Position numbers and translations under genes: made by a program
Assembly: GCA_015060075.1 (NCBI GenBank)
Contig: SUZE01000009.1
Coordinates: forward strand, 1 to 64,000
DNA length: 64,000 bases
Direction: 5' to 3'
DNA from: Rikenellaceae bacterium
GTDB taxonomy: Bacteria; Bacteroidota; Bacteroidia; Bacteroidales; Rikenellaceae
Notes under the pieces: generated by a model
Told to the model about the DNA's origin: nothing
Seen by the model: the letters and a program-made list of their open reading frames with translations, nothing else
The model's database searches: none
In this document: one piece after another, positions 1 to 64,000 of the stretch
How the letters are laid out: each line of letters begins with the position of its first letter
Position numbering within the stretch: position 1 is the stretch's first letter

Positions 1-74
1 CTGCGTGGGCTTTTCACTGCTCCGTCTCGGCATAGTCTGCAAGCAGCCTCTGCTCTCGACTTAATCGCAGCGGT

Positions 75-93
75 CCGCTTTCCGTTTTCCGTT
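75..93. repeat. Heptamer array, TTTCCGT/CTTTCCG family
   Basis: CCGCTTTCCGTTTTCCGTT. Confidence 0.8.
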
Positions 94-2992
94 AATATCC
101 GAAAATTTCCTCCTGCGAGAGATACTTTATCTTGCCGAGTGTACCGATATACTTCATATCGAGGTCGTGCCTATCGCCCAAGATACAGTAGGTGTAGGCT
201 CTGCCCTTGATAAACTCCTGCTGGAACTTCACTACATCATCAAGCGTAAGCGATTGAATACCTTCGTAGAGAGTCTTGTTGATATCCTCTTTAAGCCCGA
301 ACTTCTCCTGTTCGAGATAGCTCCACAATATATCCATCTTGGTAGTGCGTTTACTCTCGATATTTGCCAATATGCCACTCTTTGCCAACTCAAATGCCTG
401 CTCCGAACGAGGCATATTTTCGATAATTTCGTCAAACGCTTCGACTGCCTGCTGTACTTTGTCGTTCTGTGTAGCGATAAAGGCGTAGAAGTAGTATGGG
501 TGGTGCGGAACACGACCTTTTGCAAGATAGGAGTATGCCGAGTATGCCAAACCTCGTGCTTCGCGCATCTCCTGAAAAACAATGGCGTTCATACCGCCGG
601 AGAAGTAGTTGTTGTAGAGATTGCCCACAGGCGAATAGTCGAGATTCCACTTATCCCCCTCACGGCATGAGTACTGCATATAATATACCTGCTTCGCATC
701 GTACTGCGCAAAGAGTACATTTGGCTTGGTTACCGCCTTTGTCGGCATAGGTTCCGACTTCAAGTCGAGGAGATTGTCGCTCGTCTTATGTGTGGTGTAG
801 AGCATACCCACAACATCGTTGAGGTGGGTAGGTCCGTAGTACATTATACGATGCTTTACCTGCGACAACTGCTTGATATTGTTGAGCAACTCCTCCGATG
901 TAATCCTCTGTAACTCCTTGTTTGACATTGTGCGTGTGCGAATGTAGTCGCTGCCATAGAGGCAGTAGTTCTGCAAACGGAAGAAGTTCTCCTGCTGCGA
1001 AGCCTTGGCATTTACGCGTTGTTGTGCGAAGTCGCTCTTTACGCCCTTCAAAATCTCCTCATCGCCCTCAACATTTGCAATATAATCCTCGATAACGGTT
1101 ATTGCACGCTCCATATTCTCGGAAAGACCACTTATTATAAGATAGGTCTTGTCGCCCGTTACGGTGATATTGAACGAGCAGGCGAGGTCGTACAACTCTC
1201 GTTGAATCTCCTCTGCCGACTTCTCCTCGGTGCCAAGCAATTCCATATAGTCGGCAGCCAAAGCCATCGACTTAACGGTTGTAGTGCCAAAGTCGTAGAG
1301 GTAGATAAGCGAGAATAGCTCGTTTGTTTCGTTACGCTTGTAAAGTACCTGCAATCCGTTGTCGAGCAACGAACGACCTAAATCACGCTCGTAGTCGATA
1401 AATTGTGGTGCAATAGGCGCAACCTCCGACTGCTGTGTGGCAACGAGATAGTCGCTCTGTGCATCACGATTTGCCGAGATAGGGGTTATCGAAGGTTTGT
1501 CGATTTTCTTCTGCGACTTATCCTCGCCCTGACGCTTATATACTACGCAGTAGCCCTCGGCAGGCATATTCTTGTTTGCCCACGCAACGACATCATCTTT
1601 GGTAATATCGGCTGCACGGTCAATCTCGGTTGCAACACTCGCCCAATCCAAACCATTGACAAATGCCGCCTCCATCTTGTAGGCACGGACAAAGTTGTTC
1701 TCCAAATCCGCCATCTCGCCACGGCGATAGTTGGCAATAATCGCTTTCAAGAGGTCGGAGTCAAACTCTCCGTTGCGCAACTTTGCAGCCTCGGCAAGTA
1801 ACAAATCTCGCACCTCTTCGAGCGACTGCCCCTGCTTTGGCTCGCCCATTAGGGTTACGATACCTGCATCGGTAAGATACTCCACACCGCCCCAAGCATC
1901 GAGAACCTTCTGCTCCTGCAAGAGGTTGGTGTCGAGCAGACCGCAATTTCCGCCATTCGAGAGGACCGATGAGAGTAATGCTCCTACAAGGCGACCTTCG
2001 CTCTTTGCGCCTTCGATAGGCCAAGCGATAGCCACGCTCTCACTCTCCAAGCCGTAAACCTCCGCCTCCTTAACCTCGGTCATACGAGCAGGTTTGTACT
2101 CCTTGACCTTCGGGAGTTTGCGATTTGGTTTGAGTTTTCCGAAGTACTTGTCAATAATCACAATCGCCTCGTCAGGGTTGAAATCTCCCGCCATACATAT
2201 TGCCATATTGTTTGGCACATAGTAGGTCTTGTAGTAGTTCTTGATATTTGTGATTGACGGATTTTTCAGATGCTCCTGCTTACCGATTGGGGACTGCGTT
2301 CCGTATGGGTGGTCGGAGAATGTCATTGACAAAATTTTGTCAATGAGTTTGCTGTTATCGTTCGTAAGTCCCATGTTGTACTCCTCGTAAACCGTTTCGA
2401 GTTCGGTGTGAAATCCTCGAATTACAGCATTCTCGAATCGCTCCGCCTGAATCTTTGCCCAATTCTCAATCTGGTTCGATGGGATATCCTCCACGTAGTT
2501 TGTTTCGTCATACGAGGTCCAAGCATTTGTGCCGTCAGCACCTATCGCCTGCATCAACTTGTCGTACTCGTTAGGAATGGCATACTTCGAAGCCTCCTGC
2601 GATACGCTGTCAATCTTTGCATATATCGCTTTGCGCTCCGCCTCGTCAGTGGCTGCACGATAGACCTCGAACAGACGCTCAATCTCATCAAGCAGAGGCT
2701 TCTCAGCCTCGTAGTTCTGCGTTCCGAACTTGTCGGTACCTTTGAACATCAAATGCTCAAAGTAGTGCGCCAGACCTGTCGTCTCAGCAGGGTCATTCTT
2801 CGAGCCTACACGCACGGCAATCATCGTCTGCAAGCGAGGTTGCTCCTTATTTACCGACATATAGACCTTCAATCCGTTTTTGAGTGTATATATGCGTGTA
2901 GCAGACTTATCGCCCTCTACACTTTCGTAGCGATAACCGCACGAAACGGCAACCATCGCCACCAAAATCAAAATCCAATAAAATCGCTTCAT
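92..2992 (-). CDS. M16 family zinc metalloprotease (insulinase/pitrilysin-like)
   Basis: 966-aa ORF with signal/lipoprotein-like N-terminus and inverted zinc motif HYFEH (HxxEH) in AHYFEHLMFKGT; two M16-like halves. Confidence 0.93.
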   Translation of the reverse strand: MKRFYWILILVAMVAVSCGYRYESVEGDKSATRIYTLKNGLKVYMSVNKEQPRLQTMIAVRVGSKNDPAETTGLAHYFEHLMFKGTDKFGTQNYEAEKPLLDEIERLFEVYRAATDEAERKAIYAKIDSVSQEASKYAIPNEYDKLMQAIGADGTNAWTSYDETNYVEDIPSNQIENWAKIQAERFENAVIRGFHTELETVYEEYNMGLTNDNSKLIDKILSMTFSDHPYGTQSPIGKQEHLKNPSITNIKNYYKTYYVPNNMAICMAGDFNPDEAIVIIDKYFGKLKPNRKLPKVKEYKPARMTEVKEAEVYGLESESVAIAWPIEGAKSEGRLVGALLSSVLSNGGNCGLLDTNLLQEQKVLDAWGGVEYLTDAGIVTLMGEPKQGQSLEEVRDLLLAEAAKLRNGEFDSDLLKAIIANYRRGEMADLENNFVRAYKMEAAFVNGLDWASVATEIDRAADITKDDVVAWANKNMPAEGYCVVYKRQGEDKSQKKIDKPSITPISANRDAQSDYLVATQQSEVAPIAPQFIDYERDLGRSLLDNGLQVLYKRNETNELFSLIYLYDFGTTTVKSMALAADYMELLGTEEKSAEEIQRELYDLACSFNITVTGDKTYLIISGLSENMERAITVIEDYIANVEGDEEILKGVKSDFAQQRVNAKASQQENFFRLQNYCLYGSDYIRTRTMSNKELQRITSEELLNNIKQLSQVKHRIMYYGPTHLNDVVGMLYTTHKTSDNLLDLKSEPMPTKAVTKPNVLFAQYDAKQVYYMQYSCREGDKWNLDYSPVGNLYNNYFSGGMNAIVFQEMREARGLAYSAYSYLAKGRVPHHPYYFYAFIATQNDKVQQAVEAFDEIIENMPRSEQAFELAKSGILANIESKRTTKMDILWSYLEQEKFGLKEDINKTLYEGIQSLTLDDVVKFQQEFIKGRAYTYCILGDRHDLDMKYIGTLGKIKYLSQEEIFGY

Positions 2993-3021
2993 AACTGAGA
3001 ATTATTTAGTTATTATCTCGT

Positions 3022-3510
3022 CTAAAAGGCATTTTTGAACACATCGATACAAATCTCCACCGTAAGCCACAGCGAGAGTGCGAGTTTTATGCCTGTGCCG
3101 ACAAAGAATGAGAGGAACGAGCCAAAGCCACTTTGTAATGCTCGCTGCTTATCGCTGTTGTCAAAAATCAACTCTCCAAGCACTGCACCCACAAATGGTC
3201 CTACAATAATGCCGATAGGGCCAAGGAAAAAACCCGCCAATACACCCGCCATTGCTCCGCGCTCGCCAGCTTTCGAGCCGCCGAATTTCTTGGTCATATA
3301 CGAAGGCAACAGATAGTCGAGTGCCGATACAATAAGTGTAAGAACTCCGAAAACTACAAGCCAAGCGACAGATATTTCGGAGTATGAGCAGAAGTATAGA
3401 CACAAGTAGCCTGCGTATGCAAGTGCCACGCCCGGCAGTACGGGAGCAACACAACCCACACAACCCACTACGCCGAACAATACGGCAAGTATCGACAATA
3501 AGTTGTCCAT
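3022..3510 (-). CDS. DUF456-family small membrane protein
   Basis: 162-aa ORF, hydrophobic, Gly-rich GPIGIIVGPFVGAVLGEL motif typical of DUF456. Confidence 0.75.
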   Translation of the reverse strand: MDNLLSILAVLFGVVGCVGCVAPVLPGVALAYAGYLCLYFCSYSEISVAWLVVFGVLTLIVSALDYLLPSYMTKKFGGSKAGERGAMAGVLAGFFLGPIGIIVGPFVGAVLGELIFDNSDKQRALQSGFGSFLSFFVGTGIKLALSLWLTVEICIDVFKNAF

Positions 3511-3511
3511 T

Positions 3512-3865
3512 CTACTTTACGAGTTGGTTAGTTTCAGTATCAGGGAAAATCACACTCGGCTCAAAGGTTTTTGCCTCCTCGAAATCCATCGAAGCGTAGG
3601 AGATGATGATAACTATATCTCCCACATTTGCCTTGTGTGCTGCGGCACCATTTAGGCAGATTACGCCACTACCAGCCTCGCCCGGAATGGCGTAGGTTTC
3701 AAGACGCTCACCGTTGGTAACATTTACCACCTGTACCTTCTCGCCACGAATCATGTTTGCAGCCTCCATCAATGCCGAGTCGATGGTGATACTGCCTACA
3801 TAATCGACATTCGCCTGAGTCACCGTTACACGGTGAATCTTCGACTTCATTACCTCAATATACAT
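3512..3865 (-). CDS. panD: Aspartate 1-decarboxylase proenzyme
   Basis: 117 aa; [23 protein letters not shown] with the Gly-Ser self-cleavage site; adjacent to panC. Confidence 0.95.
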
Positions 3866-3869
3866 CGTC

Positions 3870-4706
3870 TTATTTAAGTTTTATATTGTCAATCAATCTG
3901 ATTTCGCCGGCCTGAACCGCTATACAACCCTGCACACGCTCCGAGTCGCTCCACTCCTCGATAGTCTGCATTGAGAGCGCATCGACAGCTGCAAAATATA
4001 TCACTTTCAGAAGTTCGTTCTTCTCCACCTCGGCGGTAACCCAAGCGGTCAATTCCGCAGGCGACAACTCGCCAACCTTCGCTTGCGCTACGCTCAATAC
4101 CTCGTAGATATGAGGTGCTGCGGCACGATGCGCAGGGGAGAGCAAGAGGTTGCGCGATGAACGAGCCAAGCCGTCAGTGTCGCGCACGATTGGGCAGTCA
4201 ATAATCTCAACCTTCAAGCCGAGTTGCTTGACCATTGCACGAATTACGGCAATCTGCTGAAAGTCCTTCTCACCGAAGTAGGCGCAGGTAGGCTCAACAA
4301 TGGCAAAGAGGCGTGAAACCACCTGTGCCACGCCGTTGAAGTGTCCGGGGCGAGTTGCACCCTCCATAACCTTATCAATCTGACCGAAGTCGAATTGACG
4401 GGTGTCAGGCTCGGGATAAATCTCCTCTACCGAAGGGAAGAGTACTAAATCTACCCCTGCCGCTTCGAGCATCGCTGCATCAGCCTCGGGGGTACGAGGG
4501 TAGTTGCGCAAATCGTTCTTGTCGTTGAATTGAGTTGGGTTTACGAATACACTTGCCACCACCACATCGCACTCTTTGCGAGCGCGTGTAACAAGCGAGA
4601 TGTGTCCCTCGTGCAGTGCGCCCATTGTTGGGACAAAACCTATCTTTTTACCTCGGCATGCCGAGAGTTCTTCTCGCAATGCCTTTACTGTTGAAACTGC
4701 TTTCAT
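3870..4706 (-). CDS. panC: Pantoate--beta-alanine ligase
   Basis: [17 protein letters not shown] and [19 protein letters not shown] motifs; likely start at MKAVSTV (ORF extends to 4736). Confidence 0.95.
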
Positions 4707-4750
4707 CTTTTTGGGTATATATACTTGTGGGCGCAAAAATACAAAAACAA

Positions 4751-4782
4751 ACGGAAAACGGAAAACGGAAAACGGAAAACTT
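4751..4782. repeat. Heptamer array (ACGGAAA)4
   Basis: ACGGAAAACGGAAAACGGAAAACGGAAAAC. Confidence 0.95.
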
Positions 4783-4839
4783 TTAGTTTTTCGTTATTAT
4801 TCTCCGCTTTCCGCTATATATGATTAGAACTATTGCCTT

Positions 4840-5976
4840 TTAGCAGTAACTCTCTATGTCCTCTTTGGTGATGGGGTTGTTGCCGAGGACAACCAATCTC
4901 TCTACTATATTGCGCAACTCTCGGATATTGCCACTCCAACGTCTATCTGATAGTTTTGCAATAGCCTCTGCATCAATCTTTTTTGTTGGAATATTGTACT
5001 CTCGACAAATGCTCTCCAAGAAGTAGTCGATAAGTATTGCAACATCGCCTTTTCGCTCTCGCAAAGGCGGCACTTTTATCAAGATTACCCCGATACGGTG
5101 ATATAAATCTTCTCGAAAATTTCCCTCACGAATCTCCTTTTCAAGGTTTTTGTTTGTGGCGGCAATAACACGAACATCAACCTCAATATCACGGTCACTG
5201 CCGACACGGGAGATTTTGCGCTCCTGCAACGCTCGCAATACCTTCGCCTGCGCCGAGAGCGACATATCACCAATCTCGTCCATAAAGAGCGTTCCGCCGT
5301 CTGCCTGCTCGAATTTGCCTTTGCGCTGTTTGATGGCGGAGGTGAAGGCTCCTCGCTCATGACCAAATAGTTCACTCTCTATCAATTCCGAAGGTATCGC
5401 TGCGCAGTTTACCTCTACGAATGGGGCTTCGGCTCGATGACTTTTGCAGTGTAACCACTTGGCAACAAGTTCCTTGCCCGTGCCATTCTCGCCCGTTATC
5501 AACACTCGGGCTTCGCTTTGTGCCACCTTCTCGATGAGTTGGCGAACATGCACGATGGCATCGGATTTGCCAACAATTGGCTCAATTGTGTTACATTCGG
5601 CATTGTTGCGCTGTCGTGCAGGCTTGGCGTGTGGTGCAGATGCACTTTCGGGAGGCGGAGCAATGGCTTTGCGAATAGATTTCAACAGCCGATTCATATC
5701 GATAGGTTTGGTGAGGAAATCGACTGCTCCGTGCCGTACAGCCTCAACCGCCGAGTCTATATCATTGTTGCGGGAGAGTATTATAAAGGGCAGATTTATA
5801 TCGGCAAGCCCCTCAGCACTATCGGCAAGGATAATGTCGAAAGAGATATTTTCGCACATTTTTCGTGCAAGCGCCGAGGTTTCGGCTCCTTCGGTAGAGA
5901 AGCCCTCAAACTCCAACCTTTCACGCAGATTGTTGCGCATGCTTTTTGATTGTTCCAAAATTAAAACTTTTGCCAT
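4840..5976 (-). CDS. Sigma-54 interacting response regulator (NtrC-like, no C-terminal HTH evident)
   Basis: Receiver-like N-terminus, AAA+ core (GENGTGKE, GAFTSA, FMDEIGDM), ends at NNPITKEDIESYC without a Fis domain. Confidence 0.9.
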   Translation of the reverse strand: MAKVLILEQSKSMRNNLRERLEFEGFSTEGAETSALARKMCENISFDIILADSAEGLADINLPFIILSRNNDIDSAVEAVRHGAVDFLTKPIDMNRLLKSIRKAIAPPPESASAPHAKPARQRNNAECNTIEPIVGKSDAIVHVRQLIEKVAQSEARVLITGENGTGKELVAKWLHCKSHRAEAPFVEVNCAAIPSELIESELFGHERGAFTSAIKQRKGKFEQADGGTLFMDEIGDMSLSAQAKVLRALQERKISRVGSDRDIEVDVRVIAATNKNLEKEIREGNFREDLYHRIGVILIKVPPLRERKGDVAILIDYFLESICREYNIPTKKIDAEAIAKLSDRRWSGNIRELRNIVERLVVLGNNPITKEDIESYC

Positions 5977-6187
5977 TTTGCTATTCTCTAAAAAAATACT
6001 ATTTTTGCATTCGGATAGTGCATCAAAGGTAGAATTTTTGCCCGATACGACCTAATGTTGCAGAGGGGGGAGCAAAAGCCTTTTTTGAGTCTTATAATGG
6101 TATCGGCAACGACCAAATAAAATTCTATTCGGACTATTTGGAGTGTCGGTGCAGTGTTTGTTGATTTAGAGAGTTTTTTATTTCTAT

Positions 6188-6853
6188 ATGTATAAGAATT
6201 ACAACTATTTACGCCGCCGTTTGATGATTCCCGAATATGGACGCCATATTCAGGAGATGATAGATTCGTTGCTCGAAATTGAAGACCGTGACGAGCGCAC
6301 TCGTCAGGCAAAGGCGGTTATTGCCGTTATGGGCAATTTGAACCCACTGTTGCGTGATACGGCAGACTTTACGCATAAGTTGTGGGACCACTTGTTTATT
6401 ATGTCGGACTTTCGACTCGATGTGGATAGTCCCTATCCATTGCCTACACGAGAGGATTTGGAGGTAAAACCCGATAGGTTGGAGTATCCGCAGAGCGATA
6501 TTTCGCATAAACACTACGGAAAGAATATCGTGCGAATGTTGAATCGTTTGAAGTACGAGAAGCCGGAGATGGTGGAGCACCAACTCCAAGATGTGGTACT
6601 CTATATGCGCAATAAGAGTATGGAGTATAATCAGGAGCACCCAACCGCAGAGATGATTATAAATGATATAAAAAATTTGTCCGAAGGTGCTATAAATCTT
6701 GATGGAGAGTGGCTGAAAAGTGTTGAAATGGAGCATAAAACAGCCTCTTCGCACCAAAAAAGCAGCAAACGAGTGCAACGACCACAACAACGACAGACAC
6801 AAACTCAGAAGGCTGCTCGTAAAAATGTACAACGGCACAATACGCAGAAGTAG
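6188..6853 (+). CDS. DUF4290-type conserved Bacteroidetes protein
   Basis: 221-aa ORF beginning MYKNYNYLRRRLMIPEYGRHIQEMI; basic, Gln-rich C-terminus. Confidence 0.7.
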   Translation: MYKNYNYLRRRLMIPEYGRHIQEMIDSLLEIEDRDERTRQAKAVIAVMGNLNPLLRDTADFTHKLWDHLFIMSDFRLDVDSPYPLPTREDLEVKPDRLEYPQSDISHKHYGKNIVRMLNRLKYEKPEMVEHQLQDVVLYMRNKSMEYNQEHPTAEMIINDIKNLSEGAINLDGEWLKSVEMEHKTASSHQKSSKRVQRPQQRQTQTQKAARKNVQRHNTQK

Positions 6854-6906
6854 CATTGCGTTATCTCTGTGTGGAGGAGAGTATATTACAGACTCAAACA
6901 TGTGAT

Positions 6907-8046
6907 ATGAAGATTTGTATAGATAAAATATTAGCGATGATATTTGCCGTAGCGGCACTTGTCGGGTGTAGCAATGGTGATGTCGAGATTTCGGGACGAT
7001 TTGTGGGACTTAACTCAAAAATGGTCTATCTCGAACAGATGTCAGCTTCGGGGCAGAGTCTTGTGGATTCGGTGGCCCTCGATAATGATGGTGGATACCG
7101 CTTTGTGATAAAGGATGTAGCACCAACACCATCGCTGTACAATATAATATATAGCAGTGACCGTATTCCGTTGCTTGTTTCACGAGGAGAGAAGATTGAG
7201 TTGAGTGCCTTGGGCAGTGCCTTGGCAAACTACACAGTAAGTGGTTCGCAGGAGTCGGAGTTGCTGCGAAAATTCAATAAAGAGTACCTCGATGGTCAGC
7301 TCGAACTGAATAGGGTGGTTTTGGGCTACCATAAGGCAGACGATGAGAAGAAAGCTGTTCTTGCTGCAAAATACAACGATTTGTATCGCACTATAAAGCG
7401 CAAGCAGATATCATTTATTATCGAAAATAAGGAGTGTTTGGCTTCGGTCTATGCACTTTATCAGCGTTTGCCGGGCGAACAATACTTGTCGGGAGCAGAT
7501 AGTGATTTGATATACTATCGTACTGTCGCAGATGCGGTGTCGAAACGTTATCCGACATCGCCATATCTGCTTACATTGAGCAATGATATAGCACGCATGG
7601 AGGCGAGAATTTCGTTGATGAACTCCATCGAATCCCGCACCTATCCGGAACTTAAAGGTCGTGATATGTATGGTAACGAAGTTGCGCTGTCATCGTTAGA
7701 GGGTAATGTTATTTTGGTCGATTTCTGGTCGGCAGAGGTTGGCAATAGTAACGCTTTCAATGCGGAGTTGAAGGAGATATACGAAGAGTACGAGCCGAGT
7801 GGATTTCGTGTTTATCAGGTTGCGGCTGACACATCGAAGGCGATGTGGATTAAGGCTGTGCAGGAACAGCAACTGCCCTGGATTTCGGTGTGTGATTTCA
7901 AGGGTGAGGCTTCGCCAATGTTGAGGAGTTATAATGTGCGTAAATTGCCATCTAATTTTCTCATTGACCGCAAAGGTAATATTATAGCCAAAGACCTGTA
8001 CAGCGATGCGTTAGAGGATAAATTGGAGGAGATTTTCAATCATTAG
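6907..8046 (+). CDS. Lipoprotein thiol-disulfide/peroxiredoxin-like (TlpA-like, DUF4369 N-terminus)
   Basis: Lipobox AALVGCSNG; thioredoxin-fold region VILVDFWSAEVGNS; start MKICIDKILAM is more likely than the annotated 6856. Confidence 0.8.
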   Translation: MKICIDKILAMIFAVAALVGCSNGDVEISGRFVGLNSKMVYLEQMSASGQSLVDSVALDNDGGYRFVIKDVAPTPSLYNIIYSSDRIPLLVSRGEKIELSALGSALANYTVSGSQESELLRKFNKEYLDGQLELNRVVLGYHKADDEKKAVLAAKYNDLYRTIKRKQISFIIENKECLASVYALYQRLPGEQYLSGADSDLIYYRTVADAVSKRYPTSPYLLTLSNDIARMEARISLMNSIESRTYPELKGRDMYGNEVALSSLEGNVILVDFWSAEVGNSNAFNAELKEIYEEYEPSGFRVYQVAADTSKAMWIKAVQEQQLPWISVCDFKGEASPMLRSYNVRKLPSNFLIDRKGNIIAKDLYSDALEDKLEEIFNH

Positions 8047-8049
8047 AGT

Positions 8050-8778
8050 ATGCACTATTTTGTATCAGATATACATCTTGGTTCGGGCGATATAGCTGAG
8101 CAGAAGAGGGTGGAGAGGGCTTTTCTCGATTTCTTGAAACAGATTGAGAACGATGCCGAAACACTCTTTTTGGTGGGCGATATCTTTGACTTTTGGTTTG
8201 AATACAATGAGGTTGTGCCTAAGGGTTTTACTCGTGTCCTTGGTCGCTTGGCGGAGTTAAGCGACAAGGGGGTAAAGATTACGATGCTCACGGGTAATCA
8301 CGATATGTGGGTAGGCGACTATCTTACAAAGGAGTGCGGTATCTCTCTATTTACAACGCCGCAGGTGTTCTCGCTTGCCGGAAAGGAGATTTTTGTGGCA
8401 CATGGCGACAATATGAATATCAACGGACAACCTGTTTTGCGATTGATGAATACGATGTTTCGCTCTCGCTCATTGAGGAGAGTGGCATCGTGGCTTATTC
8501 ACCCCGACCTCTTTATGCAATTTGGCAAGTGGTGGAGTGGGAAATCCCGCAAGTCGCACGGGGAAGAGCAGAGTGCGAGGGTGTTGAATCCGCTTATCGA
8601 CTATGCCATCGAGTATGGCAAGAGTCACAAAATAGACTACTATGTATTTGGTCATCTGCATTTTGCAGCCGATATTGCAGGTGCGCAACGTATACTCTTT
8701 ATGGGTGATTGGCACAGCCGACCGAACTATATTACTCTCGACAACAACGGTGAAATAGAATTAAAATTTTATAATTAA
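8050..8778 (+). CDS. lpxH: UDP-2,3-diacylglucosamine diphosphatase
   Basis: Metallophosphoesterase motifs FVSDIHLGSGD, GDIFDFWFEY, LTGNHDMW, FGHLHF. Confidence 0.88.
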   Translation: MHYFVSDIHLGSGDIAEQKRVERAFLDFLKQIENDAETLFLVGDIFDFWFEYNEVVPKGFTRVLGRLAELSDKGVKITMLTGNHDMWVGDYLTKECGISLFTTPQVFSLAGKEIFVAHGDNMNINGQPVLRLMNTMFRSRSLRRVASWLIHPDLFMQFGKWWSGKSRKSHGEEQSARVLNPLIDYAIEYGKSHKIDYYVFGHLHFAADIAGAQRILFMGDWHSRPNYITLDNNGEIELKFYN

Positions 8779-8782
8779 AAAA

Positions 8783-8840
8783 GGAAAATTGAGAATTGGA
8801 AATTAGTTTTCCGTTTTCCGTTTTCCGCTTTCCGCTTTTT
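8783..8840. repeat. Heptamer arrays TTGAGAA/TTGGAAA then (TTTTCCG)n
   Basis: TTGAGAATTGGAAATTAG followed by TTTTCCGTTTTCCGTTTTCCGCTTTCCG. Confidence 0.9.
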
Positions 8841-9740
8841 ATGAAACAATACCTCGACCTACTCACTCGCATCAAGACAGAAGGCGCAGTTAAGACTGAC
8901 CGAACAGGTACAGGCACAAAGTCTGTTTTCGGACACCAGATGCGCTTTGACCTCTCGCAGGGATTTCCTCTTTTGACCACCAAGAAGGTATTTTTGAAGG
9001 GAATTATTCACGAACTGTTGTGGTTCCTGAATGGCGATACAAACATCAAGTACCTTGTTGATAATGGCGTACATATTTGGGATAATGATGCCTACCGCTA
9101 CTACAACGAATTGTGCGTAAAGGAGGGCGTTTTGCCGGTTACGATGGAGGAGTTTCTGCGAGCAGCGCAAGAGGGCATTGATTCTCCGATTGAGGGGTAT
9201 AAGTTTGGCGATTTGAACCATGTCTACGGTTATCAGTGGCGTTCGTGGCCACGCCCTAATGGCGAAACAATTGACCAGATTCAACAAGCCGTAGACCTTA
9301 TCAAGAATAATCCCGACTCGCGCCGTATTATCGTCTCGGCGTGGAATGTTGCTGATGTTGAGAAGATGGCTTTGCCTCCGTGTCATACGCTATTCCAATT
9401 CTATGTTGCCGATGGTAGACTCTCGTGTATGCTCTATCAGCGCAGTGCCGACACTTTCCTCGGAGTACCGTTCAATATCGCTTCGTATGCTCTGCTTACG
9501 ATGATGATGGCGCAGGTTTGTGGCTTGGAGGCTGGCGAGTTTGTTCATACTTTGGGTGATACACACCTCTATCTCAACCACTTTGAGCAGGTCGATGAGC
9601 AACTCTCGCGTACTCCGAGAGCATTGCCGACAATGCGCATCAATCCCGATGTAAAGTCGATTTTCGACTTTAAGTTTGAGGACTTTACGCTCGAAGGGTA
9701 TGACCCGTACCCGACTATCAAGGCTCCAATGTCTTTCTAG
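8841..9740 (+). CDS. thyA: Thymidylate synthase
   Basis: [38 protein letters not shown] and [16 protein letters not shown] start 8796 lies in a repeat array, so 8841 is preferred. Confidence 0.97.
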
Positions 9741-9826
9741 CGGAAAACTTAAATTAGTGAGTAGAGAGTAGTTGAAAAATAATTTTGCATTTTGCATTCT
9801 GCATTCTGCATTTTGAATTTTGAATT
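9740..9826. repeat. Three heptamer families in series: ACGGAAA, GTGAGTA, TTTTGCA
   Basis: CGGAAAAC; GTGAGTAGAGAGTA; TTTTGCATTTTGCATTCTGCATTCTGCATTTTGAATTTTGAATT. Confidence 0.92.
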
Positions 9827-10309
9827 ATGGTTTCAATCATTGTTGCAATAGCCGAAAATGGCGTGATAGGCGATAAGAATGCCTTACTCTGGAATATCAA
9901 GGAGGATATGCGTCGTTTTCGCACCACAACTACGGGGCACCCTGTAATTATGGGACGCAAGACCTTCGAGTCGATAGGTCGCCCACTGCCAAAGCGTACA
10001 AATGTGGTTATAACTCGTGGCGACACAACCTTCGAGGGGTGCGAGGTTGCTCACTCGTTGGAGGAGGCGATTGCGATGTTCCCAGCCGAAGAGGAGGTGT
10101 TTATTATCGGTGGAGCGCAGATTTATGCGCAGTCTTTGCCGTTGGCGGATAAACTCTACCTCACTATCGTGCATCGCAACTACGAGGGTGACACCTCATT
10201 CCCTGAAATTGACTACTCCGAATGGCGAGAGGTCGCACGAGAGGAGTTTTCAAAAGGCGAGGAGTATGATGGCTCATTTACCTTTATAGATTTAGAGCGA
10301 ATTAAGTAG
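9827..10309 (+). CDS. folA: Dihydrofolate reductase
   Basis: MVSIIVAIAENGVIGDKNALLW, GRKTFESIGRPLPKRTNVVITR, IIGGAQIYAQ. Confidence 0.96.
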   Translation: MVSIIVAIAENGVIGDKNALLWNIKEDMRRFRTTTTGHPVIMGRKTFESIGRPLPKRTNVVITRGDTTFEGCEVAHSLEEAIAMFPAEEEVFIIGGAQIYAQSLPLADKLYLTIVHRNYEGDTSFPEIDYSEWREVAREEFSKGEEYDGSFTFIDLERIK

Positions 10310-10367
10310 CAACAAAAAACGGACTGGTTTTCAGTCCGTTTTTTGTTTTCCGCTTTCCGTTTTCCGC

Positions 10368-12254
10368 TTATTTCAACCACTCTGCAACCGAAGCATCTGA
10401 CGGCATTCGCAAGTCGCCTCGTGGTGAGAGTGATACCGTTACAACTTTTGGTCCGTCAGGCATTGCCGAGCGCTTGAACTGCTGCGAGAAGAATCGGCGC
10501 AGGAACACTTTTAGCCAATGAGCAATCTCCTCTTTTGAAAACTCTTCGCAGAAGGCTCGACACGCCAAATACTCAATCTTTGCAGGCGAGAAACCGTTGC
10601 GCAAGAAGTTGTAGATAAAGAAGTCGTGCAGTGCATAAGGACCTACCAAATCCTCGGTCTTTTGCGCTATATTGCCCTCGTTGTCGGCAGGCAATAACTC
10701 AGGACTTACGGGTGTCGCCACAATATCGTGTAGCGTTGTGCGCACCTGTGCGTTGGTGTCGTTCTCAGCGCACCACTCAACCAACTTGCGCACCAAAGTT
10801 TTTGGTATTGAGCAGTTTACATTGTACATTGACATCGAATCGCCATTGTAGGTCGCCCAGCCGAGTGCTGCCTCGCTCAAATCGCCTGTGCCGATGACTA
10901 TACCGTTCTCCTTGTTCGCCAAGTCCATAAGTATCTGCGTGCGCTCGCGTGCCTGCGCATTTTCGTATGCGGCACCACGCTCGTTAGGGCTCAAACCGAT
11001 ATCGGCAAAGTGTTGTTCGCAAGCCTTACGAATCGAAATCTCTCGTGTTGTGATACCCAACTCACGCATCAATGTAAGCGCATTTTGGTAGGTGCGGTCG
11101 GTAGTACCGAATCCCGGCATCGTAACGCCGATAATCCCTTTGCGGTCGAGCCCGAGCGTGTCGAAAGTGGCTGCTGTTACCAACAACGCCAAGGTCGAAT
11201 CCAAACCGCCCGAAATGCCGATAACTGCGCACTTGCAGTTGATGCTCGAAAGTCGCTGTGCCAAACCCGCGCACTGAATTGTGAACGCTTCACAGTAACC
11301 CTCCGAGAGGTCGGCAGGGATAAATGGTGCAGGGTTAATCTCGCGCTCCAACTCGCTCTCGGGTTGTGCGATATCAATCTTTACGACATCGAAACGATTG
11401 TCGAGGTTTATAAACGATGTGTGACGGCGGCGCTCGTTGAAGATATGCTCAACATCGATATCTGCAACGGTCAATCGCGCTTCACGCACAAATCGCTCAC
11501 GAGCAGCGATGATTTTGCCGTTCTCGGCAATTATGCCGTTACCCGTAAATACGAGGTCAGTCGAGGACTCGCCTACGCCCGCCGAGCAGTAGATATATCC
11601 GCACAAGGCGCGAGCCGACTGCTGCTTGATAAGCGAACGCAAGTAGTTGTGCTTACCCAAAATCTCGGGCGTTGCCGAGAGGTTGAAGATAAGCGTTGCG
11701 CCTGCCAACGCCATATCCGATGATGGTGGAGCAGGTACCCACAAATCCTCACAAATCTCCACTCCGAAGCGTGTGCCGTGAACATCAAACAAGAGGTCTG
11801 TGCCGAAACGCACTCGCTGACCGCAGATTGTAATCTCGGCATTGCGGATATCGCGCCCCTCCGAGAACCAACGGCTCTCGTAGAACTCCGAGTAGTTCGG
11901 GATATAACTCTTTGGCACTATACCGCATATCTTGCCGTTGGCAATCACTACGGCGCAGTTGTAGAGGTTGTTTTTGTAGTATATCGGCATTCCGATAATC
12001 GATACAATAGGTCGTGGCGTAGCGAGTAACTGCGCCAAGGCCTCATCGCCTGCCTCGATAATTCGTGACTGCAAGAATAGGTCGCCACAAGTGTAACCCG
12101 TAAGTGAGAGTTCGGGGAACACCACTACACTCGCTCCTCGCTCCACCGCCTCGGCGGTCATCTTGTCTATCGCCTCTGCATTGGCGTGGCAGTCGGCAAT
12201 CTTCACCAGCGGTGTTGCTGCTGCCACCTTTACAAAACCATATCTGTTGTTCAT
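10368..12254 (-). CDS. nadE: Glutamine-dependent NAD+ synthase
   Basis: N-terminal nitrilase domain (SLTGYTCGDLFLQ) and NAD synthase P-loop SGGLDSTLALL; likely start MNNRYGF. Confidence 0.96.
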   Translation of the reverse strand: MNNRYGFVKVAAATPLVKIADCHANAEAIDKMTAEAVERGASVVVFPELSLTGYTCGDLFLQSRIIEAGDEALAQLLATPRPIVSIIGMPIYYKNNLYNCAVVIANGKICGIVPKSYIPNYSEFYESRWFSEGRDIRNAEITICGQRVRFGTDLLFDVHGTRFGVEICEDLWVPAPPSSDMALAGATLIFNLSATPEILGKHNYLRSLIKQQSARALCGYIYCSAGVGESSTDLVFTGNGIIAENGKIIAARERFVREARLTVADIDVEHIFNERRRHTSFINLDNRFDVVKIDIAQPESELEREINPAPFIPADLSEGYCEAFTIQCAGLAQRLSSINCKCAVIGISGGLDSTLALLVTAATFDTLGLDRKGIIGVTMPGFGTTDRTYQNALTLMRELGITTREISIRKACEQHFADIGLSPNERGAAYENAQARERTQILMDLANKENGIVIGTGDLSEAALGWATYNGDSMSMYNVNCSIPKTLVRKLVEWCAENDTNAQVRTTLHDIVATPVSPELLPADNEGNIAQKTEDLVGPYALHDFFIYNFLRNGFSPAKIEYLACRAFCEEFSKEEIAHWLKVFLRRFFSQQFKRSAMPDGPKVVTVSLSPRGDLRMPSDASVAEWLK

Positions 12255-12275
12255 AATTGTATGTTTTAATGGCAC

Positions 12276-12973
12276 TCAATGGCATTCGGGCTTCGCCCTT
12301 AATGGCAAGCGCAATCAAAGATTGCTGAATGGCATTGAATGGCAAAAATACTACTTTTTCTTCTTCTCTTCAATACGCGCTTTTGTCAAGGACTCCCTAA
12401 AACCGCCCTCACTGACAAAGCGTGAAATCTGTTTCTCAATATGTTTACGCAGTAAAACATCCTCTTGGTATAGCAATACAATCGCCATATTTGCAATTAC
12501 CTCGTCGTTTCTCGTTTCGGCTATCTCTAAAAAGAATTTAGAATCACGATGTTTCAAACCAAGTTCTCTCATAGCCTCAACCTCTTTCGAATTGGTTTCC
12601 CATATTCGCAAATTGCGAGTTCGCAGATAGTCGATATAGTCTTCCAGCAACTCTTGAAAACTAGACCTCGCCACGCCCAACAACTTTAAGTGCGTTTCGG
12701 CAGATGTTAGCGATGCGGCTTTACCCTCTACAATATTTTGCTTACCCGAACGAGCCGCCTGTATCATTTGGTCTTTTGTGCGGTCGCCTATGGCAATAAA
12801 TCTATCGCAGAAATGGTAGGTTAAATCGTAGATAACCACCGCTTTGCGATAAGCAATAAGATTGCGATACAGATTGTTATTTTGCTTTGTTATATCCATA
12901 CCAAAATCTGCCATTCAATGCCATTCAGTGAGCGTAAGCGAACGCATGCCATTCATTGCCATTCTATGCCACT
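12276..12973. mobile_element. Putative IVS-like cassette: four-helix-bundle gene enclosed by inverted AATGGCATTG-type repeats
   Basis: Exact 20-bp inverted repeat CTGAATGGCATTGAATGGCA (12325-12344) / TGCCATTCAATGCCATTCAG (12909-12928); further ~10-bp unit copies and small hairpins outside on both sides. Confidence 0.5.
12351..12914 (-). CDS. Four-helix-bundle protein (23S rRNA IVS/S23-like family, with C-terminal suffix)
   Basis: 187 aa; RSGKQNIVEGKAA and SFQELLEDYIDYLRTR motifs of the four-helix-bundle family; lysine-rich C-terminus; flanked by inverted repeats. Confidence 0.82.
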   Translation of the reverse strand: MADFGMDITKQNNNLYRNLIAYRKAVVIYDLTYHFCDRFIAIGDRTKDQMIQAARSGKQNIVEGKAASLTSAETHLKLLGVARSSFQELLEDYIDYLRTRNLRIWETNSKEVEAMRELGLKHRDSKFFLEIAETRNDEVIANMAIVLLYQEDVLLRKHIEKQISRFVSEGGFRESLTKARIEEKKKK

Positions 12974-13045
12974 GATTGTTGTTGCTATTCCTTCGCAAAA
13001 TTAAAAATTTTTGCGCACAATACAGCAACAATGAAAAATTATTTC

Positions 13046-13053
13046 TAAATTTG
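13046..13053 (+). promoter_or_regulatory. Bacteroidetes -7 box TAAATTTG upstream of candidate ncRNA
   Basis: Matches TAnnTTTG, ~7 nt before the candidate RNA start. Confidence 0.5.
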
Positions 13054-13059
13054 TAACGC

Positions 13060-13292
13060 AGTCTTCGGATTGCAGACATAATTTGATGAAAGTGTATTAG
13101 CTTTTATCCCTTTTGGAAATCCGGAAGATTTCATTTGACCAAGGGAAGCAACACACTCGTCACCGTGTATTTGGTGTTATGGCACTTTTCCTGCCCTACG
13201 CCTGAATACGGGTGTGAGGTATTGTTTATTTGGTCAGGGCTATTCCGGAGCCTCCAAAAGATAAACTAATCGGCCTCACACTTTCTTTTTAT
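13060..13292 (+). ncRNA. Candidate 6S-like (SsrS / Bacteroidales-1-like) long-hairpin RNA
   Basis: No supported ORF; nested complementarity: GAAAGTGT/ACACTTTC, ATTAG/CTAAT, CTTTTGG/CCAAAAG, TCCGG/CCGGA, TGACCA/TGGTCA, CACACTC/GGGTGTG; TAAATTTG promoter box; T-rich 3' end. Confidence 0.6.
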
Positions 13293-13339
13293 ACTAACCG
13301 CACATTCGAGGCTGGTGGGCAAAACGACTTAAATTTATT

Positions 13340-14317
13340 ATGAAAACAAAGTACTTTTTATTGATTGCGTTTTTTACGCTATTCTCAACAACAGCTGTAT
13401 TAGCGCAGAACACTGAATCACCTTCTGAAATGTCTATTGATGTGATGAACAGAAAAGGTGTTGCACTATATAACAATGGACAATATGTCGAGGCTGTTCA
13501 ATGGTTTAGAAAAGCAGCAGAGCAGGGAAATGCTAATGCACAATACAATTTAGGTTTTTGTTATGACATTGGAGCTGGCGTCGAAAAGAGTCTTGATGTA
13601 GCGGAAATTTGGTATCGTAAAGCAGCGGAAAATGGAGATATGTCTGCACAATATAGATTGGCTACCATATTGTATTGCTTTCATTACGAAGTTGAAAAAC
13701 GCTCTGAAGGTTTAAAATGGTATCGCAAGGCAGCAGAACAAGGACATGGAGAAGCCGCATATGATCTTGGTCTGTATTATCATCACTCTTCTAAACCTAT
13801 TAATCTACCAGAAGCTATTAAATTATATAAGAAAGCAGCGGACAATGGCTGTTATAGAGGAGCTATAAGTTTGGGAAATCTATATTATCAAGGCAAAGAG
13901 ATAACTCGAAATTATGAAGAAGCGGCTAATTGGTATGAGCAGGGAGCGGTATTAGGTAATGGAGATGCTCAATTAGCATTAGGTATTTGCTATATGCTTG
14001 GAAATGGTGTGACCCAGGATTGTAATAAGTTTATTATGTGGATACAAAAAGCAGCTGAGCAAGATGCCAAGAAGGCGAAACTTGTGTTAGGAGTATGCTA
14101 CTATTGCGGAATTGGTGTTTCGAGGGATACTAGTAAATCGCTTAAACTGATAAAAGAGTTATCAGAGGGCTACTACTATAATAAGTCTGATGTGTATTTT
14201 ACGTTACAGCAATTTGAGAGAAACGAACCAGTGAGCAATGTAACTTTTCCTGGTTCATACGATAAAGATTTTAATAAATTTTTAGATTATATAATGTATG
14301 AAATAAGTAAATCTTAA
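13340..14317 (+). CDS. SEL1-like repeat (TPR-like) exported protein
   Basis: Signal peptide and about six repeats of the type A..WYRKAAEQGNA.AQYNLG. Confidence 0.88.
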   Translation: MKTKYFLLIAFFTLFSTTAVLAQNTESPSEMSIDVMNRKGVALYNNGQYVEAVQWFRKAAEQGNANAQYNLGFCYDIGAGVEKSLDVAEIWYRKAAENGDMSAQYRLATILYCFHYEVEKRSEGLKWYRKAAEQGHGEAAYDLGLYYHHSSKPINLPEAIKLYKKAADNGCYRGAISLGNLYYQGKEITRNYEEAANWYEQGAVLGNGDAQLALGICYMLGNGVTQDCNKFIMWIQKAAEQDAKKAKLVLGVCYYCGIGVSRDTSKSLKLIKELSEGYYYNKSDVYFTLQQFERNEPVSNVTFPGSYDKDFNKFLDYIMYEISKS

Positions 14318-14346
14318 TACATCAGAAACTGTAATTAACAGCAAAA

Positions 14347-14383
14347 TATAGCCTGCTTAACAAGTTTTTGTTAGCAGGCTATA
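14347..14383. terminator. Bidirectional hairpin terminator
   Basis: TATAGCCTGCT(t)AACAA-gttt-TTGTTAGCAGGCTATA between convergent genes. Confidence 0.75.
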
Positions 14384-14397
14384 CTATTGTTACCTTT

Positions 14398-15615
14398 TTA
14401 CTTCGCCCACAGCTTGCAGAGGTTGATAATAACCTTTACTGCCTTCTCCATGGTGTTCAGTGAGCAGTACTCGAATTTGCCGTGGAAGTTCATTCCGCCT
14501 GCAAAGATATTCGGGCAAGGCAACCCCATAAACGAGAGGCGCGCGCCATCGGTTCCGCCACGAATTGGCTTTACGATAGGCGTAACATCTGCCTCGACCA
14601 TAGCCTCCTTCGCCAACTCGATAACCTGCGGATGTGGCTCAACCATCTTGCGCATATTGTAGTATTGGTCTTTCAAAGTTAGTTTCAACACTCCCTCGCC
14701 ATACTTGTTGTTGAGGATACCCACGATATTGTGCATCCAAACCTTCTTTGCCTCGAACTTGTCGGCATCATGGTCACGAATGATATAAGAGATTGTAGCC
14801 TCCTCAACAGTACCTGAAATACCTACGCAGTGGTAGAAACCCTCGTAACCCTCGGTATATTGTGGTCGCTCCACAGCAGGAACGAGCGAGTTCAACTCGC
14901 ACGCTACATCTATGGCGTTAATCATCTTATTTTTGGCATATCCCGGGTGGACGTTGCGACCTTGAATGGCAATCTTTGCCGATGCAGCGTTGAAGTTCTC
15001 ATACTCCAACTCGCCCTCGTAGCTGCCGTCCATCGTGTAGGCGAAATCTGCGCCAAACGCCTTCACATCGAAGAAATCTACACCTCGACCAATCTCCTCG
15101 TCAGGGGTAAAGCCGATGCGAATCTTGCCATGCTCCACCTCAGGGTGCGACATCAGGTACTCCGCAGCGGTCATAATCTCTGCTACTCCCGCCTTGTCGT
15201 CTGCACCGAGCAGGGTAGTGCCGTCAGTGTGGATAAGGGTATGACCAACAAAGCGGCTCAACTCCGGGAACTCCGACACTCGCATTGTGAGCGATGGGTT
15301 TAGAACGATATCCCCGCCATCGTACTCCTCGATAATGCGTGGGCGTACATTTTTGCCACTCATATCGGGCGATGTGTCCACATGGGCGAGGAAGCCGATT
15401 ACAGGTGCATGCTCCTTGCCTTCCGATGCAGGGATAGTTCCCATAGCGTAGCCGTACTTGTCGATGCTTACATCCTCCAAACCGAGAGCCTTCATCTCCT
15501 CGACCAAGAGGTTTAACAAATCCCACTCCTTCGCTGATGATGGGAATGTTTCGCTATTCTCGTCTGATTGCGTATCTATCGCAACATACTTCAAAAATCT
15601 ATCTTTTAACTCCAT
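14398..15615 (-). CDS. pepT: Peptidase T (tripeptide aminopeptidase)
   Basis: M20 motifs GFLAHVDTSPD, LLGADDKAG, FTPDEEIGRG, RGGTDGARLSFMGLPCPN. Confidence 0.95.
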   Translation of the reverse strand: MELKDRFLKYVAIDTQSDENSETFPSSAKEWDLLNLLVEEMKALGLEDVSIDKYGYAMGTIPASEGKEHAPVIGFLAHVDTSPDMSGKNVRPRIIEEYDGGDIVLNPSLTMRVSEFPELSRFVGHTLIHTDGTTLLGADDKAGVAEIMTAAEYLMSHPEVEHGKIRIGFTPDEEIGRGVDFFDVKAFGADFAYTMDGSYEGELEYENFNAASAKIAIQGRNVHPGYAKNKMINAIDVACELNSLVPAVERPQYTEGYEGFYHCVGISGTVEEATISYIIRDHDADKFEAKKVWMHNIVGILNNKYGEGVLKLTLKDQYYNMRKMVEPHPQVIELAKEAMVEADVTPIVKPIRGGTDGARLSFMGLPCPNIFAGGMNFHGKFEYCSLNTMEKAVKVIINLCKLWAK

Positions 15616-15636
15616 ATCTCCGATTTTGAATTACTA

Positions 15637-15687
15637 TAATTCTCAATTCTTAATACTCTCGTCTCTCGTCTTTCGTCTCTCGTCTAT
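15637..15687. repeat. Heptamer arrays AATTCTC and CTCTCGT
   Basis: AATTCTCAATTCTTAATACTC then TCTCGTCTCTCGTCTTTCGTCTCTCGTCT. Confidence 0.9.
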
Positions 15688-17618
15688 TCTTTCTTTGCCT
15701 TCAAAGTGTGTACCGTGAAGTAGATTGCCAAAGCGATATACATTGCCAATGCCAACCATTCGGCTGCGCTCGATGCTGCCCACTCGGTCATATAGAGGTC
15801 TACGCCCACGAACTTTAACACGGCTGCCACAACACCCATCAACGCACCACCTGCGATAAAGCCCGATGCGAGGAGTGTACCACGGTCGAAACGAGCCTTG
15901 TTCAACGCCTCGTCCTTCGAGCGATTAGATACAAACCAAGCGATAGCACCTCCCGCTACAAGCGGAGCATTAAGCGACATAGGGATAAACATACCGAGCG
16001 AGAATGCCAATGCAGGAACGCCAATCCAATTCAATACGAGTGCCAACACTGCACCTGCAAAGTAGAGTACCCAAGGTGTCTCGCCACCCTCCATCAACGG
16101 TTTGATAACGGCTGCCATAGCGTTTGCCTGCGGAGCAGTCAGAGCGTTCTCGCCCACGAAGCCGTAGGTCTTGTTGAGGATAATCATCACACCCGCAACG
16201 GTTGCTGCCGAGACGAATGTTCCGAGGAACTTCCACTTCTCCTGTGTGCGTGGGGTAGTGCCGAGCCAATAGCCGATTTTGAGGTCGGTAATAAAGCCTC
16301 CTGCCATCGACAATGCTGTGCAGACTACTCCTCCGATAATCAACGCTGCGGTCATTCCCTTCTCGCCCTCCAAGCCAATCGAAACAAGCACCAATGACGA
16401 GAGAATCAAGGTCATCAGCGTCATTCCCGATACGGGGTTTGTTCCCACGATAGCGATTGCATTTGCGGCTACCGTAGTGAAGAGGAACGCTATCACAAAT
16501 ACAATCAGCAGAGCAATGATGGTGTGGAACCAATTGCCCAAAACGCCAAATTGGAAGAATACCACTGTTGCTACAAGTACGGCGATAATCACCGAGAGGA
16601 TAACCTTCATCGAGATATCGCGCTGTGTGCGCTCAACTGTACCCTCCGACTTCTTGCCACCCAACTCCTTGAATGCCAAGCCTACTGCCTGCTTGATAAT
16701 ACCCGCCTGCTTGATAATGCCAATCAAACCTGCCATTGCGATGCCGCCAATGCCGATAGGGCGACCATACGCTTGGAACAACTCCATCGCACTCATCGAA
16801 GCCGCCTCTGCCGATGCGTAGCCCACAAGCGGTACAATCACAAACCATACAAGGCACGAGCCTGCGGTGATGATTACGGCATACTTCAAGCCGATGATAT
16901 AGCCTAAACCGAGCAGGGTTGCTCCCGTATTCATCGAGAACTCCACCTTGAACTTATCCGCTACGGCAACACCCCAAGCGGTCATCTTGGTAGAGATATT
17001 CTCCGCCCAAGCACCAAACGATGAAACGGCAAAATCGTACAATCCGCCCAATACGCCAGCGATAGCGAGTAACTTGGTCTGCTTGCCTCCCTTTTCGCCC
17101 GAAACAAGTACCTCGGTAGTGGCGGTAGCCTCTGGGAATGGGTACTTGCCGTGCATATCCTTAACAAAGTATTTGCGGAATGGCACAAGCAGCACGATAC
17201 CAAGCACACCTCCCAACAACGAGGAGAGGAATACCTGATAGAACTGCGCCTCCAAGCCGAGGATATAGAGTGCAGGGAGCGTGAAGATAGCACCTGCAAC
17301 AATTACACCCGAAGATGCGCCAATAGACTGAATAATAACATTCTCGCCCAGCATACTGCGATTTTTGCCACGCAACGAGCCGAATCCTGCTGCCAAAATT
17401 GCGATAGGGATTGCAGCCTCGAATACCTGACCAACCTTCAAACCGAGGAAGGCTGCGGCTGCCGAGAAGATAATCGCCATAATAACACCCATTGTCACCG
17501 AGTATGGCGTAGCCTCGGCTGGGGTACTCTTTGCCGACATTATCGGCTCGTACTCCTCTCCCGCCTTCAATTCACGATAGGCATTTTCGGGGAGTGAAAC
17601 ACTCTTTTTTTCTTCCAT
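15684..17618 (-). CDS. OPT family oligopeptide transporter
   Basis: 644-aa polytopic protein; YSVTMGVIMAIIFSAAAAFLGLKVGQVFEAAIPIAILA; adjacent to pepT. Confidence 0.92.
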   Translation of the reverse strand: MEEKKSVSLPENAYRELKAGEEYEPIMSAKSTPAEATPYSVTMGVIMAIIFSAAAAFLGLKVGQVFEAAIPIAILAAGFGSLRGKNRSMLGENVIIQSIGASSGVIVAGAIFTLPALYILGLEAQFYQVFLSSLLGGVLGIVLLVPFRKYFVKDMHGKYPFPEATATTEVLVSGEKGGKQTKLLAIAGVLGGLYDFAVSSFGAWAENISTKMTAWGVAVADKFKVEFSMNTGATLLGLGYIIGLKYAVIITAGSCLVWFVIVPLVGYASAEAASMSAMELFQAYGRPIGIGGIAMAGLIGIIKQAGIIKQAVGLAFKELGGKKSEGTVERTQRDISMKVILSVIIAVLVATVVFFQFGVLGNWFHTIIALLIVFVIAFLFTTVAANAIAIVGTNPVSGMTLMTLILSSLVLVSIGLEGEKGMTAALIIGGVVCTALSMAGGFITDLKIGYWLGTTPRTQEKWKFLGTFVSAATVAGVMIILNKTYGFVGENALTAPQANAMAAVIKPLMEGGETPWVLYFAGAVLALVLNWIGVPALAFSLGMFIPMSLNAPLVAGGAIAWFVSNRSKDEALNKARFDRGTLLASGFIAGGALMGVVAAVLKFVGVDLYMTEWAASSAAEWLALAMYIALAIYFTVHTLKAKKE

Positions 17619-17622
17619 TTAG

Positions 17623-18873
17623 TTATAAAATTTTAATAAGTTTTTCCAATGCTATCCCTCGTGAGCCTTTCAGCAATATAAGGCTGTTGCTTATTGGGTT
17701 GTTGTCGAGTGCAGTCAATGCTTCGGCGGTTGTAGGGTAGAGGGCGTAGTCGGCTTGCAACTCCTCGCCAATCGCCATAAATGCCTTTGCAAACTCGTTG
17801 CCCACCAAAATTATGCGCCCCGCCACTCCGTCTGCCTTGCAGAGAATGGTACGGTGAGCCTCCTCACTCCACTCGCCAAGTTCGAGCATATCGCCCAAAA
17901 TCAGTACCTTATGCTCCGCCTCCATTGTGGCGATATTGTCCAACGCTACCTCCATACTCGAAGGGTTTGCGTTGTAGCAATCCACCACCAAACTATTGCG
18001 CTCGGTCTTGACCGCTTGTGACCGGTTGTTATCGGGCGTGAACGATAGTATAGCCTCGGCAATGCGCTCGTCTGCAACCCCGAAGTAGCGACCTACCTCT
18101 ACCGCAGCCGCAATGTTGTAGCGGTTGTAATCTCCCGTAAGGTTACTTCTGAAACCCTCGCCAATCGAGCGCGAGTAGTACTCAACTGCCAAATCCTCCC
18201 TCGCAGCAGCCATCTCGCACAACACCTCGTCTTCCTGTGGTACAAAGGCACGACCGCCATTCTCGTTGAGAAAGTCGAACAGTTCGCCCTTGCCCTTGCG
18301 GATGCCCTCTGCTCCCCCGAAACCCTCCAAATGTGAAAGCCCGATATTTGTTAAAATGCCGTAGTTCGGCTCGGCTATTGAGCAGAGCAGAGCAATCTCG
18401 CCCTGCGCACTTGCGCCCATCTCCACTACGCCAAACTCCGTTTCGGCACTCATCGAAAGTAGCGTCAAAGGTACGCCGATATGGTTGTTGAGGTTGCCCT
18501 TGGTAGTCGAAACTTCGAACTTCTCCGCCAAAACTCGTGATACCAACTCCTTTGTTGTGGTCTTGCCGTTGCTGCCTGCAATGGCTATTATCGGAATAGC
18601 CAAATGGCGGCGATGCTCCTGCGCCAACGCCTGTAATGCCTGCAATGTATCCTCCACAAGCAGTAGTCGTTCGGCGTATTGAGGGTTGTTGTTGAGAATC
18701 TCCTCACGGTCAATAACGGCAGCCGTAGCACCCTGCTCCAACGCCTGCACAGCGTAGTCGTTGCCATCGAACGATGCACCGTGCAGTGCAAAAAAGAGCG
18801 CACCGACCTCGATTTTTCGAGAGTCGGTAGTTACGCCTGTTGAATTTATAAAATGTTGATATAATTTCTCCAA
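17623..18873 (-). CDS. murF: UDP-N-acetylmuramoyl-tripeptide--D-alanyl-D-alanine ligase
   Basis: VTTDSRKIEVGALFFALHGASFDGNDY, IAGSNGKTTTKELV, NPSSMEVAL. Confidence 0.95.
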   Translation of the reverse strand: MEKLYQHFINSTGVTTDSRKIEVGALFFALHGASFDGNDYAVQALEQGATAAVIDREEILNNNPQYAERLLLVEDTLQALQALAQEHRRHLAIPIIAIAGSNGKTTTKELVSRVLAEKFEVSTTKGNLNNHIGVPLTLLSMSAETEFGVVEMGASAQGEIALLCSIAEPNYGILTNIGLSHLEGFGGAEGIRKGKGELFDFLNENGGRAFVPQEDEVLCEMAAAREDLAVEYYSRSIGEGFRSNLTGDYNRYNIAAAVEVGRYFGVADERIAEAILSFTPDNNRSQAVKTERNSLVVDCYNANPSSMEVALDNIATMEAEHKVLILGDMLELGEWSEEAHRTILCKADGVAGRIILVGNEFAKAFMAIGEELQADYALYPTTAEALTALDNNPISNSLILLKGSRGIALEKLIKIL

Positions 18874-18882
18874 AATAAATAA

Positions 18883-18911
18883 GCTAATGGCTAATGGCCA
18901 ATGGCTAATAG
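18883..18911. repeat. Heptamer array (GCTAATG)n
   Basis: GCTAATGGCTAATGGCCAATGGCTAATAGCC. Confidence 0.9.
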
Positions 18912-18918
18912 CCCATTA

Positions 18919-19998
18919 TTATATGTGCTTCTCTCCCGTGTTGTACTTCACCTCATCGATATACTTCTTGATGTTTTGCTCCTCGGCACGAGGGCAGATG
19001 AGGAGTACATCTTCGGTATCGACTACGATATAATCTCGTAAACCATTGATTACTGCCACCTTGCCTTTTGGTAACGATACCATTGAGGAGCGAGTGTTGT
19101 AGGTGTAGCACCCCTCGGAAGGTTTTACATTGGCATATTTATCCTTGCGTGAAAGTTGGTACAACGAGCCCCAGGTGCCGACATCGCTCCAACCGAAATC
19201 CCCACAGCGAACATATACATTATCCGCCTTCTCCATTACGCCGTAGTCGATGGATATGGCACGGCATTGTGAAAATACCTGCTCTATCGCCTTTGCCTCC
19301 TCTGCGGTACCGAATTTGTCGGCTATCTCCTCGAAGAGAGCGTGATGCTCAGGCAAATGCTCTGCTACGGCATCTATGATGTCACCGACTTTCCATACGA
19401 AGATACCCGAGTTCCAGAAAAATTCGCCCGACTGAATAAATATCTGTGCCAACTCCAAATTTGGTTTCTCGGTGAAGCACTTCACACGCGAGATAGTGGC
19501 ATTGTCGCTCTTTTGAATGTAGCCATAGCCCGTTTCGGGGCGACTTGGAGTGATGCCTATCGTCATCAAAGCCTTGTTCTCGGTCGCAAATTCGATGGTG
19601 TCTTCCACGATGGAGTGGAACTCCGCCTCGTTCAGAATAAGGTGGTCGGCAGGCGTTACTATCATCATTGCATCGGGTGCAACCCTACGCAAGTGGTAGG
19701 CTGCATAGCAGATGCAAGGAGCTGTGTTGCGACCAATAGGCTCACACAAAACCTGCTCTGCCCGCAATTCGGGGATATGCTCCAACACCAAATCTTTGTA
19801 TCGGGCATTTGTTACCACGAGGAAATTCTCGTTAGGAACGAGGTGCGCAAATCGCTCGTAAGTCATTCGCAAGAAAGACTTTCCGGTATCGCAGATGTCG
19901 AGAAATTGCTTCGGCTTACTCTGACGGCTCTCTGGCCAAAAGCGAGTACCGGCACCACCCGCCATAATCACGCAGTAAAGAGGCTTTTTGTTGTTCAT
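18919..19998 (-). CDS. manC: Mannose-1-phosphate guanylyltransferase
   Basis: MAGGAGTRFWPESRQSKPKQFL and YGYIQKSDN. Confidence 0.93.
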   Translation of the reverse strand: MNNKKPLYCVIMAGGAGTRFWPESRQSKPKQFLDICDTGKSFLRMTYERFAHLVPNENFLVVTNARYKDLVLEHIPELRAEQVLCEPIGRNTAPCICYAAYHLRRVAPDAMMIVTPADHLILNEAEFHSIVEDTIEFATENKALMTIGITPSRPETGYGYIQKSDNATISRVKCFTEKPNLELAQIFIQSGEFFWNSGIFVWKVGDIIDAVAEHLPEHHALFEEIADKFGTAEEAKAIEQVFSQCRAISIDYGVMEKADNVYVRCGDFGWSDVGTWGSLYQLSRKDKYANVKPSEGCYTYNTRSSMVSLPKGKVAVINGLRDYIVVDTEDVLLICPRAEEQNIKKYIDEVKYNTGEKHI

Positions 19999-20037
19999 AG
20001 CACAATAGTTCTAAATTATGTTACAAATATACAAAAT

Positions 20038-20215
20038 AAAACGGAAAACGGAAAACGGAAGACGGAAAACTTTTAATTTAGTGAGTAGTGAGTAGTTGAA
20101 AACTTTCAGCGCTCCCCATAAAGCGACCAACGGGAGTGCCCCCATAAAGGGCGGAACGCCCGCCCCCATAAAGCAGTCGTAGACTGCGCCCCCAGAAATG
20201 TTGCGCCTTGACAAG
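20038..20215. repeat. Composite repeat: ACGGAAA and GTGAGTA arrays, then CCCCCATAAA units with micro-hairpins
   Basis: See finding; ends CAGCGCTCCCC ... TTGCGCCTTGACAAG. Confidence 0.88.
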
Positions 20216-20250
20216 TTTAAGAGTTCGGAAAAGTGAAAACTAATTCTTAA

Positions 20251-20282
20251 TTTGAAAAACTGTAAGTTTTTTATTATCTTTG
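20251..20282 (+). promoter_or_regulatory. Bacteroidetes promoter TTTG-N20-TATCTTTG
   Basis: TTTG 20251-20254 and TATCTTTG 20275-20282, immediately upstream of pssA. Confidence 0.65.
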
Positions 20283-20302
20283 CCCGATAAACTGTGCGTA
20301 TT

Positions 20303-21019
20303 ATGAAGATTAGACTCTTTACTATACCGAATTGTATCACACTCTGCAATCTGCTGTGTGGTATTGGTTCGATAGTTTGTTCGTTGGTTTACAACGATTT
20401 ACAGTTGGCTTTTGCCCTTGTTGTAGCATCTGCCGTATTCGATTTTTGCGATGGCTTTGCTGCCCGCCTCTTGAAACAATACTCTGCCGTGGGCGTGCAA
20501 CTCGACTCGCTTGCCGATATGGTTTCGTTTGGTGTTGCCCCTGCAATAGCGATGTCGGTAGTTTGTGGTCAGATGCCATCGGCATTCGGCTTGAACGACA
20601 CTTGGAGCGAGGTGTTGTGCTATATCCCGTTGGTGGTTGCGTTGTTGTCGGCACTGCGTTTAGCAAAGTTCAATGTCGATGACTCGCAGAAGGAGGAATT
20701 CGAGGGGTTGCCAACACCGGCTTCGGCAATACTACTCCTCTCGTTGGCTGCCTTGTGCGAGCGATATTCGCTGACAATTGAGTTGGAGTGGTTGGTGCTT
20801 ATCTCGGTAATAGTGGCAATGTTGCTTGTTTCGCCTGTGAGAATGTTCTCGCTCAAATTTCACGAATGGGGATTGGGTAGTACCGATAACAAGATTCGTT
20901 ACGCCTTTCTGCTTACATCGTGCTTGCTGATTTGTCTGCTCCGATTATACGCAATTCCGCTAATTATCGTTCTATATATTGTGGTTTCGGCAATCCGTTG
21001 GATATTTCAAAAAAGATAA
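20303..21019 (+). CDS. pssA: CDP-diacylglycerol--serine O-phosphatidyltransferase
   Basis: CDP-alcohol phosphotransferase motif DFCDGFAARLLKQYSAVGVQLDSLADMVSFG; start MKIRLFTIPN preferred. Confidence 0.93.
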   Translation: MKIRLFTIPNCITLCNLLCGIGSIVCSLVYNDLQLAFALVVASAVFDFCDGFAARLLKQYSAVGVQLDSLADMVSFGVAPAIAMSVVCGQMPSAFGLNDTWSEVLCYIPLVVALLSALRLAKFNVDDSQKEEFEGLPTPASAILLLSLAALCERYSLTIELEWLVLISVIVAMLLVSPVRMFSLKFHEWGLGSTDNKIRYAFLLTSCLLICLLRLYAIPLIIVLYIVVSAIRWIFQKR

Positions 21020-21022
21020 CGA

Positions 21023-23209
21023 ATGGCGTTGAGTTGGGCGAGAATATGGCAAGTAGTGCTGACCGTTGCATTTGTGGTGGTTAGTGCTGTTGGCTATGCG
21101 CAAGTTGATGCAAGCGCATTGATGCGTGCCCAACGACAAGGACAGCAGGGGTTAGGACCGAATGGCATGGGAGGCTATGGTCAAAATCCATACAATACGG
21201 GACAGCAGGGAACCGATGGTCAGCAGGTCGATGAAAACGGCAATCCGATAAATGGTGAAAATACCGACTCAACGAAGAAAAAACGCCCACGCAAGCCGTT
21301 GGAGTCCTACTTTTTTAGCGATTCTATTCGTGCTTTGCGCAACTTTATGTGGCATATCGACCGTGACTACAATACGGTGAAGGTGGAACCTATCGACACC
21401 ACGTTGAATGTGTGGCGCCTGGACTATCCTCACTACCATAAACGCCTCGGCAATAACTCGGTTGGAGGTCTTGGTCAGGCATCTACCGAGGTGAACTACT
21501 TTGAGCGCACTCGTTCACGAGAGTTTACATTCTCACAACCTTACGATGCCTACACCTATAATACCGAAAATGTGCCGTTCTATAACATGAAACACCCGTA
21601 TATCTGGATGACCTATTTGGAGTCGGGACAGAAGCGTTATCGTGAGGAGCATTTCGAGATTATGGCATCGCAGAATATCAACCCTTCGACCTCGGTGTCA
21701 TTGAATTTCCGTTCTCGTGGCTCACGCAGTAAGTACGATGTATCGCGAGTGAAGAATAAGAATTTTGCGGGTACATTTGCCCATACAGGTCGTCGTTACT
21801 CGGTACATGCAGGATATACCTACAACAAAATCGAACAGCAGGAGAGTGGTGGTGTTGTAGGTGATTGGGCAATTACCGATACGGTTTTTGAAATGCCTTC
21901 GGGTGTGCCGATGCGTTTGGCAGGAGCCGAGGCGAAAAATACCTACCGTAACCATGCCTTCTTTATCAAACAATCCATCGGTATTCCGTTTGTGCGTATG
22001 ACCGAGCGAGATTTCTCGATGGCGGACCTCCCTGCGATATATGTCGGACATACATTCGAATATAATGTTTGGGATAAGGTCTATACCGACAAGTATGCAA
22101 CCTACAAAGATGAGCGATACTCCCGTAATCCGAACGGAACGTTCAATTCGCATGTCGATACCTACTACAAGGATTGGTTCTACAACCCTGAAAAGACACG
22201 AGATTCGACCTACGAGCGAATTATTACCAACCGTTTCTTCGTGCAGGCACAGCCTTGGGATAGAAATGGTGCGGTGGGAACACTCGATGGAGGTGTCGGT
22301 ATAGATGTCCACACTTACTCACAGTTTGCGCAGGAGGATTACCTTTCGGGCAAGCTCAATAAGGTGAATAAGACGGCTTGGTTCGCCTACGCAGGTGTGC
22401 AGGGTAAGATTCGTAAGTATGCCGATTGGGGTGCTAACTTCAAGATATACCCTTCGGGTTATCGTGGGGGAGATTACGAAATTTCGGCACGAGCATCGTT
22501 GAGCGCCTTTATCAAGAAGAAACCTCTGACTTTGTCGGGCTCATTCTCCGAGTCGATGACCTCTCCATCGTATTGGCAGAATACGTGGAATTCAAATCAC
22601 TATCGCTGGAATAACGATTTTAAGAAGGAGGGTGAGACTCGCTTTAATATCTCGTTTACGGTGCCTGACTACGGCGTTGAGTTGGGGTTTTGGCAGAGCA
22701 TTTTGCGTAATAAGATATACTATGGCGCAGACTGTATGCCAAAACAACATAATGGTACGGTGAGTGTTACAAGTATCTATGCGCAGAAGGATTTTAGTTT
22801 CAAAGGGGTGCATCTCAACCACCGAGTATTGGTGCAACTAACCTCCAATCGTCATGTTGTACCTCTACCTTTGGTATCGACCTTCCTCTCGTACTACTAC
22901 GAATTTTGGGTTAAACGAGATGTGTTGCGTTTGCAGGTCGGTATCGATGGTCGATTTAATACACGCTACTATGCACAAGGCTACAACCCTGCATTGTCGG
23001 TATTCTACAATCAGAACGAAACCGAAATCGGTAACTATCCATATCTTGATGCCTTTATCTCGGCAAAGTGGAAGCGTATGCGTATCTTGTTGAAATACCA
23101 GCATTGGAACAATAACCTCTTCGGCAATAACGAGTACTTTGCTGTGGCTCGCTACCCACTCAATCCTGGAATGTTCAAGTTCGGTATTTCGTGGACATTC
23201 TACGACTAA
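21023..23209 (+). CDS. Putative porin / outer-membrane beta-barrel protein
   Basis: 728 aa, signal peptide, low-complexity N-terminus, aromatic-rich alternating strands, C-terminal FKFGISWTFYD. Confidence 0.8.
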   Translation: MALSWARIWQVVLTVAFVVVSAVGYAQVDASALMRAQRQGQQGLGPNGMGGYGQNPYNTGQQGTDGQQVDENGNPINGENTDSTKKKRPRKPLESYFFSDSIRALRNFMWHIDRDYNTVKVEPIDTTLNVWRLDYPHYHKRLGNNSVGGLGQASTEVNYFERTRSREFTFSQPYDAYTYNTENVPFYNMKHPYIWMTYLESGQKRYREEHFEIMASQNINPSTSVSLNFRSRGSRSKYDVSRVKNKNFAGTFAHTGRRYSVHAGYTYNKIEQQESGGVVGDWAITDTVFEMPSGVPMRLAGAEAKNTYRNHAFFIKQSIGIPFVRMTERDFSMADLPAIYVGHTFEYNVWDKVYTDKYATYKDERYSRNPNGTFNSHVDTYYKDWFYNPEKTRDSTYERIITNRFFVQAQPWDRNGAVGTLDGGVGIDVHTYSQFAQEDYLSGKLNKVNKTAWFAYAGVQGKIRKYADWGANFKIYPSGYRGGDYEISARASLSAFIKKKPLTLSGSFSESMTSPSYWQNTWNSNHYRWNNDFKKEGETRFNISFTVPDYGVELGFWQSILRNKIYYGADCMPKQHNGTVSVTSIYAQKDFSFKGVHLNHRVLVQLTSNRHVVPLPLVSTFLSYYYEFWVKRDVLRLQVGIDGRFNTRYYAQGYNPALSVFYNQNETEIGNYPYLDAFISAKWKRMRILLKYQHWNNNLFGNNEYFAVARYPLNPGMFKFGISWTFYD

Positions 23210-23251
23210 AAAATGCTTTTAGCCATTAGCCATTAGCTTTTTAATTGAGAA

Positions 23252-23932
23252 TTGAAGACTAAGTATTACATAGTTCCTTTACTCTTTGTTGCAATTGCAA
23301 CGGTACTCTCCGTTGTTGCGATAGATAAGGTGATGCATCGTACTACTCAGCAAGCGAGTATTGAGGTTGCTGAGGTGGAACAACACCTAATCTCTCCCTA
23401 CGATAAGATGTTTCAAGATGTGGGCAAGGAGTATGGCATAGATTGGTTGCTATTGTCTGCCATTGCTTGTGCAGAGTCGGAGTTCCGATTCGATGCAGTG
23501 TCGAGGGCTGGGGCTGTCGGACTGATGCAGATTATGCCTGTAACAGCAAAGAGTATGGGTTACGAGCGAGAACAACTCTTCAATGCCGAAATCTCGGCAG
23601 AGGTTGCAGCGAAACTGCTGCACGAAAATAATAAGATGCTCCATTTGCCACGCAATTTCGACAAGGAAGAGCGTTTGAAGTTTATTCTTGCTTGTTATAA
23701 TGCCGGATACTCCCGTATTGCCGATGCAAGGCGCTTGGCGCACTATTATGAGGACAATGCGGATAAATGGAGTGTAGTAGCGACATATTTGACGCTACTC
23801 TCCGAGCCTGAATACGCTGAACATGAGGTTGTGCAGTCGGGAGAGTTTTATGGCAGTGGTGAAACAATCGACTATGTCAATAAGGTCTTACATATATATA
23901 GATTGTATTGCAGTCGTATAGTGTTATTATAA
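23252..23932 (+). CDS. Lytic transglycosylase (SLT/MltF-like catalytic domain)
   Basis: LLSAIACAESEFRFDAVSRAGAVGLMQIMPVTAKSMG; TTG start codon. Confidence 0.88.
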   Translation: MKTKYYIVPLLFVAIATVLSVVAIDKVMHRTTQQASIEVAEVEQHLISPYDKMFQDVGKEYGIDWLLLSAIACAESEFRFDAVSRAGAVGLMQIMPVTAKSMGYEREQLFNAEISAEVAAKLLHENNKMLHLPRNFDKEERLKFILACYNAGYSRIADARRLAHYYEDNADKWSVVATYLTLLSEPEYAEHEVVQSGEFYGSGETIDYVNKVLHIYRLYCSRIVLL

Positions 23933-23969
23933 CATAAGAGAGCCGAACTGAATTCGGCTCTCTTATGTT
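23931..23969. terminator. Bidirectional terminator, 17-bp perfect stem
   Basis: AACATAAGAGAGCCGAA-ctgaa-TTCGGCTCTCTTATGTT between convergent genes. Confidence 0.85.
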
Positions 23970-23982
23970 ATTATTATGGAGT

Positions 23983-24939
23983 CTACTTTTTTTCTACTTC
24001 CAACTTCTTTGCTACGGCAGCCAGCATATCGTCTGTCATTGATGATATATCCCATTGCGGTTTCCAGCCCCACTCCTCACGAGCGCACGAATCGTCGAGT
24101 TGGTTTGGCCAACTATTGGCAATAGACTCCTTTACGGGGTCAATGTCGTAACTCATCTCGAAATTTGGCATACGCTTGCGAATCTCGGCTGCAAGAATGT
24201 CGGGTGTGAAACTCATTGAAGCGACATTGAACGAGTTGCGGTGCTTCAATTTGAAAGGGTCCGCCTCCATCAACTCCACAATCGAACGCAATGCATCGGG
24301 CATATATATCATATCCATATATACATCGTGCGGTACGGCGCAGGTGTAACGACCATTTCGTATAGCTTCGTAGTATATCTCTACGGCATAGTCGGTAGTA
24401 CCTCCACCGGGCAATGTCTTGTTAGATATAATACCCGGAAAACGAATTGAGCGAGTGTCGATACCATATTTCTGGTGGTAGTAGTTTGAGAGTAGCTCGC
24501 CTGTAACTTTGCAGATACCGTAGATTGTGGTAGGCTGCATAATCGTATCTTGCGGAGTCATATCCTTTGGTGATGTCGGACCGAAAGCACCGATTGACGA
24601 TGGTGTAAATACTGCGCAGTGGTGCTGACGAGCAACCTCTAATGAGTTGAATAGTGCATTCATGTTGATATTCCACGCCATTTGAGGGTTGCGCTCACCA
24701 ACGGCAGATAGCAATGCAACGAGGTTGAAGATGGTGTCGATATTGTGGCGGGCCACAGCCGAAGCCATATTTGTAGGGTTGAGGGCATCAAGTACCTCGA
24801 AAGGTCCATCATCAGCCAACCCTTTGCACTCACGAACATCGGTTGCAACGACATTGTCGTTACCATAGATAGAGCGCAGGTAAGGCACGAGTTCCGAACC
24901 AATCTGACCACCTGCACCAACGATAAGAATCTTTTTCAT
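23983..24939 (-). CDS. NAD-dependent epimerase/dehydratase (L-threonine 3-dehydrogenase-like SDR)
   Basis: MKKILIVGAGGQIGSELVPYLR Rossmann motif, YGICKVTGELL; start moved from 25020. Confidence 0.85.
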   Translation of the reverse strand: MKKILIVGAGGQIGSELVPYLRSIYGNDNVVATDVRECKGLADDGPFEVLDALNPTNMASAVARHNIDTIFNLVALLSAVGERNPQMAWNINMNALFNSLEVARQHHCAVFTPSSIGAFGPTSPKDMTPQDTIMQPTTIYGICKVTGELLSNYYHQKYGIDTRSIRFPGIISNKTLPGGGTTDYAVEIYYEAIRNGRYTCAVPHDVYMDMIYMPDALRSIVELMEADPFKLKHRNSFNVASMSFTPDILAAEIRKRMPNFEMSYDIDPVKESIANSWPNQLDDSCAREEWGWKPQWDISSMTDDMLAAVAKKLEVEKK

Positions 24940-25117
24940 TCTGTTTAGAATAGTTTTAGTTGCCACTACAAAGGTAGTAAAATAATTGACAAATGACGAG
25001 TTGATAATTGATAATTGCAACTATTTTTTGTGGAAAATGCAGAATTTTGCAGATTTTTTGCAGAAAAATTTGCAGATTAAAAATTTTGCGCTACCTTTGC
25101 ACTCGCAATACAGCAAT

Positions 25118-25189
25118 GGTGGATTCATCTAAGGGCTAGGATACCTGCCTCTCACGCAGGACATAGGGGTTCGAATCCCCTATCCACTA
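25118..25189 (+). tRNA. tRNA-Glu (anticodon CTC)
   Basis: GGTGGAT/ATCCACT acceptor, CCTGC-CTCTCAC-GCAGG anticodon arm, AGGGG-TTCGAAT-CCCCT T arm; TTTG-N19-TACCTTTG promoter at 25069-25099. Confidence 0.92.
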
Positions 25190-25195
25190 CAAAAC

Positions 25196-25232
25196 AAAGC
25201 GGTTGAGCATTCAACCGCTTTTTCTTTTTCGT
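25196..25232 (+). terminator. tRNA-Glu terminator
   Basis: AGCGGTTGA-gcat-TCAACCGCT followed by TTTTCTTTTT. Confidence 0.8.
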
Positions 25233-25504
25233 GTATAGGGAATTCGGTCAGCGTGTGGCGCCTCGGCTGACTTGTCTTCGCAAGGCGGTATTGCTGTCGC
25301 AATTACTTGTCTTTGTTAAACGATTGTCTTTGAAAATAAATTTTCAGACATCGTTCGCCAAACCCAACAATCTTTGATTGTACCGCCTTTTGCTTGGTCT
25401 GCTCTCGGCTGCTGACGCCGTTCAAATCCCAAAATGAGAATATGCCCCGTGTCGAGCAGAGGGGAAAGGCGTTAAGCGTAGCGAGCAAAGCGAGCGCAGT
25501 AGCC

Positions 25505-25611
25505 AATCCCCTATCCACTACAAAGAAAGCAGTCTTCGGACTGCTTTTTCTTTTTCGTGTATCGGGTATTCGTTCAGCGTGTTGCACTTCGGCAGACTTA
25601 TCTTCGCTTGT
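25505..25611 (+). repeat. Duplicated tRNA-Glu 3' tail, terminator and downstream sequence
   Basis: AATCCCCTATCCACTACAAA at 25505 is identical to 25174-25193; terminator with a different stem, then a shared CTTTTTCTTTTTCGTGTAT and a diverged tail. Confidence 0.85.
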
Positions 25612-25759
25612 TAAATATGCTGTGACGTTACGCAAGCCTAAAAGTAGCACTTATTATAAAACTTCTGGCAGACACATATCCCAAGACTATTGTGTAAATT
25701 TTGTAAATGTGGAGTCTGTTCCTTATCTTTGTGGGAGCAGACTCTGTTTTATCGCAATT

Positions 25760-27979
25760 ATGAATAAAACCAAACTATTAAAATATCTCGCCTTTGGCTC
25801 GGCTCTACTTATTATAGTGGTGCTGATGGTTGCTACCATAATCGAAAAATTCTATGGCAGTCCATTTGTTCAAGAGTATATATATGGCGCAAAAACGATG
25901 GTTCTTCTTTGGCTGCTTTTGGCTATTTGTGTCGTATCCTATTTGGTGCGTAGAGGAGTTCATAAACGCTTTGTAACCTTTATGTTGCACATCTCATTTG
26001 CCGTGATTTTGTTCGGAGCCTACACCACCTGGAAATGGGGAGTGCAGGGTAGAGCCCATCTGCGACAGGGCGAAAGCACCGAATACTTCGTATCGGTAGA
26101 TGGCGAGGAACATAAATTTCCATTCTCGTTGAAATTGAGCAACTTCGAGTTGAAGTACTACGAAGGAACTTTTGCCCCGATGGACTATATCAGCCATCTC
26201 GAAATTACCGATGGTGAGCAGAAAATTGAGGGTAAGGTGTCGATGAATAATATCCTTTCGCATCGCCACTATTGTCTTTATCAGGCTGGGTACGATAAAG
26301 ATGGAAAGGGTACAACGCTTGCTGTTTCGTACGACCCTTGGGGTATCGGCATTACCTATACGGGGTATCTTCTTCTATTGCTTTCAATCCTCGCTTTCTT
26401 CGTGCAACCAAATAGCCGTTTTAGAGCGTTATTGCGTCACCCTGCACTCAAACGAGGTGCAGTTGCAATGCTTCTGCTCTGTTCGATAAATACAATTTCG
26501 GCAACCGAGCGTATGCCACATACGCTACCCCATGATGTAGCGGCAAAGTTTGGCGATTTGCATATCTACTACAACGACCGCATCTGCCCGTTACAGACCT
26601 TCGCCAAAGATTTTACCACCAAACTCTACGGAAAACCAACCTATCGTGGATTGAGTGCCGAGCAGGTTGTTACGGGTTGGTTCTTCTTCTATGATGATTG
26701 GAAGAGCGAGCCGATGATAAAGATTAAGGGCGGCGAAACAAAACGCTTCCTCGGTATCGAAGGCAACTATGCTCGACTAACCGACTTTGCATCTGTCGAT
26801 GGTTACAAACTCGAACCGGCACTGCGTGGCGAGGGCGAGGGTAACCGCCGAAATGCTGAGACGGCAAACGAAAAATTTAACATTGTGAGTATGCTTGCGA
26901 TGGGTAATTTGCTGAAAATCTATCCATACCGCAATGCCGAAGGTGTTGTCACTTGGTACTCGCTGGCTGACCGACTCCCTGCCGAAATGCCGTACGAACA
27001 GTGGCTATTTATAGGGCGTAGCATGAACCTCGTGGCAGAGAAGATAATGCTCAAAAAGTATGACGAGGTGGTGTCACTGCTCGACAAAATAGGACTCTAC
27101 CAAGCAAAAGAGGCGGGCGATAGTGTGCCTGCATCGTGGCGTTTCAAGGCAGAGAAATTGTACAACTCTGCAAATTTCAACCGTCCATTGGCTATGGCGT
27201 GTATGACGCTCGGAATACTCTTCTTCCTTGTATTCTGTCTGAGTGGCTCATTACGCAAGGGTGGCACAAAATGGCTCAACACCCTCCTCGCCATAGGATT
27301 GGGCGGAGTGTTGTTATATCTCACTCTGCAAATTGCTCTGCGATGGATTGTCAGCGACCATATTCCACTCTCAAACGGCTTCGAGACGATGCAATTTATG
27401 GCGTGGTGCAGTGCGCTTATAGCACTTTGCTCAATGCGTAAATTTCGTATGGCATTGCCATTCGGCTATCTGCTGTGCGGTTTTACACTCTTGGTGGCGA
27501 TGATGGGCGAAGCATCACCACGCATTACGCAACTTATGCCGGTGTTGCAGTCGCCACTGTTGAGCATACATGTTGTGGTGAGTATGATAGCCTACTCGCT
27601 GCTTGCCTTTGCGATGCTGAATGGCGTTACGGCTCTGATTTTGCGATACACCCTAAACGATTACAAGTCAGAGGTTGAGTATTTACAGGTCGTCAGCAAC
27701 ATTATGTTGTATCCGGCGGTATTTCTGCTCGCTATCGGTATTTTTATCGGTGCCGTGTGGGCAAATGTGTCGTGGGGCAGATATTGGGGCTGGGACCCGA
27801 AGGAGGTCTGGGCATTGATTACGATGTTGGTATATTCGGCGGCACTGCATAGTGGCTCACTCTCGAAACTGCGTCAGCCGATGACCTTCCATGTGTTTAT
27901 GGTTGTGGCGTTTTTGACAGTACTGATAACCTATTTCGGAGTCAATTTCCTCCTTGGAGGCATGCACTCGTATGCGTAG
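25760..27979 (+). CDS. Cytochrome c biogenesis protein, ResB/CcsB-CcsA fusion type
   Basis: Polytopic; CcsA signature WGRYWGWDPKEVWALITMLVYSAALH; ResB-like N-terminal half; start MNKTKLLKYLAFGS. Confidence 0.88.
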   Translation: MNKTKLLKYLAFGSALLIIVVLMVATIIEKFYGSPFVQEYIYGAKTMVLLWLLLAICVVSYLVRRGVHKRFVTFMLHISFAVILFGAYTTWKWGVQGRAHLRQGESTEYFVSVDGEEHKFPFSLKLSNFELKYYEGTFAPMDYISHLEITDGEQKIEGKVSMNNILSHRHYCLYQAGYDKDGKGTTLAVSYDPWGIGITYTGYLLLLLSILAFFVQPNSRFRALLRHPALKRGAVAMLLLCSINTISATERMPHTLPHDVAAKFGDLHIYYNDRICPLQTFAKDFTTKLYGKPTYRGLSAEQVVTGWFFFYDDWKSEPMIKIKGGETKRFLGIEGNYARLTDFASVDGYKLEPALRGEGEGNRRNAETANEKFNIVSMLAMGNLLKIYPYRNAEGVVTWYSLADRLPAEMPYEQWLFIGRSMNLVAEKIMLKKYDEVVSLLDKIGLYQAKEAGDSVPASWRFKAEKLYNSANFNRPLAMACMTLGILFFLVFCLSGSLRKGGTKWLNTLLAIGLGGVLLYLTLQIALRWIVSDHIPLSNGFETMQFMAWCSALIALCSMRKFRMALPFGYLLCGFTLLVAMMGEASPRITQLMPVLQSPLLSIHVVVSMIAYSLLAFAMLNGVTALILRYTLNDYKSEVEYLQVVSNIMLYPAVFLLAIGIFIGAVWANVSWGRYWGWDPKEVWALITMLVYSAALHSGSLSKLRQPMTFHVFMVVAFLTVLITYFGVNFLLGGMHSYA

Positions 27980-28000
27980 TATCTATATAGTATTACAGAT

Positions 28001-28041
28001 AGGTAATGATGCAATAAGTGATGCTTTCTGAATCATTACCT
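28001..28041. terminator. Hairpin terminator
   Basis: AGGTAATGAT ... ATCATTACCT followed by T-run. Confidence 0.7.
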
Positions 28042-28055
28042 TTTTTTGTCAGTTC

Positions 28056-28964
28056 TTAATCCTTGTCGTATGTTAGTTTGTTCTCATCACGGAATTGTCG
28101 TGGTGTGATACCTTCGATTTTGCGGAAGAGGGTGGAGAATTGACCAACGCTCTCAAAACCGAGTGTGTAAGCAGTTTCGCTTATGCTTTGTTGCTCCGAC
28201 ACAAGAATCTCCTTGGCACGACTTATCAATAGACGGGATATGTACTGCGCAGGGGCGATACCTGTGATACGCTTAAATGTCTGTCGAAACCACGAATAGC
28301 CTACGCCTAACGAATTGGCAATATCTTCGGCACGCAGGGAGTGGTGTACTCGTTCACGCATCAGCTGTCGTGCTTCATTGATAACCTCCTCGGTGCGATT
28401 TCCTCCATCGCCATAGTTTTTGTATTTATACGATACGATGCCGAGCATGTGGGTTACGATTCCCGACAGAATCTGTTGGCAACCGATGCTCTCCTTATCG
28501 GCAAGATGAATGGCATCTCGGTATAACGACATTAGTGTATTGCTGATGCCGATGTTGAGTAGGGCATTTTTGCGTGAAAAAAATCCTGCTGCGACAATTC
28601 TCTCGGCAATTCGCCCCCTGAAACCAATCCAATATTCGCTCCAACCGGACTGAGGGTCCGGTGCGTAGTTGTGTCGCTCTCCCGGAAATAGAAATATGAC
28701 GGTTCCGGCTTCAACCTTCTGGCGAGGTACTGACTGAGATTCGAAAAAACCACTTCCTTCGTTGATGTAGACCATTTGGAACTCCTCCAATATGCGACCA
28801 TTTTGTGGCTTGAAGTAGTAAGAGTCGGGGTGTTGCTGCATTGCAGGGTAGTGCTCATTTGGAGCGATTGATTGTTTGCCGACAGTGGTGACAACCAATC
28901 CCCAATCCCAATCGTTGGGACTAATGGTCAAATATTTTAGCGAATTATTGTCAAGTTCTTTCAT
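28056..28964 (-). CDS. AraC family transcriptional regulator (likely rhamnose regulator)
   Basis: C-terminal AraC HTH (VGYSWFRQTFKRITGIAPAQYISRLLISRAKEIL, AYTLGFESVGQFSTLFRKIEGITPRQFR); divergent from rhaB. Confidence 0.9.
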   Translation of the reverse strand: MKELDNNSLKYLTISPNDWDWGLVVTTVGKQSIAPNEHYPAMQQHPDSYYFKPQNGRILEEFQMVYINEGSGFFESQSVPRQKVEAGTVIFLFPGERHNYAPDPQSGWSEYWIGFRGRIAERIVAAGFFSRKNALLNIGISNTLMSLYRDAIHLADKESIGCQQILSGIVTHMLGIVSYKYKNYGDGGNRTEEVINEARQLMRERVHHSLRAEDIANSLGVGYSWFRQTFKRITGIAPAQYISRLLISRAKEILVSEQQSISETAYTLGFESVGQFSTLFRKIEGITPRQFRDENKLTYDKD

Positions 28965-29065
28965 TTTCTGTCAAATTTGAAACATTTAATATCAAAATTG
29001 AAAATCAAAGTTAGTAAATATATTCTTAAATTTGCAAAGATAAAATAGAAATTTGCTCAAAGAGT

Positions 29066-30535
29066 ATGGGAACTTACAACTTTTTAGCCTTTGATTTAGG
29101 CGCAACAAGCGGTCGCTCGGTTGTTGGAACGCTACAAAATGGCAAAATTGAAATACGGGAATTAACTCGTTTTCCAAACGGAATTATTGAGTTACACGGA
29201 AAGTTTTATTGGAATCTGCTCGGCTTGTATGAGCACCTCAAAGAGGGACTTGTTGCGTGTGCCAAGGAGGGAATTACTCCGAATTCAATTGGAATAGATA
29301 CTTGGGGTGTTGATGTGGTGCCTATCGGAGAAGATGGCTCTATTCTTGGTATGCCGAGAGCCTATCGTGACCCATATACTGTGGGTGCACCCGAAAAATA
29401 CTTTGAGATTGTTCCTCGTGAGGAGGTCTACGATAAGACGGGTATTCAGATTATGAATTTCAACACCTTGTTCCAAATATATGCTGCCGTTCAGGAGGGC
29501 TATACCCCTATGGTAGAGGCGAAGCGTCTGTTGTTTATTCCCGATGCTTTGGCATATATGCTTACGGGTAAGGAGTTCTGCGAATATACCATCGCTTCGA
29601 CTTCGCAAATTCTCAACCCTCGCAATGGTAAGTTTGAAGGCTCGTTGTTGAGGGCAGCAGGCGTGAGTGCCGACATTCTCCCTGAACCTCAGTTGCCGGG
29701 CGTTGTTGTGGGAACGTTGTGCGATGCGCTTGCTACCGAAACCCGTATTGGCAAGGTTGATGTCGTTGCGGTGGCAGGACACGATACCGCTTCGGCTGTG
29801 GCAGCGGTGCCTGCCGAGAACGAGCGATTTGCATACCTCTCTTCGGGTACTTGGTCGTTGATGGGTATCGAAACCAAAGAGCCTATCATCAACGAGGAGT
29901 CATTCCGTTACAACTTTACGAACGAAGGCGGTGTTGATGGCACAACTCGCTTCTTGAAGAATATCTGCGGTATGTGGATATTGGAGCAGTGCCGTAAAGA
30001 GTGGGAGAGAGTCGGCAAGAGTTACTCCTATCCTGAAATTGTCGAGATGGCAAACTCGGCAGAGCCATTTGTGTCGTTCATCAATCCTGATGATGCATCG
30101 TTTGCCAATCCGCAGTCGATGTTGCGAGCAATCGAGGAGTTTTGTATTCGCACGGGGCAACCTGTGCCACAGAGCGACAAACAGATTGTCCGCACAATTT
30201 TCGAGAGTTTGGCACTGCGCTATCGTGAGGTGTTGGAGATATTGGAGAGCATGTCGCCATTCGAGATTGATGTGTTGCACATCATAGGTGGTGGTGCAAA
30301 AAATGCTCTGCTCAACCAATTCACTGCTAATGCCATCGGTAAGCGTGTGGTGGCAGGTCCTTCGGAGGCTACCGCTATCGGAAATATCATGATGCAGGCT
30401 ATTGGTGCAGGAGTTGTGGGCTCGTTGGCAGAGGCTCGTAAGATTATTCGTGCCTCAATTGAAACGGAGGAGTTCCTGCCCGAGAATAGTGAGCAGTGGA
30501 ACGCAGCATACGAAAAATTTCATGACTTAAAATAA
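29066..30535 (+). CDS. rhaB: Rhamnulokinase
   Basis: FGGY kinase: FLAFDLGATSGRSVVGTL, VAVAGHDTASAVAAVP, HIIGGGAKN. Confidence 0.94.
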   Translation: MGTYNFLAFDLGATSGRSVVGTLQNGKIEIRELTRFPNGIIELHGKFYWNLLGLYEHLKEGLVACAKEGITPNSIGIDTWGVDVVPIGEDGSILGMPRAYRDPYTVGAPEKYFEIVPREEVYDKTGIQIMNFNTLFQIYAAVQEGYTPMVEAKRLLFIPDALAYMLTGKEFCEYTIASTSQILNPRNGKFEGSLLRAAGVSADILPEPQLPGVVVGTLCDALATETRIGKVDVVAVAGHDTASAVAAVPAENERFAYLSSGTWSLMGIETKEPIINEESFRYNFTNEGGVDGTTRFLKNICGMWILEQCRKEWERVGKSYSYPEIVEMANSAEPFVSFINPDDASFANPQSMLRAIEEFCIRTGQPVPQSDKQIVRTIFESLALRYREVLEILESMSPFEIDVLHIIGGGAKNALLNQFTANAIGKRVVAGPSEATAIGNIMMQAIGAGVVGSLAEARKIIRASIETEEFLPENSEQWNAAYEKFHDLK

Positions 30536-30555
30536 CACAAAAAACTATTAAAACT

Positions 30556-31806
30556 ATGAATGAAGCAAAAATCAAACAGGCTTATGACATCGCAGTAGAG
30601 CGTTATGCAGAGTTCGGCATTGATGTAGAGAAGGTGCTCGAAAAGTTGCACAAGGTTGAGATTTCGATGCACTGCTGGCAGGCAGACGATGTAAATGGTT
30701 TCGAGTCGGCAGGTGACCTGACAGGCGGTATTCAGACCACAGGAAACTATCCGGGTAAGGCTCGTAATATCGAGGAGTTGCGTGCCGATATCTTGAAGGC
30801 TAAGTCGCTTATCCCCGGTAATCAGCGTTTGAACTTGCACGAGATTTATGGTGACTTCGGTGGGAAATTCGTGGACCGTGACCAAGTTGAGCCAAAACAC
30901 TTCGAGAGCTGGATGCAGTGGGGCGCAGAGCATGGAATGAAGTTGGACTTCAACTCGACTTCGTTCTCGCACGCAAAGTCGGGCGATTTGTCGTTGTCGA
31001 ATCCTAATCCGGAGATTCGCAACTTCTGGATTGAGCATACAAAGCGTTGCCGTGCTGTGGCAGAGGAGATGGGACGCCGTCAAGGTGACCCTTGTATCAT
31101 GAACTTGTGGGTACATGACGGTAGCAAGGATATTACCGTAAACCGCATGAAGTATCGCGAGTTGTTGAAGGATTCGTTGGACCAAATCTTCGCAACCAAG
31201 TACGACAATATGAAGGATTGTATCGAGTCGAAGGTGTTCGGTATCGGTTTGGAGAGCTACACCGTGGGTTCTAACGACTTCTATATCGGCTATGGCGCAC
31301 AGAACAATAAGATGGTAACCCTCGACACAGGTCACTTCCACCCAACCGAGAGCGTTGCCGACAAGTTGTCGTCATTGCTTCTATATGTTCCTGAGGTTAT
31401 GCTCCATGTGAGCCGTCCTGTTCGTTGGGATTCCGACCATGTAACCATTATGAATGACGAAACGCTCGATTTGATGCAGGAGATTGTTCGTTGCGATGCT
31501 CTCGACAAGGTACATATCGGTCTTGACTACTTCGATGCTTCGATTAACCGTATCGGTGCTTATGTAGTCGGAACACGAGCAACTCAGAAGTGTTTGTTAC
31601 GTGCTCTGTTGGAGCCAATTGCACAGTTGCGTGAGTACGAGGCAAATGGCCAGTTCTTCGAGCGTTTGGCACTCTTGGAGGAGGCGAAGGCTCTCCCTTG
31701 GAACGCAGTATGGGATATGTACTGCTTGCGCAACAATGTACCTGTCGGCGAGGCATTTATCGCTGATGTACAGAAGTATGAGAAGGAGGTAACCTCTAAA
31801 CGCTAA
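30556..31806 (+). CDS. rhaA: L-rhamnose isomerase
   Basis: MHCWQADDVNGFE...LTGGIQTTGNYPGKARN; operon context. Confidence 0.95.
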   Translation: MNEAKIKQAYDIAVERYAEFGIDVEKVLEKLHKVEISMHCWQADDVNGFESAGDLTGGIQTTGNYPGKARNIEELRADILKAKSLIPGNQRLNLHEIYGDFGGKFVDRDQVEPKHFESWMQWGAEHGMKLDFNSTSFSHAKSGDLSLSNPNPEIRNFWIEHTKRCRAVAEEMGRRQGDPCIMNLWVHDGSKDITVNRMKYRELLKDSLDQIFATKYDNMKDCIESKVFGIGLESYTVGSNDFYIGYGAQNNKMVTLDTGHFHPTESVADKLSSLLLYVPEVMLHVSRPVRWDSDHVTIMNDETLDLMQEIVRCDALDKVHIGLDYFDASINRIGAYVVGTRATQKCLLRALLEPIAQLREYEANGQFFERLALLEEAKALPWNAVWDMYCLRNNVPVGEAFIADVQKYEKEVTSKR

Positions 31807-31825
31807 TTGATTATATCTTGCAATT

Positions 31826-32863
31826 ATGGATATCTTAATTGGTCTTTTGATTATAGCGGTAGGTGCATTTTGCCAATCGAGTTGCTATGTGCCTATCAAC
31901 AAGATTAAGGGTTGGAGTTGGGAGTCGTATTGGCTCGTGCAGGGGGTCTTTGCGTGGATACTCTTCCCACTTCTCGGGGCGTTGTTGGCTGTGCCTGAGG
32001 GGCACAGCCTGCTCGAACTCCTCGAAACGGGAGATAACTTCAATATCTTGATGACCGTTGTATTCGGTGTGCTGTGGGGGATTGGAGGTTTGACCTTCGG
32101 ACTCTCGATGCGCTATCTCGGTGTTGCACTCGGTCAGAGCATTGCTCTCGGAACATGTGCCGCAGGAGGTACTCTTTTAGGACCTGTATTGCTCAACGCC
32201 TTCTTCCCTGAGAGGGGTGCGTTGGAGTCACTTACTTTTTCAGTTATTTCGGGCGTGGTTGTAACCTTGCTCGGTATTGCAATTATTGGTGTGGCAGGTA
32301 TGATGAAGGCGAACTCTCTTCCGGAGGAGGAGAAGAAAGTGGCAGTCAAGGATTTCAATTTCCCGAAGGGTATCGCTATCGCTCTGTTGGCGGGTGTTAT
32401 GAGTGGCTGCTTCAATGTAGGTTTGGAGTTCGGCAAGGATATCAACTTTGGCGAATTGACAGCCCCTATGTTTAAGACCTTACCTGCTACGCTGCTCGTA
32501 ACTTTGGGCGGATTCCTCACAAATGCGGTCTATTGCCTATATCAGAACTATAAAAACAAGAGTTTCTGCGACTACAAGCAGGGCAAATTGTGGGGTAATA
32601 ACCTTTTGTTCTGCGCATTGGCAGGAGCGTTGTGGTACAGTCAATTCTTCGGATTGAGCCTTGGTAAGGGATTTCTTACCGAGTCGCCAACGCTGATGAC
32701 TTTGTCGTTCTGTATCTTGATGTCGCTGAATGTTACATTCGCAAATCTTTGGGGCATAATTCTTAAAGAGTGGAAGGGCTGCTCGAAAAAGACCATTGCA
32801 GTACTTGTTTTGGGTATTGTAGTTTTGGTTTTGAGTTCATTCCTTCCTGAGTTGTTAAAATAA
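31826..32863 (+). CDS. rhaT: L-rhamnose/proton symporter
   Basis: Ten-TM RhaT family, SCYVPINKIKGWSWESYWLVQG...FGVLWGIGGLTFGLSMRYLG. Confidence 0.93.
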   Translation: MDILIGLLIIAVGAFCQSSCYVPINKIKGWSWESYWLVQGVFAWILFPLLGALLAVPEGHSLLELLETGDNFNILMTVVFGVLWGIGGLTFGLSMRYLGVALGQSIALGTCAAGGTLLGPVLLNAFFPERGALESLTFSVISGVVVTLLGIAIIGVAGMMKANSLPEEEKKVAVKDFNFPKGIAIALLAGVMSGCFNVGLEFGKDINFGELTAPMFKTLPATLLVTLGGFLTNAVYCLYQNYKNKSFCDYKQGKLWGNNLLFCALAGALWYSQFFGLSLGKGFLTESPTLMTLSFCILMSLNVTFANLWGIILKEWKGCSKKTIAVLVLGIVVLVLSSFLPELLK

Positions 32864-32875
32864 TAGGTAAAGAGT

Positions 32876-33685
32876 ATGAAATCAATATTGGAAAATCGCC
32901 CTGCACTTGCTGCCGAGGTTGAGAAGGTTGCCGAGGTGGCAGGTTATCTATGGCAGAAAGGTTGGGCAGAGCGTAACGGTGGTAACATTACGGTAAATAT
33001 CACCGAATATATCGATGACGAGATTAAGGCGTTGCCTGCAATCAGCGAGGTCTATCAGATTGGCGCAGTGTTGCCACACTTGAAGGGTTGCTACTTCTAC
33101 TGCAAGGGTACAAATATGCGTATGCGTGATTTGGCTCGCCGACCTATGGAGAATGGCTCTATTATCCGTATCTTGGAGGATTGCGCATCGTACGTTATCA
33201 TAGCAGATAACCTCGTAAAGCCTACTTCGGAATTGCCTTCGCATCTTAGCGTACACAACCACCTTATCAGCATAGGCTCGCCGTATAAGGCTTCGTTGCA
33301 TACCCACCCAATTGAGTTGGTGGCGATGTCGCATAGCAAGAAGTTTCTCGAAAAAGATGTCGCCACAAAGTTGTTGTGGAGCATGATTCCCGAAACAAAG
33401 GCTTTCTGCCCTCGTGGATTGGGTATCGTGCCTTACAAGTTGCCCGGCTCGGTTGAGTTGGCAGAGGCTACAATTGCAGAGTTGGCAGACTACGATGTCG
33501 TGATGTGGGAGAAGCATGGCGTATTCGCAGTTGATTGCGATATTATGCAGGCTTTCGACCAGGTCGATGTGCTGAACAAGTCAGCCCTTATATATATGGC
33601 AGCGAAGACTATGGGATTTGAACCTGAGGGTATGAGCGATGAACAGATGCGTGAGATGTCTGTGGCATTCAATCTGCCTAAATAA
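32876..33685 (+). CDS. rhaD: Rhamnulose-1-phosphate aldolase
   Basis: Class II aldolase: GNITVNITEY, LHTHPIELVAMSH, WEKHGVF. Confidence 0.93.
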   Translation: MKSILENRPALAAEVEKVAEVAGYLWQKGWAERNGGNITVNITEYIDDEIKALPAISEVYQIGAVLPHLKGCYFYCKGTNMRMRDLARRPMENGSIIRILEDCASYVIIADNLVKPTSELPSHLSVHNHLISIGSPYKASLHTHPIELVAMSHSKKFLEKDVATKLLWSMIPETKAFCPRGLGIVPYKLPGSVELAEATIAELADYDVVMWEKHGVFAVDCDIMQAFDQVDVLNKSALIYMAAKTMGFEPEGMSDEQMREMSVAFNLPK

Positions 33686-33840
33686 TCGGCGTAAAGATAA
33701 AACTATAAAGAATAGAACTTCATCTACAATCGTATTGTCGTCACTCTTGTTGATTGGTTGATGCAACCGACTCGACTGCGGAGCACTTGGTATTCAACCG
33801 CACCGTAACGTTGAAGGACTCGTGGGCGAAAATCAACAAA

Positions 33841-33877
33841 AAGAGTGTGTTCAAAAAACTTGTTGAACACACTCTTT
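33841..33877. terminator. Hairpin terminator
   Basis: AGAGTGTGTTCAA-aaaacttg-TTGAACACACTCT. Confidence 0.75.
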
Positions 33878-33887
33878 GCCATTATAT

Positions 33888-35246
33888 CTATCCTCTTGGT
33901 TTTGGTTTCTCGATACGGAGTTTTTGTCCGGGACGAATAACCGTGGATTTCAACCTATTCCACTTCATCAACTCCTTAACGGTACAACGGTTGCGCTTTG
34001 CGATAAGTCCGAGGTTGTCGCCTTTGCGCACGGTGTAGATATAGCCGACACCTTCGGCTCGCTTCTTCTCCAAGTTGGCAGGATTGAGGTACTCCTTCAA
34101 ATAGAGCGAATCCTTCTCGTGTATCGCCTTTTCGTTCGAGATAAACTCACTCGTATAGCGTGTAGGAAGTCGCAACGAATAGGCCTTTTTTGTTGCCGGT
34201 ACGATATCCAACTTATATTGCGGATTCAAATCACGCAGCGTCTCAATCGGAATGTTGAGTGTTGAGGCCACTTGTCCAAGGTGCATCACACGATGTACCA
34301 TTACCGTATCCGTAGCGATACAATCGGGGGTTGCTTTTGGCTCGATATTGTGCGCCTTGTGGTAGGTGTAGGCGTATGCTGCGGCGATATATTTCGGCAC
34401 ATATCCTCGGGTCTCTCGTGGCAGAAAATCGTATATATCCCAAAAAGTTTTGCAATTCTCGCCTGCACGAGCCAAGGCTCGATTTACGTTGCCCGGACCA
34501 CAGTTGTAGGCGGCAATAGCAAGAGTCCAATCGCCGTATGTCTTATAGAGATGTGCGAGGAACTTGCAGGCTGCACGGGTTGATTTCAGAACATCGCAAC
34601 GCTCATCGACCAATGAATTTATCTCCAATCCGAGATTTTTGCCCGTAGCAGGCATAAACTGCCACAAACCAACTGCTCCCATGCGAGAGGTTGCACGAAT
34701 GGAGAGGTTTGATTCGATAATCGGCAGATAGCGCAACTCCAATGGTAACCCCGCAGCGTGTAACTCCTCCTCTATAATCGGAAAGTAATATTTCGATAGT
34801 GCAAGAACGCTTGATAATGAACTCCAACGACCATTGAGATATTGATTGATGAAGTTGCGTACGATATAGTTGTAGGGGAGGTGTACGGGTGAAACCATAT
34901 CCAGCAATCGCTGCTTATAGAGCGAATCGACAGGAGTGTTCTCTGTCGTGTCGTCATCGCCTGCGTATGTGTCGAAGAAAGATTTTTCGCTCTGCGCTTG
35001 GTGGAGTACAGTCCAAGCCTCTACAAGAGAGTCTATTTCGGCAGGGGAGTGCGCAAGGTGTAGAGTGTCAATGCGTGGTGCGGGCGTTGGCTTTACTTTT
35101 ATAGTATCGGTGATAACCACTCGTATAGTGTCATATACGGGTATGACAACCGTTTGCGTCTCATTCCTTTTGCGTTTGGCTGCCAATGTTGTAGGTGATA
35201 TGCACAATGCAATAAGAACGAGCAGTAGTATAGTTCGTTTAAGCAT
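33888..35246 (-). CDS. mltD: Membrane-bound lytic transglycosylase with LysM (MltD-like)
   Basis: IIESNLSIRATSRMGAVGLWQFMPATGKNLGL and C-terminal LysM YTVRKGDNLGLIAKRNRCTVKELMKWN. Confidence 0.9.
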   Translation of the reverse strand: MLKRTILLLVLIALCISPTTLAAKRKRNETQTVVIPVYDTIRVVITDTIKVKPTPAPRIDTLHLAHSPAEIDSLVEAWTVLHQAQSEKSFFDTYAGDDDTTENTPVDSLYKQRLLDMVSPVHLPYNYIVRNFINQYLNGRWSSLSSVLALSKYYFPIIEEELHAAGLPLELRYLPIIESNLSIRATSRMGAVGLWQFMPATGKNLGLEINSLVDERCDVLKSTRAACKFLAHLYKTYGDWTLAIAAYNCGPGNVNRALARAGENCKTFWDIYDFLPRETRGYVPKYIAAAYAYTYHKAHNIEPKATPDCIATDTVMVHRVMHLGQVASTLNIPIETLRDLNPQYKLDIVPATKKAYSLRLPTRYTSEFISNEKAIHEKDSLYLKEYLNPANLEKKRAEGVGYIYTVRKGDNLGLIAKRNRCTVKELMKWNRLKSTVIRPGQKLRIEKPKPRG

Positions 35247-35254
35247 AATCGTTT

Positions 35255-36610
35255 TTAGAATGTAAGACCAAGGCTCATGCCGAGCGTTGTACCTCCGCCG
35301 CTATATGGCGACATTCGGTTATACGAATATCCGACCACAGGGGATAGGCTGACGCTCAAATCCTTCGAGATATCATAATCTCGCAGATGGGCATCGACAT
35401 GGGCATCGACAATCTGCAATATGTAGAGTCCTGCCGTAAGGATTATACACAAATCTCGGTTACGGCGGTAGCTATTACGAAGATTTTTGAGGAATGTGGC
35501 CGAGTATCGACCTCCAAATTCGTCTAATGAACCATCTGGGTAGAGGTCAGGGTTAGCGTCATAGTCGGCTTTTAGGCGATATGCCTTCTTGAATCGCTGA
35601 AAACCTCGGTTATTCCAATCAATACAATATATTGTGGTTGCAAAACCTCCGACAACGATAGGTACACGCCAATAACTTTGGTTAAATATCTGACCGGCAC
35701 CCGGGCAAATCATTGCGAGAGTTGTAGCCTTGTTGATGCGGGAAACCTCGTTTGTGGAGTACTTCACACAGGCATCACCGATAAAGTAGAGATATGAAGC
35801 AATGGTCGATATCATAAACGCCTGCTTCATTGTGTTGTACTTTATCATTTCGCGTTGCAGCGAGTTTAATTCAGGCGTTCGCAGCAGACTCTGGTCGGTT
35901 ATGCGGTCGAACTCAGCCTTCAAAGGCTTATACTTGCTGTTGCTCCACAAGCACAATCCGAGCGATGCTCCAACCGTACCATAAAGTATCGGCAGTTTCC
36001 AATACTGCTTGTTGTAAATCTGTCCGAAACCCGGCATAATGGCAGATGCGATACAGACATTACGCAGCGACATCGAGTCGCTGATAAAAGGTGTACGATT
36101 CTCCTTTCGTTCGAGTCGCTTGCGCTGTCGCTCGGTCAGAGTATCTTTTGCCAATGAGTCGAGCATAAGGCTGTCACGCAATCTGATACTGTCACGAGCC
36201 ATTTCGATGCTGTCACGACCAAATATAGACCTACGCAGCGAGTCGGGAAGTTGCTTGCGGATATTCTCTCGGATTTTTGTTAATGAGTCCGGGGCGATTT
36301 TTCGCAAGGTATCAACGAGTTTTGCTATTCGCACGGAGTCCATTTTTGCTCGCTCTACTGAGTCGGGGTAGTATGCCTGACCACTGCGGATTATCGTGCG
36401 CTCTCCCGTTCTTTGGCGGGCAAATGGGTTTATTTGAGCATCAGCCGAAAGAGAGATGCAGACAAACAATGCACAAAGCAAGAGTGTTATTACTCTGCTC
36501 TTTGCGATTTGTCCGATATGTAACCCTCTAATCTTCAAAACGAAAAGTTGCTTATAATTTGCTAAATTTTTGTACAAACTTCTCGATATCCTTGTCCGAA
36601 GCGAAGTCAA
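35255..36610 (-). CDS. DUF5683-like membrane-associated protein
   Basis: AIMPGFGQIYNKQYWKLPILYG and ATTLAMICPGAGQIFNQSYWRVPIV; true start is probably internal (ORF overlaps parB end). Confidence 0.8.
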   Translation of the reverse strand: MTSLRTRISRSLYKNLANYKQLFVLKIRGLHIGQIAKSRVITLLLCALFVCISLSADAQINPFARQRTGERTIIRSGQAYYPDSVERAKMDSVRIAKLVDTLRKIAPDSLTKIRENIRKQLPDSLRRSIFGRDSIEMARDSIRLRDSLMLDSLAKDTLTERQRKRLERKENRTPFISDSMSLRNVCIASAIMPGFGQIYNKQYWKLPILYGTVGASLGLCLWSNSKYKPLKAEFDRITDQSLLRTPELNSLQREMIKYNTMKQAFMISTIASYLYFIGDACVKYSTNEVSRINKATTLAMICPGAGQIFNQSYWRVPIVVGGFATTIYCIDWNNRGFQRFKKAYRLKADYDANPDLYPDGSLDEFGGRYSATFLKNLRNSYRRNRDLCIILTAGLYILQIVDAHVDAHLRDYDISKDLSVSLSPVVGYSYNRMSPYSGGGTTLGMSLGLTF

Positions 36611-37415
36611 TAATGATTTTACCTCCTCCGTTCTTACCTCGCTTGATGGAGATATCCTGCGAGAAGAACTTTTCGAGATACTCTACCAGCAGGCTGTACG
36701 ACATAGGGTACTCCTCATCATTTACGGTTGATGCACTCTTTGGTCGCTTCTCCGATGCAAGGCGTACCAAATCTTCGAGCTGGCGCACCGAAAGATTGCT
36801 CTTTACACATCGTTTGAGCAATGACAACTGCTTCGCTTTACTCTCTGCCGATGCAATGGCTTTGGCGTGTCCCATCGAGATTATACCACCCTTGATAGCA
36901 AACTGCACTTCATCTGGCAGATTTAATAGGCGGAGATAATTCGCTACGGTTGAACGCTTCTTGCCAAGTCTTTCGGCGAGAGCCTCCTGTGTCAAACCGC
37001 ACTCCTCGATAAGTCGCTGCATGCCAAGCGAAATTTCGATGGCGTTGAGGTCCTCGCGCTGGATATTCTCCACGAGAGCCATGGCGTGGAGCGTTGTATC
37101 ATCAACTTCACGGATATATGCAGGCAACGCCTCCAATCCCGCCTTTTCGGCTGCACGCCAACGGCGCTCACCGCTAATGATGATATATTTGTCGCCACTG
37201 CGCTTTACGGTGATAGGTTGGATAAGTCCCAATTGGCGAATAGACTCTGCCAACTCTTCGAGAGCCTCTTCGTCAAACTCAGTACGAGGCTGTGTTGGGT
37301 TAGGAACGATATCCGCAATACGGATTTCGCTCATCTCTTCCATGGGTTTAGCCTTAACCTCTATGTTTCCGCCAAACAGAGCGTCTAATCCACGCCCGAG
37401 TCCTTTCTGTTTCAT
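36552..37415 (-). CDS. parB: Chromosome partitioning protein ParB
   Basis: LGRGLDALFGG, IVPNPTQPRTEFDEEALEELAESIRQLGLIQPI, GERRWRAAEKAG. Confidence 0.96.
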   Translation of the reverse strand: MKQKGLGRGLDALFGGNIEVKAKPMEEMSEIRIADIVPNPTQPRTEFDEEALEELAESIRQLGLIQPITVKRSGDKYIIISGERRWRAAEKAGLEALPAYIREVDDTTLHAMALVENIQREDLNAIEISLGMQRLIEECGLTQEALAERLGKKRSTVANYLRLLNLPDEVQFAIKGGIISMGHAKAIASAESKAKQLSLLKRCVKSNLSVRQLEDLVRLASEKRPKSASTVNDEEYPMSYSLLVEYLEKFFSQDISIKRGKNGGGKIIIDFASDKDIEKFVQKFSKL

Positions 37416-38197
37416 TATTTGGTTGCTTTTTTACGATTTCTCTTCAAAAACTCCTTTGCCAAGAGGAGATAGTTTACTGCTCCACTTGCCGAGGCATCAT
37501 AGAGCATAATCGGCTTTCCGTGCGAAGGCGCTTCACCTAAACGGATATTTCGTTGAATTATTGTGTCATAGGCGAGTGGTCCAAAATGCTCACGCACCTC
37601 GGTTGCCACCTGATTGTTCAGACGATTGCGCATATACATCGTAAGCAGGAAGCCCTCAATTTCGAGTGACGGGTTGAGATTTCCCTTGACAATCTTTATC
37701 GTGTTGAGCAACTTGCTCAATCCTTCGAGAGCGAGGTATTCGCACTGTACGGGAATAAGTACCGAGTCTGCCGCCGTAAGGATATTTACAGTAGTAAAAC
37801 CGAGCGATGGCGAGCAGTCGATAAAGATATAGTCGAACTTGTTGCGTACGCTCTCGATAATGCCCTTTACGACATGGTGGCTGTTCTCCATTGATGGGAG
37901 TTCTGTGTCGGCAGCAACAAGGTTGATGCTCGAAGGCAACACCCAAAGATTTTTGACATCTTCGCTATGGAGCATAACCTCCTCGGCGGTGCGTTCGCCA
38001 ATGATACATTCGTAGATGCCCTCCGAGTTGATGTCAAAGCCCAAACCCGAGGTTGCATTTGCCTGCGGGTCTGCATCAATCAGTAGCACCTTCTTACCCA
38101 GCAATGCAATTGATGCCGAGAGGTTTATGGCAGTGGTGGTCTTTCCTACGCCACCTTTTTGGTTTGCTAACGCTACAACTTTACCCATATTGGTCAA
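37415..38197 (-). CDS. parA: Chromosome partitioning ATPase ParA/Soj
   Basis: KVVALANQKGGVGKTTTAINLSASIALLGKKVLLIDADPQANATSGLG. Confidence 0.97.
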   Translation of the reverse strand: MTNMGKVVALANQKGGVGKTTTAINLSASIALLGKKVLLIDADPQANATSGLGFDINSEGIYECIIGERTAEEVMLHSEDVKNLWVLPSSINLVAADTELPSMENSHHVVKGIIESVRNKFDYIFIDCSPSLGFTTVNILTAADSVLIPVQCEYLALEGLSKLLNTIKIVKGNLNPSLEIEGFLLTMYMRNRLNNQVATEVREHFGPLAYDTIIQRNIRLGEAPSHGKPIMLYDASASGAVNYLLLAKEFLKRNRKKATK

Positions 38198-38330
38198 ACT
38201 CTTTCCGTGAGTTATTATAAATAATAATTGGGCAAATTTAATAATTTTAATTTGATTTACCCAAATAAACTTTCGCTTTTACTCGAAAATGCTTAACTTC
38301 GCACTCGAAAAGAGTGTAAAACTGACCATG

Positions 38331-39179
38331 GAGAGAACTTATAAGATACGAATATTTCCGACCGTAGGCGATATGGTCGTAATGCTTCTACTCTTTTTTA
38401 CGGTGCAGATGCTGACCGGAATGGTGGCAAACTTATTGGGGCTTGTTCCACCTGCGACAAGTGCAATAGATGCAGTGGATATCGAAACATATATGAACGA
38501 GCAGGAGGCTCTCGGGCGATATATTGCAATATTCTATCCTGTTTCGTTCCTCCTTTCGATAGGCGCTTTGTGGCTCTATGTCCGTCTGCGTGGTGGTAAG
38601 AGAAGTATTCATATCAACCATTCGGCTTCGGGTTTCAATCCAAGCGTGGTTTTGGTGGGTGTGCTATGGCTCTTTTCGGCACAGATTATCCTCGAACCAT
38701 TGATGTCACAACTACCTCAAAGTGAAGGTGGCGGATTTGGACGAGGCTTTTGGGCGTGCTTTACGGCAGTTGTTTCGGCTGCCGTGTTGGAGGAGTTGTT
38801 GTGTAGAGGTTTGATATTTGAGGTGCTACATAAACGATTAGGAGTGAAGACCTCGATACTCTTCTCGTCACTGTTTTTTGGATTGATACATTTCGATATC
38901 GCTACTGCAATAGTGGCGGTTGTGGCGGGTATTATCTTTGGTGTCTTATATGTTCGCACCTCCTCACTCTATACGACTATCATCATTCACTCTATAAATA
39001 ACACCTTGGCGTTTGCGATGATATGTTGTGGAGTAGGCGATATGTCGCTCTACGATATTGTTGGTGGCGGAGTGGCATATTGGATAGTTTATGGTATCGC
39101 TGCGGCGATATTTTTGGCATGCTCCATTGAGGCATACCTCAAAATTTTCAAACAAAAGGAATCGAAAATAAACTCTTAA
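38331..39179 (+). CDS. CPBP family intramembrane metalloprotease
   Basis: EELLCRGLIFEVLHKR and FGLIHFD motifs; multi-TM; start MERTYKIR preferred. Confidence 0.88.
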   Translation, partial: ERTYKIRIFPTVGDMVVMLLLFFTVQMLTGMVANLLGLVPPATSAIDAVDIETYMNEQEALGRYIAIFYPVSFLLSIGALWLYVRLRGGKRSIHINHSASGFNPSVVLVGVLWLFSAQIILEPLMSQLPQSEGGGFGRGFWACFTAVVSAAVLEELLCRGLIFEVLHKRLGVKTSILFSSLFFGLIHFDIATAIVAVVAGIIFGVLYVRTSSLYTTIIIHSINNTLAFAMICCGVGDMSLYDIVGGGVAYWIVYGIAAAIFLACSIEAYLKIFKQKESKINS

Positions 39180-39194
39180 TTCTCAATTTTCAAC

Positions 39195-40679
39195 TTGAAA
39201 AAGCGTGTTTTTCTAACCGGAGCAACCGGTGTTATGGGGTCGGCAGGACTTGCCGAGTTGTTTGCCCAAAGGGATAAATTTGATATTACGGTACTTGTGC
39301 GTGATACCAAACGCAATCGCCAAAAGATGGCAAAATATGGCGATGAAATTCGTATTGTATGGGGTGATTTGATGAACTATAATGATGTTCTAAATGCGAC
39401 ATCAGGGGCAGACTACGTGCTTCACGTAGGAGGTATGGTTTCGCCAAGTGCCGACTATAAGCCAAAGAGTGTTTTGAAGGTCAATGTTACGGCTGCGGAG
39501 AATGTCGTGAAAGCGGTTAAAGCACAGCCTAATAGCGATGCGATAAAGGTCGTGTATATCGGCAGTGTCGCACAGACGGGCGACCGCCGTGAACCACTGC
39601 ATTGGGGGCGTACGGGTGACCCGATTTTCCCTTCGATATTCGACTACTACGCCATATCAAAATGTCGTGCAGAGCGCATTTTTGCTGAGTCGGGATTGAA
39701 ACATTGGGTAAGCCTTCGTCAGTCAGGTATTCTCTATCCTGCAATCCTCAAAAATATGGACCCTATCATGTTCCATGTGCCTATTCGTGGTGTGTTGGAG
39801 TGGGCTACTGTTGAGGATTCGGGGCGTTTGTTGGCGAATGTCTGTGGAGATGATGTGCCGGAGGAGTTTTGGTGTAAGTTCTACAATATCGGCAGTGGTG
39901 CGGAATATCGTTTGACAAACTACGATTTCGAGTGCTACTTGCTAAAATCTATCAACTGTCCTGCACCCGAAAAGATTTTCGATGTAAAGTGGTTTGCTAC
40001 GCACAATTTTCACGGGCAATACTACTTCGATTCGGATAAGTTGGAGGAGTATCTGCATTTCCGTGCAAATATACCTGTCGGGGAGTACTTTGCACAGATG
40101 GCAAGCACGTTGCCTTGGTTCTATTCGCTGGCTAAAATTGCCCCTGCATGGTTGTTGAAACCCGTTATGCGTTATATCGCAAGCGATAAAATTTTCGGCA
40201 CTCTCGGTTGGCTTAAAACCAATAATGAGCAGCGCATAAAGGCGTACTTTGGCTCGCGCGAGGAGCGTGAAAAAATAGGCTCATGGGCGGAGATGAGTGA
40301 TATCCACCTTGCCGGCGAAGAGGATGCAGAACGCTTAAATCATGGCTACGATGAGTCCAAACCTCTGGCAGAACTCGATATTGAGGATATGCGTCAGGCT
40401 GCGGAGTTCCGTGGAGGAAAGTGTCTGTCCGAAACGATGACGAAGGGCGACCTTGCTACAAAGTTGGAGTGGGAGTGTGCCTTCGGACACCGCTTTGAGG
40501 CTTCGCCTGCGTTGGTGTTGCTCGGAGGTCATTGGTGCGATAAGTGCATGCCGGCACCTTGGCGATTTGATGAGGAGGCAAAGCGTAATCCATTCCTTGC
40601 GCAGGTGTGGGGCAAGATGCGACCAAATGGCGATGGCGGACAGACCTACGGCACCGCAACACCGAAAGACTATAAATAG
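39195..40679 (+). CDS. NAD-dependent epimerase/dehydratase fused to a C-terminal Cys/His (treble-clef-like) domain
   Basis: MKKRVFLTGATGVMGSAG Rossmann, Y-x3-K (YYAISKCR); C-terminus ECAFGHRFEASPALVLLGGHWCDKC; TTG start. Confidence 0.85.
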   Translation: MKKRVFLTGATGVMGSAGLAELFAQRDKFDITVLVRDTKRNRQKMAKYGDEIRIVWGDLMNYNDVLNATSGADYVLHVGGMVSPSADYKPKSVLKVNVTAAENVVKAVKAQPNSDAIKVVYIGSVAQTGDRREPLHWGRTGDPIFPSIFDYYAISKCRAERIFAESGLKHWVSLRQSGILYPAILKNMDPIMFHVPIRGVLEWATVEDSGRLLANVCGDDVPEEFWCKFYNIGSGAEYRLTNYDFECYLLKSINCPAPEKIFDVKWFATHNFHGQYYFDSDKLEEYLHFRANIPVGEYFAQMASTLPWFYSLAKIAPAWLLKPVMRYIASDKIFGTLGWLKTNNEQRIKAYFGSREEREKIGSWAEMSDIHLAGEEDAERLNHGYDESKPLAELDIEDMRQAAEFRGGKCLSETMTKGDLATKLEWECAFGHRFEASPALVLLGGHWCDKCMPAPWRFDEEAKRNPFLAQVWGKMRPNGDGGQTYGTATPKDYK

Positions 40680-40785
40680 AACGGAGAACGGAGAACGGAG
40701 AAGTCTCAGCGCTCTCCTAATAACCTCTAATAACCCCTGACAACCCCTGCTTTCACTTGCGCCTTGACAAGGGTAGGGGTTGTCT
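40680..40785. repeat. Composite repeat copy: (ACGGAGA)3 then CAGCGCTCTCC...TTGCGCCTTGACAAG
   Basis: Shares the 15-mer TTGCGCCTTGACAAG with the 20-kb copy. Confidence 0.85.
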
Positions 40786-40860
40786 ATTCCTACCCATATT
40801 TACAATAAAATTGTAATTCTCTCGTTTTATTTCACGAAATTTACTATCTTTGCAGGTTGT

Positions 40861-41754
40861 ATGCGCAGATTTTGTGAAATATTGTTTGTTGTACTACTGC
40901 CCGTGTGTATGTGGGCGTGTAACTCTTGGTCGGGCTACAAGGCTGATGACGAGATGGTTGCTCGTGTTGGTACCGCATATCTCTATCGTTCGGAGTTAGC
41001 CGCTGCAATGCCGAGAGGTATTGATAAACAGGATAGCGTAAACTACTCGCAAGCCTTTATATCGAAATGGATAGTAGGTCAGCTCAAACAACAAGAGGCA
41101 GAAAAACTATTTTCGCAATCAGAGTCGGATATAGACCGCTTGGTTGAGGAGTATCGCCGTTCATTGTTGGTGCATCGACTCGATAAATATTTTCTCGAAG
41201 CAGAGCCGTGCGGTGAGATTACAGCCAAGGATATTGCAGCATACTACAATGCCCATAAGTCAGACTTTCGCATTACTCACCCAATGGTCAAAGGTGAAAT
41301 TTTTGCGATGGACGAAAAGTTTCGCCGCCGTGAGCAGATGTTGAAGTGGTTTGACTCTTCGAAGCAGGAGCATCGTGAGGATTTTGCGGAGTTGTGTCGC
41401 AAGAACAATCTGTTGCATCTTCAATTTGATGAGTGGGTATCGTTCTCAGATTTTCTGAGTAATTTGCCTTTGCTGCGAACCTCACGACACGAGGAGTTGC
41501 TCGGTAGTCGCAAGATACAGAAGATTCAGCACAATAAGACTCTCTACTACTTCCGCATAACCAACGCCTTGAAGGTTGGCGATACGATGCCTTTGGATAT
41601 GGTAGAGGAGAATATAAGGCAGATTTTGATTAATCGCCATCGTGCCGATGTGATACATAGGCAGGAGGAGCGAATTAAGAATAACGCCCTCTCTTCGGGG
41701 CATGCCAAAATCTACAATCAAACGGAAAACGAAAAACAGAAAACGGAAAACTGA
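40861..41754 (+). CDS. Lipoprotein, SurA/peptidylprolyl-isomerase-like accessory
   Basis: Lipobox LPVCMWAC; upstream TATCTTTG; operon with PpiC-domain protein; start at MRRFCE. Confidence 0.65.
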   Translation: MRRFCEILFVVLLPVCMWACNSWSGYKADDEMVARVGTAYLYRSELAAAMPRGIDKQDSVNYSQAFISKWIVGQLKQQEAEKLFSQSESDIDRLVEEYRRSLLVHRLDKYFLEAEPCGEITAKDIAAYYNAHKSDFRITHPMVKGEIFAMDEKFRRREQMLKWFDSSKQEHREDFAELCRKNNLLHLQFDEWVSFSDFLSNLPLLRTSRHEELLGSRKIQKIQHNKTLYYFRITNALKVGDTMPLDMVEENIRQILINRHRADVIHRQEERIKNNALSSGHAKIYNQTENEKQKTEN

Positions 41755-41842
41755 CGACAAACCGAGAGCAGAGTGTGTCTGCACACTATGCCGAGGTGCG
41801 AAGGAGGAAAAGCCTGCAAAGCAGGATTAACGGAAAACTAAG

Positions 41843-43261
41843 ATGAAAAAGATACTCTCAATATTGATGGCTCTGCTTATAGTGGTCTCGGCCGTTGTGG
41901 CGCAGAAGCGTTTTGTAATGCTTGATAAGGTGGTCGCTGTTGTGGGAAACTCATCGGTAAGTTACTCCGATATGCAGCAGGCTGCAAAGTTAATTATCGA
42001 GCAGCGCCGTGCCGAGGGTTATACTTCCGACCGTCCGGCACAAGATGAGGCTCTCGAAAATCTTATGATGCAGAAGTTGCTCTACAATCAGGCGCTTCTC
42101 GATTCGGTCGAGATTAGCAACTCAGATGTTGCGCAGCGTGTCGAGCAGCAGGTGCAGTCAATGATAGACCGAGAGGGCTCTATTACCGCTTTGGAGAAGA
42201 AGAGTCACATGGCGATATACCATATCCGTGACCTCTTGCGCCGACAGATTGAGGAGCAGTCCTACGCACAGATGATGCAGCAGACGGTAATCGGCAAAAC
42301 AAAGATTGTTCCGGGCGAGGTTGAGCGATTCTACAACTCAATGGACAAAGATAGCCTTCCGATAATCGCCGAGCAGTATATGTATGCCCAGATTACCATG
42401 TTCCCGAAGAATATGAAGGAGGCAAAGTTGCGTACTCGTGAACGACTTATCGAGATGCGTGAGCGCATCGTTACGGGCAAAACCCGCTTTGCTACATTGG
42501 CTCGCATGTATTCGGTTGATGGCTCGGCAATTCGAGGTGGCGAGTTGGAACCTGCACCATTGGCGGGTTTCGTGAAGTCGTTTGCTGATGCTTTGGCAGA
42601 ACTAAAACCGGGACAGGTGTCGGAGGTCGTAGAAACGGAGTTCGGATTCCACCTTATCCAACTTATCGACAAGAAGGGGCAACTATACCACTGTCGTCAT
42701 ATCCTTCTTCGACCTACATACACGGTTGAGGAGATTGTGGCACCTATGCGCGATTTGGACAGCCTCGTAAACCTGATAAAGAAGGATTCGTTGTCGTTTG
42801 AGGAGGCTGCGAGAAAGCACTCTGACGACAAACACTCGAAACAAAATGGTGGTATAGTGACAAATCACGACCTCTTGGAGCGATACTCGGCTTACGATGC
42901 AAAACTTACGGCAACAAAGTTCTTGAAGGAGGATTTCGGTGCTATGGGAGGTAAGAGCATTGATGACTACAATGCCATACGCCGATTGAAGGAGGGCGAG
43001 GTTTCGGCTCCATTCCGTTCGAATGATATGATGGGTAACGAGTTGGTCAAGGTTGTGAAGTTGTTGAAGGTTATTCCTGCTCACAACGCCTCACTCGAAG
43101 AGGATTACTTGCGTTTGGAGCAGATGGCGCTATCGCAAAAGCAGGAGAAGGAGTTCGTGGAGTGGCTCAACAAGAAGATTGCTTCGATGTACATCTACAT
43201 TGCTCCTGAGTTCCGAAATGGTGAATTTTCCAACAAAAATTGGATAAAATATAGCAAGTAG
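41843..43261 (+). CDS. surA: Periplasmic peptidylprolyl isomerase, SurA-like
   Basis: Two PpiC-type modules: FATLARMYSVDGSAIRGGELEP...GQVSEVVETEFGFHLIQLIDKKG and CRHILLRP. Confidence 0.88.
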   Translation: MKKILSILMALLIVVSAVVAQKRFVMLDKVVAVVGNSSVSYSDMQQAAKLIIEQRRAEGYTSDRPAQDEALENLMMQKLLYNQALLDSVEISNSDVAQRVEQQVQSMIDREGSITALEKKSHMAIYHIRDLLRRQIEEQSYAQMMQQTVIGKTKIVPGEVERFYNSMDKDSLPIIAEQYMYAQITMFPKNMKEAKLRTRERLIEMRERIVTGKTRFATLARMYSVDGSAIRGGELEPAPLAGFVKSFADALAELKPGQVSEVVETEFGFHLIQLIDKKGQLYHCRHILLRPTYTVEEIVAPMRDLDSLVNLIKKDSLSFEEAARKHSDDKHSKQNGGIVTNHDLLERYSAYDAKLTATKFLKEDFGAMGGKSIDDYNAIRRLKEGEVSAPFRSNDMMGNELVKVVKLLKVIPAHNASLEEDYLRLEQMALSQKQEKEFVEWLNKKIASMYIYIAPEFRNGEFSNKNWIKYSK

Positions 43262-43263
43262 GC

Positions 43264-46200
43264 GTGAAGAGAAGGGTTGTTGCGATATCGGTTTTGCTCG
43301 TGGCGTTGGCGAGTTTGGTCTTTGCGGGAAGCACAGGCCTGCCTTCGTTGTCGGTACCGCAACCCCAACAACAATCGGAACGACCATCTATATCGGGTAA
43401 AACCCCGAAGCGTGATTATGTCGAGATGAAGTCCGATGAGGGCTGGCAGATGGAACATAACGGGCAGAAGATAATGGTCGTTGTCGGCAACTTTGCAGCT
43501 CATCACAACGGTACTGTGATTACGGCAGATAGTGCGGTGCGCTATACAGAGCGTCATATCGAATGTTTTGGCAATGTCCTTATCAATCGTGGCACAACTT
43601 ACATCTATGGCGACCGAGCCGAGTATGATGGTGATACAAATGAGGCGAAAGTCTATTCAAAGATTGTGAAGGTTGTAGATGGTGGGGCAACGCTCTTTAC
43701 CTACAACTTCACGTTCAATACACAGACCAATATAGGTCGCTATTCGGGTGGTGGTGTCTTGATTAGTGGTGACAATATGCTCGAATCGGACAAGGGATAC
43801 ATCTACTCTGATGAGCATGAGATAATCTGTGTGGATAGGGTGCAGATGCGCAACAATGAGTACGAGATGACGGGCGACTCGGTAGTCTACAATACCGAAA
43901 CCGACTTTGCGCAATTCTTTACCCGTACCAACATTTGGAACAAAGCCGAGCAGGGTAGTGGAGAGGAGGACGACTATCTCTATGCAGACCGAGGCACATT
44001 CGATAAGCGCAAGCAACTCTATACTTTGACTCTGAATGGTTATATCTTGACCAAGGACCAAGAGTTGTTGTGCGATACGCTCGACTACTATCGCGATAGT
44101 AACTATCTGCGCCTTAAACGCAATATCCAAATTGACGACCGTTCGCAGAAAATGTTGATTTTTGGCGATTGGGGCGAGTATTGGAAGGAACCTGGTAATG
44201 TCTTTGTTACGAAGGAACCATCACTTATCAGTTATGACCTTTCGCAGAGCGATTCGGTATTTATGCGTTCGGACTCTATGTTTATCTACACTCGCTATCC
44301 TATACGTGAGAAGATAGAGAAGGCTCGTCAAGACTCCTTGGCGCAGGCTGCTAAAAAGTTGGCAGCCGACTCGGTGCAAAAATCCAAACCGGAGCAGAAG
44401 AGTGCTGCCGACAAAAAGCCATCGGAGAGAGATAAGAAGAGGGAAGAGTTGTTGAAGCATGCCGATAAGCAGCGAGGTAGAGGCGAACACAATAATTTGG
44501 GCGCAAAAGGCGAAGGTGGTGCACCAATGTCTTCAAATCTTGGCGAAGCCCCTACACAACAAGGAGAATCGGCAGTTGCACAGGCTAAATCACTGACAGA
44601 TACCACCAAGGTTGTTGCCGATACTGTAAAGGTTGCGACAGACTCGGTAGCGGTTGTTCCAAAGACAAAGGCAGAGTTGCGCCGTGCGATGATAGATTCG
44701 CTGATAAATGATACTGTAAATCCTCGCCATAATCTTCTTGCAAAGTTGCTCAAAGAGGAGGCTGTCGAGATAAATAAGATAGTCAAGGCGAAGATTAAAG
44801 AGGAGCAGCGCAGACGAAAGGCGGAGCGCGATTCTATTCTTGCGGAGCGACATGCTCTGTATGTTGTACTGCTTGGTGAGGCTCGTATCCGTGATGCCGA
44901 GCGCAGAGAGATTGAGCGTGCCGAGGCTAAACGTATCAAGGATAGTTTGAAGGTTGTCAATGACAGTATCGAACGAGCAGAGAAGATTGTTGCCGATAGC
45001 TTGAAGAGGGCGCAAAAGATTGTTAATGATAGCCTAAAACGGGCGGAGAAACTTGCAAAGCGAGCAGCAAAACGGGCTGTAAAAGATACATTGCAACTCG
45101 ATTCGTTGAGGAGGGATTCATTGCAACTCAACTTTGCAAAGGTCGATTCCGTGAAGATTGACTCGTTGGCAAAGAGTATTGTGGCTGCGGATTCTATAAA
45201 GGTTGTGATGCGAGCCGACTCATTGAAGACCGACTCGTTGAAGCGTGACTCACTGCCACTTGATTCACTGAAACTCGATTCCGTGAAACTCGATACGGTA
45301 AAACTTGACACTCTGAAACTCGATACTCCGGTTACCGATTCGTTGAAAACCGATTCGTTGAAAGTTGATTCGTTGGCAAAAGACTCCTTGCAGGTTGATT
45401 CTTTGAAGGCAGACTCTTTGCAGGTTGATTCTCTTGCCAAGTTCGACACTATGACCGTAAAGCAAGTCAAGGCGTACTTCAAAGCGATATACGACAGAGA
45501 GAAGGCGGAAGAGGAGCGTATCAAGCAGGATTCGTTAAATGCAAAGCTTGACCGTATAGGTTTGGCTCGTCAGGCTAAGCGTACCGAGCAGTATAAGAAG
45601 TGGGCTCGTCGCGACTCGATATACATGGCAAAGGCTCAGGAGCGTGCAGATGAGCAGTTGCGCCGCAAGTTGGCTCGTCAGGAGAGAAGAGGTATCTATA
45701 TCCAGATGGCAGACTCTTCGGAGTTGCGCATCGTGGATTCGATATTGTTGGCGGAGTTTGGACCTCTTGATACAATAGTAAATCACAATCTCGACTCGAT
45801 TATTGAGATTTTGTTCCCGAAACCGTTACCGTCACCAACGGAGATAGCCAAAGCTGATTCACTAAATCTCGACTCTCTCTATCGCGAGATTCGTGCATAT
45901 AGTCGTGTGAAGATGTTCCGCAGTGATGCTCAATCGATATGTGACTCGCTGACGATGACTACCATAGACTCGATTATACACATGTATAAGTTGCCTGTAT
46001 TGTGGAATGGCAGCAACCAGATTACATCTGAGATTATGCATATTATCACTCGTGAGAGCCAACTCGTACAGGCTGACTTCGAGGGCAAGCCGATGATGGT
46101 GTCAGAGATTGATACAGCACACTATAATCAGGTTGCAGGCAAGGCTATGACTGCGCTCTTTCGTGATAATCAGATATATCGCAACGATGTAAATGGCAAC

Positions 46201-46620
46201 GTTCAGACCATCTACTATATGCAGGAAGATAACTCGCCCGAAATAACCCTTATGGCGTATATCGAGGCTGGTGATATGACCTCCTATATTGAGGGACAGG
46301 AGGTTGTGGGTATTACCTATCGAGGTAATCCGACCTATACCTTCTATCCAATGGATAAAATTCCTGCTACCCAAGCGACCAAATTAGATGGATTTAAGTG
46401 GGAGGCATCACGCCGTCCTTCGCAAGATAGTGTCTTTACTCGCACTATCCGCCCATCGCAGCGAGATTCCAAACGCTCATTGCGTAAGCCTCTATTCCCT
46501 ATAAATTCGCTCCTCCAACAGCGTAAGAGCGATTATATTCGCCGAGGTATTTGGCAAGACCGTACAGATACCCTCACCTATGAGACTATTGAGTGGCTCG
46601 AATCGCTAAAATCGTTCTAA
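43264..46620 (+). CDS. OstA/LptA-like organic solvent tolerance protein with a long DSLK-rich low-complexity insert
   Basis: N-terminal OstA-like repeats (GTVITADSAVRYTERHIECFGNVLINRGTTYIYGDRAEYD); 1118 aa; GTG start. Confidence 0.82.
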   Translation: MKRRVVAISVLLVALASLVFAGSTGLPSLSVPQPQQQSERPSISGKTPKRDYVEMKSDEGWQMEHNGQKIMVVVGNFAAHHNGTVITADSAVRYTERHIECFGNVLINRGTTYIYGDRAEYDGDTNEAKVYSKIVKVVDGGATLFTYNFTFNTQTNIGRYSGGGVLISGDNMLESDKGYIYSDEHEIICVDRVQMRNNEYEMTGDSVVYNTETDFAQFFTRTNIWNKAEQGSGEEDDYLYADRGTFDKRKQLYTLTLNGYILTKDQELLCDTLDYYRDSNYLRLKRNIQIDDRSQKMLIFGDWGEYWKEPGNVFVTKEPSLISYDLSQSDSVFMRSDSMFIYTRYPIREKIEKARQDSLAQAAKKLAADSVQKSKPEQKSAADKKPSERDKKREELLKHADKQRGRGEHNNLGAKGEGGAPMSSNLGEAPTQQGESAVAQAKSLTDTTKVVADTVKVATDSVAVVPKTKAELRRAMIDSLINDTVNPRHNLLAKLLKEEAVEINKIVKAKIKEEQRRRKAERDSILAERHALYVVLLGEARIRDAERREIERAEAKRIKDSLKVVNDSIERAEKIVADSLKRAQKIVNDSLKRAEKLAKRAAKRAVKDTLQLDSLRRDSLQLNFAKVDSVKIDSLAKSIVAADSIKVVMRADSLKTDSLKRDSLPLDSLKLDSVKLDTVKLDTLKLDTPVTDSLKTDSLKVDSLAKDSLQVDSLKADSLQVDSLAKFDTMTVKQVKAYFKAIYDREKAEEERIKQDSLNAKLDRIGLARQAKRTEQYKKWARRDSIYMAKAQERADEQLRRKLARQERRGIYIQMADSSELRIVDSILLAEFGPLDTIVNHNLDSIIEILFPKPLPSPTEIAKADSLNLDSLYREIRAYSRVKMFRSDAQSICDSLTMTTIDSIIHMYKLPVLWNGSNQITSEIMHIITRESQLVQADFEGKPMMVSEIDTAHYNQVAGKAMTALFRDNQIYRNDVNGNVQTIYYMQEDNSPEITLMAYIEAGDMTSYIEGQEVVGITYRGNPTYTFYPMDKIPATQATKLDGFKWEASRRPSQDSVFTRTIRPSQRDSKRSLRKPLFPINSLLQQRKSDYIRRGIWQDRTDTLTYETIEWLESLKSF

Positions 46621-46855
46621 TGAGCTCTTTTTGCACCGCACTTCGGTAGCCGAGATGCTCACATAGGCTAACTATGCTCCGCTCTCGTCTCCTCGCTTGG
46701 CGCAAAAATAATCTCATCATTTACGATTTTGTGAGCGGGTAGAGTTCTAATGAGCTCTTTTTGCACCGTACTTCGGTAGCCGAGATGCTCACATAGGCTG
46801 AGTATGCTCCGCTTTCGCTCCATGACCTCGCACAAAAATAATCTTGTCATTACCA
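46618..46855. repeat. Two tandem ~128-bp-spaced copies of a palindromic intergenic repeat
   Basis: CTAATGAGCTCTTTTTGCACCG(C/T)ACTTCGGTAGCCGAGATGCTCACATAGGCT...TATGCTCCGCT occurs twice. Confidence 0.9.
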
Positions 46856-46875
46856 CTGAAATCTGACAATAAATA

Positions 46876-46908
46876 AATACGCCGAGCAACTGAATTGCTC
46901 GGCGTATT
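46876..46908. terminator. Hairpin terminator
   Basis: AATACGCCGAGCAA-ctgaa-TTGCTCGGCGTATT. Confidence 0.8.
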
Positions 46909-46927
46909 ATCAACTAATAACTATCGG

Positions 46928-49423
46928 TTACTCAATAGGTGGGTTGTATTGTGAGTCGTAAAATGCATATTCCAAATCAACGCCATCTTCAATCTTGTCC
47001 TCTGTATATACATATCCTGAGTGGCTATCGGTAGCACGTACCTTGATTTGTGCGGTATCGGGATTTTGCAGGGTGTATTTCCACATTGTACTACATCTGT
47101 TGTAGTTGTTGCCAACGCTACTTCCAAGGTGTCCAAACAATATGCCGATTGCCCAGAAGTCACGACTACACTCCAATCCGTCAGTAACTCGCCAAGGGTT
47201 ATCTTGTGTGCCAGAACCTTGTAAATCTGTATATTCCGAGTAGTTGATATTGTAGAAGTGCTCCATCTTAGACCACGTTTTTCCTCCATCTTCACTCGCC
47301 TCAACGGTCCAACTTGGGTCCGAAGTAAATATGTTTGCCAATAGTGTTGCATTGTCGAAAGGTAGTTGGTAAAAGCCCATTGTACCATAACTGTTACTAT
47401 CACTCTCGGTAGGCTCTTTTCCCACTATGGTTGCGCCACGATAGAGTCGTATCTGGTCGTTACGGCTATTCATTCCGTATGGATACCCCTTGTAGTACCA
47501 ATCTATAAAAGAACTCTCTTTTGCATGCAAGATGGCATATCCGTTAGGTGAGCCATCACGATGTATGTTACTATCTATCATATCAGGTCGTGTTGCAGAG
47601 ATACAGTGCTCATATATTTTATGACCTGTTTTGTAATAGTTGTGGTCGTATGGACTCATATAGTGAGTGTGTCCCGACAATATATGTGCCTCTGCATATT
47701 GGTCTAACAGATTCAATATCTCTTGGGTGTAGTAGCCATCACCTACTTTACCCCTATTATATATAGGAATATGTACGCACAATACCACCATCTTATCTTT
47801 TGGCACAAGTGCTAAATCCTGCTGCAACCACTCATATTGCTCCCTGGTAAAGCCTGTTGTGTAATCTGATACGGAGATATTGCTGGTATTTAAAACATCT
47901 CGCATACCTATGATATGTACATTTCCACGGTTAAATGAGTAGTTTACAGGTCCGAAACACTCCTCGAAGCCGCGTTGGATTTTAATGTAGAATGTACTGT
48001 TACGTTTGTCTGGGAATACAGGGTTCGAAGAGTTTAAACTAATGTGGTCGTGGTTACCCATAACTGTAAATACAGGCATGCCCATCTTTTCGTATGCGAG
48101 TTCATCTCGCATTGGCTCCATAAGGGTAGGTTTACTACCCACCAAGTCGCCGAGAACAACACCATAGCATGGTAAGTTGAGAGATTTCGAGTAAGACTTA
48201 ATTTCCGGTGCTGCCTGAATTCTGAAACGCTCAATAATAGTTGTATTTGTTGGCTGGGTATCCGCCATAGCAACGATGATAAACTCCTCCTCCGGACCAT
48301 TAGGCAACTTCTCGAACTCGAAATCGTACTGATATTTGTTTACCTCGTACTTCTGGAAGAAGCCCGGTCGGCCCAAATCGTCAATCGGAACCTTTACATC
48401 AGCGGGCAACGAACAATAGATATACCAAGTCTCAGGGGTTACGCCACTCATCTCGTAATAGCCGTTTACATCGGTTTTAACCACCTGGAAACCATCACTC
48501 ATTGCTACGCCTGCAATTGGCGAGCCATCGGTATAGCGAACATAACCTTTGATATTCTCGTAGAAGATTTCAAACTCGTCTGCTACTGCCTCGAATGATG
48601 TCAAAACGGTGGTAGTCTTTGGAGCGTATGTTACGGTCTTAAACTCACGCACAACGCCCTTCGAGAGCGAGGTGCTTGGTGCCCAGGTTGCAACCATCTT
48701 TTCTCCGCCCTTCTCGATAAACTCGATTGTGCAAACTCCAACCTCTACGGCAGGGAGAACGATATGTAAAACACTCTCTGTCGAAGATGAAAGCGCAAAG
48801 TTTGCAGGGAGGGTGTATGTTACAACATTACCGACATTCTCGGTTGCAGTGATTGCTGCATTTTGACAATCAACATTGTATTCGCCTGTAACACTATTCT
48901 CGGCTGTTAAAACGACCTTTTCCAATGCTGCACCATCGAATTTTGCCTTCACAGGTATACGCAAAACGCTTGCGAGGTGCTTCAATGTGATTGCCTTACT
49001 CTTCTTCTCGGCATATCCGCACATCGGCGCACAATTCGGTGCAAACGTACCTTCGGTATATGCCTGCTCGGCAGGGAACTCTACAACCGCCTGCTCGGCA
49101 GAAGTTGATGCGCAGTATGGGTATGTGATGTGGTAAGGGTACTCCGGTGAAGGGTTTACTACAAATTTAGCACGACTATTGTCGTCTACATCAATACAAA
49201 CCTTTTCGGATAGAGAGCCATTTACAACGATTTTATCCCCTTCGCTCCAATAGATTGGATAGGTATCGCCCACCTTTCCGCCCAACGAGGTGCGGGTTTG
49301 TGGCAATGAAATGGTCAAAGTCGTACCATCGCCAACATTAACTGCGTTGTCGGAGGTGTTGTCCGTTTGGCAACCCACGGCAAAGAAGCCTACTGCGACC
49401 AAAACGAGTAAGAATTTTTTCAT
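46928..49423 (-). CDS. Secreted lipoprotein: fimbrillin-like N-terminus and calcineurin-like phosphoesterase
   Basis: Lipobox [33 protein letters not shown]; metallophosphoesterase motifs [20 protein letters not shown]. Confidence 0.85.
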
Positions 49424-49462
49424 GGTTATTGTGTTTGTTTTTTTATCCGGAAATTAGCATTG

Positions 49463-49494
49463 CAAAGGTAGAGTTTTATTTTAAAAAAAGCAAA
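49463..49494 (-). promoter_or_regulatory. Promoter TTTG-N20-TACCTTTG for the phosphoesterase gene
   Basis: CAAAGGTA 49463-49470 and CAAA 49491-49494 on + strand. Confidence 0.6.
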
Positions 49495-49578
49495 AAAACA
49501 CCTGTTTTTACGTGGAAAATTCCGACTTTTTTCTTATCTTTGTGCCCGATTTCAGAGGTTATTAAGATTAGGTTAATT

Positions 49579-51807
49579 ATGGATATTCACAAGGAGTTTA
49601 AAAGTGGTCTGTGGCAGAGCAAGATAGATGTTTCTGACTTCGTGCAGACCAACATTACGCCATACTATGGCGATGCTTCGTTCTTGGTAGGACCATCGGA
49701 GCGCACACAGAAAGTTTGGAATAAGTGCCTTGAAGCACTCGAAGAGGAGCGCGCACGTGGAGGCGTTCGCTCGCTCGATAATAAGACCGTTTCTACAATC
49801 ACATCGCATAAGGCAGGTTACATCGACCGCGAGAACGAGCTTATCGTAGGTTTGCAGACAGACGAGTTGCTCAAACGAGCAATCAAGCCGTTCGGAGGTA
49901 TCAATGTCGTTTCTCGTGCTTGCAAAGAGCAGGGTGTTGATGTTGATGAGAAGGTAAAGGAGATTTTTACTCACTATCGCAAGACTCACAATGACGGTGT
50001 CTTCGATGTTTATCCTGAGGAGATTCGTACATTCCGTTCGTTGGGCTTCCTCACAGGTCTGCCTGACAACTATGCGCGTGGTCGTATCATCGGTGACTAC
50101 CGCCGTTTGGCACTCTACGGCATCAACCGCCTTATCGAGGCAAAGCAGGAGGATTTGAAGTCGCTTCTTTCGCCTATGACCGATGCAACAATCCGCCTTC
50201 GTGAGGAGGTTGCCGACCAGATTAAGGCGTTGAAGGATATGCTCGTTATGGGCGAGTACTACGGCTTGGATTTGAGCCGCCCTGCAACTTCGGCACACGA
50301 GGCTGTGCAGTGGGTGTATATGGCTTACCTCGCATCTGTTAAGGAGCAGGACGGAGCAGCAATGTCGCTCGGAAATGTTTCGTCATTCCTCGATATCTAT
50401 ATTCAGTACGACCTCGACAAGGGCAATATCACCGAGGAGTTCGCACAGGAGTTGATTGACCAATTCGTTATCAAGTTGCGTATGGTGCGTCATCTCCGTA
50501 TGCAGTCGTACAACGATATCTTCGCAGGTGACCCGACTTGGATTACCGAGGCTATCGGTGGTCGTTTCAACGATGGTCGTACCAAGGTTACCAAGACCTC
50601 GTTCCGTTTCTTGCAGACGCTCTACAACCTCGGCCCATCGCCGGAGCCAAATATGACTGTGCTTTGGAGTCCGGAGTTGCCTGAGGGCTTCAAGGAGTTC
50701 TGCGCAAAGGTTTCGATTGACACATCGTCTATCCAGTACGAGAATGACGACTTGATGCGAGAGGTGCGTTTCAGCGATGACTACGGTATCGCTTGCTGCG
50801 TATCGTATCAGGCTATCGGTAAGCAGATTCAGTTCTTCGGTGCGCGTTGCAACCTTGCAAAGGCGTTGTTGCTCGCTATCAACGGAGGTCGTTGCGAGAA
50901 TACAGGTACACAGATTGTAAAGGGTATTCCTACCTTGATGGGCGACTTGCTCAACTACGAGGAGGTACTCTCGAACTATAAGAAGGTGTTGTCGGAGGTG
51001 GCTCGTGTCTACAATGATGCGATGAACATTATCCACTACATGCATGACAAGTACTACTACGAGAAGGCGCAGATGGCACTCATCGACACCAACCCTCGTA
51101 TCAACCTTGCGTATGGTGTTGCAGGTTTGTCGATTGTGCTCGATTCACTCTCGGCTATCAAGTATGGTAAGGTAACCGTTAAGCGTAACGAGATGGGATT
51201 GACCGAGTCGTTCGAGATTGAGAAGGATTTCCCAATGTTTGGTAACAACGATGACCGCGTGGACCACCTCGGAGTAGACTTGGTATATTTCTTCAATGAG
51301 GAGTTGAAGAAGCACCCAATCTATAAGGGGGCAAAGCCAACCTTGTCACTCTTGACCATCACCTCGAATGTGATGTACGGTAAGAAGACCGGTGCAACGC
51401 CTGATGGTCGTGCCAAGGGCGTAGCATTTGCTCCGGGTGCAAACCCAATGCACGGACGCGATAAGTGTGGTGCTGTGGCATCGCTCTCTTCGGTTGCAAA
51501 GTTGCGCTATCGTGATTCGCAGGACGGTATCTCTAATACCTTCTCAATTGTTCCGAAGTCGCTTGGTGTTGATGATGCAACCCGTGTTGAGAACCTCGTA
51601 ACAATGATGGACGGCTACTTCACTAAGGGTGCGCACCACCTCAATGTGAATGTTCTTAATCGTGAGATGCTTATGGACGCTATGGAGCACCCTGAGAAGT
51701 ATCCACAACTCACTATTCGTGTTTCGGGTTATGCGGTGAACTTCACGAAGTTGAGCCGTGAGCATCAGCTTGAAGTTATTTCGAGAAGTTTCCACGAAAG
51801 AATGTAG
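49579..51807 (+). CDS. pflB: Formate acetyltransferase (pyruvate formate-lyase)
   Basis: Active-site [13 protein letters not shown] and glycyl-radical RVSGYAVNF; start [10 protein letters not shown]; upstream TATCTTTG 49535-49542. Confidence 0.97.
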
Positions 51808-51828
51808 TCTTTATAAAATAGGGATAAT

Positions 51829-51897
51829 AGGGGTACTGGGGGTACTAAGGGCACTGGGGAAAATCTCCCTAGAACCCCTAGTACCCCCAGAGTTCCT
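51829..51897. repeat. Imperfect 32-bp-arm palindrome between pflB and pflA
   Basis: AGGGGTACTGGGGGTACTAAGGGCACTGGGGA / TCCCTAGAACCCCTAGTACCCCCAGAGTTCCT with 5-nt loop; perfect core GGGGGTACTA/TAGTACCCCC. Confidence 0.85.
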
Positions 51898-51928
51898 AGA
51901 ACTCCCAGGAAAAGTAAAAAGGAAAACT

Positions 51929-52660
51929 ATGAAACTAAATGTTCATTCATACGAGTCGCTTGGTACTTTCGATGGTCCGGGTTTGCGCCTTGTGGTATTC
52001 TTGCAGGGTTGTAACTTCCGCTGTTTGTATTGTGCCAATCCCGACACCATAGACCTCAAAGGCGAGTCGAAAGCAACCGACTTGGAGCATATTGTCGAGC
52101 AGGCGGTAAGCCAAAAGCCTTTCTTCGGCAAGCGTGGTGGTATCACTTTCAGCGGTGGAGAGCCTACCGTGCAGGCGAAGGCTTTGATTCCGCTTTGCAA
52201 GCGATTGAAGGAGGAGGGTATTCACATCTGTATCGATACAAATGGCTCGATTTGGAACGAATGGGTTGAGGAGTTATTCTCGATTGTCGATTTGGTATTG
52301 CTCGATGTGAAGGAGCATAACCCATCGCAGCACCTTCTTCTTACAGAGCGTAGCAATGAGCAGACTTTGCGCACAGCGGAGTGGTTGGAGCGCAATGGCA
52401 AGCCATTTTGGTTGCGTTATGTGCTTGTTCCGGGTTACAGCGACAGGGAGGAGGATATTCGTGCTTTGGGCGAACATTTCGGCAACTACACGATGTTGGA
52501 GAGGGTAGAGATTTTGCCATATCACACCCTTGGCGTTCACAAATACGAGGCTATGGGGCAGGAGTATAAGCTCAAAGGCGTTAAGGAGAATACGCCCGAA
52601 CAACTCGACGAGGCTCGAAAACTCTTCGAACAATATTTTAAGACGGTATTCGTAAACTAA
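51929..52660 (+). CDS. pflA: Pyruvate formate-lyase activating enzyme
   Basis: Radical SAM GCNFRCLYCANPDT; GGITFSGGEPTVQ; start MKLNVHSYES. Confidence 0.95.
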   Translation: MKLNVHSYESLGTFDGPGLRLVVFLQGCNFRCLYCANPDTIDLKGESKATDLEHIVEQAVSQKPFFGKRGGITFSGGEPTVQAKALIPLCKRLKEEGIHICIDTNGSIWNEWVEELFSIVDLVLLDVKEHNPSQHLLLTERSNEQTLRTAEWLERNGKPFWLRYVLVPGYSDREEDIRALGEHFGNYTMLERVEILPYHTLGVHKYEAMGQEYKLKGVKENTPEQLDEARKLFEQYFKTVFVN

Positions 52661-52793
52661 AAAGAAGCTGTCTAACAAGGTGATTTCTGCGTTATGCTTG
52701 CCCTCAAAATGCTCATTTACGCCGAGTAAACTCCGCTTTTTCGGGCTTCGCAAGCCTTGAAATCCCTCTTGTTATACAACTTCTGACAAAATT

Positions 52794-52824
52794 GGGAGTG
52801 TCTAAAAACTTGTTAGACACTCCC
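52794..52824. terminator. Hairpin terminator
   Basis: GGGAGTGTCTAA...TTAGACACTCCC then TTTTT. Confidence 0.8.
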
Positions 52825-52845
52825 TTTTTAGTCGTAAAATTACGC

Positions 52846-53370
52846 TTACTCTGCCGATGACGCAAGCGGCGAAGCCTGAGTGTAAACTCGTGTTGCCAAC
52901 TCCTTGTCGAGTTGATACATTCCGTACTTGTCGTTCTCGACTGACTCCGAGGCGAAAATCATCTCTCGTGCCGACTCCTCCTCCTCAATTTGCTCGTCAA
53001 TAAACCAAACCAACATATTCGATGATGCGAAGTCACGGTCTTCGTGAGCAATGGCTGCGAGGTTGTTGATAAGGCTCGTTACAACCTTTTCGTGCTTCAA
53101 TGTGTGGCGAAACATATCCTGTACCGACTCCCACTCGGTCTGCACCTCGGCAATAGGCTTCAACTCAACCTTTGCATCTCGTGAATTGAGGTAGTTTGCC
53201 AAGATTCGTGCGTGGTCCTGCTCTTCGAGCCACTGAACATAAAACCAATTTGCTACTCCCTTGTAGCCCTTTGCCTCGGCGTCCATAGACATCGAAAGGT
53301 AGAGGTAAGCCGACCATAACTCGGCATTAATCTGCTCGTTAATTGCTGCGTGTAGTCTCTCGCTTAACAT
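52846..53370 (-). CDS. ftnA: Ferritin
   Basis: LHAAINEQINAELWSAYLYLSMSMDAEAKGYKGVANWFYVQWLEEQDHA; start MLSERLHAA. Confidence 0.94.
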   Translation of the reverse strand: MLSERLHAAINEQINAELWSAYLYLSMSMDAEAKGYKGVANWFYVQWLEEQDHARILANYLNSRDAKVELKPIAEVQTEWESVQDMFRHTLKHEKVVTSLINNLAAIAHEDRDFASSNMLVWFIDEQIEEEESAREMIFASESVENDKYGMYQLDKELATRVYTQASPLASSAE

Positions 53371-53502
53371 AATCGTATAGTTTTTAAGGTTATTATTTCT
53401 GTTTTCTACCGCAAATATAATACAACTCTTTGAATTTATCAAATTGATAATTTTTATAGCGGCATAAACAAAATTGATGTGGATAGAATATTGGTCATAA
53501 AT

Positions 53503-53535
53503 AAGCATGGGTATCATTTTCGATACCCATGCTTA
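53503..53535. terminator. Hairpin terminator
   Basis: AAGCATGGGTATC-attttc-GATACCCATGCTT. Confidence 0.75.
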
Positions 53536-53554
53536 CTATATGTAAAAATAGCAT

Positions 53555-53947
53555 TTAGTTTAGTCGGAAATTTGAGCCGCTGCGAGCCTCCATATCGGCT
53601 TTTGCGACCATTTCGCTCTGGATTTGCACCATGCGCAACATATCGCTGATATCATTTAAGCCACGCAGTGATGTTCCTATCGGCATACGGCATTGCAACT
53701 CCAACTCCGAGAGCCTTTCGCGCAACTCCTCCAACCCTTCGGGCAGAGCAATATAGACGCAATCGACCTCGGTATATTCGGCAAAAAAGAGTGCCATAAG
53801 AGTCGCCTTCGATGCAGAAGGGATATGTCGCACCTCGATATTCTCACGTGTAACACCATACATAGCAAGACCTTGCAGAGCATCAAACTCACTCTTTGCC
53901 CCCTCCAAAGTTACAACACCAACCTTTATATCTGAGATGTTAATCAT
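53555..53947 (-). CDS. Degenerate lumazine-synthase-like protein
   Basis: 130 aa; IKVGVVTLEG...GVTRENIEVRHIPSASKATLMALFFAEYTEVDCVYIA resembles the RibH N-terminal half; sits beside the TPR gene. Confidence 0.45.
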   Translation of the reverse strand: MINISDIKVGVVTLEGAKSEFDALQGLAMYGVTRENIEVRHIPSASKATLMALFFAEYTEVDCVYIALPEGLEELRERLSELELQCRMPIGTSLRGLNDISDMLRMVQIQSEMVAKADMEARSGSNFRLN

Positions 53948-54008
53948 AATTCTACTATTAAGGGCAGCCGTTGTGGACTGCCCTATATAACTGTTTTGTT
54001 AATGCCTA

Positions 54009-54686
54009 TTAGTAGAGCAACTTCTCAGCATCGCGCGACTCCGAAGAGTTTGGATACTTCTCGGTAATAGCTTTGTAGCAAGCCTTCGCCTCCTCAACCT
54101 TACCTGCGGCAGCGAGAGCCAAGCCCTGCTTGTAGAGGTAGAGTGGTGCAGTGTAGTTGTTATCCGAAGCCTTAACAGCCTTTGCGAAGAACTTTGCAGC
54201 CTTCTCGTAGTCGCCCTGCTCAACCGCTACATCGCCCTGCAAACCGAGATTTTGTGCATTTACAACCTCTGCTGCAAGACCACGAACCTTCTTGTACTTT
54301 GCGAGGTACTCGGCAGCCTTCTCCAAGTCGCCAAGGTGGAGGTAGCAAATACCTGCATAGTGCTTTGCAAGATTACCTGCTTTGGTCGAGCCATACTGCT
54401 CTGCAACTGCGAGAAATCCTGCGCCAGCCTCGTCACCATTGAGAGCGAGGTCATAGTTTGGAGCCTCACCCGAAAAGTGCTCCTGTGCAGCAACAATAAG
54501 TTCTGCGGCAGCAGCCTCGTTCTTGTCCATTACCAAATACTTGTAGGCGTAACCACCTGCAACGAGGAGCAAAAGTACAACGAGGGCAATAACAACCTTC
54601 TTGCCGTTCTCCTCAAAAAACTTTTCAGTCTTGCTGACTGCCTCTGCAACAACAACCTCTTCCTGATTTACATTCTTCTTTGTCAT
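54009..54686 (-). CDS. Tetratricopeptide repeat membrane protein
   Basis: N-terminal TM (VVIALVVLLLLVAGGYAYKYLV) and TPR units (AGICYLHLGDLEKAAEYLAKYK). Confidence 0.85.
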   Translation of the reverse strand: MTKKNVNQEEVVVAEAVSKTEKFFEENGKKVVIALVVLLLLVAGGYAYKYLVMDKNEAAAAELIVAAQEHFSGEAPNYDLALNGDEAGAGFLAVAEQYGSTKAGNLAKHYAGICYLHLGDLEKAAEYLAKYKKVRGLAAEVVNAQNLGLQGDVAVEQGDYEKAAKFFAKAVKASDNNYTAPLYLYKQGLALAAAGKVEEAKACYKAITEKYPNSSESRDAEKLLY

Positions 54687-54868
54687 AATCGTATTTTTTT
54701 AGTCTATAATTCGTTATTTTTGGGCATTATGCCCATTCCAATTGACAAAATTACACTTTTTTACGCAATAAACCACTATTTTTTATATTTTTTTTTCACC
54801 ACACCCATTTTTATCGAGATTATGTTGTTAAATTTTTATGCACAAAGGAAAGAATTACATTTTTTTAT

Positions 54869-54876
54869 TATATTTG
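54869..54876 (+). promoter_or_regulatory. -7 box TATATTTG
   Basis: Matches TAnnTTTG upstream of the 54947 lipoprotein. Confidence 0.45.
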
Positions 54877-54946
54877 CAATTATTATATTGTATATTATAT
54901 TACCATAGAAGTTGCAATAGTTTAACAATTAAAAATAATTAAAACG

Positions 54947-55438
54947 ATGAAAAAGATTTTTACACTTCTCGTAGTTGCCGCAATGTTTACCGGCTGTGCT
55001 ACAACATCGCCATCTATGGCAAAACTTGTCAATACTGCAACCCACACCAAGGTAAATGCTGTTCAGCCGACAGTAGCCGTATTTGCGGATTTGCAGGTTT
55101 CGCCAAACAAAATCTCTTACTTCTTCCTGCCAAGCCAGACCGTGCAGAACGGAGGCTTCGACAATGTTGTCAATACCGCTGTTCGTGAGGCACTTATCGC
55201 AAATGGCAATGCAGATGTTTTGGTTGGCTTGGAGCAGCAGGTTAAGTATGACGGAAATGGTGTTGTAGAGTCGATTACTGTCAGCGGTTACCCTGCAAAA
55301 TATGTAAACTTCCGCAGTCCGGGCGATGAGTATTTGCGTGAATTGGCAAAGGAGATGCCGAATGAGGGCAAAAAGCAGAATACGCAAGGCGCGCAAGGAA
55401 TGGGTGGATTGTTCGGTGGTCTTAAACTCGGAAAATAG
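54947..55438 (+). CDS. Lipoprotein of unknown function
   Basis: Signal and lipobox VVAAMFTGCATTS; 163 aa. Confidence 0.75.
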   Translation: MKKIFTLLVVAAMFTGCATTSPSMAKLVNTATHTKVNAVQPTVAVFADLQVSPNKISYFFLPSQTVQNGGFDNVVNTAVREALIANGNADVLVGLEQQVKYDGNGVVESITVSGYPAKYVNFRSPGDEYLRELAKEMPNEGKKQNTQGAQGMGGLFGGLKLGK

Positions 55439-55454
55439 AACATATATTAAGTAG

Positions 55455-56954
55455 ATGAAAAGATTTCTCTTCTTTACGCTGTGTTGCATTCTATCTCTAT
55501 CCGTTGCAGCACAAGCCACACGCCCCGTACGAGGTGTTGTGTTCGACAATAACGGTATCCCAATGTCGGGAGCTACTCTTACAGCAGTAGGCTCCACCGA
55601 CAGCAAGTTGTCGGGGACAGACGGAACATTCGAGATGTTGGTTTCTCCCTACACCAAGTTTATCGAGGCGAGCAAGGAGGGCTTTATCTCGGCACAAGCC
55701 GAGGTTGATGGCTCGTACCTTGTATTCAAACTCCAAGTAGATAAGAAGTATGCCGAGAACAAGGCAAAGGCTGAGGAGGAGGCTCGACTTGCAGCACAAA
55801 AGGCCGAAGAGGCGGAGCAGGCTCGTATAGCTGCCGAGAAAGCGGCTGCTGAAAAGGCAGAGCAGGAACGATTGGCTGCCGAGGAGAGAAAACGCATCGA
55901 GGAGGAGAAGCGCATTGCTGCCGAAAAAGCAGCCGCAGAAAAGGCAGAGCGTGAGCGATTGGTTGCCGAGGAGAAGAAGCGTATCGAGGAGGAGAAACGC
56001 ATCGCTGCCGAAAAAGCAGCCGCAGAAAAGGCAGAGCGTGAACGATTGGCTGCCGAGGAGAAGAAGCGTATCGAGGAGGAGAAGCGTATTGCAGCCGAGA
56101 AAGCAGCAGCCGAGAAGGCAGAGCGTGAGCGATTAGCTGCCGAGGAGAAGGCTCGCATCGAAGCGGAGAAAAAACGCATTGCCGAGGAGAAGGCTCGCCT
56201 TGCCGAGGAGAAACGATTGGCTCTCGAAAAGGCAAAAGCCGAAGTAAAGGCGATAAAGAGTGGTGAAGGTGATGCGACAAGGCAGGCGCAGTTGGAGCAG
56301 GAGCATCAAAAAGCGTTAGCGCAACAAGCACTCTTGCAAGAGAAGGCTAAAAAAGCCGAGGCTAAGAAGGCGCGCATTGAGGAGTGGAAGCAGGCATCAT
56401 TGAAGGGCTATCGCTCGATGGTAGAGTTCGCATTTATGATGGATTTCGACTTGATGCCATCGTATAATCTCCACTATATCGGTGGCTATCAAATCAACAA
56501 CTATCTCTATGTCGGAGCAGGAGCAGGCGTTTGTCTGCACGAATCAGCATTTGGCGACAACTCGGTTGCCGAGTGGTCGAAAGAACCACAAGATAGACCT
56601 CTTCCTTTGCAAACTGTAAATGTTCCGGTATTTGCCTATTTCCGCGCAAACTTCATAAATCGCCGTTGCACTCCATACTTTGCTGTGGCTGCGGGGTACA
56701 GATTTTCGACCAAGCACTATTTCAATATGCCTTGGGATAATCAAAGTGAGTATTACAGCACCAGCGGATTGCTGATAAATCCGCAACTCGGTGTCAATCT
56801 CCGTATGACCAAAAGGGCTGATGTCTATCTTGCCGCAGGATTCAATATGCAGCAGATGCCTGTGTTTAATGCAAGCGAATCGACAATGTTCGATGCTAAA
56901 TTCGGCAAGAAGTTCTGTTATGGATTTGATTTGCGACTTGGTTTCACCTTCTAA
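55455..56954 (+). CDS. Carboxypeptidase-regulatory-like N-terminus, TolA-like coiled coil, C-terminal beta-barrel-like domain
   Basis: RPVRGVVFDNNGIPMSGATLTAVGSTDSKLSGTDGTFEM; Glu/Lys/Ala coiled coil; C-terminal YGFDLRLGFTF. Confidence 0.8.
   Translation: MKRFLFFTLCCILSLSVAAQATRPVRGVVFDNNGIPMSGATLTAVGSTDSKLSGTDGTFEMLVSPYTKFIEASKEGFISAQAEVDGSYLVFKLQVDKKYAENKAKAEEEARLAAQKAEEAEQARIAAEKAAAEKAEQERLAAEERKRIEEEKRIAAEKAAAEKAERERLVAEEKKRIEEEKRIAAEKAAAEKAERERLAAEEKKRIEEEKRIAAEKAAAEKAERERLAAEEKARIEAEKKRIAEEKARLAEEKRLALEKAKAEVKAIKSGEGDATRQAQLEQEHQKALAQQALLQEKAKKAEAKKARIEEWKQASLKGYRSMVEFAFMMDFDLMPSYNLHYIGGYQINNYLYVGAGAGVCLHESAFGDNSVAEWSKEPQDRPLPLQTVNVPVFAYFRANFINRRCTPYFAVAAGYRFSTKHYFNMPWDNQSEYYSTSGLLINPQLGVNLRMTKRADVYLAAGFNMQQMPVFNASESTMFDAKFGKKFCYGFDLRLGFTF
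55827..56174 (+). repeat. In-frame 87-bp (29-aa) tandem repeat, ~4 copies
   Basis: IAAEKAAAEKAE(R/Q)ERL(A/V)AEE(K/R)KRIEEEKR repeated. Confidence 0.9.
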
Positions 56955-56960
56955 TATCAG

Positions 56961-58691
56961 ATGAGTATGAAAAGATTATATACCTATATATTCATAACTG
57001 TTGCGGTAACACTCGCTTGCTTGTCGTGCGTGAAAGAGCCATTGTCACCTAATACCAATGGTGAGGCTATAACCGAACTACTCGAAGTTCCTGAGGAGGA
57101 TGTTGTGTTTGATAGCAATCAAGGTGTTCAGAGTGTTACTATATTGACCAGATATTATTACTCCGCATCTGCGAAGGTTGATTGGATAACATGTTCAAAG
57201 TTGGATAATAAGACCTTGCAACTTGAAGTCGAGGAGAATAAAACGATTGAGGAGCGAACAGGAGAGGTCGAAATAACTATCCGTGACGAACATTTTGATG
57301 TAGAGTATAGCAAATCATTCAATGTTAGGCAGACTCGTGGAAAGGCGACCGTTGATGCATATCTCATCGATAATGCGTGGCAATTTACAGAGTATTGGGT
57401 TGAGTGCTTTGAGGAGGACTTGACGATGTATGTCAAGTCGAATGCCGAATATTCTGTTTCGAGCGATTGTGATTGGATTACTTGGAGTAAGTCCACAAAT
57501 CTATCAAACGAGGAGAGAGATGCTTGGTCACTGACTATTGCGCAGAATAATGCGGTAAAAGGGGATAACAGAGTTGGACATATCTATGTAACGGCAGAAG
57601 ATGCGACATCGACAATTACCATAAACCAATCGCCATTTTTGCCAAGCATTGTTCTTCCTACCTCATCCAAAGAGTTCAATCTTTCGCCTGCTGCAACTAC
57701 TTCCAAGATTGTGTTCTTTACAAATTCATCGTGGAAGGCGAGTTGCGATGCCGACTGGATTACATTGTTGAACAATGAGGAGATTTTTGACAATAAAGCA
57801 TATAATACGAATTACGAACTCTCATTTTCGGTATCGGCAAATGAGGGTGCATCTATGCGTAGCGCCATAATAACTATTGAGAGTGCAGATAGCAGTTACG
57901 GGGAGAAGCAGACAGTTATCGTAAATCAAGACGGTGCATTCATGGTGTCCGATGTTAGATTGCAGTATATGGAGGGTAGCCATACTATTGATTTCAATGT
58001 GTCGGTCGATTGGGTGATAACTTGTGATGCTACTTGGCTCACTTTGCCAACAAGTGGTACATCAAGCGATAACACCATAGCCCTATCTGTCGAGGAGAAC
58101 AACTCGAATCAGATTCGCAAAGCGGTTGTACACATATCGGCAGCTAATGACAGCACCATGCATACATCTTTTACGGTTACGCAAGACCATATAAATACGA
58201 TATATTACCATTCGAATACAAATTGTTCATTCTATATAAATCAGCTGACATTTGGAGGGGCAGAAATCGTAGAACATATTTTTGATGCAAATAGTGGTAT
58301 TGGCAGAGTGGTATTTGACGGAGAGGTAATCTCGGTAGAGCGAAACGAGGAGATGGCTGCTTATCCAAGTTGGGGAGGCACAATTAGAGTCACTTTGCCT
58401 CCGACTATCAAAACTATCGGGCTTCATACATTCTACAACTGTCCTGTCCTTACTCGCATAGACCTACCGAATAGTGTTACCTCGATATCCGAAAAGGCTA
58501 TATCTGATTGTAGTTCATTAAGAAGAGTATATTGCGAGGCGACTACTCCTCCGGCAGGAGTAAGCAGAATGTTTCTTTTTAACAATGATAACTGCAAAAT
58601 CTATGTTCCGAATGAATCGGTCGAGGCATACAAGAAAGCAGAAGGCTGGAAGGATTATGCTTCGCAAATATATGGCTATACCTTCAATTAA
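56961..58691 (+). CDS. BACON-domain lipoprotein with BspA-type leucine-rich repeat C-terminus
   Basis: Lipobox TLACLSCVKE; repeated Trp-rich (C/S)DW(I/L)T BACON signatures; IGLHTFYNCPVLTRIDLPNSVTSISEKAISDCSSLRRVY. Confidence 0.85.
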   Translation: MSMKRLYTYIFITVAVTLACLSCVKEPLSPNTNGEAITELLEVPEEDVVFDSNQGVQSVTILTRYYYSASAKVDWITCSKLDNKTLQLEVEENKTIEERTGEVEITIRDEHFDVEYSKSFNVRQTRGKATVDAYLIDNAWQFTEYWVECFEEDLTMYVKSNAEYSVSSDCDWITWSKSTNLSNEERDAWSLTIAQNNAVKGDNRVGHIYVTAEDATSTITINQSPFLPSIVLPTSSKEFNLSPAATTSKIVFFTNSSWKASCDADWITLLNNEEIFDNKAYNTNYELSFSVSANEGASMRSAIITIESADSSYGEKQTVIVNQDGAFMVSDVRLQYMEGSHTIDFNVSVDWVITCDATWLTLPTSGTSSDNTIALSVEENNSNQIRKAVVHISAANDSTMHTSFTVTQDHINTIYYHSNTNCSFYINQLTFGGAEIVEHIFDANSGIGRVVFDGEVISVERNEEMAAYPSWGGTIRVTLPPTIKTIGLHTFYNCPVLTRIDLPNSVTSISEKAISDCSSLRRVYCEATTPPAGVSRMFLFNNDNCKIYVPNESVEAYKKAEGWKDYASQIYGYTFN

Positions 58692-58702
58692 GAAAATACG
58701 AT

Positions 58703-59797
58703 ATGTATCTCTCACGACTTTCGATACTCAACTTCAAGAACCTCGCACAAGAGGAGTTACTGCTCGACAAGGGCTTCAACTGCTTTGTCGGGGATAATGG
58801 CACCTGCAAGACGAATATCATCGATGCGGTCTATTACCTCTCGATGTGTAAGTCGGCACTTGCAATGACCGATTTGCAGTGCGTGCGCCATGGCGAGAAG
58901 TTCTTCCTGCTCGAAGGCGACTACCGCACCGAGAGCGACCGCCACGAAAGGGTTGTGTGCTCCTATCAGCGTGGTGCATCAAAGGTCGTGAAGCGAAACG
59001 ACAAGCAGTATGAGCGATTGGCGGACCATATCGGACTTATTCCCGTGGTTATCGTTTCGCCTGCCGACTCCTCGCTTATCAGTGATGCGGCAGATGAACG
59101 CCGCCGCTATATAAATTCGTTTATATCGCAGTTGGATAAGAGCTATCTCGAAGCAGCAATGCGCTACAATACAGCCCTTGCCAATCGAAACAGCTACCTC
59201 AAAATGGGCTCTGACGAGGAGATGCTCCGCATCTATGATGCGCAGATGGCTCCCGCAGCCGAGAAGATTCATAAGGCTCGTTTGGAGATTACCGAACTGC
59301 TCTATCCATTGGTTTGCGAGTATTATCGCGCCCTGTCCGATGACCACGAGCAGGTGGAGTTGGAGTATCGCTCGGAGTTGAATAATGCCACTTTGGAGGA
59401 GTTGCTCATTGCCTCCCGTGAGAGAGATAGGATTATGGGCTTTACCACCTGCGGAGTGCAGAGAGATGATTTGCGCTTCTCGATAGGTGGCTATCCCCTC
59501 CGTAAATATGGCTCGCAAGGACAGCAAAAATCCTTCTTGATAGCCTTGAAGTTGGCGCAGTACCGCATTATTGCGCAGGCGTGTGGCGAGAAACCGATAT
59601 TGCTGCTTGACGACTTGTTCGACAAACTCGATGAGAGCCGTGTGTCGCGCCTTATCGAATTGGTCAAAGGCGATGAATTTGGGCAGGTCATTATCACCGA
59701 TTGCAATGGCGAGCGAATGGGAAATATCCTCGGCAAGGCGGATTGCAGTTATAAGTTGTTCAATGTATCGTATGGTACGGTCTTAAAGGAGGAGTAG
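58703..59797 (+). CDS. recF: DNA replication and repair protein RecF
   Basis: MYLSRLSILNFKNLAQEELLLDKGFNCFVGDNGTCKTNIIDAVYYLS; LLLDDLFDKLDESRVSRLIEL. Confidence 0.96.
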   Translation: MYLSRLSILNFKNLAQEELLLDKGFNCFVGDNGTCKTNIIDAVYYLSMCKSALAMTDLQCVRHGEKFFLLEGDYRTESDRHERVVCSYQRGASKVVKRNDKQYERLADHIGLIPVVIVSPADSSLISDAADERRRYINSFISQLDKSYLEAAMRYNTALANRNSYLKMGSDEEMLRIYDAQMAPAAEKIHKARLEITELLYPLVCEYYRALSDDHEQVELEYRSELNNATLEELLIASRERDRIMGFTTCGVQRDDLRFSIGGYPLRKYGSQGQQKSFLIALKLAQYRIIAQACGEKPILLLDDLFDKLDESRVSRLIELVKGDEFGQVIITDCNGERMGNILGKADCSYKLFNVSYGTVLKEE

Positions 59798-59800
59798 GCG

Positions 59801-60091
59801 ATGAAACGCACCAAGGCACAACCCATAGGCGAACTGCTTGATTCGTTGTTTAAGAGCCCCGATGTGGCACGCAAGATTGCCGAAGGCTCTTTGCCTCATG
59901 TTTGGCGTGAGGTTACGGGTGAGGTTGTTGCTGCCAATACCCGTCAGGTGCGATTTGTTCGAGGAACGCTCTATGTCCATGTTGCATCAAGCATCGTGCG
60001 TAGCGAGTTGATGATGCAACGCGAGGCTCTTGTTCGTTCGATAAACAAAAAACTCGGCACCGACCTTGTGCAGAGCGTAGTAGTGCAGTAG
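59801..60091 (+). CDS. DUF721 / DciA-like protein
   Basis: 96 aa, VWREVTGEVVAANTRQVRFVRGTLYVHVASSIVRSELMMQREALVRSINKKLG; next to recF. Confidence 0.85.
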   Translation: MKRTKAQPIGELLDSLFKSPDVARKIAEGSLPHVWREVTGEVVAANTRQVRFVRGTLYVHVASSIVRSELMMQREALVRSINKKLGTDLVQSVVVQ

Positions 60092-60095
60092 ATAT

Positions 60096-60656
60096 ATGTC
60101 GTTTTTGGATATCATACTTTTGGCGATAGGCGTCTCGATGGACGCCTTTGCCGTGTCGATTGCCAAGGGTTTGGCTCTGCACAGACCGTGCGCCCGACAC
60201 TATGGCTCGGTGGCGTTGTGGTTTGGCGGTTTTCAGGCGTTGATGCCACTTGTGGGCTACTTCCTCGGCATTCACTTCGCTCCGATAGTTGAGTGTTGCG
60301 ACCATTGGATAGCCTTTGTACTGTTGGCTATTATCGGAGGTAAGATGATTTACGACACGCTGCAAGGTGGCGAGGAGGATACTACGGGTGCGGACTTTCG
60401 TCTGCGCACAATGTTTGTGCTGGCGGTAGCCACAAGTATTGATGCACTCGCCATCGGTATATCGTTGGCATTTCTGAAAGTCGATATTTGGAGCGCAGTG
60501 GCAACAATTGGCGTTACTACGGCACTTTTCTCTGCCTTTGGCTTGCATCTCGGCAATATCTTTGGCAACCGCTACAAGCACGGCGCAGAACTACTCGGTG
60601 GCATCGTCTTAGTCCTTATCGGCGCCAAAATCCTAATCGAACACCTCTTTTATTAG
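60096..60656 (+). CDS. mntP: Manganese efflux pump MntP
   Basis: ILLAIGVSMDAFAVSIAKGL and ATSIDALAIGISLAFL repeats. Confidence 0.93.
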   Translation: MSFLDIILLAIGVSMDAFAVSIAKGLALHRPCARHYGSVALWFGGFQALMPLVGYFLGIHFAPIVECCDHWIAFVLLAIIGGKMIYDTLQGGEEDTTGADFRLRTMFVLAVATSIDALAIGISLAFLKVDIWSAVATIGVTTALFSAFGLHLGNIFGNRYKHGAELLGGIVLVLIGAKILIEHLFY

Positions 60657-60782
60657 TGAGGAGTGAGGAGAGAGTAGTGAGTAGTTGAAAAACTTTCAGC
60701 GCTCCCCAGTTAGCGAATGAAGTGAGTGCCCCCAGTAATCCATAGTAACCCCCAGAAAACCCTGCGCCGTGATGACGCTCGG
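60655..60782. repeat. Composite repeat copy: (GTGAGGA/GTGAGTA)n then CAGCGCTCCCC and CCCCCAGTAA units
   Basis: GTAGTTGAAAAACTTTCAGCGCTCCCCA shared with the 20-kb copy, which has one fewer A in the A-run. Confidence 0.85.
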
Positions 60783-60810
60783 AGTTCCTACTGCCAAAAA
60801 AGCCAAAAAA

Positions 60811-60832
60811 AAGTCGGGACAAAGCCCGACTT
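60811..60832 (-). terminator. Hairpin terminator
   Basis: AAGTCGGG-acaaa... GCCCGACTT, A-run on the 3' side of the minus-strand gene. Confidence 0.7.
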
Positions 60833-60834
60833 GT

Positions 60835-62145
60835 TTAGAAGAATACCAGCGACATCAGAATATAGGTCGGCAGGAGTACTATCAGCGAAAATTTGAAGAT
60901 ATAACCGAAGAACGATGGCATTCGTACGCCGTCATTTTCGGCTACCGCCTTGACCATAAAGTTAGGTCCATTGCCGATATAGGTCATCGCTCCAAACAGT
61001 ACCGAGCCGAGTGCAATGGCGGTAAGAAGCTGAACAGGAATACCCGCAACAAGTGTTGCCCCCTCAGCCATAGGCAAGCCTGCCGCTACGGTATGGAACG
61101 CCACTGCGGTAGGGGCATTATCGAGGAACGAACTCAACGCTCCCGAAAAGAAGAAGAACTGCGAAGGCTTGCTGATACCGAGCGAAGCGGCATTCTCATT
61201 CAAAAACAGCAGTGCCGGAGTCATCGTTACGAAGATACCGATAAAGAGTATCGCCACCTCGGTAATCGGCTCCCACGAGAAGTGATTTTCGTGGCGCACT
61301 CGCCTACGGGTTGAGATTATCGACAACAGCAAGATTGTAATCAGCACAATCTCACGCAGGAATGTCATATACCATGGAGCATTTTCGGCAGCCATAGCGG
61401 GAATTTCGGCAGGATTGATAAACGCCACTGCCAAGAGTATCGCCGAGAGGTAGAAGAGGTTTACCGTACCGGAGAAGGAGATTCGTATCGGCTCATCGCT
61501 CTCATTCTCGGAGCGAGGGCGCACACCGATAACCTCTTTGCGTTTCCAGATATAGGTATCAATCACAATATAGATAGCCAACAACACCGAGCCCACGAAA
61601 GCCCACTGTGGGAAGAGCGTCTGGAACCACGAGAACTCCGCACCACGCAGATAGAGCAGGAATAACGGAGGGTCACCAAGCGGAGTGAGTACACCGCCGC
61701 AGTTGGCAACCATAGCGATAAAGAATAAGATGGTATGAATCTTATATGAACGGTCACGATTTATTTCGAGCAGAGGTCGGATAAGCAACATCGAAGCTCC
61801 CGTAGTGCCGACAATCGAAGCCAAGCCGTAGCCGATAAACATAATCGCTGCATTCACGATAGGGCGTGGGGTAGTGGTGTAGTTGATGCGGATACCTCCC
61901 GTAACGACATACAGCGCAGCCAAAAGGGCTATAAACGGAATGTAGTCGTAGAGCATTTGGTGTTTGAGGTTCTCGCCCAACCCTGCACGATGGAGTATTA
62001 TGGCGGTAGGAATGGCGATAACCAACACGAAAATCAACTTGTTGATGTTTTTGCCCCAGAAACGAGGTGCAATAAGCGGCATCAATGCTATCGAGAGCAG
62101 CATCAGCACAAATGGAATAAGGAGATATGGTTCTATGTTGTACAT
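60835..62145 (-). CDS. nhaD: Sodium:proton antiporter, NhaD/ArsB superfamily
   Basis: 436-aa polytopic; ANCGGVLTPLGDPPLFLLYLRG, SSFLDNAPTAVAFH, MTYIGNGPNFMVKAVAE. Confidence 0.9.
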   Translation of the reverse strand: MYNIEPYLLIPFVLMLLSIALMPLIAPRFWGKNINKLIFVLVIAIPTAIILHRAGLGENLKHQMLYDYIPFIALLAALYVVTGGIRINYTTTPRPIVNAAIMFIGYGLASIVGTTGASMLLIRPLLEINRDRSYKIHTILFFIAMVANCGGVLTPLGDPPLFLLYLRGAEFSWFQTLFPQWAFVGSVLLAIYIVIDTYIWKRKEVIGVRPRSENESDEPIRISFSGTVNLFYLSAILLAVAFINPAEIPAMAAENAPWYMTFLREIVLITILLLSIISTRRRVRHENHFSWEPITEVAILFIGIFVTMTPALLFLNENAASLGISKPSQFFFFSGALSSFLDNAPTAVAFHTVAAGLPMAEGATLVAGIPVQLLTAIALGSVLFGAMTYIGNGPNFMVKAVAENDGVRMPSFFGYIFKFSLIVLLPTYILMSLVFF

Positions 62146-62202
62146 CTGTCGAAAATTTGATTCTATACCTTTTTTGTTTTGTTGCGGTATAAATCAATTT
62201 GG

Positions 62203-62970
62203 CTATACCGCAGAGCACTCTATGCCAAGGGCTCGCACCCTTTCAGCTATCTTTTCCAACTCCTCGCGCGAGACTTTTTCAAGTGTTTTGCACGGAGTTG
62301 CACGGTCTATCGAATAGACCATGACACTGTGCGGTCGGAGAGATTCGACAACAGCAGCCCACGCAAAAAATTCTCGTTCGGTGGTGTTGTCGATATATTC
62401 ACCATTGTACTCACCACGCAGAAACATCGTCTGCATCACAAACTCTCTGCCAAATTTTTCGAGGTTTTTCACGACCTCTGCCACCGAGTAGTTGCCGCAA
62501 GGCTTGTTTATGAGGTGTGCCGTAGCATCTATTGCCGAGTCAAGTTTCAAAATCGGGTTATCCACCTTGTGCAACGCCCTGCAAACATCCTCACGATGCA
62601 ACTGTGTGGCATTGCTCAACACCGATACTTTTGCTTGCGGAGCGAACTTGTCACGCAAGGCGATAGTATCGTCAATAATACCCTCAAATTCGGGGTGAAT
62701 TGTTGGCTCGCCATTACCTGCAAATGTTATCACATCGGGAAGTTTCTCCTCCGCAGCCATTTTTGAGAGGGTGGCTTCGAGAGCCGTGCGGATATCTGTG
62801 CGAGAGTTGAAACGGGGTTTTTCTGTACGATTATCCTCATTCCAACCACATTCGCAATATATACAGTCGAAGTTGCACAACTTTGAGTGAAGCGGCAACA
62901 AATTCACACCGAGTGAGATACCCAATCGGCGTGAGTGTACAGGACCATATATGATATCGGTGAACAGCAT
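62203..62970 (-). CDS. Radical SAM protein
   Basis: GPVHSRRLGISLGVNLLPLHSKLCNFDCIYCECG; start MLFTDIIYGP. Confidence 0.9.
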   Translation of the reverse strand: MLFTDIIYGPVHSRRLGISLGVNLLPLHSKLCNFDCIYCECGWNEDNRTEKPRFNSRTDIRTALEATLSKMAAEEKLPDVITFAGNGEPTIHPEFEGIIDDTIALRDKFAPQAKVSVLSNATQLHREDVCRALHKVDNPILKLDSAIDATAHLINKPCGNYSVAEVVKNLEKFGREFVMQTMFLRGEYNGEYIDNTTEREFFAWAAVVESLRPHSVMVYSIDRATPCKTLEKVSREELEKIAERVRALGIECSAV

Positions 62971-63022
62971 TTTGCTCAATTTTTTGCTACGCAAAAATAA
63001 TATAAAATTTTTAAAAAATGAA

Positions 63023-63055
63023 GTTTTCCGTTTTCCGTTTTCCGCTTTCCGATTA
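63023..63055. repeat. Heptamer array (TTTTCCG)4
   Basis: AGTTTTCCGTTTTCCGTTTTCCGCTTTCCG. Confidence 0.92.
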
Positions 63056-63056
63056 A

Positions 63057-63090
63057 AAAAACGCACAAAGCTCGTGCCTTGTGCGTTTTT
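63057..63090 (-). terminator. Hairpin terminator
   Basis: AAACGCACAAagctcgtgcctTGTGCGTTT. Confidence 0.7.
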
Positions 63091-63110
63091 GTTTTTGCAG
63101 TAAGTGCTGC

Positions 63111-64000
63111 TTAGTTCTCGTACTCGAAATCAACCGAGCCGTGTTTTGGACACTTGACAACATTGTTTACATACCAGTTGTTGCCCTCCTTGGTCGAGAT
63201 AAATACGATTACGCGAAGGTTGTCGTGATTCCAATAGTTCTTGCCACCTTCGCCATTTTCCTTCAACAAGAAGGCAAATTCTCTCGATGCGGTCTGACCA
63301 GCCTCGATTGTACCAAGTGAGAAACCGGAGAAATCGGTGTTTGTATTCTTGCTGTCAGCAAGGCGGATACAGTTGTTATGCTTATCGAAATCAACACCTT
63401 CCAATGCTTTAACGCCATAATTTGTCTGTTTGCCGGCTACCTTATCTTCCAAGAGCCAAGCTCCGATACGGAATTCTGTTGTCTCCTTTGCCTTAACAGT
63501 AGCGTTAAGAACTATGTAGCCCTTGTCTGCGTGATACTCAGAACTTACCGCAATGCCGCCCTTAACACCAACACGAGCATAATTCTGGTTAATTGTTGAG
63601 GTTAAATCTGGAAGGCTGGCAGAAGTTTCTGACTCCTTGACAAAATCAGCATATACCATTGGATAATACATTGCATTAAGCATATTATCCAAAGTCTTTG
63701 CATCTTCCAAGTATGCAGGGTCGCTCTCGTTGTAGAGGTGAGCTGCGGCAATAACAATCTTGCTCTCCAAAGATGGAGTATTCAATACTTGGTGAAGTGC
63801 ATTCATCATATAAGGACAATTTCCACAACCTGTACCTGTAAACTGAGTCAAAAGAATACGGCGCTTGAAGTTGGTCTTCTCGGGGTTGGCGTCCTCAGGT
63901 GCAGCAGGCGCAGCAGGTGGAGTAGCAATAACATTAATTGAGAGCGTGTTCGAGATAACGGTGCCGTATGCAGCCCATACCTCAACAGAGCCTATCTCTG
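63111..64000 (-). CDS. Omp28-related outer membrane lipoprotein-type protein (5' end outside window)
   Basis: LLTQFTGTGCGNCPYMMNALHQVL; frame stays open to the window end, so partial. Confidence 0.8.
   Translation of the reverse strand, partial: EIGSVEVWAAYGTVISNTLSINVIATPPAAPAAPEDANPEKTNFKRRILLTQFTGTGCGNCPYMMNALHQVLNTPSLESKIVIAAAHLYNESDPAYLEDAKTLDNMLNAMYYPMVYADFVKESETSASLPDLTSTINQNYARVGVKGGIAVSSEYHADKGYIVLNATVKAKETTEFRIGAWLLEDKVAGKQTNYGVKALEGVDFDKHNNCIRLADSKNTNTDFSGFSLGTIEAGQTASREFAFLLKENGEGGKNYWNHDNLRVIVFISTKEGNNWYVNNVVKCPKHGSVDFEYEN

Follow-up and report, generated by a model that had tools for sequence, protein, structure and literature searches.

A helix-bundle gene and its private short repeat in the Rikenellaceae: a probable selfish gene-repeat pair

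A four-helix-bundle gene of the S23/IVP family, located beside nadE in a Rikenellaceae bacterium, is on the evidence of sequence comparisons a mobile gene that moves as one unit with the two repeat arms enclosing it, and each lineage of such proteins has a repeat unit private to itself. The whole cassette is probably a minimal selfish element in its autonomous-type form, in which a gene of this family sits between the arms of its own repeat; such an element would resemble the REPIN/RAYT systems, but without a known transposase. Short intergenic repeats, both heptameric and similar ones, are over-represented and unexplained in many bacteria, and the S23/IVP proteins are common and have no established function. 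A pairing of gene and repeat could explain this long-puzzling class of short sequences between bacterial genes, and it merges both puzzles into one testable question, in which each gene predicts the exact sequence that its protein should bind.

The window analysed here is a stretch of 64,000 nucleotides (positions 1 to 64,000 of the forward strand of contig SUZE01000009.1, assembly GCA_015060075.1). The cassette and its neighbors are laid out in it as follows.

10368..12254, minus strand: nadE, downstream of the cassette; its ATG is about 14 bp past the outermost unit
12268..12973, minus strand: whole cassette, gene plus both repeat arms; homology among the nadE, murE-mraY and ddl-DUF3109 copies stops at the outermost AATGGCA/TGCCATT units
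12268..12344: downstream arm, five AATGGCA units (plus strand) at 12268, 12278, 12301, 12328 and 12338
12288..12298: small inter-unit hairpin GGGC-TTC-GCCC
12311..12325: small inter-unit hairpin GCAATC-AAA-GATTGC
12351..12914, minus strand: ORF of the four-helix-bundle suffix protein, 187 aa as listed; the conserved start is probably Met6 at 12899 (182 aa)
12909..12973: upstream arm, five TGCCATT units (plus strand) at 12909, 12919, 12947, 12957 and 12967 (the last with one mismatch)
12926..12946: hairpin-like inter-unit spacer CAGTGAGCGTAAGCGAACGCA
14398..15615, minus strand: pepT, which adjoins nadE in relatives that have no cassette

The initial annotation had described an exact 20-bp inverted repeat (12325-12344 and 12909-12928) around the helix-bundle ORF at 12351-12914 on the minus strand; both are present, and the full arms run further out, to five units per side. 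This layout is near-identical in seven orthologous cassettes, with units at -74/-64/-54 and -26/-16 from the start and at +9/+19, +46 and +69/+79 from the stop. Of the classical features of MITEs and insertion sequences, the inverted arms are present; the cassette has no transposase, and neither a target-site duplication nor a clean insertion junction is legible, the empty sites compared being too diverged. A promoter and terminator scan was uninformative, with counts at or near the shuffle level, and the only match in an Rfam scan of the window was a tRNA, with no match to rRNA. A second recurring sequence, of the tgtctgcaatccgaagactgcaccacaaattta type, lies just upstream of this cassette and of others (window 13041-13110; also in L020, L066 and L190). 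A Sel1-repeat protein gene (window 13340-14317) stands between the cassette and pepT, and is absent from the matching gap of L067 and of other relatives.

The encoded protein scores 62.4 bits against TIGR04258 (cut-off 40) and 27.2 bits against TIGR02436 (cut-off 24), which confirms its original assignment to the four-helix-bundle family encoded by the intervening sequences (IVSs) of 23S rRNA; its match to the Pfam family 23S_rRNA_IVP is sub-threshold (24 bits). Its AlphaFold model is all-helical (pLDDT 91.3), and the best PDB matches, 2gsc and 2rld, are four-helix bundles of the S23 family. No catalytic or transposase motif was recognised in the protein, which matched only four-helix-bundle families. 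Values of dN/dS among its orthologs lie between 0.03 and 0.11, a range indicative of strong purifying selection on the gene. The idea that the ATG of the ORF is itself the repeat unit is probably wrong, since the in-frame start at this repeat-embedded ATG (12914) is not kept in several close orthologs and Met6 (12899) is conserved; with Met6 as the conserved start, the repeat would end about 9 nt ahead of the start codon. In L104 and L107 the suffix helix-bundle domain is found at the end of open frames of 578-579 codons, a possible fusion.

Orthologs 87-94% identical to the window protein are bracketed by the same arms at three junctions, pepT-nadE, ddl-DUF3109 and murE-mraY (the names ddl, DUF3109, murE and mraY are putative, coming from a reading of the flanking protein sequences rather than from a family search), and the MAG SIG186 has two copies of the cassette, one at the nadE site and one at the murE site. 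Homology between copies at different sites ends at the outermost units, so gene and arms move together. In the genus, pepT and nadE adjoin each other. Nearly all relatives in which the pepT-nadE gap was read, the close G047 and G057 included, have no cassette there. Thus the discrete cassette that had been proposed is borne out, both by empty pepT-nadE sites in relatives and by further cassettes at murE-mraY and ddl-DUF3109. G031 has a decayed copy at the pepT-nadE junction and an intact one elsewhere in its genome, and G030 has an ORF-less AATGGCA array at this junction. The most similar nadE (97%) is that of G049 (L035), but it has another neighbor, and the genome has no suffix gene and no AATGGCA arrays; nadE or its region may therefore have moved. 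The pepT-nadE gap of G047 (L036) contains a short run of AAACGTA heptamers in place of the cassette.

Copies of the unit are dispersed well beyond the cassette. With up to two mismatches, AATGGCATTGAATGGCA occurs 33 times in the 1.93-Mb genome as against 2 for the reversed control, and AATGRCANNNAATGRCA occurs 30 times as against 0 for its control, an abundance that is evidently not due to chance. The genome has about 15 unit clusters, mostly ORF-less palindromic arrays of 110-170 bp in intergenic gaps. Counts of AATGRCANNNAATGRCA per genome are 15-38 in G000, G030, G031, G047 and G057, 10 in G003 and G005, and 0-1 in each of the 54 remaining genomes of the sample; the three genomes with the cognate gene (G000, G031 and G047) are all in the high-count group. 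A second unit, GACAACA, which is itself so nearly reversible that the reversed-pattern control is not independent for it, is abundant in G035, G044, G058, G051 and G041, and a gene flanked by it is found in G041, G044 and G058. Many arrays but no detected cognate gene were found in G030 and G057 (AATGGCA) and in G035 and G051 (GACAACA), which suggests that the gene is unnecessary for array persistence, with the caveat that most such assemblies are incomplete. Elsewhere in their own locus (up to about 20 kb), own-unit arrays reach a density of 1.97 per 100 kb, versus 0.075 in unrelated genomes (26-fold). The three other suffix paralogs of this genome have flanks made of quite different units; that of one paralog, of the GAGACTAAT type, is also present in dispersed palindromic arrays, and two paralogs have units, CCCCAGAAT and CGACTATGTCGG, that scarcely occur away from the gene to which they belong, so dispersal is not universal among the unit families.

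Dispersed arrays could also be the targets of a regulon, in which the protein would act as a post-transcriptional or chromosomal regulator and its own flanks would be autoregulatory. The cognate pairing of units and their intergenic location agree with such a role, as does the proposal by MacGregor that TAACTGA heptamers are binding sites of a post-transcriptional regulator (PMC4679880). Nonetheless, we hold it to be quite improbable, because gene and arms relocate as one unit to new sites, the unit is missing from most genomes of the genus, and the palindromic arrays, with their shuffled hairpins, resemble copies of an element.

The pairing of unit and protein extends to suffix genes at large. 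In 66% of 103 suffix genes a 7-mer occurs at least five times in the flanks; for 540 control genes from these contigs the figure is 6.9%. Among non-syntenic pairs the unit is shared by 1-5% below 60% protein identity, by 43% at 65-70%, by 57% at 70-80% and by 84-85% above 80%. Within a genome, just 2 of the 33 paralog pairs have a unit in common, those of 97% and 78% identity, as against 90% of the 41 pairs of orthologs that come from different genomes and are 80% identical or more. Not all of these pairs are independent, since the genomes include close relatives and a number of the contigs are short. When protein columns were searched for covariation with unit type, no concentrated signal emerged, and phylogeny confounds this test. 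Many of the suffix genes outside Alistipes have weak flanking arrays or none.

A similar arrangement surrounds the ordinary (suffix-less) S23/IVP genes, which are present in 116 of 148 sampled Bacteroidota genomes, with up to 16 per genome. At 30 such loci, several orthologous sites included, the flanks are inverted in 70%, versus 4% for neighbors and 11% for cross-paired flanks. The two genes of this kind that were read in the present genome have heptamer flanks, GACGAGA and TAGCCAT, and ORF-less arrays of these two heptamers also occur in the window.

15656..15685: ORF-less CTCTCGT heptamer array; unit shared with the flanks of the ordinary S23/IVP gene at contig C42:18467
18883..18909: ORF-less GCTAATG heptamer array; unit shared with the flanks of the ordinary S23/IVP gene at contig C37:7396

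Unit length follows the protein subfamily, with 7-8 nt for ordinary proteins and 9-10 nt for suffix proteins: where the flank period is clear, it is 7, 8 or 14 nt in all 17 ordinary cases and 9 or 10 nt in 81 of 85 suffix cases. On cyanobacterial plasmids the best period is a lag of 7 or 14 for 10 of 12 helix-bundle genes, and in full stretches of five such plasmids lag-7 arrays accompany all five helix-bundle genes, versus 6 of 126 other genes. Between nrdB and nrdA, one cyanobacterial copy is in antisense orientation, and in L264 and L265 (plasmids of two genera) helix-bundle genes with heptamer flanks are located between cas6 and cas4 in type I-D CRISPR operons. To judge by these loci, helix-bundle genes paired with a short repeat of their own are a recurrent feature of the Bacteroidota and the Cyanobacteria. 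A wider claim, to which we give about an even chance, is that an entire class of short-period intergenic arrays, of these subfamily-specific lengths and in both phyla, has S23/IVP proteins as its dedicated partners and probably as the factors that spread it. Such a selfish genetic system would be of a new kind, its tandem repeat being read by a non-enzymatic ring protein that sets the unit length.

If the repeats were instead mobilised by an unrelated enzyme (an IS, a RAYT-like or a recombination system), the helix-bundle gene would be trapped cargo, a status compatible with a protein that has no known catalytic motif and with arrays that can abound where no cognate gene is found. Such cargo, however, would not retain one unit private to each paralog in many genomes of two phyla, nor would its subfamily determine how long the unit is, and the purifying selection on the gene is strong. 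We therefore consider this explanation very improbable.

In the predicted fold of the cassette transcript the two arms pair around the ORF (z -5.3), so that the folding which the initial annotation envisaged is upheld at the level of prediction; the ORF-less arrays fold at z -2.4 to -6.9, with 4 of 6 folds (both strands of one array counted) at z of -4.4 or less. Such a structure recalls the IVSs of 23S rRNA, in which, as here, complementary ends bracket an ORF for an S23/IVP four-helix-bundle protein. The cassette could be a non-rRNA IVS, able to spread and to be tolerated because RNase III would excise the folded stem from operon mRNAs, as it does in 23S rRNA, with the repeats as stem ends and the protein either incidental or an aid to mobility. 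In its favor, RNase III cleaves the terminal inverted repeats of the Coxiella IVS, and possible mobile elements is what IVSs have been called (PMC4990558); the ordinary S23/IVP genes of the Bacteroidota are likewise bracketed by inverted flanks at gene junctions. In opposition, the cassette is intergenic, beside nadE and outside any 23S rRNA gene, and its ends are arrays of 9-10-nt (elsewhere 7-nt) units, private to each protein lineage and with ORF-less copies. An IVS leaves these lineage-specific tandem units, the genome-wide arrays and the antisense copies without explanation, and the flanks of some elements are direct rather than inverted repeats. An IVS that acts at the RNA level should insert strictly in the sense orientation, and no such restriction was seen, the upstream neighbor being co-directional with the element in 79% of cases versus a background of 71%, and the nrdB-nrdA copy being antisense. 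Hence, of the earlier suggestion of a non-rRNA IVS, the protein family and the predicted pairing of the arms stand; the dispersal of a lineage-specific unit as ORF-less arrays makes the cassette more than an IVS relocated to an intergenic site, and we judge that origin unlikely.

For the selfish gene-repeat pair that we prefer, we infer that the protein recognises its units and is the agent of their spread. The ORF-less palindromic arrays would be non-autonomous relatives of the cassette. The protein, probably a ring-shaped oligomer, would bind its cognate array with each subunit on one of the consecutive units, the array being bound as folded RNA or as single-stranded or cruciform DNA; binding would then promote the copying or insertion of array or cassette into new intergenic sites by means of host enzymes. 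The accessory protein Avd of diversity-generating retroelements (DGRs) is a related four-helix bundle that forms a pentameric ring, binds nucleic acid and works with a reverse transcriptase; no such enzyme is encoded in the cassette. The 2gsc crystal entry has five chains and, together with the pentameric Avd, suggests by analogy with TRAP a ring with one unit per subunit. The units per array in other families (median 6.3) spread so broadly that a match of five units to a pentamer fits this cassette only, and these counts neither prove nor exclude the ring model.

Among known systems, REPIN/RAYT has the same logic: each repeat family has a single gene, which its repeat flanks, with several gene-repeat pairs per genome and with the repeat dispersed as palindromic, non-autonomous intergenic copies. 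RAYTs, however, are tyrosine HUH transposases that recognise a REP hairpin, and they appear to occur as single copies and to be unable to mobilise themselves (Bertels and Rainey 2011, PMC3116915), whereas the cassette protein is a four-helix bundle without tyrosine HUH motifs, its arrays are defined by their period, and its gene cassette is itself present at several sites. The present case, if our reading holds, would be a RAYT-like system built on a protein without a known catalytic site.

Heptameric intergenic repeats have been published as the cyanobacterial STRR, the TAACTGA of Beggiatoaceae and the GGGAATC of Xanthomonas (PMC4679880, PMC4692102), and their mechanism of transfer is not evident (PMC4679880). 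Like them, the heptamer arrays described here have 7-nt units, are intergenic and are patchy in Cyanobacteria and Bacteroidota; unlike them, they bracket S23/IVP genes, a protein partner named in neither PMC4679880 nor PMC4692102, and we found no paper in the open-access literature that joins this protein family to these repeats. The window itself has a tandem repeat of 130-bp period (46614-46851; 1.8 copies, 88% matches) and seven more ORF-less heptamer arrays (4749-4780, 8806-8838, 9782-9826, 20038-20070, 40678-40702, 41720-41751 and 63023-63051), among which are the types AAACGGA, GTTTTCC, ATTTTGC, AAAACGG and AGAACGG.

Follow-up and report, generated by a model that had tools for sequence, protein, structure and literature searches.

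Studies of small interspersed repeats usually treat the sequence as fixed. The BOX element of Streptococcus pneumoniae follows the plan boxA-boxBn-boxC, in which boxB is one larger repeated module (PMC3049150). Among Bacteroidales, the BrickBuilt MITE of Porphyromonas gingivalis carries terminal inverted repeats that match resident IS elements and contains a uniform 23-nt repeat (PMC4596501). The repeat analysed here is small, non-coding, non-autonomous and interspersed. It is probably a BOX-like miniature repeat in which hairpin cassettes are swapped between copies by recombination.

Anatomy and distribution of the repeat

The whole 64,000-nt stretch of DNA that was analysed (the window) contains the reported sequence exactly as the preliminary description had given it, including the repeated unit CCCCCATAAA and two perfect hairpins with 3-nt loops (cassettes B and C in Table 1). 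The first interior segment had been left there as non-hairpin; it also forms one, with two G·A mismatches (cassette A). The copies near 40.7 and 60.7 kb retain the ends and have a different interior, as had been claimed. The complete A-B-C copy is bounded by a minus-strand nucleotidyltransferase gene (18919-19998) and a plus-strand pssA-like gene (starting at 20303), both read from ORFs.

Table 1. Features of the modular repeat and its flank in the window.
Feature	Position	Strand	Basis or remark
(ACGGAAA)n and (GTGAGTA)n, short tandem arrays to the left of the element	20038..20099	+	Sequence; typical of the family
Complete modular repeat with three cassettes (A-B-C)	20100..20235	+	Covariance model R1, 126 bits, E 1.8e-30
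Conserved left end TTTCAGCGCTCCCC	20104..20117	+	Its GCGC can pair with the right-end GCGC
Four spacer units (C)CCCC-ATAAA / CCCCCAGAAA, cassettes between them	20114..20198	+	Sequence; CC-tract counts
Cassette A, GCGACC-AAC-GGGAGT, hairpin with conserved tandem G·A mismatch	20123..20137	+	Covariation
Cassette B, GGGCG-GAA-CGCCC, perfect hairpin	20149..20161	+	Sequence; recurrence
Cassette C, GCAGTC-GTA-GACTGC, perfect hairpin	20173..20187	+	Sequence; recurrence
Conserved right end TGCGCCTTGACAAG...AGAGTTCGGAAAA	20202..20235	+	Alignment
Hairpin-less copy, four 10-nt units (CTCCTAATAA/CCTCTAATAA/CCCCTGACAA/CCCCTG)	40700..40791	+	R1, 36.8 bits
Single-cassette copy (A at 60713-60727)	60690..60796	+	R1, 78 bits

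Elements measure about 70-150 bp, and their ends are conserved and asymmetric. The left-end consensus is (AAAAC)TTTCAGCGC followed by A or T; the right end reads TGCGCC, T/G-TGAC-A, (A)GGAGTTC and then an A-rich stretch closing with AAAAC. In the alignment of 29 copies the GCGC block at each end never varies, and the mutual complementarity of the ends, GCGC(A)/(T)GCGC, extends over about 4-5 nt. Exact TGCGCCTTGACAAG occurs 18 times in the genome. Within the A-B-C copy, CCCCCATAAA occurs twice exactly (20139 and 20163) and twice with a single mismatch (20113 and 20189).

The covariance model R1, built from the alignment of 29 hand-collected copies, found the three window copies, all on the plus strand, and 100 copies across the 1.93-Mb genome, or an estimated 0.5% of it at about 110 nt per copy. 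Under stricter filters, 121 genomes of the genus yielded many copies in G000, G005, G071, G073, G093 and G101 (25-31 in each of the last five); four others had one to three, and the remaining 111 had none. Among 85,462 species genomes, a diagnostic 20-mer holding cassette B matched six MAGs only, all of them Rikenellaceae/Alistipes and from samples that bear names such as sheep gut and water deer gut; phage records contained no match to the repeat. The repeat is confined to one clade of ruminant-gut Alistipes/Rikenellaceae. All genomes are MAGs, in which assembly errors may occur in repeat regions, and some copies are found at contig ends, so that the repeat itself probably interrupts assemblies. 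A separate repetitive feature of the window, at 55789-56243, consists of five 87-nt tandem repeats coding for a Glu/Ala/Lys-rich, coiled-coil-like stretch.

Hairpin cassettes and their genomic setting

In the 158 distinct interiors collected, hairpins with loops of 3-4 nt number 249, compared with 26.8 ± 4.9 for dinucleotide shuffles. The preliminary description of a conserved scaffold with variable self-complementary inserts is borne out. The same description had called these hairpins hypervariable, a term that the repertoire contradicts: the 48 distinct cassettes are dominated by few stems and fall into about ten recurrent types, nearly all with 3-nt loops. These comprise GCGAnn/nnGAGC (A), GGGCG/CGCCC (B), GCAGTC/GACTGC (C), GCACC/GGTGC and ACACC/GGTGT (D), the further stems GGGCT/AGCCC and GCAATC/GATTGC, and single cases. 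As roughly ten types recur over about 100 copies, interior variation consists mainly of reshuffling and replacement among existing cassettes. An exact 18-mer formed by cassette B and its 3' flank occurs 39 times in the genome.

Cassette A stands out in that the inner pair 5-11 is A-U in 10, C-G in 9 and G-C in 1 of the 21 distinct forms, a pattern of compensatory changes. In all, 98.8% of its cells are paired, and the covariation score is above that of every shuffle and slid control. The cassette's tandem G·A mismatches are almost always retained, and loops vary more than stems. Nearest-neighbour DNA folding predicted no fold for cassette A alone, so its pairing rests on covariation rather than on the energy model; cassette B, as DNA, folds at -4.6 kcal/mol. 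Loops read on the C-rich strand are GAA, GCA, GGA or GTA in 164 of about 268 cases, and cassette C carries GCA 27 times and GTA four times among the collected copies. Loops of the GNA type, like sheared G·A pairs, are stable in single-stranded nucleic acid, whether DNA or RNA. The recurrent compensation in cassette A argues that folding matters, in DNA or in RNA. Elsewhere in the window (23926-23974), a 22-nt inverted repeat with a 5-nt spacer (TTCGGCTCTCTTATGTTATTAT) is 95% complementary and forms a strong hairpin.

Most copies are intergenic and occur in all gene arrangements. Between co-directional neighbours the element tends to point the same way as the genes (35:17 in G000, p 0.018), and the same-direction bias over four genomes is 67:30 (p 0.0002, orthologues included). 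This orientation would favour transcription together with the neighbouring genes and speaks for a reading that we nonetheless consider unlikely, namely that the element is a host-useful regulatory RNA or terminator module whose transcript hairpins set mRNA ends or stability and whose sites are kept by selection. The covariation in cassette A fits such a role, as does the C-rich strand, which folds as RNA better than shuffles (z -2.3). However, the element also sits between convergent and divergent genes, its hairpins are followed by no T-run, copies devoid of hairpins are common (38 of 167) and the corresponding sites in sister species are often empty. A search of Rfam returned no family match, the sole hit being a 14.9-bit chance match in the flanking array, below the gathering score.

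The flanks themselves are asymmetric: repeats of period 6-8 were found in 73 of 179 left flanks, compared with 10 right flanks and no shuffles. Purine-rich 6-8-nt tandem arrays also occur at 60662-60691, 4749-4782, 8805-8838 and 63021-63054, with units elsewhere such as TGCAAAA, GACGAGA and AACTGAG; many of these arrays stand just left of a repeat and others stand where there is none. Arrays of this kind are possibly landing sites.

Unit arrays, shared sites and a probable exchange of interiors

Between the conserved ends, the interior usually consists of four C-rich units of 9-10 nt, with zero to three hairpin cassettes of 13-15 nt between them. Hairpin-less interiors are mostly 41-46 nt long, corresponding to four units of 9 or 10 nt, and two or five units are rare. 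Units resemble each other within one copy more than between copies (mean self-identity 0.69 vs 0.48 at the same lags), and the hairpin-less copy in the window has a lag-10 self-identity of 0.67. Typical units are CCCCTATAA, CTCCTTAAA, CCCTAACGA, CCCTAGAA and GCCCTTACTA in hairpin-less copies and CCCCCAGTAA, CCCCCATAAA, TCCTATTCAA and CGCCATAAA in hairpin-bearing ones.

Of the 158 interiors, 145 have four or more CC tracts outside the cassettes, and 109 have exactly four. A four-tract G-quadruplex, or i-motif, as the key structure, with the hairpins as mere loop inserts, would account for the usual four units, and 14 of 31 hairpin-less interiors fit a three-tier form with loops of up to 7 nt. 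We regard this explanation as rather improbable, given that many unit types contain CC only (TCCTATTCAA, CTCCTTAAA and CGCCATAAA) and would build two-tier tracts at best, that 17 interiors have no CCC at all and that the number four may simply be inherited. A universal quadruplex was rejected because of these CC-only tracts.

Several arrays lie outside complete elements or differ from them in their units. A near-palindromic block at 51820-51919, in which G-rich units are followed by matching C-rich units (GGGGGTACTAAGGG ... CCCTAGAACCCCTAGTACCCCC), lacks GCGC ends and looks like the unit arrays of the repeat. Expanded CCCCAGTAA arrays with a GCACC-GAA-GGTGC cassette and no conserved ends stand beside a complete copy at L195:6050-6150 and L050:1590-1670. 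A second unit lineage within the family is suggested by related elements that combine TGTCATTCA/TGCCATT-type units with hairpins of the same GA type (L194:3224-3348, L192:3200-3324, L253:1303-1427 and L259, the last in G091).

The pssA site, compared in 14 genomes, holds one A-B-C copy in G000, two hairpin-less copies in G005, three tandem copies with B and D cassettes in G073 and further related arrays with other stems in G093 and G091. Stems at one locus therefore do differ between sister species, a check that the preliminary description had proposed. No copy was present at this site in G071, where the neighbouring gene is also different, in G081, in G110 or in more distant genomes.

When the flanks of all collected copies were compared, 29 pairings, at about 18 loci, had the same orientation; the sole opposite-orientation pairing involves an extra G093 copy whose locus contains a same-orientation copy as well. 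Interiors differ at the shared sites L018/L209, L020/L200, L160/L203 and L195/L242, and also at L087 and L027. At L041/L206 and L033/L204 essentially just cassette A differs, within nearly identical surroundings, and the window copy that has cassette A alone corresponds to a G005 orthologue (L205) with A and B. Shared site, shared orientation and different interiors make independent re-insertion hard to invoke and fit inherited sites with a rewritten middle.

Presence itself also varies, as G005 has six sites that are empty or almost empty (L047, L021, L029, L040, L147 and L168), although some of these could be deletions. The filled L029 site is flanked on both sides by AAAACT, which the empty site has once. 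This is the one clean case in a target-site duplication test of 127 copies, where the mean shared border string was 5.83 vs 5.36 in permutations, a weak signal. Presence and absence at orthologous sites imply that the element moves or is deleted over time.

Taken as a BOX-like repeat with recombinational exchange, the family would most likely behave as follows. Copies would arrive at new sites through some mobilisation route, and recombination among dispersed or tandem copies that share ends, units and stems would then rewrite the interior at the site, whether by gene conversion, unequal crossing-over or differential loss from tandem arrays. Slippage would homogenise the units, and cassettes would be retained because the C-rich strand folds, either as single-stranded DNA in replication or transfer or as RNA. 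Two or three tandem element copies with a period of about 120-140 nt and slightly different interiors occur at L036, L196, L219 and L260; unequal exchange among tandem copies of this kind is a likely way for interiors to be replaced. Neither an autonomous partner nor a right end standing alone was recognised, and the exact right-end 14-mers inspected all lie within complete elements, except one in a coding stretch.

A more active form of exchange, in which a system recognises the GCGC ends and swaps cassettes among about 100 copies while keeping the four-tract scaffold and the site orientation, would amount to programmed or structure-driven rewriting rather than passive recombination; we judge it quite improbable. 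Very little probability attaches to an element of the REP, REPIN or BIME type whose single-stranded hairpins are the substrate of a REP-associated (Y1, RAYT) transposase that spreads it. Many intergenic copies, hairpin units and tandem copies would suit it, but the unit, with fixed left and right ends and a modular middle, does not have the palindrome-plus-tetranucleotide layout. The transposase that the preliminary description had proposed to look for was not found either: a Y1_Tnp match is absent from the element's own genome, whose assembly is 92% complete, and from all nine genomes searched, which include all main carriers and in which controls were detected. Reverse transcription or template switching (DGR, retron or group II intron) that writes new self-complementary inserts, template switching having been first suggested for this locus, is scarcely credible despite the differing same-locus interiors and the more variable loops, since G000, G005, G073, G093 and G101 contain no RT and the sixth carrier, G071, a partial, stop-interrupted one only, since cassettes come from a shared repertoire rather than from new sequences, and since a palindrome-perfecting process would erase the tandem G·A mismatches that are retained nearly invariant.

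Relation to known repeat systems

A literature search for such repeats in Alistipes and Bacteroidales found no description, which is not proof of absence. In this family the ends and the fold are conserved and the units and stems are swapped; the before and after can be seen at orthologous sites of closely related species. The family makes two questions approachable: what selects the small hairpins and the four-unit arrays, and how a non-autonomous repeat evolves when no transposase can be recognised. For rumen and hindgut Alistipes MAGs it serves as a sharp marker of the clade as well.

REPs, REPINs and BIMEs share with this repeat the many small, hairpin-forming intergenic copies and the mosaic arrangement; their architecture is different, and the RAYT/Y1 transposase was not found in the nine genomes. 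The mobile hairpins of organelles (yeast GC clusters and sponge RHEs; PMC4478555, PMC2800124) are likewise very small, hairpin-forming and spread between genes, but they are organellar and are not described as fixed ends with a four-unit interior.

BrickBuilt is, like the present repeat, an intergenic and non-autonomous element of Bacteroidales, with a leader and tail flanking a core of about 23-nt tandem repeats (PMC4596501). Here, in contrast, the core is a mix of cassettes and the complementarity of the ends covers about 4-5 nt (GCGC[A]). BOX and the repeat are both intergenic and interspersed, combine conserved left and right modules with a variable number of self-folding middle modules, and differ in module number between genomes at the same site (PMC3049150). 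The two belong to different phyla, and the likeness observed is one of layout, the present repeat having zero to three cassettes between invariant GCGC ends. Unlike BOX, the present repeat has 13-15-nt hairpins of about ten exchangeable stem types, set among 9-10-nt units that change in concert. By this comparison, the layout appears closest to the pneumococcal BOX and, within Bacteroidales, to the BrickBuilt MITE; what is distinctive is the combination of exchangeable hairpin stem types, concerted unit change and the usual count of four units.
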